This document shows positions 1 to 64,000 of a stretch of DNA of 64,000 bases, piece by piece. A program made the translations under genes and the position numbers. The DNA lies in contig JAIYDP010000003.1 of the NCBI GenBank assembly GCA_027487435.1, positions 1 to 64,000 of the forward strand, in the 5' to 3' direction. Positions within the stretch are counted from its first letter, which is position 1; every line of letters starts with the position of its first letter. The notes beneath the pieces are model-generated. The model was not told the origin of the DNA. It did no database searches and saw only the letters and a program-made list of their open reading frames with translations. Origin of the DNA: Verrucomicrobiaceae bacterium. Its GTDB lineage: Bacteria > Verrucomicrobiota > Verrucomicrobiia > Verrucomicrobiales > Akkermansiaceae.

Positions 1-76
1 CGGGTGTGGGGGGGTGGGAGGGGGGGGGGGTTTGTGGGGCTTGGGGGGGGGGTGGGCGAGGGGGGGGGGGGGGGCC
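1..76. repeat. G-rich homopolymer tract (C-rich on coding strand)
   Basis: Several runs of 7-14 consecutive G lie on the plus strand with little else between them. On the minus strand, which codes for the adjacent RhoGEF, this would read as a proline-rich stretch or lie in a C-rich intron. Similar runs recur in introns and coding sequence elsewhere in the window. Assembly errors are likely in such tracts, so the left edge should be read with caution. Confidence 0.7.
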
Positions 77-1428
77 GGCACGGTGATTTCGGCATTTTGG
101 AGAAGCAACAGAGCGCCATCCTGAGTCATCAGAACAAACCAAAGAGGGTAGAGACTTTAGGGATGAAGAGCTTCTGCGCAGCAGGCTTGCCGACCAACAC
201 CATGTCGTTAAAGATGTAGCAGTGGCGCTGCTGCTTGGTGTCCTTTGCAGAGGCTGACAGGACGCAGTCGCGGATGGAGTACCTTGATGGGTGGATGATG
301 AGGGAGCAGCCCTTGTGAAAGCGCATCTAGCAGAATGAGCGGATTGATTGGGACATAAGGGACTTCGATTCGCATGAGTTCAGCAACGTGTTGGATGGAG
401 GCTTCAGCGTCCTTCATGGCCTCCGACAGCTCGTCCGCCACTTTCATGAGCTCCTGCTTCTCTTCAAAGCCATCAGGGGTCGCACTGATAAGGGACTCAA
501 TCGTCTTTCGGATCCCAACGGGACGCTTGCCAACCTCGGCAAGCAGAGGAGGCAATGAGGCACCACAGGTCTCTTCACAAGCGTCGAGAAGGGAGCGGAA
601 CATGGGCACCTTCTCGCACTGCATTTCCAACACCGACAATGCAGTCGAGGTCAGCACCATCGTCCTCGCGTAAGCCGGGAACACGTCTTTTAGTCTTCGC
701 AGCGCGGGAGCGAAGCCACCCCAGCCTGGGGCTGGCCACATTCGCTGTCTATTCATCAAGTCTGCAAAGAAATCTCGATGCTGCTCATAAATTGATTCGA
801 TCTCGCCGAAGACGTCTCGAAGAATGTCGTGGTACGTGTAGGGGCACACGGATTGGCACGCAAGTAAGAAAGGGGCAAGATAGTTGTTGACAATCAGAGA
901 GAGGATGTGGACGTACTCTGACTCCCCCCGAAGCATTGCGCGGACTTGCTTGTTTCGACGGGAAATGGCTGCGTCAACATCTGACTGGAGGACGACTTTG
1001 ATGAGGAGCTTCCATCGAGAAGACCAGGTGTAGAAGCGATAGTAGCGCTGGATGATGTATGCAGCTAGTTCCCATCGCTTTGCAGTGGACATGTCTTTGC
1101 TTTTCTCGATGGCGCCAGTGGAAGACCCCTCTGCAATGTTGAACGGCTTCATTTCCAATAATCCCTCAATTCGATGGCGCTTGATGTTCTTTGTTTGCCT
1201 TTGGAGTATATGAAGTTGCTCTTTCTCTTTTTCAAAAGTACGTGCAAGAGTTTCCCTTTCCTTCACTGACACCGAAATTTGCCGTTGAAGGTCTTTGCAG
1301 GAATCGTCCAGTTGAGACAGCTCCTTCTGCTGCGCCTGCAGCGTAGCCCTTAGCGAAGAGGATGTACTCGCAAGACTATCGAGAAAGGACCGAACGTCAT
1401 CGTCCATGGAGCTCTCATAAGAAGACAT
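1..1428 (-). CDS. RhoGEF-like protein (coiled coil, DH and PH domains), 3' partial
   Basis: Predicted guanine-nucleotide exchange factor for Rho/Rac GTPases, acting on actin or membrane signalling. After an N-terminal coiled coil (about residues 25-75) and a basic IQ-like segment (QRYYRFY), a Dbl-homology domain starts near residue 157 (NKQVRAMLRGESEYVHIL). A PH domain begins in the second exon, with the typical strand CYIFNDMVLVGK. Two introns restore the frame: 327-363 (37 nt, phase 0) and 121-155 (35 nt, phase 0), after which the PH strand DGALLLLQNAEITV continues. The ATG at 1426-1428 is the first in the frame. The gene then enters the G/C homopolymer tract and leaves the window, so its C-terminus is unknown. 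The DH domain is divergent; the DH-PH order is the strongest support. Confidence 0.75.
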
Positions 1429-1647
1429 AGTTAAAGATCAAATATCACAATTTTAGAGTCCAGTACAGATCCACGGTACAGGTGCAGTCCTTATAGTGGT
1501 GGGTTGTTCAGTAGCCCTTTACCCCCTCCCTTCACTGTGAGATACTCAGCGTGGAAAGCACTCTATCTTGGCTTGAACTTCCGGCGCAACAGGAGCTGTC
1601 CACCCGTTTGGGACGACAAATTGGTTGCGCCAAACGTCCTGCCTACT

Positions 1648-2817
1648 TCAGCAAGACCAAGAATGCATCACTTCTGGGACAAGCGGTGCGAATAATGTTA
1701 CAGGAATGTGCAACTCATTGTCTCGACCCCAAGGGATGTCAGCTTCAACATCGATCCAGTAATTGCACTGCCCCGTCAGTTTCATGACCAACTAAGCTTT
1801 CCTTAATCAGCTTGCTAGAGGTCTGAGGTGGGATTTTCCCCTTCGCTCCATGCAGCGTCACAGCAAGTCGTCTGGCGTTGTCTCCTGTGACTTGCGCTCC
1901 AGCCTTGACTCCCTCAAATTGAGATCGACAGATTTCCTCGACCATGACATTGCTTGCGGCCCCATTCGTGATTGTCAATCTCCTCATCAGCTTCAGCTTC
2001 ACATTGCCAACTTCGACAGATGACCGATTGTGACATTCAAACACGACAAATACGGTTTCACCAGGGCAGTACGCATTTCGCTCAAGCACGGCACGGAGAT
2101 AAATTTCTGCCAATTCAGCAACCACTTTCTGAACTTGTACGTCCTCTATTGATGCAGCAGAACTGCACGACGGGCTGGAGGCTCTCCTGAGCGATGGGCT
2201 TGACTGGGTGCTCCACTTGTTGGATCACAAGCAGGTCTTGCTTATGCTTAATGTCTGCCTTGCCGACAACGTCACAGATTGCCTTACATTTGTAGACAAT
2301 CTGGGTCATTTAGTGCGCAATAAAGAGATCTTACTTTGGCACTATGTTCGGGACCCGAGTCAGAGAATGATCCTGGCAAGTCGCGAGGGAGGAAAAACGA
2401 AAAAGCAAATGCGTATTGGCCAGGGGCGATTTTGCCACTGAACTTTGCAATAGACACTTTGCAACGGAAGAAGCTCTTGTCGCCGTCATGATCGACGTAG
2501 TAGTACTCAATCTCCGTCTGTGTTGTGCCGTCGGCGTTCTGAACGGTCTTAGTTCTTGAACGCTTTTCTCTCCAATGGACTTTCTCAAACCCCTTCACTT
2601 TCAAGGCAACACCCTCAGCATTGACCGGGGTGGCCACATTCAGGTAGATGAATCCACGCACAACCTCGCCTATGACAAAGTCAGGACGTCCTCAAGCAGG
2701 ATCGAGATTGCAAACGCATCGGATTACCGATGCAGGCTCTTACAACACACCTGGATTGTACGTAGACTTGTCAGTTCGCACAAAAATATTGTTTCCGGTG
2801 GAAAACGTTGAGCCCAT
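1648..2817 (-). CDS. Arrestin-domain protein A
   Basis: Arrestin-fold adaptor, expected to bind membrane receptors and direct their endocytosis or trafficking. Exon 1 encodes MGSTFSTGNNIFVRTDKSTY. An intron of about 80 nt leads to the arrestin N-domain (EVVRGFIYLNV, then FFLPRDLPGSF), and a 34-nt intron joins IVYKCKAICDV. The C-domain contains NAYCPGETVFV and ends with DNELHIPVTLF, the usual arrestin C-terminal strand. Intron positions match those of the paralogue at 3203-4367. The last intron, 1768-1801 (34 nt), begins with GA instead of GT, where the paralogue has GT at the same codon. About 290 residues, intracellular, no signal peptide. It is the second of two tandem copies on this strand. 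Confidence 0.85.
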
Positions 2818-3202
2818 GCTGACGTTGGAATTTACCAAAAAAGGAAACAATGTGGTGTCCGCGTCGGGATAACGGCGACACGAGAAATCTCGTCACAGGC
2901 TCGCTTCAGCTTGTCGCTCGAGAACCTAAGGAGCAAGAATCGGGTGTTCTACAGGCTCTCGTTGAAGCACCTTGCCGACCGCGCAAAGAGATTGAGGCAA
3001 TCATCTTTACTCGCACAATCATCATGCGGCAGCAGTCGGGAATGCTGGACTAGTATCCCTTCACCCCTGCTCTGAGGCGTGAGAAAGGCCATAACAAAAT
3101 TGACTGGATCTGAACTTGTACTTCAGGCGCAGGCATCGCTGCCCATCCGGAGGGAAGCACGAATTGAGTCCTCCAAACATCCTGAACAATGAGAATGATA
3201 AA
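2818..3202. other. Intergenic gap between the arrestin paralogues
   Basis: About 385 bp separate the stop of arrestin B from the ATG of arrestin A. It should hold the terminator of B and the promoter of A. A plus-strand reading with one possible 44-nt intron would give a short basic peptide (ARFSLSLENLRSKNRVFYRL), but it has no recognisable domain and its start lies at the arrestin A start. I assign no gene. Confidence 0.4.
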
Positions 3203-4367
3203 CTATTCACAAACGTCAGGGACAATGGGCGTAAAGATGGTGACTGGGATGTGGAGCTCATTGTCGCTACCCCACGGCACGTCAGCCTCGACGTCAACCC
3301 AGTACTTGCACTGGGCAATTCAGAGTCTCACTGTGATGCACTCAGACTTGAATCAGAGTACTGTTCGTTTGAGGAGGTATGCCTCCATTGGCTCCGCGAG
3401 ACAGCAGCACCGCGAGCCTTCGAGCGTACTCCCCCATAACTTGGACATTGGCGAGAATTCCTTCAGATTGCGATCGGCAGATTTCTTCAACGACAACATG
3501 GTTGGCAGCACCATTGGTGAGGGCAAGACGGCGCATGAGCTTGATTTTGACGTTTCGGACGTTGATGGTCGAGCGGTTGTGGGCTTCAAAGATTACAAAG
3601 GCGGTCTCACCCGGGCAATACGCGTTTCTGTCCAAAACGGCGCGGAGATAGATCTCTGCAACTATTACACACAAGTGCAGCATCGACGCACCCCCTCGGT
3701 TGATGCAACAGCATTGAACCACGGGCTGAGTGCTCTCCTGAGCGATTGGAGCAACGACATGTTCGACAGGTTGAACAACCAGAAGTTCTTGATTGTGCTT
3801 GATATTGGGCTTCAATATCCCCTCGACATCGCAAACGGACTTGCACTTGTACACGATCTGATCATGAGAGTGATGGTGAGCAGCGAACCCTGCAAGTGTG
3901 ATCTCCACAGGCCTCAAAAAAGGATCCAGGGAGACCAGGCGGCAAGTAGAAGGAGAAAGCAAACGCATACTGCGCCGGCATCAAGTCAGCGTTGAACATA
4001 GCAAGAGGGATCTTGCATCTGAAGAAACTATTGTGCCCGTCGTGGTCCACGTAATAATATTCGGTCCTTGTGTCTGTGGACCCATCCGCACGGCGAGTGG
4101 TGTGAGTCCTTGATCTCCTCTCACGCCAATGCACTTTCTCATACCCCTTGACTTTCAAGAACACCCCGACGGCCCGAACAGGGGTAAGAATGTTCAGATA
4201 AACATGCCCCCGCACGATTTCGCCTGGATAACATCAAAATTTCAAAGATAATTTGAGAAATATGTAAACACATGCATGGGGCAGAGAGAAGCGTAGAGAC
4301 CTGGCATGTACGTTGATTTCTCTGTCCTCACGAAAACGCTGTTGCCGCTGGAGAAGTTGTTGCCCAT
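3203..4367 (-). CDS. Arrestin-domain protein B
   Basis: Paralogue of the neighbouring arrestin A with the same domains and intron positions. Exon 1 reads MGNNFSSGNSVFVRTEKSTY. Introns follow after MPG, after HTCR (31 nt), within the segment before EIYLRAVLDRNAYCPGE (36 nt), and before CKYWVDVEADVPWG (37 nt, GT-AG). The C-terminal strand is NELHIPVTIFTPIVPDV, and the stop is the CTA at 3203-3205 read on the minus strand. The N-domain has the arrestin stretch YAFAFSFYLPPGLPGSF. Only 43 bp separate its ATG from the ATG of the divergent CofD-like gene, so the two must share a promoter region. Likely an adaptor in receptor or cargo trafficking; the cargo is unknown. Confidence 0.87.
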
Positions 4368-4410
4368 GCTGTTGAAGAAGATTAATTGACATGGAATTTA
4401 GAGCAACGTA

Positions 4411-5540
4411 ATGAGATGTGTTGTTTTCTGCGGCGGCAGTGGCTCCAGCAACATTATCTCAAGTGAAGATGTCATGATTTTTGAAGAAGTCATGTTTCTC
4501 GTTCCAGTCTCAGACGATGGTGGATCGTCTGGGTCGCTGAGCTCTTCTCTTGGAATTCCTGCAGTCGGCGACATGAGAGCTCGAATTTGTCGGCTCGCTC
4601 AACCATCACAGCGATTGGAGCTGTATAGAAAGAGGCTGTGCATAGATGCAGCATTGGCTAAGCTTGAGTTCGACAATTTCCTTCAGTCGTTGCCCGAGAG
4701 TGAGACGTTCCTGATGGCTCGACTTGCTCATTTCATTTCACTAGTATCAGAGTTATCCTTCTCGTTTGCAAATGGCTCCATTGGTAATTTTGCAATAGCG
4801 TCACTTTATTTTGAACACAAATCTCTGTCCAAAGCGTCAGAAATGATTTGCCGTGAACTTGGCATCCCTCCTTCCGTAACCGTTTGCTCTCTTATAGACT
4901 TCTGCCCTCATCCGCTTCGTGTTGCCGTTGAGCTCGACAACGGGGACGTCATTCGAGGTCAAAATGAAGTTTCCCATCCCTCTACGCAGATACAAGTTGA
5001 CAAGTCTTTTCAAGAGCCCCTCCCGTCCCCAATCAAAGCCCTTCACGTCGGCTGCGATGGCGCATCTCCCAACATGGCAGCGCTCACGAAGATCGCTAAC
5101 GCAGCGCTAGTTCTATACTCATGCGGCTCTTTGTTCACATCAATCATTGCGCAGCTCGTGCTACCACAAGTTGGCTCCGCAATTTCCAAAAGCAACGCCA
5201 TCAAAGTACTTCTTTTGAACAACCAGCCGGTCTGGCCCCTGCGCAATGTTTCTCAACCGGACAGGACCGAGAGACGTTTGGCATCACAGCAGCCGACGTT
5301 ATCATGTCAATGGCTCGGTTAGAAACAAAGATGAAATCTGACACAAGCAGCCACTGCAACATCGCGCACCTAGCGGACGTGGTCGACGTTGTTGCCTCCG
5401 TCAGAGGGTGCGCCATCCCTTTGGGACCCCTCGCACTCACTGCGGCTGAGCACGTCGAAGTGGACGGAGCAAACGGCTTGTGGTGTCCTCTGCTATTCAA
5501 GCAGCTACTTCAACGCTTGTCCAAACGAGTTGCGAACTAA
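4411..5540 (+). CDS. CofD/YvcK-family protein
   Basis: Member of the CofD superfamily, which includes archaeal and bacterial 2-phospho-L-lactate transferase (F420 synthesis) and bacterial YvcK/MgfK, a UDP-sugar-binding regulator of carbon metabolism. Seen in the sequence: the N-terminal VVFCGGSGSSN motif, PVSDDGGSSGSL, GIPAVGDMRAR, FANGSIGNF, a CGSLFTSI motif, and LLNNQP joined across a 35-nt intron (5230-5264) to DRETFGITAAD. The GSLFTS and DRET motifs are hallmarks of the family. The intron shows this is a resident eukaryotic gene, not bacterial contamination. About 364 residues with no evident targeting peptide. Its substrate cannot be told from sequence; eukaryotic members are largely uncharacterised. 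Confidence 0.87.
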
Positions 5541-5705
5541 TCCAACATCATCCTGACCTTGATTATTGAAGAGAACGGTGATCGCAAAGGGTGCCACCAC
5601 TGGGCCGCTGCTTGACACGGTGTTTCCACAAGCGCTCCCTGGACTTGCGTTTCGCGCGTCCTTTCGGGGAGTCTCAAATAAATTACATCCGAGAAGAACG
5701 CCCTT

Positions 5706-8700
5706 TCAAATGCGTTGCAGCAGAGGAATACTCATGTCCGACGCCCCATGGTCAGACCCGCTCGACGCTTCAGAACGGCATTGTTTGCCGTCAGCAATCG
5801 CCTCCAACGCCTCTGCAACCTCCCCAAACTCTGGCCGCAGCGCTTCGTCCCTATCCCAACATCGGATCATCAGCTCTGCAAAGTCTGGGTTCATGTCCGC
5901 TTCAACAGACGGCCGCCCCCCCTCTTTTATGTACGCCATGGCCGCGATGGGCCCTTCAGGAAACATTGGGTCGTTTGAGTACGGTACCTTCCGCGTCCAC
6001 ACTTCCCACATCAAAATGCCAAAACTGTACACGTCGCCCCTGGCTGTTGCGATCGCCCCCACTTCGAACGTCTCAGGCGGCGCCCACAACCATGCCCCCA
6101 GCCGCTCCGTCGCCCGGGACGCCGCAGCTTTTGCCGCGCCGAAATCTGCAAGCTTCGCGACAAAGTCCTCGTTAACAAGGACGTTGCGGCTCTTTAAGTC
6201 ACGATGGACAAGGCCAAGGGCGTGAAGAAACCTCATTGCCGCTGCGACATTTGAGAGCATAGCGTTCTTCCGCTTGGAGGGGAGGGAGACCGAGGGGTCG
6301 TTCAGGAGGGCAAAGAGGGTTCCGCGGCTCATAAATTCGAGGATGAGCGCGGGTGGCCGCAAAGTCACGGCGAGCAGTTGCACGACGTTGGGGTGACGTA
6401 GGCTCTGATGCAGCGCCGCCTCTTCGATGAAAGCGTCCTGATCATTGGCGCCGTAGAGGCGCTTAACAGCGACTCGCTGCCCCTTCCAAAGCGCGACGCT
6501 GACGACGCCGTCCGCACCGGCGCCGACGTCGCGGAGGACGTCAAGGTCGGCTGAGGATATGACAAGGTCGCGGTTAACAAAGAGGGGGGCTGATTGGGCA
6601 CGGCGGCCACTTGAGTTGATGTCGACAAATGAATGGAGGAGACGAGCCGTCACCCGCTCGCGCCACCGCCGATGAGCTCGCCGAACAGCCACAACGGCAA
6701 TCAAAAAAAGAAACACGACGACAATGGAGGCAGGGATGGCGATGGCTCCAATCCAAACGGACGCGGGGCTGATGCCTAAGCGCCCGCAGCGGGGGGGTTG
6801 AGGGGCGACGTCGCAGGGCGAGATGGCTATTCGGACATTGGACGCGGGGAATCTCAGTTGGCAAAAAAATGAGGACGAGACTTGGACGTCTTTGGAGGGG
6901 CAGTCGGCGGTAACGTTGGCAGCGGCGGGGGTATCATAAATGACCTGAAGGGTGGTGCCTTTGACTCCAGGGTTGAACAATTGACCCATGGCGTCGCGGA
7001 GAATAAGAAGGCAGAGGTAGGGCGTGGTGCCGTCCCACGTGAAGGCGACGTTGATGCGCGAGCCGACGATGATGAGGGACGAATGCGCTGGGGAGGGGAG
7101 GGGTGGCACAGCTGCGAGGGAGATGTGGACGCACGCCGGGATGACGAGGGGGACGAGGGTCAGTTGGACGACGGGGGATGAGTGGGTGGGGACGAAGAGT
7201 CGGACGACGCCAAATTGGTCAGCGACTGTTGCCGCTGGAATGGATGGAACGGCTACTCCGAAAGCTGGGGTGACAGAGACGATTACATCGTGGGGACTCT
7301 GGGTTTTGATGGGGAGGGTTGCCGTCACGCGGACGCAAACGGCGAGAGGGGCGAGGTAGGAGGGCTCGAGGGGTGAGAGGCAAACGACGGGGGCGATGCA
7401 AGAGACGAAGGGGGCGGAGAGGGCGTCGACGCGAATGATGTTGGTGGAGTTGTCTCCGGAGAAGACGCTGAGGACTTGATCTGAGTGCGACGTGGAGCCA
7501 ACGACGGTGATGTTTGATGGGCCGAAGGAGGAGATGACGAAAAAGGATAAAAGCTCGACTCCGTCGATGACAAGGGAGCAGGCGGAGATGGTGAAGCGGG
7601 CAGCGATGGGGGTGTTAACAAGGGAGGAGGAGATGGTGACGTTGGACTGCACGGCGTCAAGGGAGACGTTGAAGGCGAGCTGCTGCGTGAAAATGAGGTC
7701 CGACTGCGTCGCGCCGATGAGAAAAGACACAAAAGGCGATGACAAAAACGAGCCACGCCGCACAGTCAGGGTTGAATTTGAAATTACGATGGCGCCATTG
7801 GCGGAAGGCTGGTTTGCGACGAGGATGGAGTCGACGAAGACAAGGACGGTCGAGAAGGCGGTGATGGCAGGGCTTAAGGAGACGAAGGAGGCGACAGAGG
7901 TGAGGCGGGAGTGGCGCGCGTCGAGTGCGACGGCGTTGGAGGAGGAGGAGGTGATGTTTGATGCGACGAAAACGACTTGGCTCTTGGAGACGACGGAGGC
8001 GTAGGTCTGGGATGTCGTCGCGAGGGAGGAGGTAAGGAGGAGGACGAATGACTCTTCACGGATGATGACGGCCTCGCACGAGCTGATGTGCGACGACGTC
8101 ATCGTCACCTGCGCCGTCTGAAAATAGACACCGATTTGAACCCCAAGGCGGGACGTCATAACCACGGCATCAAACGTTGCCGCCGCCTTGATGACGCTGA
8201 CGCCGTAGCCGTTGGGCACGACGGGCTCTGGCGTGTCGACGGTGATGACGGTGGAGTTAAAAAACAGCTCACCGCCGTTAAATTCGAGGGCATAACTTGA
8301 TGTGACGGCAACGAACGTCGACGCGCGCACGAACACGACACAGGCGTGCGACTCCAGGGCTGACACCCCCGATACGTTAACAATGACATCAGTCAAGTTT
8401 AGCGCGCCGACAAAGCATCGCGCAAAGGACCCTGACGTTGCGGCGCCGCTGCGGCGAAAATCCGATGAAAGGACGGTCGCGGAGGCGCCGCGATCGACGT
8501 ACAAGTCGCCTGCTTTTGAAGACGCGATGTTCAAATTGAAAGATGAGTTTGTTATGGACAGATGCCCGGAGTCACCGACGTAACAGGCGCCGCCGGAATA
8601 GGCGGTGTTGGCAACGAATTGGGAATTTGAGATGGCAACAATGGCGGAGTCAACGACAGTAAGGGCGCCCCCCCCACGGATGAAATTAAAAGCCTCATTG

Positions 8701-10367
8701 TTCAAGAAAATTGAGTTAGTTACGAACGTGACAGAGCTGCTGTGGGCGCAAATGGCGGCGCCGTAGGAGGCGCGGTTACTTTCGAATCTGGACCGACGGA
8801 TAGTGGCGCTGCCTTGGGAGAAGATGGCGCCGCAGTTTGAAGCAAAGTTTGACTTAAAGCTGCAGTCCTCAATCGTTACGTTAGAGTCAGCGGAAACAGA
8901 CAACGCCGCACCGCCAATTGTCTCGTTTGCAGTGCAGCCTTCAAAGCGGGAGCTTGAAATTACCCCCGTCGAGGCGGTGAGGGCGAATGGGAGGTCTCCC
9001 CGTGCGTTCGAGCGGCTGAAAACGCAGCCAACAATGTAAAACGTTTGCACGAACCTCACGTTGCCGCCAACGGCGCAGTCGGCCGTGCGCAACCCGTCGG
9101 CGATGATGGCGACCATCGACTCGGCCTTGAAAGCTTGCGTTGCGTTGCGAACCGTCACGTTTTGGATGGTGGCACTGGAACCGTACGAAATCAGCAGCGC
9201 TGGGGCGCCGGACGTGTTGGCGACTGTTGAGTTTGAGATGAGCCCAGATTGGATGGAGGAGAGGGTGATGGCGCCGTTGGGGAAGACCTCGTGCATCCAC
9301 GCGCTCGCGACAGTAACGGCGACGACGTTTGCGATGAGGACGTTCTGAAAATAGATGCAGCTCTGCCTGCAGTTGGAGAAAAAACAGTCGCTCGCTTGCG
9401 CACGAAAGCCGGTCACGGCGCCGATGGGGTTGTCCGCGTCAAAAAAGCGGCTGCTTGAGACGGAGAGATTTGCTCCATTGGCCCCAACGCAGGAAGGGAC
9501 GTTGAAACCCTTCACATTTGAGAAATGCGAGTCAGTGACGACCACAACTTCGGCTGAGGGAAGAGACATCGCGGCGGAGTAAAAGACTGGGCCGCCGTAA
9601 GAGTTAGAGACGTCGGCAACGACAGCGGCCCTGACGAAGAGACTTGCCAAGTTCACGCAAACGGAGGAGCCCAAGGGGGCGGTGTTGATGTTGGTGACGG
9701 CGATGTCTGAGAAGGTTGACTCTTCGATTGAGACGTTGCCGCGTAGAAGCAAGACGGCGGCGCAGCCGTTTGCGACGGAGATGTTGGAAAACGTAGTTGT
9801 CGAGATGGAGAGGGTGGTGAAAGATGCTGAGGCGTCGACGACGCAGCCAAAGCTGCAGCCGAAGTTGGCGAAGGAGGAGGAGGAGATGGCGATGGAAAGG
9901 GGGGAGGTTCCGTTGGCTTTGATGACGGGCATTTCCAGCGCGTTGATTGAAGAGATTGAGATGGATGTAAGAGAGAGGGATGATGCGCCGGAGATGACTA
10001 CGATAGGGGTCGTACCTGTGAAGGACAACGAAGACAGCCACAAATGAATGTTGGCTCCACTAAAGAAAGGAGGCTCATGAACTATTACTTGAGCTGGGGC
10101 AGCAGACGATATTGTGAGATTGGTAAGACGACATGGAGACGGTAGCACCGAGGACAAGGTCGAATTGTATGACGCGCCGTCTATGAAAATTTGCATGGCA
10201 GCGCCATTGCAGCCAACACGCAGAGCAGCCTGTACAGTGCGAAGCGGGGCATCAAACGAGCCGATGCTAGAGTCAGAACCTCTCTCACTTACCCAGATGA
10301 CCCTCTGACTACAGCAAAGGGCAAAAGAAACTAGGACAGCAAGGCCTCGTAGAAACCATGTCCACAT
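5706..10367 (-). CDS. Receptor-like TKL kinase with beta-helix ectodomain
   Basis: A 1,553-residue single-pass membrane kinase. It has a signal peptide (about residues 1-20, MWTWFLRGLAVLVSFALCC) and a long ectodomain of parallel beta-helix repeats, rich in short SN/T-type turns and N-glycosylation sequons. One transmembrane helix lies at about 1205-1229, followed by basic residues. The cytosolic tyrosine-kinase-like domain spans about 1268-1526. Catalytic residues are all present: glycine loop VGAGADGVV, VAVK lysine (about 1302), HRDLKSRN (Asp about 1390), DFG (about 1408) and WAPPE. It therefore looks active, probably on Ser/Thr. The 4.66-kb frame has no intron, in contrast to nearly all its neighbours. 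The ligand is unknown; beta-helix ectodomains often bind carbohydrates. Stop codons of this gene and the CofD-like gene converge 165 bp apart. Confidence 0.93.
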   Translation of the reverse strand: MWTWFLRGLAVLVSFALCCSQRVIWVSERGSDSSIGSFDAPLRTVQAALRVGCNGAAMQIFIDGASYNSTLSSVLPSPCRLTNLTISSAAPAQVIVHEPPFFSGANIHLWLSSLSFTGTTPIVVISGASSLSLTSISISSINALEMPVIKANGTSPLSIAISSSSFANFGCSFGCVVDASASFTTLSISTTTFSNISVANGCAAVLLLRGNVSIEESTFSDIAVTNINTAPLGSSVCVNLASLFVRAAVVADVSNSYGGPVFYSAAMSLPSAEVVVVTDSHFSNVKGFNVPSCVGANGANLSVSSSRFFDADNPIGAVTGFRAQASDCFFSNCRQSCIYFQNVLIANVVAVTVASAWMHEVFPNGAITLSSIQSGLISNSTVANTSGAPALLISYGSSATIQNVTVRNATQAFKAESMVAIIADGLRTADCAVGGNVRFVQTFYIVGCVFSRSNARGDLPFALTASTGVISSSRFEGCTANETIGGAALSVSADSNVTIEDCSFKSNFASNCGAIFSQGSATIRRSRFESNRASYGAAICAHSSSVTFVTNSIFLNNEAFNFIRGGGALTVVDSAIVAISNSQFVANTAYSGGACYVGDSGHLSITNSSFNLNIASSKAGDLYVDRGASATVLSSDFRRSGAATSGSFARCFVGALNLTDVIVNVSGVSALESHACVVFVRASTFVAVTSSYALEFNGGELFFNSTVITVDTPEPVVPNGYGVSVIKAAATFDAVVMTSRLGVQIGVYFQTAQVTMTSSHISSCEAVIIREESFVLLLTSSLATTSQTYASVVSKSQVVFVASNITSSSSNAVALDARHSRLTSVASFVSLSPAITAFSTVLVFVDSILVANQPSANGAIVISNSTLTVRRGSFLSSPFVSFLIGATQSDLIFTQQLAFNVSLDAVQSNVTISSSLVNTPIAARFTISACSLVIDGVELLSFFVISSFGPSNITVVGSTSHSDQVLSVFSGDNSTNIIRVDALSAPFVSCIAPVVCLSPLEPSYLAPLAVCVRVTATLPIKTQSPHDVIVSVTPAFGVAVPSIPAATVADQFGVVRLFVPTHSSPVVQLTLVPLVIPACVHISLAAVPPLPSPAHSSLIIVGSRINVAFTWDGTTPYLCLLILRDAMGQLFNPGVKGTTLQVIYDTPAAANVTADCPSKDVQVSSSFFCQLRFPASNVRIAISPCDVAPQPPRCGRLGISPASVWIGAIAIPASIVVVFLFLIAVVAVRRAHRRWRERVTARLLHSFVDINSSGRRAQSAPLFVNRDLVISSADLDVLRDVGAGADGVVSVALWKGQRVAVKRLYGANDQDAFIEEAALHQSLRHPNVVQLLAVTLRPPALILEFMSRGTLFALLNDPSVSLPSKRKNAMLSNVAAAMRFLHALGLVHRDLKSRNVLVNEDFVAKLADFGAAKAAASRATERLGAWLWAPPETFEVGAIATARGDVYSFGILMWEVWTRKVPYSNDPMFPEGPIAAMAYIKEGGRPSVEADMNPDFAELMIRCWDRDEALRPEFGEVAEALEAIADGKQCRSEASSGSDHGASDMSIPLLQRI

Positions 10368-10454
10368 CCCACTCTAACAAATGCTTTTTATCGAGGCAGC
10401 ATTGAGTTGAGGATCTACGTCATTGCTCCTCTTGAAAAATGTCCAAAAGCATCA

Positions 10455-12475
10455 ATGTCTTATCCAATTGGACCAGCCGCTAGCGTAATGGACTTGTCAT
10501 CTTGGCAAAGTCGTGTACATTTGACGAAGTCATGGTTGTGCGAAAGTCCTTGTTCCAGTGGAAGTATTTGCAATTCAGGCCCGGCGTCATCATCTTGAAT
10601 GTCGACAGTACACTGGGAAGTAACAAGAAGTTGGACGCGCTGTCTTCACTGCTGTTTTCCAGACTTTCTGATTGACTGATTTACCAGCCTCAAGAGCGCA
10701 TATGACAAGAAAGTATCCACTGTTTGGATCCGGGCAAAGCCTCTCACAGCACCGCTAGTGCTATCTGCATGTGCACCCTCACCCAGTAGGGGCGCGTACA
10801 GGAAGTTGGGCAAATGATTCTGCTGAACAAGCTCCTGGGGAAGCGAGTCCTGTTCTCTTCCGGTCAGAATATGCTGCCCCCATCAATTGATTCACTAGAC
10901 ACGCTGTCCAATGCTGAACTCCTGTTGTCGTCTTATTGCTCCGAGAGATACTTGTCCCCACACTCCATCGTGTCCCTCACAGGTTTCTCCATCGGCCGTG
11001 CCTACTTCAAAGGTCTCCTTGATAAAGCTGGTCTAGCGGTTGAATGTACCTCCTCCTTTTCAAGCCCAATTCTTCAGCGTTTCAGCAAGGCCAATTCAAA
11101 GGATTCTCCGACCCGTTCACAGCCACCGCCCCAACGGCGCAGCAGTCCGCATTTTTTGCCTCCTTCCTTCAATCGACCGCCGCGACATACTCTGCAGCAG
11201 TGGCCTCCAATCTCTCGCTCGACCCTCAGCTTATCCACGACGCGTACAACAAAGGCATATTCTCCGCAGCATCAGCAGCTAGCGCTGGCCTTGTGTCCGC
11301 CGTTAAGTACGACGACGAAGTGGAAGCGTCGCTGGGTGACATTCCCGCGCTCTCTGCGAGTGAGTCTCTTTGAAATCGACCTTGTTTATGGCTCAGAGGA
11401 GTATCGCCGTGTTTCCGACCGTGCGGCTGATGTTCCCCGCGGTCGCGACACAATTGCCGTTGTGTCTTTGCAAGGACCAATCACTCTGGTCGCCGGGCAG
11501 ACGCCGTTTGGGCGGGCGATGGGCGTCGAGAGTTTGCGAAGAGCTTTGAAAGCTGCCGTCGATGCCAAGCGTGTGAAAGGCATCGTATTCAAAGTCTCTT
11601 CCTCTCAGTTGTCACGTTGACAATGCAGGTCAGCTCCCCCGGAGGTTGCGCAACGTGCGGCTGCTCGCGCTTCGACTCGTCTGACGAATTCGCAGCGCCT
11701 CGGACGTGATCGCTCGAGAGGTTGAGCGCGCAGCGGCGGTGAAGCCCGTCGTACGTTCGCGCTTTGCAATACCTGACGCAAGGCCGTTTCAATGGGAGCA
11801 GTTGCTGCGTCGGGTGGTTACTATGTCAGCGCGCCAGCAAGGCGAATATTTGCCCAGCCCCTGACTGTAACTGGCTCCATTGGCGTCGCATCCATTAAGG
11901 TTGGGTCAGGAGGATCTTCTGAAAATGTAGCCGAACTTCAAGGGGCTGCTTGAAAAGCTGGGGATCACAACGGTAGCAGCCCAACGCCGGACTTACCCGT
12001 GCAGTTTGAATCGTCGTGCGGTACGTTTGCAGGCCTCAGGCTCCCTCTCCACAATTTGGATGAGGGCGAGCGTGCGGTCCTTCGTCAGCTCTCGGCCGAC
12101 ACGTATGAGACTTTTGTGTCGAAGATGAGCCACTACAGGAAAATCGAACGGGGGGTGGTGTTGTAGCAAGTTGGAATGACTGCGCAGAGGATGGATGCGC
12201 TCGCGGAGGGCGCCGTTTTTGTAGGTGCAAATGCTGCGCAGAATGGCCTGGTCGATGAGCTGGGCGGCGTTAGAGATGCGGCGAGGTGGGTTGCCTCCGA
12301 AGCCGGGGTGGAGGTGGGGGAATTGTCTTTTCTTTGATGGTTGCAGTCGTTCTCCGTCAAGGCTTTTCTGACAGACGGATCGTGGAAGGAGCAGCTGATG
12401 GAGCAGCTGGGTGAGGCTGCCCTGGCTTGGCTGACCGTTCAGAAGATGTTGGTTCCGTTGCCATGTCGAATTTGA
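10455..12475 (+). CDS. Signal peptide peptidase SppA (protease IV family)
   Basis: Serine-lysine membrane protease of family S49. In bacteria it degrades cleaved signal peptides; in plants it is a thylakoid-associated enzyme. About twelve short introns (31-50 nt) restore a full two-repeat SppA. The N-repeat runs from [15 protein letters not shown] through [18 protein letters not shown] to [15 protein letters not shown], which holds the expected catalytic lysine. The C-repeat includes [46 protein letters not shown] (catalytic serine in ASGGYY), [12 protein letters not shown] and [11 protein letters not shown]. The start is placed at the first in-frame ATG ([11 protein letters not shown]); no obvious targeting or transmembrane segment precedes it, so an upstream exon may be missing. 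Its start lies 87 bp from the divergent TKL kinase. The intron density rules out contamination. Confidence 0.88.
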
Positions 12476-12561
12476 TGACTTTGAGTCAAGACATGTCAAT
12501 GAGTAGCGACGTTGATGGCGTGTACTAAATCAAACTTTACTTTTATCAAAGCAAAGGTCAC

Positions 12562-15500
12562 TCACGCACATGGGCTGTCTTGCCATGCGTCCGCCTCCTC
12601 GTCCGTTAGGTCGAAGCAAGTCTCCGCCTCCAAGCCTTCGACTCCCTTGACGCTAAGGGGCGAATACTTCGCGACCATGCCCTCCAGCACAGCTGCCTCC
12701 TTTGCAACCCTCTCAATGGCCCTATGCAGCAGCTTCCGCTCTCGATGGTCAGCCCCGAACGAAGCCAGCTGCTGGAACTGCAACCGCCAGCACTCCCGTG
12801 AGTGCCTCCGGATTTCGTCCTTGTCGTTCCGCGCAATCTCTTCGCTGCAGCCTCTGCAAACAAAGTTTTCGCCGCTCGGTGCAGCTCCTAACAGCTCCTC
12901 GTCAATAGGGAGGGCTGAGATTTGGCCCTCTGCAGCCAGCATCATCGTCCTCACGTTCAGCCGGTCTTCGTACTTCTCCAGCCGCGCCTCCACGTCCGTC
13001 GCGACTCGAACCAATCCCTCAATGCGGTTACGAAACGTCGTGACTTGCACCTCTGCTGAGACTGGTACCTCAACCAAGAAGCTTACAGCGCCCGACCGCT
13101 CAGAGAATTCGTTGAAGCGCAGGTCTGCGGGACAGCAGGCGCCGCAAATTGCGAAACCAAAGGAGGAGTTTTGGGACGTGACGTTACCTTCGATTGTCGG
13201 GCCGTTGACGCCAATGACGAGGATGGACGTCTTGCAGTTTTGCACGACATTGAAGCGAAGAGAGTTCCGATTCGTTTGATCCCAGCCGATTGAATTCAGT
13301 TCGATCCCGATGAGGTTGCACTGTGCAACATAATTGCCATCGACGACGATGTTAAACGAGTCCCGAACGAAAATGCCCGTGACCTCACAGTCGGAGATTG
13401 TGTTGAAGAACACTCGACTCTGTGACATCGCCGTGTCGATCTTCAGGCCGTAGTTGTTCCGGGCGAGGACGTTCTTGGCGACAAGGATCTGAGACGAGCC
13501 AAGACACTCAATCGCAAACACGCGGTGGTCCGAGATGAAGTTGAGGACGGCCTTGACGGAGCAGTTCCCCGTCGAAAAGTACCCAGTTTGCGTATTGTTG
13601 ACAATACAGTTGCTAACGACGGCGCAATCCCCGCTTTCGACAGAGTGAATGCCAATATTGTTCATCACAATCCGGCAGGACTTGATCAGGACGCTGGACG
13701 CCCGCTGCATGACGCCAGACGAGCGGTTGACCTGCAGGAGGCTGTTTTCAACCACAGCTTTTGAATTCTCCAACGCGTAGATGCCGACGTCATTTTCCTC
13801 GAGAAAGCACCTCCGAATCTCCGTGCGGCTGCCCTTGCAGCATTCGACGCCCTGAAGTTGATGGCCCTTGATGTACGACAAGGCACATTGCACAAACCCC
13901 CCATCAAAAGCAAATGCACCCGTCTGAGTATTTGTGTGGACAAAGCACCGTACAAGCCTGACGTAGCCGCCATTTGCAGTTATGCTCTCGACTCCGACGA
14001 CGTTATTTCGAATCTCCGACTGCACAATCCTCACCATCCCTCCAGACTCAACCCGCACCCCACGCGACGAGTTCTGCAGCAGCACACGGTATGCACGTAC
14101 GTAAACAGGCGCCCGGACGATGAGGGCGTAGGACGCCTGCGCTGCAACTGTGCAGTTTTCCACTTCAATGTCCTCGGCTTTGGAAGCGACAAGCAAGCCG
14201 TAGTGGTCCGACGAATTCGCCGTCACAACACAATTCCGCAACCGCCCGCCCAAGAGCATGACCACAGCCTCGTCCCGGCGCTGGTCCAGCGACTGAACTG
14301 TCAAGCCCTCAACGACGCAGCCGCGATTAACGGTGAGGCCACACGACGTGATGGTCGGGAACGAGTGCCTCGCGAAGAGGGCGCACCCTTCTGGCAGTTC
14401 GATGCTTGACTGCACCTTGATACTGCATGACACAAGAATAGCAACGGCAGTCCGCTTGCCACACTCGAGTGCCGCGCTGAGCTGCACTTCGTCATTGACA
14501 TCGATGACTTGCAGAGGGCTGAAGTCAGAGGGAATCAGGCTGGCACTGACGCCAGCGTGCGCAGCGCAAAAAGCTGGGATCTGCGTCTTGAGCTTAAAGA
14601 CCTCTCCGTCGGCGTGGAGATTGAAAAGCTCCTTCGTTTGATTCCACTCCTTGTTCATGTCAGTCGTCAAAAACTTCTTGTCGGCGGCGATCAGGTCTTC
14701 ATACTGTTTCGTCGACCTCTCAATGCGGCCGTGAAGGGCATCAATGCGGGAGTCAATCGATGCGCGCGGTGTCACGGAGTCGGCTTCAACGCAAGGACAC
14801 ACGGCGTTGTGTGCGCTGATCAAGTCGCTGAAAGACAGGGGCGCAACGAATGAGCAGGTGCTGGACAAGCAGGACTCTAAATGATGTGGGCAAACATCCT
14901 CGTGCTCCGCAATGTTGGACAAGGGCCAAACTTCCGCACATCCAGCCGAAGCCTGGGGATGTGAGGTCAAAGTGCGAATGAAGGACGTTGAGAAGGACGG
15001 TTGGGGCGACTTTCATGATGGCGTCCCACATGCGCAAGGCGAGGATGGAGACGGCGCGGACAATCTCGAAGGACATTCCAGGCACCGGATTCTCAAGACC
15101 GCCTGTTGTCCCTTGGCACGATGGCGGGGTGATGTTTCTAAAGATAGAATATACGTGGATGCGGTGGGGGGAGAGGTGATAAAGCCACGTGAGGGCATTG
15201 TCTGACGAAAATTCCAACCGCAGGGGGGAAAAAGCAGCTGAATGGTAAGAAGCTGTTGTGATAAGGGGATGTAGAGCAGAGGTGCGAGGACATCGGACAA
15301 ACACAACGACAAGGAAGCTCACCGTCCGCAGAGAGAGCAGCAGCAATGACCTCGGACTCCCTCACAAGGTTCGCCCATTCGTCGTCGTCGAACTCGCCTA
15401 CCAAAATTGGCCGCAGCCGCAGCTGGAGCGGATTGAGAAGGAATTTGCAATGCACGCGCAGCCTCTGCATCGCCGTGATCGACTGCTCATCCGAAACGAG

Positions 15501-16515
15501 GTCTGCATCGTGCAAGACGCAATTCACAGGACACTTGAGCGACGCTGATGATCCACGCCCCCCCTCCTCAACAGAGGCATTGCGCCGGAAGTCCAAATAC
15601 TTTTCGGCGCATTTCCGGCAGTAGACATGGCCGCAGTTGAGACGAACTGGGTCCATGAAGACAGAGAGGCAGAGCTGGCAGAGGAGGTCCATTGCGGCGG
15701 ACTCGCTGTCTTCGGAAATGCGTCGGCCAAAGACGGTCGGACAAGTCGCCGAGTTGGTGACAGCTTGCTCAATGTCGGCGGCGGTGAAGTGTCGGTCGAT
15801 CGTGTTCTTGGTTGCAAGGACCGTACTGCCCGTGTGCGTAGTGTTAACTGATGGGGTCGACGACAAAGCAGGATTGCAGGGCGGGGCCTCTTCAGCGGCT
15901 AAAACAAAGGCCGCGTCCTTTGGAGCGAAGCGGGATCGAAATTCGTCGTTGGCCCAAAATAGCTGAGCGAACCGCTCGTTCTGGGGCGTGAGACACTCAT
16001 TTGCGGGAGGAACTTTCAGATTGAACTCAAGGGACGATGCTGCAAACTTGGCCTTCTCTTCGGGCTGAAAGGTGAGAGCAATGCAGGCCGAGGTACCGTC
16101 GTCGACACGCCGCCGATGTGTTGCGCAGCGGAAATGTCCAAGAAGAAATGAAAAAGACTCTGTAGCAGGGTAGAGACTGTCCTACCGCGTCAGGAGGCTT
16201 GCAGAGGCACGACATTGTAGATCGCCACTTCTCGGGATGAAAATCAGAAGCCATATCGAGACATATTCGTGCATTGGTCTCGAAACGTCCATTGGGGGTC
16301 AGCATTCGAATGGAAGGAGGCTTGATCGGGGTCTCTTGGGAGAAATGAAGAGTGCCGTGGTAGCAGCCGCCGGCAAACGGCGAGTCTGGTGGGCCCTCGA
16401 ATGCAAAATGCCAAAGGAGAATGTTTCGCTCCTCGATAGCGACCGTGACGAATGGGAGAGGCTCCTTCAGGAGGATCTTCTGCTGATGAAGCAACCACCG
16501 GGTTGCAGGATCCAT
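12562..16515 (-). CDS. E2-RING-zinc-finger-beta-helix fusion (predicted E2/E3 ubiquitin enzyme)
   Basis: Residues about 1-150 form a ubiquitin-conjugating domain closest to UBE2J2: [36 protein letters not shown], catalytic Cys about 85 in NARICLDM, and FHPEKW. Introns (one of 32 nt) join [16 protein letters not shown] and [11 protein letters not shown]. The same frame then continues without a stop through a linker to a RING at about 258-311 ([36 protein letters not shown]; the last pair is CX3C). Further on come a TRAF-like zinc finger ([20 protein letters not shown]), a coiled coil and about 450 residues of right-handed beta-helix repeats. A Cys/His cluster ([11 protein letters not shown]...HSREC) lies near the C-terminus. 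The roughly 90-residue segment between RING and zinc finger is the least certain exon. It lacks the transmembrane tail of UBE2J. Alternative: two genes, the second starting at MDLLCQLC. Confidence 0.75.
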
Positions 16516-16907
16516 TTGGAGACTCTGTAAAATTAAAGATCGTTTTACGGGGGATGGCCATCAGAGTGACCGATTTGATGTGTGACCAACCCAACATTCG
16601 AATCCAGCAGAGTGCAGCATTTGTTTCGAACAGTGAATGTGCATGCAACGAACAAAAGAACGCACATCCTGTGCGGGAAATTGCATCGTGCGTGCTCCAA
16701 TTTGTTTAACGCAAATGTAGTGTTTCATTTTTGAATGCAACAACTCACACCCCACACTTGTCGAGAGCTCTCACGTGAGAGAATGAAATACCATAGAGTT
16801 CGATGATAGAAAGTTTCGTGAGGCGACAATGCAGCCGGCAACAGAAAAAAAAAGCCTGAACTCCTAAAGATAACAAATTATCTCAAAATCTGTTATCGTT
16901 GCCCGCC
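16516..16907. promoter_or_regulatory. Divergent intergenic region
   Basis: About 390 bp between the ATG of the E2/E3 fusion (minus) and the ATG of the WW-PDZ-ARM gene (plus). It is AT-richer than the flanking genes, with a run of eight or more A near 16843-16852. No ORF with coding character and no RNA gene is visible. It presumably carries both promoters. Confidence 0.5.
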
Positions 16908-19900
16908 ATGAACGGAGTGAAGTTCAAGAGATACCTCTCAGTTGAAAACTGGGTTGAAGTTGAAGATGCCCAGGGTCGAATCTATTATGCCAACATTCAG
17001 ACTAAGGAAGCCCGGTGGGATCCCCCTCCGGGGGGGTCTCCTTCAGCGTATGCTGTCGAAAAAATCGTCTGAAAATGCAGCAACCCTCCTCAAGGACAGC
17101 CGAGCACGAGCTCGTTGCCCTTGCCGATTTCGCAGTCGAGAGGAAGGAGCTCCTTGAATGTCCCAGAATGGGCGGAATCTGTGGATGCAAAGACTGGCAA
17201 AGCGTACTACTACAATCGCATCACCAAGCAAACAAGGTGGGATCGACCGCCGGAAATGGACGAGGGTGCTTTTGTGGCTGCATCTTCGTCTCAGGTTCAT
17301 CCATCTCAGTCTCCTGCACTGTCAGTTCCACAGGAGGAGAGTGAATGGATTAAGACAACCGACCCGTCGTCAGGTATTTGAAAAATGGAGCCCTCCTTCT
17401 CACCGATTAGGAAAGGATTATTACGTCAACATGAGGACCAAACAGTCAAGTTGGGAACCACCCCCAGAGCTTCAAGCCGTCCAGCAATCTCATCCAGCCG
17501 CTGGCGTTCGAATGTCTGAGCTGGCCTCTCGCCAGAGCGCCTCTCGCCAGCCCTCACCTCCTCCTCAGCGGCGAAGCCTAGAGCTTCGGCCTATCAATTC
17601 AGCTCCAGCACTGAACAGCCGCATGAGTTGGGATGGAAACTTGGCCGTGGCTTCACAAGAGCCCCGGCGTCCTGCCTCTGCGGTTATATCTTCTATTGTC
17701 TCCTCGATGGGACAAGAGGGGTCCTCTGCTGGAGTTGGCATTTTCCTTGAGCAGCACGACGTTGGTGGGCCTGTGTTGGTCAAGACGATTTTCAAGGGAA
17801 CTTCGGCGGAGCGCTGTGGCAAGATTGCGATTGGAGACGAAATTGTCTCAGTCAATGGCCAATTGGTCGAAGGAAGATCTCCAAACAGCCTGCGCACCGT
17901 CATCGTTGGTCAAACTGGGACAACAATAAGTCTTGGGTTCAGGAAAGCTGGAGTGGGAATTTCTTTTAGCATATTTATTCATCAGGGCTCTGCGTATGAT
18001 GTGAAGCTCGTGCGCGGATCTGCTGAGTTCTTGGCAGCTATCAGGTATCAGTGCTTGAATCATTTTTCTTAATGAACGAAGTGCAAAGGGGTTGGAGCTT
18101 CTCGATGAGCTCATATCGTGTCAATATACCCTCAGGACGGTCGAAGCTGATTTGGAAGAAGAGAAAAATCAGAGGAGGGTTTTGGACTCGGGTCGTGGCA
18201 ACGACAAGGGAGTCGAGCGGACGATGTATGAGGAGGAGCGCCGCAGGCTTCTTGAGCAAGTTGATTACGAGCAGAGGATGAGGCGGGAGGCGGAGCACCG
18301 AGAGAAGAAGCTATTGGATGATCGAATCAAGGACACGTTGCTGCGCAAGCATCAAGACGAAGAGCGCGAGAAGGATAAGAAGGAGATCGCGCAGCTGAAG
18401 GACATGGTCCGAGCTGAGCAAAACAGGGTTCGAGAGGTCCAAGAGAAGATGCTCCGCATGGATGACGACATGAGGCAAAAGGAGAGAGATCTGAATGAGG
18501 TCGCGGAGAGGGCGCAGCGCATGACGAGCAAGTTTGAAGAAGACCGTTTCAGACTTGAAGATTTACTCAAAAAGGAGCAAGACGCTAGGCTCTCGGAGCA
18601 GGCCACCCGAGAGGCCCTTGAAGCTCGTGAGCAGCAGCTGTTGCGTATGCTTGAAGATGAGCGATTCCGTTGGGGCGAGGCCGTTCGTCTGGAGGAGCAG
18701 CGCGCCCGAGCTGAGGAGGCGGCTAAGCGAGAGGAAATCATGCAGGAGCTGCTCGATCGCGAAGAGAAAAAACGCGATACTGCATTGGACGATCTCAAGA
18801 AGAGGTTCTGCTTGTGTTTGAGTAGCTGACGAATTTAAGGTTCGACTCGGACCGTCGTCGCTTCGAGGACTTGCAGAAAGACCTTGAGAAGAAGTTGGCA
18901 GAAGCTATCGGCCGGGAGGCTGTTCTTCTGGATGAATTGAAGAAGAAAGACGACCGTCGCGGCATGTCCGAGGAGGGTCGAAGGTCAGCGGAAGACACGA
19001 TGAGGGATCTGTCTAACAAATTGCACCTAGAGTCCCAGTAGGGATGATTTGTCTTGCGTAACTGACACACAAGGTTAAGACAGCAGGCCGAGGATCGTGA
19101 GAAACGATTTTCAAGCCTCCTCGCGACTGCAAGGGCTGAAGAAAATATCCTCAGGGACAGCGTTCGCGATTTGTCTTCCAAGGTTGATTCCCTGCGTGGA
19201 GAGGCTCAAGTGGAGGGAAAGAAAAGGCGAGATGAAGAAGAGAGACGAAAAGTGATTGAAGAGAGGGAGCTAAGGGTTCTCGTCGCCTTGGTGTGTCGCT
19301 CACCCGCTCAGCTTGTCCGCCAAATAGAGAATGAGCGGGCCCTACTTCGTTCGACCCCCGTCGATGCGGACCGCATGGGGGCGCCAACTCCGAACCGTTC
19401 GGCCTCTTGTTTCACTCTCACACCGTCAGAGTTCGCCTCCGTCATCGCAGCTCCGGCGCCGCACATTTTGTCCAGCCTGTCAGCACCGCCGTCGTCCGGC
19501 CATTCAAGCTCTTTGCAGATCCCCCCCCCCCAAGCTGCGGCTGCAGCCCCGGCATCGGTATCGGATGACACCCAGAGCAGTGCTCGGGGCCAAAGCATTC
19601 CGACTCTGATTGGCTTGCTCACTTCAAGACAAGCGGGGACTGTGAAGGAGGCTGTGTACTCCCTAGGTTGCTCACAACTGCTTCAGCTGATTGGATTAGG
19701 ACTTGCGGCTATTGAAAGCGACGGCAGGAAGAGCATTCTCGCCCTCCCGCAGAGCGTTTTCCGCCTCCAAAACCTTCTTTCTTTTAAGGACCCGACAGTT
19801 GTGCGCTACGCGTCCCTTGCCCTTGGCAATCTCGCCATGGAGGTACATATCCTCCGCGCTTCAATCTTATGTCGCTCAGCCAGCGGGTCGCCGCTCAATC

Positions 19901-20463
19901 TTGACGGTGCCTGAAGCAATCATGTCTTTGGTGAATCTGTTGTCGTCCCAAGACGTCGAAACAGCTCGATACGCTTCTCTCTGCATTGGCAATATGGTAC
20001 TCGAAGAGCAAGGCCGTCGAGCTGTCCTCCAGACCCCCTGCATCTCTCATTTCGCGTCGCTGCTCTCCTCCGCCGACAAGCAGACCGTTCGTTACGCATG
20101 TGGAGCCGTTCGCAACATAGCTGTCGAGGAGAGCGGGCGCAGAGTAAGCGTTGAGTCTCTTGAATTCATCCGTGTGACGAATTGTCGTGTCTCACAAGCA
20201 CAGGCTGTTTTGGCGGTGCCCGCAGTGGTTGCGGTGCTGCAAGAGCTGACTAATTCAGCTGATGCTGCGACAAGCCGATATGTATTCCCTCACGTTGCTG
20301 CGCATTTAACAAAATGCAGGCTGGCGCGGCGTTGAAGAACCTGTCGATTGGAACTGCACAGCAGACGTCAGCGAACGGATCCACATCGACGACAGCAACG
20401 TCTGCCCATGCGTCTTCGATTGAGAAGACCATGCCAACAGTTCCAACATTGTTCGAGACTTAA
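16908..20463 (+). CDS. WW x3 - PDZ - coiled coil - armadillo scaffold protein
   Basis: A multidomain adaptor. Three WW domains come first: NWVEVEDAQGRIYYAN...RWDPPP; EWAESVDAKTGKAYYYN...RWDRPP; and a weaker EWIKTTDPSSGKDYYVN...WEPPPE whose middle is split by an intron. A PDZ domain follows (GVGIFLEQHD, GDEIVSVNGQLVEG, YDVKLVRGSAEF), then about 300 residues of charged coiled coil (EEERRRLLEQVDYEQRM onwards) and at least four C-terminal armadillo repeats (ARYASLCIGNMVLEEQGRR, VRYACGAVRNIAVEESGRR). Introns of 33-60 nt fall between and inside domains and restore the frame each time. WW and PDZ domains bind proline-rich motifs and C-termini, so it likely clusters signalling or cytoskeletal partners. 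No orthologue with this domain order is known to me. It starts at the ATG in GCCCGCCATGA. Confidence 0.85.
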
Positions 20464-20565
20464 GTGGGCTTGGCTTTCATGCAGAATGGAACCAGAAGAG
20501 TCCTTTTATTGTGATGTTAATGAACATGATGAAAACCTCTGTTTAACAACGGAAATCCACTTTTT

Positions 20566-22218
20566 ATGGTACAAGTGACTGGACCAATGGAAGAAGATCT
20601 GTCCCCGCTCTTGCCTTTGAAATCGTTGCCTCCTGCAGTCGAAGAAAGGACCTGCACTGGCCCATTTTTCGTCGCAGTCCTTGCGTGTGCCATGGGAGGG
20701 CTGCTCACTGGTTTCGACATTGGTGCGTGACATCCTCCTGGGAACTTATCCCCTCAGCTGTATCTTCAAGCACCGTAACAATCATGCCATTCGTTGTCTC
20801 TGAAGATGATATTGCCATAGCAAAGAGCATTGGTCTTCTTGGTGGCGCGTTTGGTATGCCCTTGTCACGCTCTGCTCAATCTCAGGCATTTTCGGGGGTC
20901 CTCTTGCTGACCGATTCGGCCGACGTAATGCCACGCGCGTCGCAGCTCTGCTCTACGTCATCTTTGGAGGTGTTGCCCTAACAGCTGCGATCACTGAAAG
21001 TTTGGTGCACTTCACCCCTCCCCCCGTTGACTTCCAGCCCCACTACCTCGCCGCTCGCTCCGCCATGGGCGCAGCAGTTGGAGCAAACTCAGCCCTTGTT
21101 CCTCTCCTCCTCGCCGAAATATCCCCTCCCCCCCTCCGTGGCGCTGTCGTCTCCTTTAACCAACTTTTAATCTGCACTGGCGTCCTATTGGCGTACGCCG
21201 TCCAAATCCCCTTCGTCGCTCAGCGTATTTGGGAGGGGCCTATCGCATGCGGCTGCGCGCTAGGTCTCCTTCAATTTGTGGTTTGTAGCGTGGGGGTGCC
21301 CGAGTCGCCGCGATGGCTGGTCATGAGTGGGCGCATGTTTGAGGCGCGCCGGGTGCTCTTGCGGCTGCGCGCAGGCTCTTCTGCCGAGGCGGTGGAGGCG
21401 GAGATGTCGGAGATGGAGGTATGGCTTTTCCCGCTCTCACTCGTTTTGTTATTTAGCCGATTGTGTTAATAATTCTTTAGCGCAGCCTCAGCACTGAAAA
21501 GCCGCGCTGGGCTGAGGTCTTTTCGATCGCGAACCGTCGCGCGCTTGCGGTTGGAGTCGCCCTCTCAGCGGCGCAACAACTAACAGGGGTGAACGCAATA
21601 AATCTTTACGCGCCGGAAATATTCGCCGCCGCAGGCGCGGCCGACTCCCTCGTCATGACCGCCATTCTGGGCGTATTTAAAGTACGAGCGACTCATGGCC
21701 TCTAATCCCCAAAGGTCGTGTTTGTTATTTTAGCAATTCTGTTGATGGACCGCGTCGGGCGAAAGCCCCTCCTCTGCGCCGGCCTCGCCCTCATGGCCGC
21801 CGCCATGGTCGCCCTCGCGCTTGTCATCGCCCTCCTCCTCCCTCCCTCCCCCTCCCACGCCGTCGCGCTGCTTCACAGCGGGTCCATTTCCGGAGCCCTT
21901 GCGCTGGGGTCTATTGGGGTCTACGTCGTTGGTTTTGAGATCAGCCTCGGCCCGATGCTAGCGCTGCTGCTAACAGAGATTTACCCGTCGCAGTTACGCG
22001 GACGGTGCGTCGCGTTGGGCACAGCCTTCGCTTGGGTGCTCAATTTCGCAACTGTTTTGTCTTTTAGCTACCTCCAGCGTGCGGTGGGTAACGGCAATGT
22101 ATTTTATGTTTACGCGGCCACATGCGCGACGGCGTTGGCGTTTGTGGCCATGGCCGTCCCGGAGACGAAGGGTCGCTCGTTGGAGGAGGTTGGGCGGCTT
22201 CTGCGGGGGAGGGGGTGA
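20566..22218 (+). CDS. Sugar porter (MFS family)
   Basis: Twelve-helix major facilitator of the sugar porter family, expected to move hexoses or related sugars across the plasma or vacuolar membrane. Diagnostic motifs in order: GGLLTGFDI in helix 1, GGPLADRFGRRNA in loop 2-3, PESPRWLVMSGR after helix 6, QQLTGVNAINLYAPEIF in helix 7, DRVGRKPL in loop 8-9, and PETKGRSLEEVG after helix 12. Five introns (31-62 nt) interrupt it; for example a 35-nt intron splits the first helix and a 32-nt one follows TESL. About 440 residues, normal for the family. The start ATG at 20566 is preceded by stops. It lies 102 bp downstream of the scaffold gene on the same strand. Confidence 0.93.
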
Positions 22219-22357
22219 GTGGCCAGTTTTGAAATAATTTCCATCTCCGTCGATTTGCTTTTTGAGAAAAAATAAATTGATGGCGGCTGCGCTAAAAGCC
22301 GGTACAATGTATTTTTGTTACATTTTGCTCTAAAGTACAACAAGAAGAAACAGGCCG

Positions 22358-26621
<4,264 letters not shown>

Positions 26622-26838
26622 CACGATTGTTCGGATGTGGACTCGGAACGCACTACCATGTCAAAACGATGCGTGATGCTCCCACTCGAGCCCGAGTGAC
26701 GGGTCTTCTTGAGCTGTGCCTTCAGAAAAGAATGGACTCAAAGACATCCTTGCAACTCTCCATTACGCCTTTGTCGTTTTCGAGAACTGGCTCCGTCATT
26801 GTCTTCTTCACTGCGGCTTCGCCGTGGTGAGCTTGAAA

Positions 26839-27889
26839 TGTCTTCAAGCATTCCCGTGGCGGGAGTTATAAAAGTCTCCGTTAAAAAGCTTGTTAGGCAT
26901 GTCATTTATGGAGCAAGGGTCAAATCTCTCTGTTTTGCAACGACTCAATCTAAAGAAAGTTGTTCTTTTTCTTCAATTCTCATGCTCAGTTTCATGACGC
27001 CGCTACGAAAGGGGATATCACAACGCTGAGTGCTCTCTATTCACAAGGCTCTGTAGAGATCGACGCCTCATTGCCCGTTAAGCTCGGTTTGAATCTATTC
27101 TCACTTTCAAGGAATGGGGCAACCTTACTGCACTCCATATGGCTGCGAAAAACGATCATTTGGATGCTGTGCGTTATCTGGTAGACAATGGGGCCAACGT
27201 GAACGGGGTTGAGACTAGGGTTTGCTTGCTTCTTCTTTTCTAATCAGAAGAATGGCATGACTCCTCTCCTCTTTGCAGCAGACGCCGACAGCTTGGCTGT
27301 TTGTAGTGCCCTCCTCGATTCCGGGGCCGATATCTCTGCTGTGTCGACAGTTGTTCTCCTCTCCAAGAAAAGCTGACCATAGTCAGGATGGCCAGGGCGT
27401 GCTTCACTTCAGCAGTCGGACCAGTGGACCAGCATTACCAGACATCCTCATTAATCGAGGGGCGCGGTGGAACGTCGTTGACATAGTCACCTTGCATTTG
27501 TTCACCTGACCAGTTCAGCGCGGAGACAATCCCATGCACTGTGCGAGCCGCGTAGGCAATGCTGGTATGGTTAAGATCCTCATTCAGGCGGGCGCTATCA
27601 TGTCCGTTGACGAGCAGAACAACGTCCACATCCGCTTCATCTTGTCCTCATGCTGCAGAATGAGGAAAGGCCAATTGATGTCGTGTGCAGGCATCAATGC
27701 TCTCTCTGAATCGCTTATCACTATAGGCTTGATGCTAACTTGGATGGACAGAGGGACACCCGCAAGGCTGCGATTGTTTCCATGCTGCGAAAGACGTCGA
27801 TCCGTCAGAGCGTGGGTCTGCTTTTGCTCTTTCTCAACGCGCAGGACGCGTGGGACGAAGTGATGTCTTGCTGCACGAGGCGACGATGA
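26839..27889 (+). CDS. Ankyrin-repeat protein
   Basis: Small protein of about five ankyrin repeats, a protein-binding fold of unspecified partner. Exons joined across introns of 31-42 nt give HDAATKGDITTLSALYSQGS, then NLTALHMAAKNDHLDAVRYL, GMTPLLFAADADSLAVCSAL, GQGVLHFSSRTSGP and NPMHCASRVGNAGMVKILIQ, each with the TPLH-like turn. The start ATG (MSSSIPVAGVIK) follows an in-frame non-coding stretch. The last exon (DANLDGQRDTRKAAIV) ends in a basic tail and stops at 27887-27889. That stop lies about 55 bp inside the 3' end of the convergent SerB-like gene. Probably cytosolic; no signal peptide or other domain seen. Confidence 0.78.
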
Positions 27890-29355
27890 GTTGTTTATTC
27901 TGAATTTTATAATTGTACATATGCGATATGGCTTCACCGTCGGAGTCATTGCGTGAGCGCGTTGATGTCCCTTCAAAGTCATTTTTTTTGTGGCAATCAG
28001 ACCGTTCGCTGAGGCCAATGAGATACAGTACTGACGTTAAGCTGCTCCGGTTTATGACTGAATGCGTTTTCTCTTGCACGCACGCATGAGCATTGAAGGC
28101 GATTCCGAGGCCAGCTGAGTTCAACATTGGGAGCGAGACGTCGCTGTCACCAATTGCAATGATTTGATCTGTTCTGCAGAGTCGACATATGTTTCAAACT
28201 GTTAACGCTTACGTGATGCCCTCTTGAAGGGCAATGGATGCGACCAAGTCGGCCTTACGGTTCGAGTCGATGACGGACCCAAGCAGCGCCCCAGTCATCA
28301 GCCGGTCCTTGACTTCAAGACGATTTGAGAATGCAAAATCAAGCCCCAGGTCTTCACGGACTCGGTCAGTTACGATTGAAAAAGCACACGAAATGACGGC
28401 GAGCTTGTAGCCGAGCTTACGCAGAGCAACGCACAACTGCTTCGCTACAAGGGTCGGATCAAAAGAATTCGCAACCTACCGCCGTTGTTGAAGCGCAGGC
28501 TGTCGCGAACTTTCTCAACAGAAGCGACCTACGGCTGTCAGCAACCATATGAATCCCACAACTGGAAAGCCCCGAAATAACTCGACTTTCTTGAGAAGCG
28601 CCGTCTTGTTGTCAAGGGACTCGTTGTCAATCGCAACAGCTCGCTCCGTCAACCCAAGGTCGGCGAAAAGATCTGCAAACACGTCATGGGCCAGGATGAT
28701 GCCGTCCATATCCATTACAACAAGCCTCTTGTTGTACCGAAACACGTTCTCGACTTGAAGGCTCGTGTCCACTCCGTGTTTCTTGCAAGCGGACAAAATG
28801 TCAGCCCTCACATCGGCGATGTTTGTGTCTGAGCTGATGGACACTTCAATCTCTAGGCAAGAGAGAGCAGACTGACTCAAACGAGTGATATTGTCGATGT
28901 TAGCACCGTACTTCGCGAGAATGGATGTAGCATCAGCAAGCGCTGTGGCAGAGATTTCTTCGGACAGAAGAGTGAGAGCGTACTTACAAGTCGATGCAAG
29001 CGTTGGCGTCGTGGGTGAGTCGACGACTCTGAAGTCAATACTCACTCCTAAAATTGTCAAGGTTGCAAAACAACGGGAACTCAGTTCTTGTGCAGCATAG
29101 AGAAGATCCTTCAGGACCTTAGGGCGTCAACATTATGCAGATTAGGTCCACAAAACCTCATTGTCCTTCGTGGGGTCCATGGAAAACACAAGAGAGAGCC
29201 GATCATGAACTACCAAATGTTGGAGGTCTGAGAGCTTGCAATGATGAGTGCCTATGATGCGCATGATAGCACTTAAACGTCAACTAACAGGATGCGCCCC
29301 ACGGTAGAGTAGTCGGGCTGTCTGGCCCAGATACATTCACTAAGAGGGAAGTCAT
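27834..29355 (-). CDS. Phosphoserine phosphatase, SerB type with ACT-like N-domain
   Basis: HAD-superfamily enzyme catalysing the last step of serine synthesis. Two ACT-like modules precede the catalytic domain, as in bacterial SerB. The first is LLVNVSGPDSPTTL joined across a 31-nt intron to IMRIIGTHHCKLSDLQHLVV; the second is KYALTLLSEEISATALADA. The catalytic domain has VVMDMDGIILAHDVFADLF (nucleophile Asp; DxDGI rather than DxDST), KVRDSLRFNNGAKQL, LGYKLAVISCAFSIVTD and GDSDVSLPMLNSAGLGIAFN. The last motif is usually GDGANDLPM, so two positions differ but the Asp is kept. Five introns of 31-39 nt. The C-terminal tail past YLIGLSERSD is poorly conserved and overlaps the convergent ankyrin gene. 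Start taken at MTSLLVNVSG; an upstream presequence is possible. Confidence 0.85.
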
Positions 29356-29663
29356 CACTGAGATAACAGCGAGAAACCACGTTCTGGTACGCAGAACGGG
29401 TTCAAATGTAACAGCAAGGAGTTGATTGCAAACATGCCCGAAAGGAGGAGGAAGTACGCGGGGCATGACTCCGAATAGCAATAGCCCGAATAACGGCGTA
29501 GAGAGGAGCGCAAAGGCTGGGTGGGGACGACGGGCTTCGCGAGGCTGCAGTTGGAGACGGCAGCAAAAGGGCTGCGGCTGTAAAACTCTTGGTTAAGGCT
29601 GGGTGAGGAGAGCTGAGCTGGCTCAGCGCGGTGCCTGAGGTGGAAAAACGAGCCGAAAGGCAT
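29355..29663 (-). CDS. Possible small protein or targeting exon upstream of SerB
   Basis: An ATG-initiated frame of 102 codons sits between the LRR gene and the SerB-like gene, touching the SerB start. Its N-terminus (MPFGSFFHLRHRAEPAQL) is rich in Arg, Ser and hydrophobic residues and poor in acids, like a mitochondrial presequence. It also contains one hydrophobic stretch (CPAYFLLLSGMFAINSLLL). It could be a small membrane protein, or a 5' exon giving SerB an organelle-targeting leader. I found no canonical intron joining it cleanly to SerB. Function unknown. Confidence 0.3.
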   Translation of the reverse strand: MPFGSFFHLRHRAEPAQLSSPSLNQEFYSRSPFAAVSNCSLAKPVVPTQPLRSSLRRYSGYCYSESCPAYFLLLSGMFAINSLLLHLNPFCVPERGFSLLSQ

Positions 29664-29911
29664 TGTGGCTGCGATTGGGCGGAAAGGCGGAATGCAGATG
29701 GGATCTGAGACACAAGAGGGGGCAATGCGGGGGTGATCAAAGGGATAGGAGGGAAGAAGGAAAAAAAAAAGAGGGCGGCGACCTTGAGGACCACAGAGGC
29801 AAGGGGGAGCTACTGAATTTCAAACTCAAAGCGTCATTACACTGGCTTTCGACTAAATTTAAAGTTTAATGATAATTGTTAATAGAGCAACAGCGTGATA
29901 TCCTTCTTGGA
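29664..29911. other. Intergenic gap
   Basis: About 250 bp, including purine-rich sequence on the plus strand (AAGGAAAAAAAAAAGAGGG) and an AT-rich end near 29855-29885. I see no gene. Confidence 0.4.
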
Positions 29912-30664
29912 TCAAAACGGTTGAGACTCCTCGAGCACGGACACAGACTCGGACAAGACCATGTCCATCCTCCGAATTGCACTGTCATAGCGTTCCCATA
30001 CGGAATCGATTGGGACATTGTCACACCTCTTGAGCTCGCTAACGGAGGAAACATTAGCGTCGACAGATGCAACAAAAAACTGGGGCTTTCCCCTGATGAC
30101 GGACATAAGCACAGCTCGAACGTCTTTGCACGTTCGATCAGGATGCCGAACAAGGACCCATCCTTCGCGGAGATAGTCGTATATTTGTTTTGACATACAC
30201 GACGCTAGAGACGCGACATTGCGTGGAACACAGTTACCGTTGACAAAGCGGAGCTCTTTTCCGATAACCATGAAGCACATGAGAGGGAGGAGATCAAGCT
30301 TCGAAAGAGGATTGCCTTGCAGAAATATCTCTTCAATGTGGCTGCACCTTTCTAAGCCTCGCAGACTACAAAGCTTGTTGTCCTCACAATGTAGAATCCG
30401 TAGAGAGGGCTGATGCGGCATTCCTTCAAAGTCTGTGAGAAGATTTCCTTGCAGAAAAAGCTCTGTCATCTCTGGTTCTGTTCGAATTCCTCGCAAAGTT
30501 GTGAGGCTTCTTCCACGCAATGTGACGCGACCAAGGCCACACTCATACTTGACATTTGATAGAGACTTTGCCATGCCTTTCTCAGATTGGGATGGGAGGC
30601 ACAAAAAGAGACTAACTTTAGCAAGATCTGCATCCAACGTTGCAGAATTCGATTTCGCTGACAT
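29912..30664 (-). CDS. Leucine-rich repeat protein (SDS22-like)
   Basis: About 240-250 residues with four to five LRRs of the SDS22/LRRC type: GRVTLRGRSLTTLRGI, MTELFLQGNLLTDFEGM, LRILHCEDNKLCSLRGL and IEEIFLQGNPLSKLDLL, followed by an LRR-cap-like stretch (LRFVNGNCVP). Such proteins are usually adaptors, for example for PP1 or in axonemes. A possible in-frame 36-nt intron lies near the start (after DADLAK). The C-terminal hundred residues (YDYLREGWVLVRHPDR onwards) match nothing I recognise. It begins 28 bp downstream of the kinesin stop on the same strand. Confidence 0.75.
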   Translation of the reverse strand: MSAKSNSATLDADLAKVSLFLCLPSQSEKGMAKSLSNVKYECGLGRVTLRGRSLTTLRGIRTEPEMTELFLQGNLLTDFEGMPHQPSLRILHCEDNKLCSLRGLERCSHIEEIFLQGNPLSKLDLLPLMCFMVIGKELRFVNGNCVPRNVASLASCMSKQIYDYLREGWVLVRHPDRTCKDVRAVLMSVIRGKPQFFVASVDANVSSVSELKRCDNVPIDSVWERYDSAIRRMDMVLSESVSVLEESQPF

Positions 30665-30692
30665 GCTAACTAATTTATTCGATTTTTATTTA

Positions 30693-33600
30693 TTATTTAA
30701 GTCTAATGTACATGGCGTCCCAATGTTTACTTTCGTTTGTGTCTATCACATGAGAAAAGCGATACTGGTGTACAGACTTCATGAGCTCCTTCTTAGTATC
30801 TTCGAGCTCTGCTTCAACCATCGTTAATTTTGTCATCAATTCCGATCTCTCCTGTTCCAACTCTTTCTGAGTCGTCTCAGTGAACTCGTACATCTTTGAA
30901 GTCAGCGAATAACAAGAGCCACAACCAGTTGCTTGAGATCATCTGATTGGATGACTTGCTCGAGTTGCTTGATCTTGGATCGAAGGGAGTCAGCATCTGA
31001 TCCTCCGTCGCCACCAGCGGCCACCTCCTCACTCAGCACAGCCACAACAATCCCGTACCTTCTTCTTCAGATCTGCATTTTCTCTTCGCAGGTCATTATT
31101 TTCGCTCTTCAACCGTGACATCTCCGCCTCAGTCCCCGGGGTCATTGCACGCTGAGCCCTGACAACTTTCAGGCCGACAAACACTCAACCTTACGGGCGC
31201 TTTGCAGCTTCAGCAGCCTCCCGCTGCAGTCTGTCGTTGTCGCGTCGAAGCATATCGACTTGAGAGCGAAGCTCCAACACCTCCTTCTCGTCGACCTTCG
31301 CGCTGCCTTTGACCGAGATTCCCCCTGCCTTGAGATCCTTTGACATCAGAGCACCCTCCTGAACAGGCGGACGTTGAGTTGATTCAACAGCTCCTGCTGC
31401 AGCCGCATCACCTCCCTGTTCTGCTCCTTCTTCTCCTCCTCAAGTTGCATCACGCGCCGCTTTGAGCCCGCAAGCTCATCGGCAATGGCTGCCAACGTTT
31501 TTGAGTTAAGGCTCAATATGATGCGAAGGAAATGTCACCAGCGTCACGACAAGGATTCAAATAATTGCCAGGATATTTGTTCTGCTGCTCCACAACTCCC
31601 TTCTGCCGCTTCTCTGCTTCTCGCAGCGAATTTTCGCTTTTGACGGCGCTGGCGTGTTACTCCACCCCCTCGCTCAGCAGCTGGCGCACATTTCCGTCTC
31701 CAACTTCCCCACCCTCTCCCTCAACGACGACACTTCCCGCTGCTGCTGCTTCTCCAGCTCCGTCGCGTCCGACTCAATCGCGAGCCTAGCCTCGTCGTAG
31801 AGCTCCAACTTCGCCCCTCGAGGCGCCAAGTCCTCCAGCTGGTACCGCACGGACCTGTACGCTTGATACAGCCTGCGGTTCTTCTTCACAAGGTTCGAGA
31901 TCTGCGCATGTGTGCTGCTGAGATCCTCTTCGCTGAGCACTTAAGGTAACGTAAAATCGCTGCCAAACTGCTGCCGCTCTCGACTCGCGTAAGTGCTGAC
32001 AAGCTCGTTGAACATTGCGTCAACAGCCTGACAAATGTCAGCGACAGAGGCTACACCCATGGCCCATACCGCCCGCATATCTCCAAGGATGTTGGCATCA
32101 CCCTGTGCGGCAGCGGCGGCGGCATTGGAGGCGTCGGATACATCGGCGATGTACTTCTGAAGCTTTTCGCGGAATTCTTCGGCTGAGAGTGACAGTTTCT
32201 TGAGAAGGGCCTCCCTCTCAAGCTCCAACTGAAAGGTCAGCACGACATCGCGACCAGACGGACGCTCTTCTCTCGGTCCGCCTTCTCGTTCAGCGCAGCC
32301 TCAAGTTCCGCCGCCCGCCGGTTCGCCTGGCGCAGCTCGCCCTCGACTTTGCGCAGCGACTCCTCCAACTTTGTCGTTGTCGCGCGGTGGCTGACAATTG
32401 TCTCGTCCAACTCGCGCTGACGAGTCAAAGCAAACACCAAGCGCGCTCGTCAAGAATAAAAAGAGCGCCCCCCAAAACGCAACCTTGATGGCCAGGGCTT
32501 CATCAGATTGCGTCTTCTCGAGCGCCAGCAGCTTCCTCTCCAAGTTCAGTTGCGCCTCCTTGTGCAGATTCTGCCGCTGCTGTTGCTCCCCTTGCAGCCG
32601 CACAACCTTTTCGCCGTCAGCCATCGCCAGCAGCGCGTCACTTCCGCTTGTGCGAGCTCCATCTGCGCACGAATACCCGTCATCGACAACTCAAGCTCCC
32701 CGCGCTCCCGCTCGCGGGCATTGAGGCGCTCCTCCATTTCCTGCAGGGAGCGGAAGTTGCTGTCCCTCTCCAGCAGCCACTGCTCCTTCTCCTTTTGAAT
32801 TGCGTTGCGGCTGTTGACGACGTTGATCAGCTGCACCGAGATCTCTTCATTGCGATCCTTCTCCCTCTTCAAATCGCCAGAAACGAGCGTGAAATTATTC
32901 CGCAATGCCACATACTCAACCTTCAGCTCCCGCGACTCCTCCTTCGCCTCCTCAAGCTTCTTCTGCAGCCCCTCAATCGCCGCGTCCCGGCTTGCTGCTT
33001 TCGTCTCCAAATCCAACAAAGCGTTCTCATACGAGATCAGCCTGTTCGTCAGCTCGAACTTTGCCGTCTCTGCCGCCTCCATTGCCGTCGCGTGCTCAAT
33101 CTGCGCATCCACCAGCGCCTGGGCCACCTTAAGGCGCTCCTCTTCGCTCGAAATAAGCTGCTGCTGCAGCTCGAGCTGCTTCCCCATCAAATACGTCAAC
33201 TTATTCTTCAGCTTGCCCCTCTCTTCTAAAAGCTTCTCCCTCTCCTTCCGACGTCAGAACCGACCCGTTGATCCCCACCTTAAGCGTCTCCACCTTTTCC
33301 TCTTCGCTCCGGATGATGCGCGCTTCCAAGTCGTGCAACTTGAACAACTGCGCTGACAACTCAGCCGTCGCCTCACCTCCTTGCACGTCCTTGAGCGTCT
33401 GAATCTTTGCCGTGAGCGCCATGATGCGCTCGTTGTAGCGCTCCAGCAGCCCCAGCACCCTGCTGTCATTGACGATGGGGAAATTGGCAATCTTTCGGAA
33501 CAGCTGCGAACTTAGGACGATGAAGGATCGAACCACACCTGCGCGAACGTGAGAATGAAAGCATTCGTCTCAAAGTCCCCACTTCGAATAGTCGTCAGCA

Positions 33601-34663
33601 CCACGGTGTTCGTGTTGCCTCCAACCACGTCCTTAAGACAGCGGGTCAACATGGACGCCTCAAAATCAAACGAGTCTGAGTCTGCGCCCGCTGCAAATGC
33701 CTTCACCCCATCGCCAAGCGCAAACAGCGACTTGTTCAGCGTCGGCCCCTCGCGCTGCCGAAGCAGGGCGGCGTTTTGCTCACTCAACTTCTCTGCTCCG
33801 GGTGTGTCAACAAAAAGGAAGCGAGAGGTGAGCCGAGTCGTCTGTGAGCGGGAGGGGTCGGCTGCGGCTGCGGCGGAGGTGTCCTCGTACAGCTGCGACA
33901 GCTCGAGGGAGAAGAGGGCTGACGATCGGAGCGAGAGGGGGCCGAACTCGTTGCGGGCGGTTGTGCGGTTGGCCTGGCCCTGGCGGAAGAATGAAACAAG
34001 CTCTGCCTCCGAAGCAGCTGAGCTGGGGGGGTGAGGGGGGCTGCTGTAACTCGTCGAACCGCTTGGTCAAGTTCTTGAATGGCAGCGTCGACACGGCCGC
34101 GTAGTCGTCGACTTCGACTGTGTTGTTCTGCGAGTTGAGGAGGTCATAGAGTTGCTCGTCGATGATCTCGACGTATTGGACAGTCAGGGTGTAGCTGTAG
34201 CGGCCACCACGGCGCCGCGCACCTCCACCATCAAGACGCTCTTGTAGTTGGGGCATCAATTCAGAAATCGCCATGACAATCAAAGAATCACGTGCGTCTC
34301 TTCCTGCTCCTTCCAGGCAATAAGACTTCCCGCTACGAGATGCTCCAAAGGCGACGACAGCGACATTGTATCCGTCTACGAAATTCGACAGCAGAGCCCT
34401 CAAAGTTCGCTCAAATATATCGGCCGAGGAAGCTTCTGGACTGTACACATAATCAAAAGTGAACGACTCGCTCTGTGCCCTGTGGCATGAGGCTGGTAGC
34501 GACGCCAACAAACCCTGGCCGCCGATTCGGAGGGATCAGGCTTAGCTTTCTAGAATTTGCCTCTACCTTCACGTCTCCACTAATGGTCTCATCCTTAAAT
34601 TGATTTCGTATACGGACAATGACAGAGATCGGAAGACCTTTCGAAACAACCTTTTCTTCCATC
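30693..34663 (-). CDS. Divergent kinesin with long coiled-coil tail
   Basis: N-terminal kinesin motor with about 800 residues of coiled coil behind it. Motor landmarks: [11 protein letters not shown] (first strand), [19 protein letters not shown], the P-loop [49 protein letters not shown] in place of [20 protein letters not shown] and [20 protein letters not shown]. The switch I SSRSH motif is reduced to LRSSALFS. This degeneration resembles non-canonical kinesins such as KIF26, so microtubule binding may exist without normal ATPase cycling. Tail exons (32546-33199 and others) are strongly heptad-patterned. The first ATG in frame with the motor is at 34661-34663, 44 bp from the divergent Thg1 start. 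The last exon ends WDAMYIRLK. Confidence 0.85.
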
Positions 34664-34707
34664 AGTTGTTCATTTGGCAGGTTTTCATTCAGCAGGAGGT
34701 ATTTCTG

Positions 34708-35659
34708 ATGGCCAAGTCGAAATTTGAGTACGTCCGAACGTTTGAGAACGACCAAATTTTGACAAAGAACTGCTGGCTTGTCGTCCGCATCGATGGCAAG
34801 TCATTCCATCGGCATTTTAGCGGGCTGCTTTGACCTTACAACGGAGGCTTTCGGACGAGCATGGGTTTGAGAAACCAAATGACGTGCGCTCGTTGCACTT
34901 GATGAACGACTGTGCGCTCGCTGTTTGAAAGAATGTAAGTCGTCTGATCTCTGACAGGTGATGAAAGAGTATGGGGACATTCTGATCGCGTATGGGGAGA
35001 GCGACGAGTACAGCTTCGTCTTCAAGCGGGAGTTCAACATGTGGAATCGCAGGGCGACGTCTCGCACGTCCCGTTCGTTTCTAAGCCCGAAGAAAGCTGT
35101 GCACGATGGTTTCTTCTCTGTTCACGTCCCGTTTTGTGTTCGAATGGAGCCGCTTCTTCCCGGACGTGCCCCTCAAGTATCCTCCAAGCTTCGACGGGCG
35201 GGCCATCTGCTACCCCACCGACAAGAACCTACGGGACTACCTGAGCTGGCGGCAAGCAGATTGTTTGTCCTTGTTGTCGACGTGACCCTTCTCAGGTCAC
35301 GTCAACAATTTGTACAACACCGTGTTCTGGGCGATCGTCCATTCTGGCCGTTCAGCGGCTGAGGCGCACGAGAGGCTTAAGGTCTTGTCGCCATCGCGCC
35401 CTCTCACTGGGCGAGGGGACAATGTCAGATGCGAAGAATGAGATTTTGTTTTCTGAATTTGGAATCAACTACAATGAGGTCCCCCCTCTCTTTCGAAAGG
35501 GCACAGTCATTGCACGACGCGCAGTGGGGCTGGCCTTGTTTCCTGACTCTCTAGAAACGGAAAAGCACCAGCGTGGATGTGGAGGGAGGCTTGGAGGTCG
35601 TTCACGACGACATCATCGGTGATGCGTTTTGGAGGGAGCGACCGCATCTGCTTGGTTGA
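34708..35659 (+). CDS. THG1: tRNA(His) guanylyltransferase Thg1
   Basis: Adds the essential G(-1) to tRNA(His) by reverse (3'-5') polymerisation. Exons give [31 protein letters not shown] (metal-binding RIDG), [38 protein letters not shown] (catalytic ESDEYS), [39 protein letters not shown] and [19 protein letters not shown]. Full length, about 270 residues. Introns are 31-36 nt except the first, which appears to be only 23 nt with GC...AG ends (34824-34846). The reading frame strictly requires removing sequence there. The C-terminal RRAKRKSTS...[12 protein letters not shown] follows a 31-nt intron. Cytosolic or nuclear, possibly mitochondrial; no presequence seen. Confidence 0.95.
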
Positions 35660-35795
35660 GGGGGCGTTGTGGATGAGAGGGCTGCACAATGTAGATTTAT
35701 ACTCACTTCTGAATGCAGCACACACAAGAACATAACCAATATCGCATGAAATGCGATATTCAAATACACTTGACATGTCCAAAAGGAAAAGAGTA

Positions 35796-37340
35796 TCACC
35801 GAGGAGGATGCCTTGAGCAAAGCATCTCACGCACCTTGTTGATCGACTCCCATAGCTTCTTTTCGTCCGTCTGAAAAACATCCTCCCCTCCGCTGATCAT
35901 AGTCACGTCATAAGCCCGCTCATACACCGTTCGGCGGTCCCGCTCTCGCCTGTCTAGCGCCACCCGCAAAACAGACGCATACGAGCGGTCAAAGCTACGC
36001 GAGAGGCCCGAAGATTGCGACAGCCGCGACCCCTCGTCTTCAGAATCCGTCAACGAGAGGAGCGACATGGGAGAGCCGATGACGGGCGAGTTTGGAAACG
36101 CAAGAGGGGAGGCGAGGACAAATGGCGACGGGTTCGCGTCGAGTTGCGACCTCAAAGACCTCAGCGTGAAGTCGAAAAATTTTGAAACTCCGGGAGACAA
36201 ACCAAACGTTGCGAGCGAAGGAGAGGGAGGGGTCAAAAGCAAGACTTCTAGATCTCGAGCGCCCTTGCGTAAAGCTGAGATGATGCGAACGGCATTGCCC
36301 TTGCTGACAGACCGTCCAATGTTGTTGTTCGGGAGCAATGGGTCAACTATGTTTAAACTCTTGATCAAAAACGGCCGACCACTGGCAAGGTGAGAGGATG
36401 CGCAGCACGGGCGCACGGGTCGCTCGGGATGGTCGCCCTCAGCTGTTGCAAATGCTCAACGTCTTCTTCCGTCAACAAAGGGTTCGCACCAATTGTCCAA
36501 CATCCGACGGAGCGCGCTGCGCGGTGAGAAACCCTCTCAGAATGGGCGATGGGGTTGAAAGCCTTACGCCGCCGAAGGGGGTCGTGGAGGAAAAACGGCC
36601 CAAATATCGACACGCCGTATTGTTCCCAATCGAATGTACCATAAATCTGCAAACAGCGCAAGAGGGCCTTCTGTATAAGAGCAGCAGGGGCGCACAATCG
36701 ACTTCTACTGGCTTTGACAGAGTTTGAGAAAGAGTATTGCAAACGGCCAACATCAAGGTTTCTAAAGCGTAGGCAGCAAACAGTGCGCTGTTAGCCCCAA
36801 GGATGCGGCTTTCATAATAACACCAGGCTTTGAACAAAAGAAAGGCCCTCTTGAAACAGTGGTCATTTCCAAATCGGCGATCGAAACGGTCAAACAAAGC
36901 AAGGGAGCATGCACCCCCAAACTGTTGCGTAAGAGGGATGGATTGGTAGAAAACTTGGTTCACAGAAAAGTCTACGGGAATCCTGTTGATAACATATTTC
37001 ATGACTCGAACGGCCACCCGGTCTTGATCAACCATCGAAAGGAGGTTGATAGCGGAATTTGCCGCCAATAGATTCGCTACATCCTGTACAACTGTGGCTT
37101 CATTATCTGCAGTAAATATGCTTATATCGACATCCCCATTAGGAAGGTATACTTTCAGAGGAACAGACCCGAACGATAGCAGCTGTCGAGGTGAGTCAAC
37201 ATCTCGTATAATAAACAATGACTCTGTCGCTCAGTGGAGCTAAAGTCTTGCAGATACAATCTACAACCTGAAGCCGCTGCTCATCAGAACTGCTGGACGG
37301 CTGAAACAAACTAAGGACATAGTGAATTTCAGCCTCCATC
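35796..37340 (-). CDS. Poly(A) polymerase-like nucleotidyltransferase (plant PAP/OAS1-SBD type)
   Basis: Non-canonical nucleotidyltransferase of the group best known from plants, related to TRF4/TUTase enzymes that add A or U tails to RNA. Seen: SFGSVPLKVYLPNGDVDIS with catalytic GS and DVD, PVDFSVNQ joined across a 33-nt intron to FGGACSLALFDRFDR, then HCFKRAFLLFKAWCYYESRI, AAYALETLML, TFDWEQYGVSIFGP and SLNIVDPLLPNNNIGRSVSK. The NNNxGRSVSKGN box is highly typical of the plant family. Five introns restore the frame. The C-terminal 150 residues are Ser-rich and unconserved. Start chosen at MEAEIHYVLSLFQP; an upstream in-frame ATG also exists. The stop is 136 bp from the convergent Thg1 stop. 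Confidence 0.88.
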
Positions 37341-37637
37341 TCAACATAACAAACAATTAAACCTCTTTTAACAACTATGACAAGGCTACGGTGCTGTTCA
37401 TTTTGGCCTTGCATACTTTGTAGCCGCACTGTAAAGTCGTGTTTTTCATCTCATGGTGGCAAAGAACAGGGCTCTCAAAGCCTAAAAATAAAGTCTCATT
37501 TTTATATTAGTTTCTGAGAGAAAAACAGATCGGATGCAGGCTGGACTTCACTTCGCACTGTGCGCGTTGAGATTTCCTCGCTGAAATCGACCAGGTCCAG
37601 TCCCATTTCCGATTTGTCTGTAAGAGATACGCTGTTG

Positions 37638-39061
37638 ATGCTCCAAAAGGCTCATTCTGTGCACGTTCCTCATTCCAACGGAACTCGCCGCCAAGAACCT
37701 CTCATTTTCCTCAATCAGAATTTTTCAGTCGATTTGTCCAGTTTATCTAGTATTTTGAAGAATTCCGCATCGAGCCGTCGTCTCGTCTTTGCTTAAGATT
37801 GACTGACCCCTCAGGTGTAGATAGTCAAAATGGGTCCGTCTTCCAAGTCGTTGGGCTCACTCATGACAGGCTCACCCAAGCGGAAGATAGTGTTGCCGCC
37901 AAGTCTCCTCGTAGTATCATCAATGTTTTCCTCTTCTGTTGTTCGCATGACTGCCAAGTTCATGACGTCGCATCCCTCTACTTCTTTGTCCCCTCTTCAT
38001 GACTATGCCGAACATATCCGTAGCGTATCTCCTCCTTCCCATGCTTTGCAGCCGACAACCCAAACTTTTGACCCCACTACGCCTGACCCGTCGTCTCGAC
38101 CAAAAACGGTTTCGCCTGACGCAACTCCTCGAATTTCTCGATCAGAACCTAGCCCGTCGGCATTGTCAAGTCTCGTTCACTCTATTGAGTCGCCGATAGA
38201 GCAACCAGCAGAGAAGCGTGTGAAAGTAGACAGCTCTCGTAGTTAGCCGTCTTCAAGTTTGACGATGCAGAGCACCGGATAGACTCCAAGGAAAGCGAGA
38301 GGTTACGCTCGAACTCACGGAGATTGAAGCGAATCGCTGATGATGCAAAAAAGGTGATATCAGCCCGTGCGCGTTGCCTCTAACGTGTCCCTCAGAAAGG
38401 GAAGGTTTTGAAGTCTTCCAATTACTACATTCAGTCTGGGATAGGATTTCTCGAGTGGTCAAAGTACCTCGAAGTTGAACGAAGCTCCACGCTTTCAGAC
38501 GCTCTTCAATCGGTGTCTCAAATATTTGTCAGCGCTGCGTCTAAGTTGCCGAGTGTGAATCCACGATATGCACTTGCGTATTTCCAAATCCTGTTTGTCT
38601 TATGCATCAGATATCGGGGTGCTGCTGCTAGTTTGCTGATCATTCTATCTTCTAGAATCAAGCAATCCATGAGGGTGCGGGACGATGCATTGTCGATTCT
38701 CAGAGATGAGCCACCTTCAAAGTCCCCCACATCCAGCTCCTCTGGCAATCATATTGCAGTCCAGCACGTTCCGCATAAAAGATCACCGAATGTGGAAAGT
38801 TTTTTATCCAGTCTCCAACATGTCCAGATGAGCTTCAATGACTTGTGGAAAAAGTATGAAACGATGGCTGGAGAATTTGACCTCTTTGTTTGTTACCAGG
38901 ACTACGCTATGAAGGTACGTCCGTGTCAGCTATCAGTGACATCCTAGTCGTCGTCGTTGAGCGCACTGTCGCTGGAACTAGTTCTGACCGACCGGAATCG
39001 ATTTGTCGCTGAGATGAGAAGCTTGCTTGCTCCTCTGATGGAGGAAGATGATGACGATTGA
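37638..39061 (+). CDS. Ser/Pro-rich protein with possible AF4/FMR2 C-terminal homology domain
   Basis: The N-terminal half is low-complexity Ser/Pro/Thr (SHALQPTTQTFDPTTPDPSS), as in transcription regulators, with a basic KRKI near its start. After a 29-nt and a 42-nt intron comes a helical domain: ERLRSNSRRLKRIADDAKKK, YYIQSGIGFLEWSKYLEVE and ALAYFQILFVLCIRYRGAA. A basic helix followed by a Y..AxxFIExG-like helix recalls the C-terminal homology domain of AF4/FMR2 proteins (super elongation complex). The match is by eye and weak. The last exon ends in an acidic MEEDDDD tail. The first exon boundary is uncertain; the start is the first ATG in frame (MLQKAHSVHV). If correct, it is a nuclear transcription-elongation scaffold. 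Confidence 0.5.
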
Positions 39062-39100
39062 CTGTACGCATAATTGTATAACAACACATCTTCGCCTCTC

Positions 39101-39560
39101 ATGAACACTTTCCGTCGCCGCCAGTCTGTCTTCTGGCGCTGGGACATCCCCTTCCGCCTCCGCATGTGTGCGCTTGGCCTCCAGTTCATCTTCTCAATCC
39201 CTCACCCTGCTTCCCCCTATCCGTTTTTATGCACTTCGCGGCCTCCCGTGGTCGGAGGGCATTCGCAAACAAGTTCAATCGTCCGAGTCCTCCCTTACCC
39301 TTCATGCAGCCTTCATCCACGTCCTCCGCACCCTCATCACCTACCGCCGCGATCGCCGTCGACGAGTTTAAAATGCACCGCCCCACTCCAGCTGTCGCCT
39401 TGGTTTCTTTCTCTCATCCTTCTCCAATGTGCTCGCCTCGCGGCTTGCAGGATAATATTTTGGGACAACGCTATGTTTGTGATCTCCTCGTTGCGCCTCT
39501 TCCACTCATTCATCAGTGCTTCTTGCCTGCACGTGCCCCCCCTTGTTAACATGCTCAAAA
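39101..39560 (+). CDS. Uncertain ORF, possible small membrane protein
   Basis: Between the AF4-like candidate and V-ATPase subunit e lies a 500-bp stretch that stays open from an ATG (MNTFRRRQSVFWRWDIPF) in one frame, while the other frames also show plausible short stretches such as TLHAAFIHVLRTLITYRRD. Hydrophobic runs (PWFLSLILLQCARLA, AMFVISSLRLFHSFISA) suggest membrane segments. I could not settle an exon structure or recognise a family. A minus-strand reading (MNEWKRRNEEITNIALSQN) is also open, so strand itself is unsure. Confidence 0.25.
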
Positions 39561-39580
39561 GTTATTCTTTTATTTCAGGC

Positions 39581-39898
39581 ATGACACCTCAAGTGCAACG
39601 ATATGGTTGGAGCTCACTTCGCAGGCAGCCGGTGCCCTCTACGGATCCCTGGTCTTTCTAGCGTTAGGGCTTGTTGCCCTGCTTGCTTCATGTTCCCCCA
39701 TTGTCCCGAAGCAGCATGCATCGTCTGCACTTCCGATCGTCGTCTTACTGCGTAGACTTTTCCGTGTTTGCTCCACGATTACAGCTGTAGCGACTTGGAT
39801 ATTGTAATCTCTCGTGTTTTCTTTGACACGCAAGGTGGCTCGTGACGTACATGGCTCAGATGTACCCGCTACTCTACCCCATCCCCGTCGCAGAGTAA
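39581..39898 (+). CDS. V-type ATPase subunit e
   Basis: A 74-residue, two-helix subunit of the V-ATPase Vo sector (Vma9/ATP6V0E family), needed for proton pumping into vacuoles and acidic vesicles. Three short introns divide it: MTPQ joins AAGALYGSLVFLALGLVALL, then KQHA joins SLFRVCSTITAVATWIL, then the final exon WLVTYMAQMYPLLYPIPVAE. The WL.TYMAQMxPL ending is the family signature. Introns are about 32-36 nt. The start ATG follows a pyrimidine-rich stretch. Too small to be seen as one frame, since each exon is under 140 nt. Confidence 0.85.
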
Positions 39899-40300
39899 TT
39901 GTGAAAATTCTGTATGTTAAATTATCTCCCCTCATCAGACCACCGAGTGCATTCACACACGTTCTGTAATATCCTTTTGTGAATCGCGACCACAATATCA
40001 ATGCCATCCGTCATTCGAAATGTCTAGTCTGAACAAGCTCAACTAAAAGGGGTGTCTCTTGGAGCACAGTAGAGGGTTGGTACGCCACAACTGAGGTTTG
40101 AATCTCTATGATTGAAGGCGTGGAATGAGCCAAGCATGGCGCGTGGTTCCTAGCGCCGCTGCCTAAAGGATTGCCAGGCGAAGGATAGCCTTGGCAGCCA
40201 TGGAGATTCAAGGCTTAGCCTTTCCCCGACTCAAACCGTCGTCTCGTTCTGTATGCTCTAACTATTGTTTGTTAAATTGCTGTCGGGACAACGGAAATTC
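39899..40300. other. Intergenic region upstream of coiled-coil gene
   Basis: About 400 bp without a convincing gene. A GC-rich inverted segment lies around 40140-40200 (GGCGCGTGGTTCCTAGCGCC can form a stem). It probably carries the promoter of the gene at 40301. A T-loop-like string near 40096 was checked for a tRNA and rejected. Confidence 0.4.
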
Positions 40301-42068
40301 ATGTCAGATCCGTCGCAGGACCTTCCGCCGCCGCCCCAAACTGACGAAGCGTCTGCCAACAAACCATCCGAGCAGCCTGTTGAGCAGGCGCCAGCTGTCT
40401 CGCTGGAGGGGGGAGTGGCTGTCACCGAACCGTCACTAGAAGAGGGAGCTGTTGCAGCTGAAGCCACAGGCCTTCCGGAAGCGACTGAGCCGGAGGAGAA
40501 ATCTTCCGAAGAGACCATCGCGAGAGTTCAAATAGTCGCTAACGAAGAGGGTCCTTCGGCTGCTCCTCTGGCTCGAGACGAGGAGGGAGAGAGTGCTGCG
40601 TCGAGAAAAGTAGAAGAGGAAACCTCGGACGTAAAAGCTGTCGAAGCGGCCTCTGACGGGGACCTCGCGCCAGGTGCGGAGATGGAGCAAGCCGCAGCCC
40701 TACGTGAGGCTTTGGACGCGGAGGAAGATGTGCCGCCTCCGCAAGTCAAAGCGCCCGACGCGCTGGACGCCATTCTCATCGCAAACACGCAGCCTTGCCT
40801 CGCCTCTCGAGTTGGCTCACCTTCGGCTCAACTTGCTCCGACCGAACCCTCTCCGAGACCGCCGGCCATGCCACCCCCGCGAGATGTGCCATCTCGGGCA
40901 GAGTCTGCAAGGGCGCCTCTCACGCGAAAGAATTTGGGCATCCACCTCTCGACGGTGAGGCGATCTCAAGATGTGACGGAGAAATGGTTTGAGGAGGAGC
41001 CCACGAAGCCTCTCTACAGACCAGCGCCCCCCCTCAAGGAGCAGGCGGCGGCTAAACCTGCGGAGCCTTCGACGTTTTTTGCGCACTTTCACGAGCGAGA
41101 GAGGAGGACCCCTCGCGCAGGGACGGAGCTGTCGGAAGAGAGCACGTACAACGGGGAGAACGTGGAGTTGAAGGTGAGGGTGGCATCGCTGGAGGCTCAG
41201 CTGGCGGGGGCGAATCAAGTCGCGCAGCTGAAATTCGATCTTGACACGGAGAAGTTTCGAAAAGAGAGCGAGTGGAAGATTAAGTCGCTGACGGAGGAGG
41301 TGGCTGTGGCTGTGGGGGGCACTTACCGACCAGATTGCAAAGTGGAAGGGGATGTACGAAGTGGCCGACGCAAAGAGACGGCAGCTGATGACCGTCACTT
41401 CATCCATCTCCATGGAGCTGCGGAAGCGCAAGAGCGAGATCGAGAGTTTGCAAATGCGGCTGGACTCTCTCCTCGGCCGTTTCGCCAGTGTTCGGCAGGA
41501 GGAGTCGATTTGGGTCGCCTCTATGGCAGAAGTGAGGGCAGTTTTGCTGAGTCTGACGCCATAGGCTGCGCAATCCATCAAAGTGCTTAAGTCGGAGCTG
41601 ACAGATCAAAGCAAAATCCTCGACAAGAGGCAAACTGTTCTGGAAGGTGCAATTCAGGAGGCTGATCAAACTGCAAGGAAGCCAGCACAGCTAGCCCCAT
41701 TGGACAAAAATTCAAACAACAATTTGCAAATGTCAGAAGGGGACAACAAATTCTCAAGCCCAAAGAAGCCATCAGCGCCGAAGCCAGAGGCCAAAAACAG
41801 ACCCCAACCAGCTGCAGTACGGGATCGAGAGCGGCCTCCTCCCGGCCCAAGCAGGCGAGATGACGTTGACCCTCCTACAGGACGCAGTTACTCGCCTGTC
41901 AAATTGCCACCCCTTCAAATGCATCTTGTCGCAAGCCAATCTGGACACATTGGAAATCTGCTAAGAAGTCCTTCCAAAAAAGCAGCGGCATTAGAAAAAG
42001 CCAAAATGAAAGAGGTGCGCAACAAGGAGCTCACAGAGCGGGCAGCGCAGCGGAGACAGAAGGTGTAA
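40301..42068 (+). CDS. Acidic N-terminus, coiled-coil protein of unknown function
   Basis: About 560 residues. The first 200 are acidic and rich in Glu, Ala and Pro (EEKSSEETIARVQIVANEEG), followed by a Pro/Arg-rich linker and then coiled coil (ENVELKVRVASLEAQLAGA; MELRKRKSEIESLQMRLDSL). Two introns of 34 and 32 nt lie inside the coiled coil, and removing them keeps the heptads in register. A basic, Pro-rich C-terminus ends with a helical KAAALEKAKMKEVRNKEL. No family recognised. Its tail suggests a cytoskeletal or basal-body protein, but this is only an impression. The start ATG gives MSDPSQDLPPPPQTD. The mitochondrial carrier starts 42 bp downstream on the same strand. Confidence 0.65.
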
Positions 42069-42110
42069 GATTTGTACATTTTAAACTTGTGGATTTTCGC
42101 TTTCAATGGG

Positions 42111-43260
42111 ATGACCAAGAGGGAAGAACTTGTTCCGCTGTACAACGCTATCGCTGGCGGAGTGGGTGGACTTGTGTCCACTGTTATCACACATCCCCTA
42201 GATCTTGTCAAGACAAGATTCCAAGGTTTCATTTTGATCTCCTTTTTGCTGAGAAACTAGTCAATGATGGGAGGAAGTCTTTTATTCCAGCCTACTCTTC
42301 CACATGGGGCGCGTTAAAGACCATCTCGATGCAGGAAGGATATAAATCCTTGTATTCTGGACTCTCTGCAAACGTTTTGGGTGCAACTCTCGCGTGGGGG
42401 TTGTATTTTTACGCGTATGTTGCGCGTTTCCTCCCCGATGTCGCAGGTACAGTTCTTTTAAGCAAATATTCCAGCCAGTTCTACGCCACCCAACGGCATC
42501 CGGACCTTTGTTCAATTTTGTTTGCGCGACTTCAGCAGGTAGTGCTCCGAGCGTGTCCCGTTTTGACAATAGGCGTTTGCACCGCCGTAGTGACGAACCC
42601 TGTATGGCTCGTGAAGACCAGAATGCAGCTACAGATGATGGGCAAAACTCCGGCTGAATTTTATTACAGCGGCGTTTGGGGTTTGAACCATATATGTCGT
42701 CACTCACATTCCAGACGCGTTCCGTCACATTTATCGACAAGAAGGAGTCAAAGGATATTTTCGTGGGCTGGGTCCCTCCCTTCTACTCGTCTCTCATGGG
42801 TCGATTCAGTTTATGGTTTACGAAGGCAGGGGCGGGACAGACTTTGCTGAGGCGCTCAGAACTGAAGTCGATTACTATCAAAGTGCGAAAAGGGACAAAC
42901 AACGTCCACGGCTTTGAGTACTTCCTCTGCGGCGCTGTGGCCAAGATTGCAGCCTCGTGTGCAACATACCCGACTCAAGTTGTGAGGGCTCGGATGCAAG
43001 TCGGAAGTGAAAGTCCACATCTCACGCGGCAGCAAAAAGAAGAGGCGGAGGGTCGGGTGAAATATTACAAAGGATCTATCGACACTATTCGGAAGATTTG
43101 GATGTCCGGGGTTGTCTGCTCCATCTTAGTCTGCAGGAACGAAGGGGTTGCGGGATTCTACAAAGGCATTGTGCCAAATGTCCTTCGTGTGGCGCCCTCG
43201 GCAGCCATCACGTTTTTTGTGTATGAAGAGTTTTCAAAAAGATTTGGGATCAAGACGTAA
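42111..43260 (+). CDS. Mitochondrial carrier, folate/FAD (SLC25A32) group
   Basis: Six-helix inner-membrane carrier with the three carrier repeats: GGVGGLVSTVITHPLDLVKT, AGVCTAVVTNPVWLVKTRMQ and VAKIAASCATYPTQVVRARM. PNP[W]-type second repeat and YQVVRAR-like third repeat, together with LSANVLGATLAWGLYFYAY, place it with the folate/FAD/NAD carriers. Six short introns: a 35-nt one after KTRFQ (42224-42258), others near FYAY, TSAG, SGVW and IRKIWM. The exons meet the family except between MVYE and HGFEYFLCG (about 42830-42905). There the frame shifts by one base with no acceptable intron, so an indel in the sequence or an unusual splice is likely. Full C-terminus: VVYE-like FFVYEEFSKRFGIKT. Confidence 0.87.
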
Positions 43261-43294
43261 AGAAGCAAGTACACTCTAAAAGAGTGCAACACAC

Positions 43295-43816
43295 TTAGTT
43301 GATCTGGAAATCAATATCAGCGCAAAGGAGGGCAGCGCCATCTTGGTCAGAGCCAGTCAGCTTGAAATTGTACTTGCCCTTCATTGTAAAAACGGGCTAC
43401 CTGGACAAACCAAACCTTGGGAGTGAAGGCAGGCAGACCCTGCTTGTTCTTCAGGTCAATGGCACCAGCAGCGATGGGACAGCCCTGGTCACATAGGCTG
43501 CGAGTCTCCGTGTGGACTGTGACGCCAAGGAAACTGACTTTGATAGTGAGGGTACCGTTGGTGAGCTGCTTTGCTAAATGATTGAGAAAAAGGAGATGTT
43601 CTAGGAACCGGAGTCGCCGACGACTTCCATTGTCAAGTCTTGGCCAGGCTTGGCGGGATCAGGAGTCATCACAACGTTTGTGATTTTCACGTCGTCAGCA
43701 TTAACGGAGGCTCCTGTACATGTCAGCACAATGATCAAACCCATTACACCGCAATCTTTCCATGTAATTGCAGAGACGGAGGCAAAAAAAGCAAGGGCAA
43801 AGAGTAACTTGTGCAT
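43295..43816 (-). CDS. Secreted ML (NPC2-like) lipid-binding protein
   Basis: Small secreted or lysosomal beta-sandwich of the MD-2-related lipid-recognition family. A signal peptide (MHKLLFALAFFASVSA) is followed by WKDCG, joined by a 37-nt intron to ASVNADDVKITNVVMTPDPA. Later exons give LTIKVSFLGVTVHTETRSLC, DQGCPIAAG, LPAFTPK and then KYNFKLTGSDQDGAALLCAD with the stop after FQIN. Four to five Cys sit at NPC2-like positions (DCG, LCDQGCP, LLCAD). About 140 residues, the usual length. Expected to bind sterol or another lipid in the lumen. The start is 83 bp from the divergent ankyrin gene. Confidence 0.88.
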
Positions 43817-43899
43817 TGGCTGAACCAAAAAAGGCAAGTTTATTTTTTAACAGACTCGTTTGTTTTAATCGTTACCTGTCGTTTGCATTTTTGAACGTG

Positions 43900-45731
43900 A
43901 TGGGATGCAAGCAGAGCGTTGCTGCAGAGCAACCTGCTCCTGTTAGCTCCCAATAGCTTTTCTTATTTTACAGCAAGGAGCTCAAGCACAGCAAATGGAT
44001 CCCCAGTCGGGTGGGAAGAGCCCTTCTGCGACTGTTGCCCCCCTTCTCAGCGACCGCGTTGCACCATCTGACAACGCGTTCACTCCGAACACAGAGCTCA
44101 ACGTCGCATCAGTCGTTCTGTTTGTTTTTACGGTAACCTCCAAGGTTAGTGAGAATCTTGAAGGCAGGGCAAGCCTTGATGACGACCTTGTCCGGAGTGA
44201 CGAGCTCAGAAAAATGAGAAAGGGCGCAGGCGAGCGACGTCGCCCTCGAGGCGGATTTGTTCCCGATGATGACGGGGAACTGAAGCGAGTTCATTTTGCT
44301 GCAAAGACTGGCGATCTTGGGGACCTGCGGTTGTGCCTCGCCGAGAACAAAAACTGCGTGCACTGGACTGCCGTTTGTTGCGCGTCGCATCCTTGAAACG
44401 TCAGAATGGCTGGAGTCCGCTGCATTTTTCTGCTGAGGGCGGTCATGTTGACGCTTGCCGCGCCTTGATATCGGATGGTGCTGACGTCAATCGGAAGACT
44501 GACGTGCGCACGTTGCCGCCGACGCTGCTGACGTCCTCTCAGAGGGAGATCACGCCGCTGTACTTGGCCATCGCTGGACGGCACGTTGAGGCCGCGGAGC
44601 TCCTCATTTCAAAAGGCGCCCGCGTCGTGGACATGGCGGACGTGCGCATCTGCCACTGCGTCATCTCACCCGAAATAGTTTGGCTGGTCGGCCCTCCATT
44701 TCGCTGCGAAATATGACGTTGCGCCCGTCATTACCTACTTGATCGCCGAGTTTGAAATCGACGTAAATATCCGAAGCAATGTGATGGCCTCTGGCGCAGC
44801 CGCCTAATTGCACGCAGAGCGGCCAGACGCCGCTGCACATCGCCGCAAAGCAAGACTCCGCCGACGCAGCAGCCGCACTCTTGAAGGCTGGAGCCGACCC
44901 GAACGTTCGCTCCAACGTGCGAACTTGTTCTGTGAGTCTGATGCCGGCAGGACTACTTGTCGCCAATGGACGTCGCGATGCAGTTTGAGGAGACGCCACG
45001 ACGCGCAGAGAACCGAGAGGAAAAGGTGTTTTTTCGCTCTCGCGTCAAGTCACTGCTGTTGCAAGCGGGTGCGGCGAACAAAAGATGGGTGGGTGCAAGT
45101 TCGGTTCAGAAAGTAACCGCTCCAGTCGGAAGTAGAAGGTGTGTTCGGTGAAGAGGACGACAAGCGCAACGGCCATCGTTTGGACGATCGGAAGGGCAAC
45201 ACACAGGAGGTACGTTGCACCGGTTGCCCTGCCTTGACGCCGCAGATTGTTTTCGTCCTCAGCCACGCTCACGGCGAGCGCTCCGTTCGCGTCCCCACCA
45301 CGACTTCGTGGACGGAGCTGCAGAGGCTGTGCAAGCCTTTGGTCGGCGAGTTCGACGCGCTTGAGACGTCGCGGCGACTCATTTCTGACAACTCGTCCCT
45401 CGCAAATTGCATCTCCGAAGCTCTCAAAGACGGTCGGCGGTCTGTTGCGCTCAACATCTCGCGGTCCGAGCGAGCCCAACGGACCCCCACGCCTCCGAAT
45501 TCGAATCGTCGTGCCAGCATTGGGTCAAGGCGGCTGCCGCGGATCGAGCGCGAGGGCTCGATTCAGGAGCGTCTGGAGAGGCGGCTGAGCATCCCTGACG
45601 AGCCGAAGCGACGGGACAGAAGGTCGACACGCTTTGACGAGACTGCGCGCGAAGAAGAAGGCGAGAAGGCGCTGGACGCGTCGTACGAGCGGCGCAGATC
45701 TCAACGCGCTGCGGCGGGAAATTTTATCTGA
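43900..45731 (+). CDS. Ankyrin-repeat protein with N-terminal acylation signal
   Basis: Begins MGCKQS, a consensus for N-myristoylation at Gly2 and palmitoylation at Cys3, so probably membrane-tethered. After a disordered linker come five to six ankyrin repeats: LKRVHFAAKTGDLGDLRLCL, GWSPLHFSAEGGHVDACRAL, EITPLYLAIAGRHVEAAELL, GWSALHFAAKYDVAPVITYL and GQTPLHIAAKQDSADAAAAL. Introns of 32-45 nt fall at repeat boundaries. A C-terminal region (IVFVLSHAHGERSVRVPTTT) looks like a small beta-grasp (PB1- or ubiquitin-like) fold, followed by an Arg/Glu-rich tail. The role is unknown; it may be a membrane scaffold. Stop codons of this gene and the next converge 74 bp apart. Confidence 0.8.
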
Positions 45732-45805
45732 GTTGAGATGCCGAATGTCAAAGTTAATGTATGTTACGCGAATACAAATGTACAATGGGTAATACAAGGT
45801 GCGCG

Positions 45806-46469
45806 CTATACGGAGGAGACGACTTTAATGGTGGACATCTCAAGGGGCGGCACGAGGGGGGGGCCAGCGATCTTGGCGAGGAGGGAGGAGAAAAATGGGA
45901 GGTGATGGGAGATGTACCACAGGTAGCACATGTATTGTGCGACGAAGATGATGATTGATATGAACGAGTTCTTTATCTGCTTGTTAGAGCGCGAAAGGAC
46001 GGGAAGAACTTTGAAGGCGAAGACGAGGCCGAGGATGAAGAGGGAGAAAAAGATGATGAGAGAAAGCAACGCGGAGAGAGACTTGAGAGTTTTCTTATGG
46101 CTTTCTGCGTCGCAGACAATGACGAATCTATACGTATGAGATATGATCGGAATAGGAGAGAGGGCCACTCACGTGATGCCCATGCACAGAAGCGATGCAA
46201 TGCTTAAAATGACAAAGGCCGCTGAAGTACTGGGGATCTGATGGGCGATCCCAGCAGCCTGAATGTATCAAGAGAGCAAATTGCGGGAGACCACAAGACC
46301 AAAGGTGACTGCCAGCACATTGACGGCCAAAACAACCCAGAGTCCCTCATCTAACGTCAATCTGGAAACCCCTAGCGTAACATCCCGCTCAGACTTGACC
46401 CCACAGATTTTCCTGATGACACTCTAGCGTTCTCTAAGAAAACGAACAAAAGTAGCAAACTTGCTGCAT
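45806..46469 (-). CDS. Four-span membrane protein, unknown family
   Basis: About 180 residues. A start exon MQQ is joined by a 37-nt intron to SVIRKICGVKSERDVTLGV. Two further introns join VLAVNVLAVTFGL, the helix ending LCMGI and FVIVCDAESHKKTLKSL. Hydrophobic segments near LWVVLAVNVLAVTFGL, AAFVILSIASLLCMGI, ALLSLIIFFSLFILGLVFAF and FISIIIFVAQYMCYLWYI give four predicted helices with a short cytosolic loop. I recognise no family. The C-terminus is Pro- and Ser-rich (PPLVPPLEMST). The three-intron model is consistent with the size and ends of other introns here. Confidence 0.7.
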
Positions 46470-46819
46470 GCAATGTGACGTAACTCTAACAGATCATTCC
46501 AATAATTTATTAAATATGGAATCCTTGGTAAGCCCGAGCCCTGGCTTCGAGGCTGTAAAAACACTTATCGTAGTTGAATTCAAAGTTTTCTTCTTCCATA
46601 GACGCAGCTAGTACGACTTCCAACGTTACCTTTTTTTTGTTGTTGATGAGATCATATGGCAAACAAGATGTCATCTGGTAGATGATTGTATTTTTTCCCT
46701 ATCTGTGTGAAATAATTAGTCAGAAAGGGATACAATCCAAAAAATCCAATTGACACATCCGATTCTAAAACAATAATACTTTATTTGTTAGAGCATGGTA
46801 AATGTTCACACTTGTCTCG
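46470..46819. promoter_or_regulatory. AT-rich divergent intergenic region
   Basis: About 350 bp between two divergent start codons, clearly AT-richer than average (for example AATAATTTATTAAATATGG and a poly-T block near 46631). No ORF of coding character, tRNA or snRNA is seen. It is one of the longest divergent gaps in the window and probably contains both promoters. Confidence 0.5.
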
Positions 46820-48920
46820 ATGACGGAACAGGAAGGTTTCTTGACAAAGCAGGGGTCCTTTGTCAAAAACTGGAAGCGTAGATGGTTTGTTCTGAAGGGG
46901 AGGACTTTGTCATACTTTCTTCCAGAGGACAAGGTTGTGACGATGATGAATGGGTTGCTGACGACACGAAGATATCACTTCGCGGAACCGTAGACATATC
47001 GCCGTACTCTTGCATACGAGCAGATGATGAAATCGAACGACGATACGTGCTCAAGCTTGCAGCTCAAGGCCTTCGTACTTACTTTTTCATTGCCGACGAC
47101 GAAGCATCCATGTTGCAGTGGGCAAAAGCATTTGGAGCAGGAGCTGAAGCCACGTCGCACATTACTGTCTGTTTAGCATTTCCATATCTCACCCACGAGA
47201 TAGCGAATCAGTCCGCAGAGAGTCAGCAACCTGTGCCTGAAATTGCCTCTCAGGAGCCTCCCGCACAAGCGGTGGAGCCGCCTCCACCGCCTCCCCCGAA
47301 GCCACAGCCTCCTCCGAAAGCTACTGCTGCCGACAGCTCCCAAGATTTCCAGCATGCGGAGGACGCTGGTGCGCCCTCCAGTTCAGACTTAACTGCGCAA
47401 CTCGCAAACGCAAAGTCTCGCCTTGGGAAGCCCCGCTCCGGCACTTCAGCTCACCTCGGCGAGATTCCAGAAGCAGAAGCCGCCAATGACGACTTCTCTT
47501 CGCAAGTTGCTTCTGCACGGGCTCGGTTGGGTAAAACCAAGTCCCAACAAATCCCCCATCGAGAAGTACAGGCAGCTCTAGAAGGTGCACTGCGCCTTCC
47601 GTCTCTCATTGCGTTAGCGCAGGCTGGTGGCGAAGTAGTACAGGGCCAGTCTTCGGTAGTCGAGAAAAGAGCGGTGTGATTGGCAAATGCGGGGGCTGAC
47701 TCGCAGGCGCTGAAACGTTCTACAACGTTTGGAGGGGGGGAGTTATGTGCGGCTTGTGGAAAGACCGTTTACGCTGCGGAGAAAGTCGTTGCTTGCAACA
47801 AGGCCTGGCACAAGTTGTGCATCAAATGCACCCACTGCGGATCGATTTTGTCCGGCAACATCTCCTCGTACAACGGCAAGGTCTGTCTCGTCGTGGCCTT
47901 TTGGCTCTTAGCATGTAGCCCTATTGCCGGCCTCATCACCAGCAGCTCATGTCCGCTGAGCACAGCGCGACGTCTCTTGCTTTGGACAACGTCCAGCTGA
48001 ACACGTTTACAAACGCTCCGTCGCCACCCCCCGCAACTGTGCACGAACCTATTGTTACGACAGCGGAAACGCCGAAACAAGACGCAAGCGCGCCTGAGTC
48101 TCTGGAACTTGCCGCAGCGAAGCAATTGCTGGGGGGGCTGGTTGTATTTTTGTCCATGGACGACGAGAAGCTCAAAACCTCTGCCGCCATTCAGATCTGC
48201 AATTTGTCCGTGAAGGATGAGCGCTACATCGCAGCCCTTGCGGAGGCCGGTGCAATCCCAATCTTGGCCAAACTTTTGACGCAACCGCCGTATTTGTCGC
48301 AGGCGGCATCAGCGGCAGCTTTATCAAACATTGGGAGCGTGGCTGCGTACAAGGAAGCTATTGCAAGGGAGAACGTCCTCGAGAACCTGATCATATTGCT
48401 GGGTTCGCAGGACGAGCGGTGTCGGGTTCAAGCAGCTGGCGCGCTTTGGTCGATTTGTGCCCACAGCGACCCTTGCAGGAAGCGCGCGGTAGATTCTGGA
48501 GCAGTTCCCCTTCTTTGCAACGTTTGGGATTACACGTTGAGCTCATTTTGTAGATTGTCAAGCAAGAACCAGACAACGACGCCGTGGGACAAGCGCTGGG
48601 CGCACTGAGTACTCTTTGCGTGCGAAATCCCGCTGTGAAAGCCCAAATATTCTCGACAAATTGTATTCTGTTCGTGTTGGAGCATATTAGCACTTCGCAG
48701 CGGCCATTGACGCAGACTCAGGTTCGCGGAAGCTGTTGTGGCTCGGCTAACTCTTCAGGGCCTGGCCGTCGTCTGTAACACTGTGGCTGGCATGACCGAT
48801 CATGCTAGGATTCTCATCCAAAATGGAGCTGTGAATGTACTCAAACGCATTTCTTCTACGTCCTTGAACGAGGAAGTTATCACGGCTTGCAAAGCAGCGC
48901 TGCAGAACCTGTCGGCTTGA
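46820..48920 (+). CDS. PH - proline-rich - LIM - armadillo protein
   Basis: A PH domain opens the protein (EGFLTKQGSFVKNWKRRWFV, LAAQGLRTYFFIADDEASML). A Pro-rich stretch of PPP runs follows, then two copies of a roughly 18-residue repeat (LTAQLANAKSRLGKPRS and FSSQVASARARLGKTKS). A LIM domain (LCAACGKTVYAAEKVVACNK, WHKLCIKCTHCG, NGK joined to PYCRPHHQQLM) leads into C-terminal armadillo repeats (AAIQICNLSVKDERYIAALA, QAAGALWSICAHSDPCRKRA). Six introns of 31-40 nt. PH binds phosphoinositides, LIM and ARM bind proteins, so it is probably a membrane-cytoskeleton scaffold. I know no orthologue with this domain order. It ends 21 bp before the galactokinase start. Confidence 0.85.
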
Positions 48921-48941
48921 CATGTATTTCTGACTTGTACA

Positions 48942-50756
48942 ATGGACTTTGCAAGCACTTTCGGTTTTTCGCATACCGTTTACGCTGAAGCTCCTGGACG
49001 AGTGAATGTTATCGGTGAGAATGTGACAAGACTGTACTGCCTTACTGCGCAGGAGAGCACATCGACTACAGTGGCTACGGCGTCTTGCCAGCTGCGTTGC
49101 AATTGGTTTGGGGAACCTAACTCTTTAACGGAGAAAGAAAATACGGCTGTTTGCAGCGGCTTCGCCTTCATCCGAGTGGATGTTCCGCATTGTAAACGCA
49201 AACACAAGCTGTCCCGAATCCAGTCTCTCTTCGAGCGACTTGCAACGTATATCGATTTCAGCTCAAGGATGGGCCGCCTATGTTCTCTGCGGAATAAGGG
49301 TATTGCACAGAAGCTTTCTTTGAGATCGTAGGGGATTGTAGAGGCTTTCCCGCACGACCCTCTGTCATTGAGCATTTTCGTTTGTGGAGACGTCCCGAAG
49401 GTTCCTTTGATTCTTTTGTTTGAAAGTAGTAGGGCTATGGCTTGTCCTCGAGCTCCGCTTTAGTGTGCGCCTCCGCTCTTGCAGTGGCGCGGCTGGTCAG
49501 CGCGCCTATCGTGGATGACGCAGTAACGTGCCGCCTCCCTGCACTAACGCTGCAGTTTGCCATGGCAGAACTCTGCGCCCAAAGCGAGAGGTACATTGGC
49601 ACAATGGGCGGAGGGTTGTGTGGCATGACCGTCTCCCCTGACACTGCAGCATGGATCAGGCCGCATCGCTGCTGGGCAGAGCAGACTCTCTCATTCGCGT
49701 TGATTTTCGTCCCTTGCGATGCCGCGCCATATCTTTGCCACCTGGGTCAATTTGAACTTTGCACCCGCGTATGACTTCCCAGCTTGTCCCTCGTTATTGC
49801 AAATTCACTCACAGCCTCCTTCAAAGCTGAAGGAATGAGCCCCTTCAACGTCCGGTCATTCCAGTGGAGGCAGGATTTAACTGTTCAGCGTCGCTGAGTG
49901 CAGATTTGCCGCTGCACTCTTGGCCAAATTTCTTGGCGTCGGCGCGCCCACCGAGGCGACGCTAGGAGCCGTGCAGAAACTTGCAGGCCGCACGCTCGCT
50001 GAAATGTGCGAAGTCTCCCGCTCTCTTCCCCCTCGCTGCAACATTTCAGAAGCCGCTGGCGCGCTGGCCCTTAGCGTTGGCTGCTTCCTGCAAACCTCAA
50101 TTTGAAGGAGGAAGAATTTTTAGTTCGTTGTCTTGGTGATCGAGCAAGCCTCTTCCGCGGCAGCTCCAGGGCGTTTGGTAGAACTTTTTGACGTTGCATG
50201 CGCTCAACGTTCAGCGTTGCGAGCTCGAGCCTTTCATGTCTTCAGTGAGGCAGAGAGGGTAGATCAGGTAGAAACTATTTGCAGCGATATTAAGCACGGG
50301 AGTTCTGCGCGCTTTGCTCGACAAGCACGACCGCAGAGGCGCTGGGCGCGTTGTTGAACGAGAGCCACAGCAGTTGCAGCTTACAATACGACTGTGATTG
50401 CTACACAGACTCTCTTAGTTCTCAATGATGAAGGCTCATCCACAGAGTTGGACGCTCTCACAGAGATTTGCAGGCCAGTCAAAATACAGGAGTCCCTGAT
50501 GTCGAAGGAGGAGCGGAGCATGTGGTTCTAGGCTCACAGGAGCGGGATGGGGCGGTTGCTGTGTGTCGCTTGTTAAAGACGAGCTTGTCGAAGTTCGAGC
50601 TACTTACCTTTTTGTCCTGACTCGGACTCCTAGGACTTCGTCTCTCAGCTGTGGAACGATTACTTTGAAAACAACCAACTTCGAGATGGACGGACGTTAG
50701 AGGAGTTAGTTTTTGTGTCGAAGCCTTCCTCTGGAGGATTCTCAACGTTCGTGTAG
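48942..50756 (+). CDS. Galactokinase / GALK2-type GHMP kinase
   Basis: Phosphorylates galactose or N-acetylgalactosamine at C1, entry to the Leloir pathway. Exons, joined across about twelve introns of 28-51 nt, give [20 protein letters not shown], the GHMP motif KGYGLSSSSALVCASALAV, CAQSERYIGTMGGGMDQAAS and EICRPVKIQELTGAGWGGCC, all in the usual order. The C-terminus ends VSKPSSGGFSTFV, like the GGGAL end of GALK2. The introns split even the GGGMDQ motif. The overall pattern is nearer GALK2 than GALK1, but substrate choice cannot be read off. No targeting signal; cytosolic. This is one of the most intron-dense genes here. Confidence 0.9.
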
Positions 50757-50892
50757 GCGACGAGTTCTGTAATCGAACGAATTCAGAAAGAAAATTCCCG
50801 CCAAAAAGCTCTTCGTTCTCCACCACAAACAGAAACTTCCTTCCAAAGGTCGTTCCGCTTGGTACGCTGTCCGCCTTGCGATTTGCTGTGCA

Positions 50893-50910
50893 ATGATAGA
50901 CTCATTCTGA
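50893..50910 (+). promoter_or_regulatory. Upstream ORF 1 of AdoMet decarboxylase (MIDSF)
   Basis: ATG ATA GAC TCA TTC TGA, a five-codon uORF in the leader 77 bp before the AdoMet decarboxylase start. In plants and mammals such short uORFs mediate polyamine-dependent repression of this mRNA. Here it is a candidate only; the transcript start is unknown. Confidence 0.45.
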
Positions 50911-50933
50911 ATTTTAAGACCCTCAAGGTGCTC

Positions 50934-50990
50934 ATGCTATTAGTTTCTCCAAGCCAGACTACTTCTTACCTTCCGGAGCTACAAAGATGA
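50934..50990 (+). promoter_or_regulatory. Upstream ORF 2 overlapping the AdoMet decarboxylase start
   Basis: An 18-codon uORF, MLLVSPSQTTSYLPELQR, whose TGA overlaps the main start codon as ATGA. Ribosomes finishing it could reinitiate at the main ATG. Together with uORF 1 the layout recalls the tandem uORFs of plant AdoMet decarboxylase mRNAs. Function is inferred. Confidence 0.45.
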
Positions 50991-52358
50991 CTGAGTTCGA
51001 GGGCCCTGAGAAAAGGGTTGGTATTCTGGGTTCTGCTGTCTGAAATTTGAGCAGCTCGAAATAAATTTCCGATCTGTTGATGATTCTTTCTCTCTTCGAT
51101 CCAAACCGTATGAGTTTTGGGATGCTGTTGTTACCGACGCTGGTGCATCTATCTTGTTGTACGAAAGCTCGGCCGACTTCGACTATTACCTGCTGTCCGA
51201 GTCGAGCTTGTTTGTTTATGACAAATCAATGATAAGCCTCACTTGTGGTCGCACCACTCTGCTCAATTGCATCGGTCGCGTACTTGAAGGCGCTGCCTCC
51301 ATGTTTTGTTCATTATTCTTGGATCTGACGTTGCAGTGGCGGCGAGGTCGAATGGGTGCAATACTCCCGCAAGAACTTCATGTTTCCTCATGCACAAAAG
51401 AATCCCCACAGGAGCTTCAATCAGGAAGTTGATCTTCTCAAGAAATACTTCCCTGATGGCTCGCCTTACATCATGGGCCCCCTGGATGGGGACCATTGGT
51501 ACATCTTCATCGTCGATCGCATCGATCGTCCTGGGGCTGAAGAAACGTACCAATACCTCACCATGTACATGTTCGATATCGATCCAGTCGCTGCTCGCCT
51601 CTTCACCAAGCAGCAGCACAATCTTGACGCTAAGGAAGTCGCTGCATTCATGTTTGTTGACTCATCGCTTAGGTGTCCGAACAGTCCGGCTTGGCCTCTG
51701 TCGTCGATGGAGCAGTTATCCAAGACTTCCTCTTTGAGCCCTGTGGGTACTCCATGAACGCTCAAGTAGGCGAGGTGCAGACTCTTTTGTGTGGGCTTCC
51801 GACACTTTAGGCATACATGACCGTGCACGTCACTCCTGAAGTCACGTCCAGCTACGCCAGCTTTGAGACGAACATCAACTCCCACTCCTACGCTCAGATC
51901 ATCAACCGAGTCGTGTCTTCCTTTAGGCCGAAGCGCCTTCAGACCGTGACTTTTTTCGATGCCGGCTCAAAGATTTCGCAGGAGGGTGACCAGGCCCTCC
52001 ACGTGGACCTTGCAGGGTGAGAGCTTGTTTTGTTTGATATGATGGGGCATGACAGTAGCGGAGGGTTCTTTCTGTGCCCAAGCTATCTCTTTGATGTCCC
52101 GATATTGAATTGAAGCCTCTGATTAGCTTCATGCCATCGTGGCATTTAGTTATGAAAGGTCTCCAACACTACATCAACGCACAAAGCACCTCCATGGCCT
52201 CTCTCCTCACCTCCTTCAGGTACTCGCGGTCTGGTCGCACAGTCAACGAGTTCGAGCCCGGCTACCGAGTCCAAGTCGTCAATTGGAAGCAAACGTCCAC
52301 CCCCCACGCCAACTCCGTCGCGTCCGTTGGCCTGGCCAAGCCCACGGGCATTTCCTGA
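50987..52358 (+). CDS. S-adenosylmethionine decarboxylase
   Basis: Pyruvoyl-dependent enzyme that makes decarboxylated AdoMet, the aminopropyl donor for spermidine and spermine. After MTEFEGPEKR a 38-nt intron leads to LEINFRSVDDSF. The self-cleavage site LLSESSLFVYDKSM is present (cut between Glu and Ser to form the pyruvoyl group). Further exons give GGEVEWVQYSRKNFMFPHAQ, FEPCGYSMN (catalytic Cys), AYMTVHVTPEVTSSYASFET and SYAQIINRVVSSFRPKRLQ. All are eukaryotic-type. The C-terminal exon after VDLAG is less certain; I take the ORF ending AKPTGIS. Two uORFs lie in the leader. Cytosolic. Confidence 0.92.
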
Positions 52359-52494
52359 TATCCCTCGAGGCCCTTTTGTGCCCTCTGGATGCGTTTGGCA
52401 CCGTCTTGTTCTACCGTGTGCGAGTGAAGATAAAAATCTTAACCAACGTTCACTTACTCCCGTTCACGGCACACACGACACTTCAAACGACATT

Positions 52495-55400
52495 CTACGG
52501 CTCCAGCGTCCTCAGCAGCTCCATCCAATACGCCAGCCAAAGCTCCTCGTCACGCGCCATCCCCTCCAGCCGCGACTTCGACTCCGCCACCCGCCGCCGG
52601 AACTCCCCCCTCGTCAATTCGAACGTCTTATCCCGTGCCCTCTGCACAGTCGCGTGGTTTGTGGTGTCGTCACACTCCACAGCCGCAGTTGTCCCAGCAG
52701 GCTGAGCCGGGGGGTCAGCGGTAGCCGCAGCCCACGTCAGCTCTCCCACAGGTACGCCCCCCACCGTCCGCGTGGGAAACGGCTGCCCCGGCCCCAGCGC
52801 AGCCGCTGCCGGCTTCGACGCGTCCCTCTGCTGCTGCCTTAACAGAGTCTTTAAGGACTTCCTCTTGGCGGGGATGTCGTCTGCGGTTGGGACGAGGTGC
52901 TGCAGCTGTGGCAGCGCGTCGAATGTACCCAGTAGGACCGTCGCGCCATGTGCCGCCGCATACGTCACCCTCTCCCCGTACGCGTCTTCTGCCGCGCGCA
53001 CGATTTCAAATTGCGCAGCGATCCGCGCACGAGTTTCCTCCGATCGAGCCGCTTCGCGCTGCCGCAACGCAGCTAACTCGTCCGCGAGGCCGGGCCGCGC
53101 GAGGATGGGCTTGAGCGCGAGGCCGTTGGCGTCGCGCAACCGCCGCGACGTCGCCACGAAATCTTTAAAAGCGCCCTCAACTTGGCTCAACTTAGCCTTG
53201 CGCACGTGGTCCGCGCGCTTGACCAAATCGCTGAAAATGACCGGCGGTACGCGCGCCATGAGGGCGTCGAGGGTGGCGAGGAGGAGGCGCAACTCGCGCG
53301 TCTTCTCGTCGACGAACTTCTCCGCGTTTTTAACCATTTCTTTTAGCGCGCGCTCGTTGCGCTCGTTCATCTCTGCTAAAGACGGCGCAACCTTGTTAGG
53401 CCGCGTCACAGGCCGCGGGCCCTTGCGGTCGTAAAAGTCTTTAACTAACTTTGCAAGCGCCTCCTTCTTCTCTTGCTCTATTTTCAACACTTTGGTCATT
53501 ATCAAATGCGGCGACTCTTCCTTCCCCCCCCCTGCCCCCTTCCCCGCAGGAGCTTTCGCAGGAGCCGCCCCCCCCTTCGCATCAGCACCCCCCCCCTTCG
53601 GCTTCGCCACAGCCGCGGCCTTTGGGTCCACGGCTTTCAAAACCTCCCCCACCTTTGGCTCCCCGTCGAAATCCGCAGAGGGGGGGGGGGTTTCTAATTT
53701 AACTGCGAGGCACCCGAGAGCAGCCGCCGCAAAAAGAGCCTTTTCGCGCACGACTTTGAGCCCGTCCACAACTCTTGTGGCGATAGACACGTCCCCATCC
53801 CCACCGCTCGTTTTTGACTCTTCGCAGAGCCCCTCGACGGCGTCAAAACGCGCAGCCACCTCCCCAAGCGCCGCCGCCACCTCCGCACAGACCTCCTGCC
53901 GCCGCAACTCCGCCTGCCGCAGCTCTCTGCAAGCGCGTTAGGGGCGTCAGGGGAGGGGGGGGGGAGCAGTGGCGGAGATGCAAAGGATAAAAGAAAGTTA
54001 AAAGAGGGCCTTTAAGGCGCACCGCTCGACGACTTCGCCAAACGAAACGTCCGTCTCGACGTTTGCGAGCGCGGCCGTGAGGCCTCCCAGCGCAGCGCGC
54101 GCCGCCTCCTCAGCCGCCGCGAGGTGTGCCGCAACGGCCGCACGCGCGCGGTCCAGCCGCGCGTCTACGTCTTCGTTAAAAGACGTCAACTCGCTTTGAA
54201 ATCGCGCGATTTCTTCGGCGGCATAACTCCCTCCCGCGTCGATTGGCGCGAGGCTTTTTAAAAACTCCTCGTTTTGAGATTTTAAAAACGCGCAATGCGC
54301 CGCAGCCAGCGCCTCCAACTTCGCAGCGCGTCCCTTCGCTTCGTCGCGAAACGCGCGATCAGCGCGCGTCGCATTTTGTTTCACCGCCGCAAGCGCCGCC
54401 CCGGAAGTCGCATTTTGAAGCGCCGCTTCGCGAGCGTTTTGCTCGGCCGCAAATTCGCGCCCGAAGCCATCGAACGCCTCTACCGCCCGCCCAAACTCCG
54501 TCCGCTGCGCCGCGGCGCGGGCGGACACCTGCGCCATGTGGCGGGAAAACCGCGCGGCGTGCTGGCGCAGCTCCGAGTCGCGCGCCTCAAACACTTCCAT
54601 CTCCACCCGCCCAGCGCGCGGCGCGTGTCGCCGCAGCCGCCCCTCCAAAATGAGCATCGTCTCCTCCTGCGCCGCCGCAGCCTCCGCCACAAACGCCGCC
54701 TCCACGGCGGCGGAGTCGGCGCGGAGGTGCTCCAACGCTGCGCGGCGGAGGGATGCGACGAGTTTTTGAACGAGGTCACCCCCCACGCGAAGGGTTTCGA
54801 CCGCACGCGCACCCGTAGGGTCAGACGGGACGGCGTCGGAGATGAGGGTCTCCGAAGGGATGTCATCAAACCGCGCCCCACAAAAAGGGGCGACCACAAA
54901 CGCGACCAGCCCATCGCCAAGCGTCACAACGGTCTCATCTTCAACCGCTCGGAAGGACGCCGCAGGTTCAGGGGGGGGGGGGGCTTTCTCAGCCTGCGGC
55001 GGTGCGGCGGCGGCAGGTTTGGCGCCTTTGGCCGGAGCGGCTTTGGCTGGCGCTGCTTTTCCCTTCGCCGCCTCATCCGCCGCAGCCGCAACATCCTGCG
55101 GGGGGGTCGGGGGTCGTGGTGGGTCTTTCGAAAGGCCAAACATTTTCGAAAGGTCATCAAAACTTGAGGCGGAGAAGGCGCGGGTGGCGGCGTCAAATGC
55201 CGCGAGCTGCGCGAGGGTCTCGTCGCTCACGCGGCGAAGGTTGGCCTCAATTTCGCCGAGGACGGTCAAGGCCGTCGGAAGGCGCTCGCGAAGGGTCGCG
55301 ATGTTGTGGTCACGGCGAATTTCGTCCAGCGCCGCGGACAGCTTCTCCTCCAATGCAGCAGACGCGTTTTCAAATGCCGCCTGAATGGCCGCCATTTTCT

Positions 55401-56991
55401 GGTCGTGATCTGTGCGGGCGTCTTTGCGCGCGGTTTGAAATGCCGCGAAGAAAGCCGCGATTGCGCGCACAATAGAAGCGAAGCGAGTCGTATGCGCCGC
55501 GTAGTACGCGTGCTGGCCTTCCAAAATCACCCCCGCCGCGTCGACGACCGCTTGCGCCTGCCCAGCGTCAAATCTAAAAGCAACATCCCACACCTCTTTT
55601 GCCCTCCCTTCAATCAGGTCAACAAACGGCCGCGCCGCATTGTCAATTTTATGCGCATCAACCGCCTCCCCCGTCGTCTTGGCCGCGTCCAAAAGCTCCG
55701 CCCGCAGCGCGTCCACCACCTCGTGGCCCTTCGCGAGATGGCGCCGCTCGAACTGGCGCAGCTTGCCGACGCGCGTCTTGTGCTCCGTCGACTGGTCCGA
55801 GTCGAGCGTCTGCACAGGCGTGAGAATCCCCTCGCTGATTGAAATTTCAAACGGACACAGCCCACCCCTCCCCCTCCAACCTCGAGGGTGGAGATCCAGC
55901 GCTCCGCAACTTCGGCCGTTAAGCGAGGGGGGAGGGAGCTCAGGATTGTCCCCATCTCCCTCTCACGCCGCTCCAGGAGGCTCCGCTGCTGTGCGCGCAG
56001 CTGCTCCCACAGCGTCCGCCTCTCTGCTGGCGCCGCCATCGGCGCCCCCTCAAGCGCCTGCGCGCATTTTTGAACTGCGCGGTCAAACAGCGTCCTCTGC
56101 CAAGCCGTTCGGCGCTCGAGCCATCGCGCCTGGGTGCGTAAGGAGATAAGGCGATGATAGCGAGGAGCGGGGAGGAGGTGGTGAGTGGCGGGGGGGAGGG
56201 GATACGCGGAGCCGCCGCATGATCTCGATGCAGTCCGATGAGACGCGGGCGATGAGGTCGGCGTAGGTCTTTTTGTTTTCGAGGATGAGGAAGTTGACGC
56301 GATTGGCGCGCTCTTCGATTGCGCGCTCGATGTCGCCGGGAGGTACGTGGGCGATGTCCAAAAGGATGAGGGAAGTCTTGTCAAGCATCGCGCGCACCAC
56401 CTCCGCACGGTCTGCCTCCATTTGACGAAGCGAATCATCGCAACTGTGTATGGCAGCCATCTTGTCCTCGTGGACGCGGGTGACGTTGGCCCAGACGCCG
56501 TCGAGCTCCTCTTGGCTCAGCGCCATGAGGTTCTCATCGGCGAGGACGGAAAATTCGGAGTCGCCATCTTTGTCGAGGGAGCTGAGAGAGGACTTTAAGG
56601 ATGTTACGGATTGCCGGACTTTGGGTAGGTATGCGTCCATGGTGCGGATGTAGTCTTCGTCAAGCTTTCTTAAGACGGATTCGTGGCTGGAAAAAGTTAG
56701 GGTGTTGAAGTGTGAAATTCACCGTTCCTTCTTACTGCGGAGCATTCTTTCAACAGCATTGCCCCCGAGTTCGCGAGTTGGATCCTTTTGTCCACGTTCT
56801 AAAGAGTGCTTGGTCAGCCCCATGGAGCTCCTCATCATGTCTTGCGAGTCTCCCCAATCCGAATCCGCGAGACTAAATGTTTGCGTGAGACGAGTTTGTT
56901 CTCTCGTTTCAACATGAACAGCTTCTGTGGCCCGTGAAACTCGGGGTCGCACTATTGACGCCGTCAAAGCTGACGAAGCTGTAAACTCCAT
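52495..56991 (-). CDS. CCDC180-like coiled-coil protein
   Basis: Long, Ala/Arg-rich coiled-coil protein of about 1,400 residues. N-terminal exon MEFTASSALTASIVRPRVSR, then intron, KLDEDYIRTMDAYLPKVRQS, and LSQEELDGVWANVTRVHEDK with ERANRVNFLILENKKTYADL, a pattern typical of the DUF4455 region of CCDC180. Later exons at 53998-55815 and 52495-53907 show long helical arms separated by Ala/Lys/Pro linkers (KGKAAPAKAAPAKGAKP). A 95-nt C-rich intron links the last two exons. CCDC180 homologues occur mainly in flagellated species. The C-terminus ends LLRTLEP. Homology is from the N-terminal half; the rest is low complexity. Homopolymer C tracts occur in coding and intron sequence. Confidence 0.72.
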
Positions 56992-57141
56992 CAACGGTTT
57001 GAAAGACTTTTAAAATGGTACAAACGACTTGGTTTAATTACGAGCGACTTCTGTGTGACCCTGCCCACGGGTCATTACACTCAACAGATCCCCGGCAATT
57101 TCTTTTTCCGATCAACTCGCAAGCCATTGAAAGGTTCTTTG

Positions 57142-58135
57142 TCAGATCAATTCCTTATCTTCGTCGACGTATTTGTGCATCCGCGAGCACGTGAACCACA
57201 TGGCCAGCGCGTATCTTATCCCTCGAGTTACTTTCCGAACCTAATGACTAAGAATAGGACCTCTCACCGCACCTGATGGAGATTCTCGGGGCCCGATGTG
57301 AACGAAATCAGACGCCCCGCACGTGGCACTGCTCGCATCAGATGACGATGGTCACTTTGAGGGTAGAACCTATCAACCGATCAGCATCACGGTCCACAAA
57401 CGCGAATTCCCCACCAATGAAGTCCTTACCACCTTCGTTCAAGTACAGAACCGCAGAGTAGTCATACGTAGCGATGTTTGCTTTGTCCACATGAACATTG
57501 GCGTGATCATGCGTGGGGTCGATGTTCCACGGGTCTTGTCGTGCAACGCCTTCAATCCTGCTGAGCAATGCTCCACTCTCATACAGAGTGTCCAACCCAA
57601 AATCGGCCATGATCTTAAGCCTCACGCGCAGGATAAGTAGGCGGATCATGAGGGCTCCTTTTAAACCTAGCCGATCTGTGGACGACATGGGTGCCAGCGA
57701 CGTGGCGCCATTCTGGTGAAACAGATTCTGCATTGCAGATTCAGTTATGTTCAACAGAATAGCTGCATCTTCTGGAGGGATGAAGTTGTCCACCACGAAT
57801 CTTGAACAAATGGAGGGTGTGCATCCAACCTGAAGTCCGTACCCCAACGAGTAAAAGAACGTTTCGCAGGGAATGTTCCATGAGAGGAGGGAGGGCTCAA
57901 GAGAGGAGGACGCAATTGTGCTGACAGGCTTGCCCTCTAGATACTTTTCTCGGATTGCTTTCCTCTGCAGCTCCTGCATCACTTCTCTGCTTGAGAGCTC
58001 CTTATGGTCCGCAAGGAGGTGCAGAGTTCTGATCCGGTCAACAACTGCATCCATATCCACACCACTGAGCCCCTTCCATGTATCCGATTTGGCGCATTGA
58101 GCCAGCAGAAAGAGGACGACCAAGGTCCTCGTCAT
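57142..58135 (-). CDS. OGFOD3-like 2-oxoglutarate/Fe(II) oxygenase
   Basis: Prolyl-4-hydroxylase-type dioxygenase in the secretory pathway. The start MTRTLVVLFLLAQCAKS gives a signal peptide or anchor. CTPSICSRFVVDNFIPPEDA matches the OGFOD3 entry to the domain. Iron ligands are the HVDK His and Asp and the distal His in SGPENLHQV; the 2OG-binding Arg is in GIRYALAMWF. GGEFAFVDRDADRL is joined by a 42-nt intron to PRAGRLISFTSG, and a 32-nt intron follows NLHQ. Full length, about 290 residues. Only 32 bp separate its start from the divergent HYPK start, which excludes the upstream ATG at 58270. The substrate is unknown even in animals. Confidence 0.87.
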
Positions 58136-58167
58136 AACAACATACATAAAGAACAAACTTGAGAGAG

Positions 58168-58542
58168 ATGGCTGCAGTCGAGGGCGCAGCCGCCTTGGAC
58201 AAAATCTCCGAGAATACGATATCGCAATCAGACAATCGAGGAGAATCGGAAGTGGACAACAAGCGAGCATCAGAGGCAAAGCTCTTTTATCATCGCTCAC
58301 AATGAAGGCTCTGGGAAGGTTGCAGCAGTCGCAGGCACAGGAAGAGAAGCTCCGAAGGTGGCTAGGATTGGGGGCTCAGAACGTAACCCTTCAGGCAGAA
58401 AGAACTTGCCAAAGTCATCGTGAAGCAAGCTGACGTAGATATCATCGCGAGCGAGTTTGAAATGTCGAAAATGCACGCAGAAAAGGTATTGAGAGAAAAC
58501 GGCGGAGATGTCGTGAGTGCGCTGAAGAAGCTTTTACAATAA
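58168..58542 (+). CDS. HYPK-like, NatA-associated UBA protein
   Basis: Small partner and inhibitor of the N-terminal acetyltransferase NatA at the ribosome. The end of the protein is diagnostic: KELAKVIVKQADVDIIASEF followed by EMSKMHAEKVLRENGGDVVS, the UBA-like domain of HYPK. A 35-nt intron precedes QKELAKV. The N-terminal exon begins MAAVEGAAALDKISENT; its splice to ALGRLQQSQAQEEKLR uses a GT-AG intron of about 56 nt, which is less certain. About 105 residues. Its stop is one base from the convergent phospholipase B-like stop. Confidence 0.82.
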
Positions 58543-58543
58543 A

Positions 58544-59824
58544 CTATTGAATCACATCAGTCGCGGATGGACAGTAAAACGAAGGAGGGTTCGAAGGGTC
58601 CAGCGAATGTTGCTTCTTCTCCGGGCTTGCAAACATGTTGTTCCATAACCCCAACGCGAAGGATTCATCCGCACAAACGGACGGATGGAAGCAATCCATT
58701 TTGGAGAGGTAAGACTGCATCGTCATCGCGCGAAGGTAGCACAATCACCTCGCCGTAACGATTGAACGGCAAAGAGTCGACAGCAGGCTGAACAATGGCA
58801 GTGAATGTCGCGCTGCCACGGGCTTGGATCTCCGCGGCAATCTTGCTGGTGCGGCGGTTGAATTCGAGACCTGCAATGTCCATCTTGAGGCGGTCGTCAT
58901 CGCTTCCAACAAGACACCCACATTCTTTCAACACAGCGAGGGCTCCTTTGCAATAGGTGCTGTTATTTTCGTACGCATCCTTCCACACATTCGAGATGTT
59001 GAAGATTGTCACCAAATTCACGAAAACTACAGAGTCAGCAGGCGACTTTAGTAGAGACCCTTTGGAATCTTCTGCTCGACAAGGAACATCGCGTTGCGGA
59101 GGCCTTGTTCAAACTCGTCCGCACGCTGAGACAGGTTCGCATGGTGGCAAGAGCCACAGAGGTCGTTGGCGCCGATGAAAGTGGTGAGGATCTTCCACTC
59201 CTGCGCGAGGGACGCGTAGTCCTTCGATTGAAGCTGCGCAATCAACCAGCTGTTGATTTGTAAGACAGAGTGGTCAAGAAATCACTCGATCTGACCAGGG
59301 AGATCATTCACTACGGCGCCGCTGATAGCCGCATCAAGACCTTTTCCCTTAGCGAGAGGAAGGGTAACCCCTGTGGCAAGGCCCAACAGGTCAGGGCTGA
59401 AAGTCAGAGCATGAGAGCGCGATGGTACTTGTATTTCTTGATAATGTTTCCGACGGTTAAAGCATCAGAGTCCCCTCCGGTAGAATACACCTTTCCGCGA
59501 TATTCCACGATGTACGGATTAGGGAGATGACCGGAATTCATCGCGAACCCAGCGGTGATCGAATCACCCAAAGCGAGCATTGCTTTGACATCCTTGTTAT
59601 TAGAAGAGGACGGCAGACACTTAACCGACGGATGGAGAGAATTAACATTTGACGCAGGGCTTGCAGATTTAACAATGGGACAAGAAAACGAAGGGAGCTT
59701 GTCTTGGCAACTAGACTGCACCATGAGATAGGTCAGCTTTAAAACAGACCTTTAAGACCCCGACGGAAACCGGTGGCGCGGCGAAAGCGACGGCGATCAC
59801 GAGGATTGCAAGAACGGGCTGCAT
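58544..59824 (-). CDS. Phospholipase B-like GDSL lipase
   Basis: Secreted or lumenal esterase of the PLB1 type. Signal peptide MQPVLAILVIAVAFAAPPVS. Block I, LALGDSITAGFAMN, has the nucleophile Ser; block III is TTFIGANDLCGSC; block V, KMDCFHPSVCADESFALGLW, has the catalytic Asp and His. EYRGKVYSTGGDSDALTVGN and VNLVTIFNISNV also match PLB1 proteins. Introns of 34-40 nt restore all joins. About 380 residues, one catalytic repeat against four in mammalian PLB1. It has several Cys, consistent with disulphides. It probably cleaves phospholipids, releasing fatty acids. Confidence 0.88.
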
Positions 59825-59889
59825 GGCCGGTAAACGAACAGCTTCTTAACTTTTAAAGGTTAAAAAAAAGTGAATTGTACCGCGCAATA

Positions 59890-61561
59890 ATGGTTGAACC
59901 GTTTGGAGCTGCGCCGTCCATTTTTATTGATCCCGATGAAGATATCGATATGCTTCCACAGCCATTCAGGATGATTTCACATGTCCTGGAAAATGTAATA
60001 GAAGATGCTCTTGACTCGCTGTCATCGACTTCATCGCCGGGCGGAGGCCGAAATGACGTCGTCTCAACGACTCCTGCTTTCACTATGAACATCCCCGAAG
60101 TGCTTTCAATAACTCATCTCAGTGCTGGTGTTCTTGTTTTTGCTGGAACATCCACTGGCGACGTACGCGTGATCAACGCCTTGCGCGGCAGAATCCAGTC
60201 GACTGTTACTGTTGAGGCCTCTTCTTCCATCACCTTTCTCCAGTCCTTCTTCGACAGAGTGCTTATCGCCATCACATCTACAGGCAACGCCGTTTTCTAC
60301 GCTATCGTGCCATCAAGGTCTCCGTACATAATCCCCTACGCAAAAGCCACTCTCCCGAACGCAACAAAGGCCTCCATGAGCAAGGACCTAACCCGCGCCG
60401 TCCTCATCGTCGCCAACTCCGCTTCCATTCTCGAAGTCGTCGCCCTCCCTAAAGAGCTCGCCGTCGCCGAAACTGCCGACGACGAGGCCGACGAAGAAAA
60501 AGAAGCCGCCATCGTCGACGCCCTCGCAGCCCTCGCGAAGCTGCCCCCTGCGCTGCTGCGGGTCGTCCATCAAACGACGGTTGCGGGTGATGAGGCGGAC
60601 GTTCAGATGACGTACGCGCCCTGCCGGAGGGAGATGGGGCAGCTCCCGTCGTCGTTTTGCGACGGGGTTGTCATTTTTGCAATGGGGGGCTCTAAATGGA
60701 GGCGTCTCATCGCGAGGGGCGCGTCCTTCGACCGTCCGCGCTCACCCCCTTCCCTCTAACGACTAAAGAGGCTTTCGAAGCCATCACCCCCTCAAAAGTC
60801 ATCGCAGCCGCCGTCTCCCCCAACGCCCTCGTCGCCGCCCTTGCGCTCGCCAACGCCTCCGTCCAATTCCTTGACCTCCTCTCAGGTCCCTCCTCCCCTG
60901 CCCCCACCCCTCATTTCATCCGCAGGCGCTCTCCTCCGCGCAGTCGCCGTTCCGGCAGCCGCATCATCCATCGCCTTTCAGACCCCAAGCCTCCTTGCGA
61001 CTGTTCTTAAAGACAATACGATTTGCCTTTTAGATGCTCGCAAGGACGCGCCCGTGTGGACGTCCCAAAACCTCCCATACCCCCCCCTCTCTCTTCATCC
61101 CCTCCTCATCCCTTTTGTGAGCTTCCCCATCCACCCGCATCCTCACCCTCCCCCCTAGTTCGCCGTTGCAACAGCCTCCAGCATTTGCATTTTTTCCGAA
61201 GACGCCCCCGCCCCCGTTGCCCAACTCGTTCTGAAGGGTCGCGTCGACAAAATCTCCGCCGCGGGGGATCAAATCGCCGCCCTCGATGGCCCCTCCCTCC
61301 TCCTCTTCCGCCCTGTCGACTTCCTCTCCGCTCTCATCCCCCCCCTTCATTTGGCGAAGCAAGCCTTCGGCCGTCAAGTCTAACTCCCATCCGCTCCGTA
61401 GTCTCACCCCCCCCCCGTAGAGCGCATTGGAGCTGTACAGCAATTATCTCATCTCGAAAGCCCATCAGCCGTCGGAAAATTTTCTCCGCGATGCTCGCGC
61501 CCTGACGGGCGCGCCAACCGCATCGCGGCCATCCTCCCGCAATCGTGAGCATATTTTTTAA
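59890..61561 (+). CDS. WD/beta-propeller-like protein (possibly WDR93-like)
   Basis: About 500 residues. Repeated motifs such as ITHLSAGVLVFAGTSTGDVR, HLVxAAVSPNALVAALALAN and LATVLKDNTICLLDAR have the rhythm of propeller blades, though classical WD dipeptides are missing. Four introns of 35-43 nt restore the frame (after ASFD, LLSG, LIPF and FGRQ). It starts MVEPFGAAPSIFIDPDEDID. The C-terminal SRPSSRNREHIF is basic. It resembles flagellar propeller proteins such as WDR93 in general build, but I have no firm match. The gene is C-rich on the plus strand. Confidence 0.6.
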
Positions 61562-61617
61562 AATTGATTCTTTGATCCAATTGAAAAGACTCTTTGAGGC
61601 GTCGACTGTCGCTGAAA

Positions 61618-61944
61618 ATGCCTGAATTTGTGTTTAATTCGGTAGCTACGAAGCCGGGCTCAAGTTCTACTCGCGTGTCGTCCTCCAGTTCGCGCGCCCA
61701 TTCGTCCGGCGCGCGCTCGTCCAAAACCTCTCACAGCGACCGTTTGCGCGCTCATGTCGCGGGACAAGGCGACAAAGGAGGGGGCTTTGCCGTCGACGTG
61801 ACGTCGTCGGCAAGCAACGGCTACTTCGACGCAGCAGATGCTGTCATGGCGGATTTAGAGAAGCGCGGGAGCGAGCGGCTGGCGCGTCAAGCGCGCGTTG
61901 CGAAGCGTCAAGAGGAGCTGAGGGCGCTGCAAACAAAAAGCTAA
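61618..61944 (+). CDS. Small Ser-rich protein of unknown function
   Basis: An uninterrupted frame of 108 codons from an ATG, MPEFVFNSVATKPGSSSTRV. It is rich in Ser in its first half and ends in a helical, charged stretch (DAVMADLEKRGSERLARQAR). It begins 56 bp after the previous stop. No family recognised. A coiled-coil-like C-terminus suggests a small structural protein. No intron needed. Confidence 0.55.
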   Translation: MPEFVFNSVATKPGSSSTRVSSSSSRAHSSGARSSKTSHSDRLRAHVAGQGDKGGGFAVDVTSSASNGYFDAADAVMADLEKRGSERLARQARVAKRQEELRALQTKS

Positions 61945-61989
61945 GCTGGTACTGAATGTACTTTAGAGTGTAACATACAATGGGGTGCG

Positions 61990-63516
61990 TCAGCAAGAGG
62001 AGGACTTCACGCGGAGGTAAATGTTCCAAATAGTGAGGGGGAGGGTGGCTGCAGCCCAGACGAGGACGGCGACAGGCCACGCGCGGTGGCGGAAGGGGCT
62101 CTCCGCGTCGAAGCGGACGACGCCGAAGGTTGCGCGGGCGCGGCGTCGTGCCTCCATGACCATAAAGGAGGGAGCGAGGTACATTATCCCTGACAGAGTT
62201 TAAGGGGGGCAGTAATGGATTTACCTAGCCCTGCGACGCTACCCGTGACGTTGATGAGGGTGCCGATGTTGCGCGTGGCGAAAGCGACGATGAGAGCGGG
62301 CACGACGGCGAGGAGGGGGGCGATGGCGCGTAGAAGGGGGACGGGGATGGAAGGGGCGGCTCGAGTCAGGATAGCGGCGATGTTGTTGCGGAGGGTGATC
62401 GAAATGAGGAGGAAGTTTGGGATGAGGGTGATGACGGGGTAGAGGATGAGGACGGCGGCAAGCCACTGGAGGCGGTAGTCGCGAAAGTTAAGGGTGAACA
62501 CGCTTTTGATGGTACAATTGGAGAGGTCAGCGGCGGAGCAGGAGCGGTCATGGCCGGCGAAGGCAAACAGGCCGATGAGGGAGAAGGAGATGTAGAGGGC
62601 GTAGATGACGGCGAAGACGGAGAGGGTGAGCGAGTTGAGGCGACGCTTGGAGTTGATGGGGGCGATGATGGCTGGGAGGGAGTGGTGGCACATAAAAGCG
62701 TAGATTGCGACGCCGAAGAGGACTGTGAGGCCTGAGAGGTCGAAGAGGCGGGCATTGGAGAGGGAAAGGCATTGAGAGGGGGAGGGGAGGTTGGGGCAGT
62801 TGGAGGCGAGGAAGGAGATTGAGATTGCAATCATGGCAAAAAATGAGAAGTAGCGCATGACGAGGGACACGGCATGGAGGAGCTTCTGCTTTTGGATGTT
62901 CGAGTAGGCGAAGGGGAGCGCTACAACAGAGAAGGCCACAAGGAAAAAGTAGTAGACGTCGCCGCCGTCATGGCACGGCGTTGATGTCCCGTCGATGACC
63001 CAAGACCCGAGATGGAGGGTGCCGGTGAAATTGGAGAGGGAGACGACGATGGTGACGGCGTAAATTGCAAGGTCGCCAAAGAGGTAGAGGGATATGCAAA
63101 CGGAAAGAGCGCGGTGGCCCCACGCTGGAAGGAATGTGTGTGCCATGTTCATTAATTCAGTCTTTCTGGCGATGTCGAAGAGGTCTGCGGAGACTGGCTC
63201 TTTCAGCTCACTGCTTAAGAGAGGTGTTGCGCTTTCGTGCTGTTCATGAGCAGCAAAGGCATTGGCTATTGCCATGCATTCCGTTACAAACGTAAGAGTG
63301 ACGTACGCAAAGAAAGCCACTACCAGTAAAAACAACGACGCCAGCAAAAACCCAGAGACCTCAAACGCCTGACGACGTCAGGCATTGCGCAGGAGTGTCT
63401 ACAAGAGGAAGCGCCAGGGCTCCAACGCCAAGAATAACGTTGAAGAGATAAGTGGCGCCTAGCAATGGTCTGTACGGAGGGCCAGGGTCAGAGCTGTCGC
63501 CGTCGCCAGCTCCCAT
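61990..63516 (-). CDS. TMEM104-like amino-acid transporter family protein
   Basis: Eleven-helix membrane protein of the AAAP superfamily, TMEM104 branch. The start MGAGDGDSSDPGPPYRPLLG leads to ATYLFNVILGVGALALPL, joined across a 43-nt intron to VSGFLLASLFLLVVAFFAYV and TFVTECMAIANAF. Later segments DLSGLTVLFGVAIYAFMCHH, SLPAIIAPI and FALGLFAFAGH-like loops are typical. A 36-nt intron near the end joins GSVAGLG to IMYLAPSFMVMEARRRAR. About 470 residues. TMEM104 transports or senses an unknown solute. The start is 42 bp from the divergent TIM8 start. Confidence 0.87.
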
Positions 63517-63558
63517 TTGATAACAACAGTTTTACACTTTCTGTTATTTTAGGAAGTA

Positions 63559-63804
63559 ATGTCCACCTTCAAGCTTGATGACTCCGGAATGACCGAAGTG
63601 AAAGGCTTCATGGAGCAAGAAAACCAAAGATATCAACTGCAGCAAGTCATCAACAGGATGTCCGAGATGTGCTGGGAAAAATGCGTGCCAACGCCTGACA
63701 GGGAGTTGTCGAAGTCGGAGAGGACGTGTATTTCTAATTGCGTTGATCGTTTTCTTGATACAAACGTGTTTGTTGCTAACCGGATAACGAAGCAGAAGAA
63801 GTAA
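63559..63804 (+). CDS. TIM8: Small TIM chaperone, Tim8 type
   Basis: 81-residue intermembrane-space chaperone for mitochondrial import of membrane proteins. Twin CX3C motifs are CWEKC and CISNC, separated by 14 residues as in Tim8. QLQQVINRMSEMCWEKCVP and CVDRFLDTNVFVANRI match the Tim8 flanks. One uninterrupted frame with no intron. Its stop lies 16 bp from the convergent partial gene. Confidence 0.93.
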   Translation: MSTFKLDDSGMTEVKGFMEQENQRYQLQQVINRMSEMCWEKCVPTPDRELSKSERTCISNCVDRFLDTNVFVANRITKQKK

Positions 63805-63820
63805 ATAGTCACACTTTACA

Positions 63821-64000
63821 CTAGTCCTCACCCTCAATGTCTCCATCGTCCCTCCAACCCAACCTTCGCGGGTCAGAGCAAACGTTCTTTGTGCACACTT
63901 CTCAAGATGCGATCGGAGCTTCTTGATTTGTTCGTTCTTCTTTGCAACCATATTTTTCATGCTGACAAATTGGCTTGTCTTCATGACTTTGTCTTGCAAT
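63821..64000 (-). CDS. C-terminal fragment of an LZTFL1-like protein, 5' partial
   Basis: The right window edge cuts this gene. Visible: KTSQFVSMKNMVAKKNEQIK followed by KLRSHLEK, a heptad pattern like the C-terminus of LZTFL1 and similar cilium-linked coiled-coil proteins. A 35-nt intron joins it to a short acidic end, GWRDDGDIEGED. LZTFL1 regulates BBSome traffic in cilia. The assignment is tentative because only about 60 residues are in view. Confidence 0.45.

Follow-up and report, generated by a model that had tools for sequence, protein, structure and literature searches.

A predicted eukaryote-type gene joining a UBE2J-derived E2 domain to a RING finger and, putatively, to a beta-helix

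The locus and its gene model

The window, by which we mean the whole stretch of 64,000 nucleotides analysed here, is part of a contig of 87,465 bp and carries a predicted gene on the minus strand, with its start at position 16515 and its stop at 12562. In our model, this gene has six exons, separated by five inferred short introns (32, 32, 33, 85 and 34 nt), and encodes 1245 residues without an internal stop:

16214..16515, minus strand: exon 1, with the ATG and most of the UBE2J-type UBC domain, including GRF (residues 76-78), catalytic Cys85 and His93
16182..16213, minus strand: intron 1, 32 nt, inferred; GT...CTGAC-N5-AG, without it, the conserved VSTxL segment of Ubc6/UBE2J2 is regained
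16097..16181, minus strand: exon 2, crossover helix and flap region
16065..16096, minus strand: intron 2, 32 nt, inferred; branch-like signature, and the alignment carries on across it
16014..16064, minus strand: exon 3, C-terminal part of the E2
15981..16013, minus strand: intron 3, 33 nt, in frame; signature and alignment across it, read-through also possible
15323..15980, minus strand: exon 4, end of the E2, linker, RING and first part of the insert
15238..15322, minus strand: intron 4, 85 nt, less certain; equalled in score by an alternative of 70 nt with its end at 15253
14987..15237, minus strand: exon 5, remainder of the RING-to-zinc-finger insert, with no Pfam family above cut-off
14953..14986, minus strand: intron 5, 34 nt, inferred as part of a top-scoring two-intron link
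12562..14952, minus strand: exon 6, zinc fingers, heptad stretch, beta-helix, C-terminal region and stop

The domains follow each other in the order UBE2J/Ubc6-type E2 (Cys85), linker, RING, an insert of about 120 residues, SIAH/TRAF-like zinc fingers, a short heptad stretch, a right-handed beta-helix and a C2HC motif, and the genomic model accordingly has UBC and RING in a single chain. Downstream of the E2, the individual features are:

15684..15938, minus strand: E2-RING linker of 85 codons, open and coding-like, with its sole Met at the RING end
15519..15680, minus strand: RING finger, residues 247-300 (zf-RING_UBOX 4.1e-9, zf-C3HC4 4e-8), last Cys pair spaced x3
14797..14952, minus strand: SIAH/TRAF-like C2HC fingers, by sequence (C454, H466, C470; C477, C482, H497, C501)
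14689..14757, minus strand: heptad pattern read from the sequence, residues 515-537, a possible short coiled coil
13060..14499, minus strand: right-handed parallel beta-helix by Pfam, about residues 601-1080, ends estimated
12790..12864, minus strand: C-x2-C-x14-H-x3-C motif, residues 1148-1170, by sequence, with no Pfam family above cut-off

The four introns of 32-34 nt start with GT and have YTSAC five or six bases before the AG, while the 85-nt intron ends in CTTAC-N5-AG. Under a first-order model, 11.1 and 9.8 sites of the form YTNAC-N4-Y-AG would be expected on the two strands; the actual counts are 28 and 21. Five of these sites lie on the minus strand from 12400 to 16600, four of them at intron ends of the model; the fifth (14304-14293), inside the beta-helix exon, is left unused. 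For intron 1, alternatives of 47 nt and 29 nt were rejected by eye, as they shorten or lengthen the conserved segment.

The initial annotation had described a frame that runs without a stop from the E2 through the RING into the beta-helix. This is true for the C-terminus of the E2 and the RING, which share one frame (ORF 15138-16181) that is stop-free from exon 3 through the RING, but introns are needed elsewhere: the E2 is spread over three frames, with two 32-nt introns between them and a further in-frame intron of 33 nt, and the beta-helix lies in a third reading segment (ORF 12562-15012) that is reached through two more introns.

The E2 domain

Removal of introns 1-3 (32, 32 and 33 nt) yields a complete UBE2J/Ubc6 domain, which is matched by UQ_con in Pfam (1.4e-13). 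In phmmer searches of PDB chains, the spliced domain finds yeast Ubc6 (9en5; 8.9e-37, residues 6-154) and human UBE2J2 (2f4w; 5.2e-36, residues 5-155), and in a three-sequence alignment it is 41% identical to Ubc6 and 42% to UBE2J2, with TPNGRF, C85, D91, H93 and P94 invariant. These matches bear out the earlier assignment of a UBE2J2-like E2 with a catalytic Cys at about residue 85. Besides this Cys, the predicted fold retains the GRF motif, a feature of the UBE2J/Ubc6 family (PMC11649903, in excerpt), and the conserved His after the catalytic Cys, as H93 aligns with Ubc6 His94, which is reported to act as the general base (PMC11649903, in excerpt). Likewise, D91, H93 and P94 match Asp99, His101 and Pro102 of UBE2J2, residues that were studied in PMC10971424 (in excerpt).

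Other characteristics of the family have changed. The insertion following the catalytic Cys is one residue longer than in Ubc6 and UBE2J2 in the three-sequence alignment, and its length is described as invariable in UBE2J/Ubc6 proteins (PMC11649903, in excerpt). The place of Ubc6 Ser89 is taken by Asp and those of Thr121/Thr122 (Ubc6 numbering) by Ala/Ile or His/Ile, depending on the alignment, which means that the Thr-flap threonines are absent. In Ubc6, mutation of Ser89 and Thr121/Thr122 removes or impairs RING-stimulated serine discharge (PMC11649903, in excerpt). Hydroxyl chemistry of the predicted E2 is therefore possible, but cannot be claimed with safety. In E2 enzymes, E3 binding is usually supported by a Phe in the β2-β3 loop and by a Pro and an Ala in the loop between the 3-10 helix and α2 (PMC5095918, in excerpt). 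In the three-sequence alignment, the β2-β3 loop Phe/Tyr is replaced by Ile (ETPIKPP, compared with DYPYKPP and EFPFKPP) and NPG/NPA by RST; by our own mapping, the Ile and RST positions would correspond to these usual contact places.

Proteins of the UBE2J/Ubc6 family carry a C-terminal membrane anchor. We found no membrane span in our model, in which the highest mean hydropathy over 19 residues is 1.41; this supports the loss of the anchor in which, as the initial annotation noted, UBE2J enzymes normally end. Judged by its sequence, this is a UBE2J-derived domain, which has the fold of the family and departs from it in anchor, loop length and J2 flap.

The RING finger

The RING finger of the initial annotation is confirmed by the zf-RING_UBOX match (4.1e-9) and by RING models above their cut-offs, four on a 365-residue piece and two on the full model in Pfam. 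Its C3HC4 ligands are complete (C247, C250, C262, H264, C267, C270, C296 and C300). The linchpin Arg is absent, the residue after C300 being Val. ARIH1 is among the RING matches, but we rejected a reading as RBR ligase, as the Pfam scan gave neither an IBR nor a second RING.

The zinc fingers, beta-helix and C-terminal region

For the region between RING and beta-helix, a TRAF-like zinc finger had been suggested. Its C2HC ligands can be recognized in the sequence, but the family match is below the cut-off, with Sina_ZnF reaching only 0.26 and 12.1 bits on the full model against a cut-off of 32. The long beta-helix of the initial annotation is confirmed by Pfam, both in the ORF scan (PF13229 7.4e-24, NosD 5.7e-17) and in the full model (PF13229 4.8e-23, NosD 3.9e-16 and the para_beta_helix repeat), with the best Pfam stretches at residues 776-922 and 922-1045. 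Structure prediction of this exon from the single sequence, that is without an alignment, gave a mean pLDDT of 42, and a PDB sequence search with the beta-helix ORF returned no match at E up to 0.1. Further downstream, the C-x2-C-x14-H-x3-C motif resembles small ubiquitin-binding zinc fingers.

A putative tethered E2-E3 ligase

We give a probability of about one half to the reading that a single gene codes for a soluble E2-E3 ligase in tethered form, which combines an E1-charged Cys85, stimulation by the RING, and target recruitment by the beta-helix and zinc motif. In such an enzyme, E1 would load ubiquitin on Cys85 of the UBE2J-derived domain, and the RING, some 80 residues downstream, would stimulate its discharge, be it in cis or between the partners of a dimer that might be held together by the zinc fingers and the short helix. 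The target would be recruited by the beta-helix and the C-terminal zinc motif, and ubiquitin would be passed to an acceptor of either Ser/Thr or Lys type. The product would probably be a self-contained ligase, with an activity predicted from its domain content. More tentatively, it is possible that a J-type E2 lost its anchor and gained a RING and a beta-helix reader, and that its contact and acceptor-selectivity residues drifted, with an altered acceptor chemistry as the result; the RING-contact surface and the J2 acceptor-selectivity residues would have drifted because the tether replaced affinity.

Whether the predicted E2 is active with its own RING is uncertain, since J2 features and the usual RING-contact residues are lost, even though Cys, GRF and His are kept. 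The changes at the very places where E2 enzymes usually touch RINGs weaken the simple in-cis reading and would fit a protein whose E2 no longer works with the RING, being a regulatory or scaffold part, or whose RING uses other E2s in trans. The substituted J2 signature residues and the missing linchpin Arg point the same way. We nevertheless consider this unlikely: the retained catalytic Cys, GRF and His argue against a defunct E2, strong contacts might matter less in a tethered pair, and FANCL, the E3 that pairs with UBE2T, likewise has no linchpin Arg (PMC5095918, in excerpt).

The joins between the domains

Of the two joins in the model, we are less sure of that between RING and beta-helix, a product of inferred splicing, than of that between E2 and RING. 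For the former, 180 two-intron solutions with introns of 28-110 nt keep the frame open. The top score of 30.1 is common to the pair 15322-15238 and 14986-14953 and to the variant ending at 15253; under a looser pattern, a branch-like motif is present in both, and in many lower-scoring solutions as well. The 14 possible links by a single intron of 179-449 nt were rejected, as they score at most 6.1 compared with 30.1.

Alternatively, only E2 and RING might be fused: the first gene would then end with the stop at 15140-15138, and the ATG at 15076 would open a second gene, which encodes the beta-helix. Such an arrangement, which we regard as rather unlikely, would account for the coding signal of exon 5, which is weak at 15237-15077 (0.05 per codon) and strong (0.66) after this ATG, for the length of intron 4 in comparison with the other introns, and for the 12.1 bits of the finger in the full model. 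Exon 4 read on to its stop, however, scores -0.2 per codon, the two-intron link ties for the best of all 180, and a separate gene would be left with an incomplete zinc finger: the zinc-finger ORF has no Met before residue 119, and the missing first Cys of its first finger could come from the RING exon. Indeed, the finger scores higher when it is artificially joined to the RING-side Cys (Sina_ZnF 4.9e-5, 24.1 bits, against 18.6 and 15.3 bits without and a cut-off of 32). As a real splice, this direct join was rejected, as there is no GT donor and the insert is coding-like. The gain in score with the direct join gives a weak hint of an ancestral RING-finger unit that was later split by an insert.

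A 10-nt direct repeat, TTGAGAAGGA, is located at 14988-14997 and 15433-15442, at both edges of the RING-to-zinc-finger insert and 445 nt apart. It is the sole direct repeat of at least 10 nt reported in 14900-15500, and once the 85-nt intron is subtracted, its spacing of 445 nt comes to 360 nt, or exactly 120 codons. An insertion may have left the two copies as a duplication, or they may be due to chance.

The E2-RING join is well supported by the sequence. The linker has a coding score of +20.1 in its own frame, compared with -53.0 and -39.1 in the other sense frames and with -19.7, 2.1 and -65.4 in the antisense frames, of which that with 2.1 is also open. Among 20,000 first-order random sequences over the length of the linker, 6.2% were open and none was both open and as high-scoring; among 18,214 frames within the window, true genes included, the respective figures were 14.6% and 2.5%. 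The best stop-free 40-codon windows in three spacer controls, which were delimited by eye and of which the third may include part of a gene, reached 5.3, -1.4 and 10.6. Ten sampled linker windows scored between 2.4 and 16.0, with four under the 10.6 of the best non-coding control window. As the scores were trained on 2,307 codons from the beta-helix exon of the same gene and one neighbour, we consider them modest evidence.

In one short, low-scoring stretch of the linker (about 15902-15866), another frame briefly scores higher, as might be expected if E2 and RING-beta-helix were two tandem genes read as one. This appears quite improbable to us, given that the frame is stop-free, that the coding signal lies on both sides of the dip and upstream of the linker's only Met, and that a second gene would find no Met before the edge of the RING. 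An open, coding-like linker without such a start supports the reading as one gene, as the initial annotation had it for E2 and RING.

Relation to known systems

The ubiquitin-carrying enzyme, the module that directs it and the domain that holds the target are normally separate proteins. Exceptions exist: a survey of human E3s, with 672 high-confidence members, names BIRC6 and UBE2O as E2/E3 hybrids (PMC13061254, in excerpt), which, like the predicted protein, unite an E2 domain with E3 function in a single chain. Unlike in these hybrids, the E2 described here belongs to another subfamily, and the E3 part consists of RING, zinc fingers and beta-helix. To our knowledge, UBE2O and BIRC6 carry no such RING. 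The earlier description as a new kind of ubiquitin-conjugating machine is hence too strong, as E2/E3 hybrids are already known (PMC13061254, in excerpt); the predicted protein would be a novel version of such a hybrid. According to a survey of ubiquitin-system architectures, in its reconstructed ancestors E1 and E2 families have exclusive accessory domains with few ties to other nodes (PMC4327156, in excerpt). Within the excerpted open-licence PMC literature, including PMC3667038, PMC11354881 and PMC2408969, we found no natural UBC-RING fusion, which leaves its absence unproven.

Among individual families, the ER E2s UBE2J2/Ubc6 and UBE2J1 share the UBC domain, GRF, catalytic Cys and conserved His with our protein. 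UBE2J2/Ubc6 differ in that the anchor, the Thr-flap threonines and Ser89 are missing here, one post-Cys residue is added, and RING and beta-helix are appended. TRAF/SIAH-type E3 ligases are laid out as a RING followed by C2HC-like fingers and a heptad stretch. The sequence suggests a like succession here, with a short heptad stretch, but about 120 residues separate the RING from a finger that is under the cut-off, and where these ligases usually have their substrate domain there is a beta-helix. Lastly, FBXO11 and FBXO10 consist of an F-box and a beta-helix and thus resemble our protein in uniting a ubiquitin-ligase part with a right-handed beta-helix. Here, RING and E2 in cis would stand in for the SCF complex, and a Pfam scan of the full model gave no F-box at E up to 10. 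By analogy with FBXO11, the beta-helix may have a role in substrate binding.

As a rule, E2s and E3s bind each other weakly and transiently, and an E2 cannot bind E1 and E3 at the same time, because both use the same surface (PMC5095918, in excerpt). A natural fusion, if true, would reveal in what way, if any, a tethered pair overcomes this exclusion. It would also offer a compact means of testing whether a RING stimulates a J-type E2 in cis, the serine chemistry of J-type E2s being a subject of current study (PMC11649903, in excerpt), and add the beta-helix to the candidate target-recruiting parts attached to RINGs.

The host contig and its genes

The assembly is filed as a prokaryote species and has 9.39 Mb in 506 contigs. 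The contig itself is eukaryotic in character, with short introns and Pfam matches to RhoGEF, mitochondrial carrier, PDZ, DUF4455/DUF4456 and amino-acid transporter families; 11 of its 20 scanned ORFs have a Pfam match at 0.001. A bacterial SSU rRNA is also present in the assembly, and a PF00179 search of the assembly found only two places at E up to 0.001, the E2-RING gene and a contig of 4,124 bp. For these reasons, the eukaryotic contig looks misbinned. That the gene is an assembly chimera or decayed, as its presence on a single contig of an assembly filed as prokaryotic might suggest, is very improbable, since intron style and codon usage are alike on both sides, a chance mis-join would need to be in frame, and the model has no internal stop.

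Searches of viral and prokaryotic genome contigs gave 33 and 29 pattern matches for the E2 alignment and 24 and 2 for the beta-helix exon, none of which was confirmed. Given the viral and prokaryotic make-up of these collections, the result has little bearing on eukaryotes. Within the assembly itself, a RING/beta-helix query found one weak match outside the locus (1.6e-4), on contig C373, where a 363-codon ORF with a RING (L015 9973-11064, minus strand) is followed downstream by a frame (9503-10030) that may resemble a LON N-terminal domain.

Several other genes of the window deserve mention. At 52497-56516 (minus strand), there are ORFs with DUF4455 and DUF4456, a pairing that is presumably that of the ciliary protein CCDC180; these ORFs suggest a flagellated or ciliated organism. 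At 4402-5319 (plus strand), a CofD domain (9e-33) is found on this eukaryote-like contig. An ORF of 1555 codons at 5706-10373 (minus strand) has a C-terminal protein kinase domain (PF07714, 3.8e-48) and, in its N-terminal half, beta-helix matches that came from the genome search, with none listed in the Pfam scan. Between it and the E2-RING gene, a Peptidase S49 match below the cut-off (21.3 compared with 24.9 bits) lies at 10790-11617 (plus strand), in a gene that by eye seems split by short introns and runs toward the E2-RING gene.
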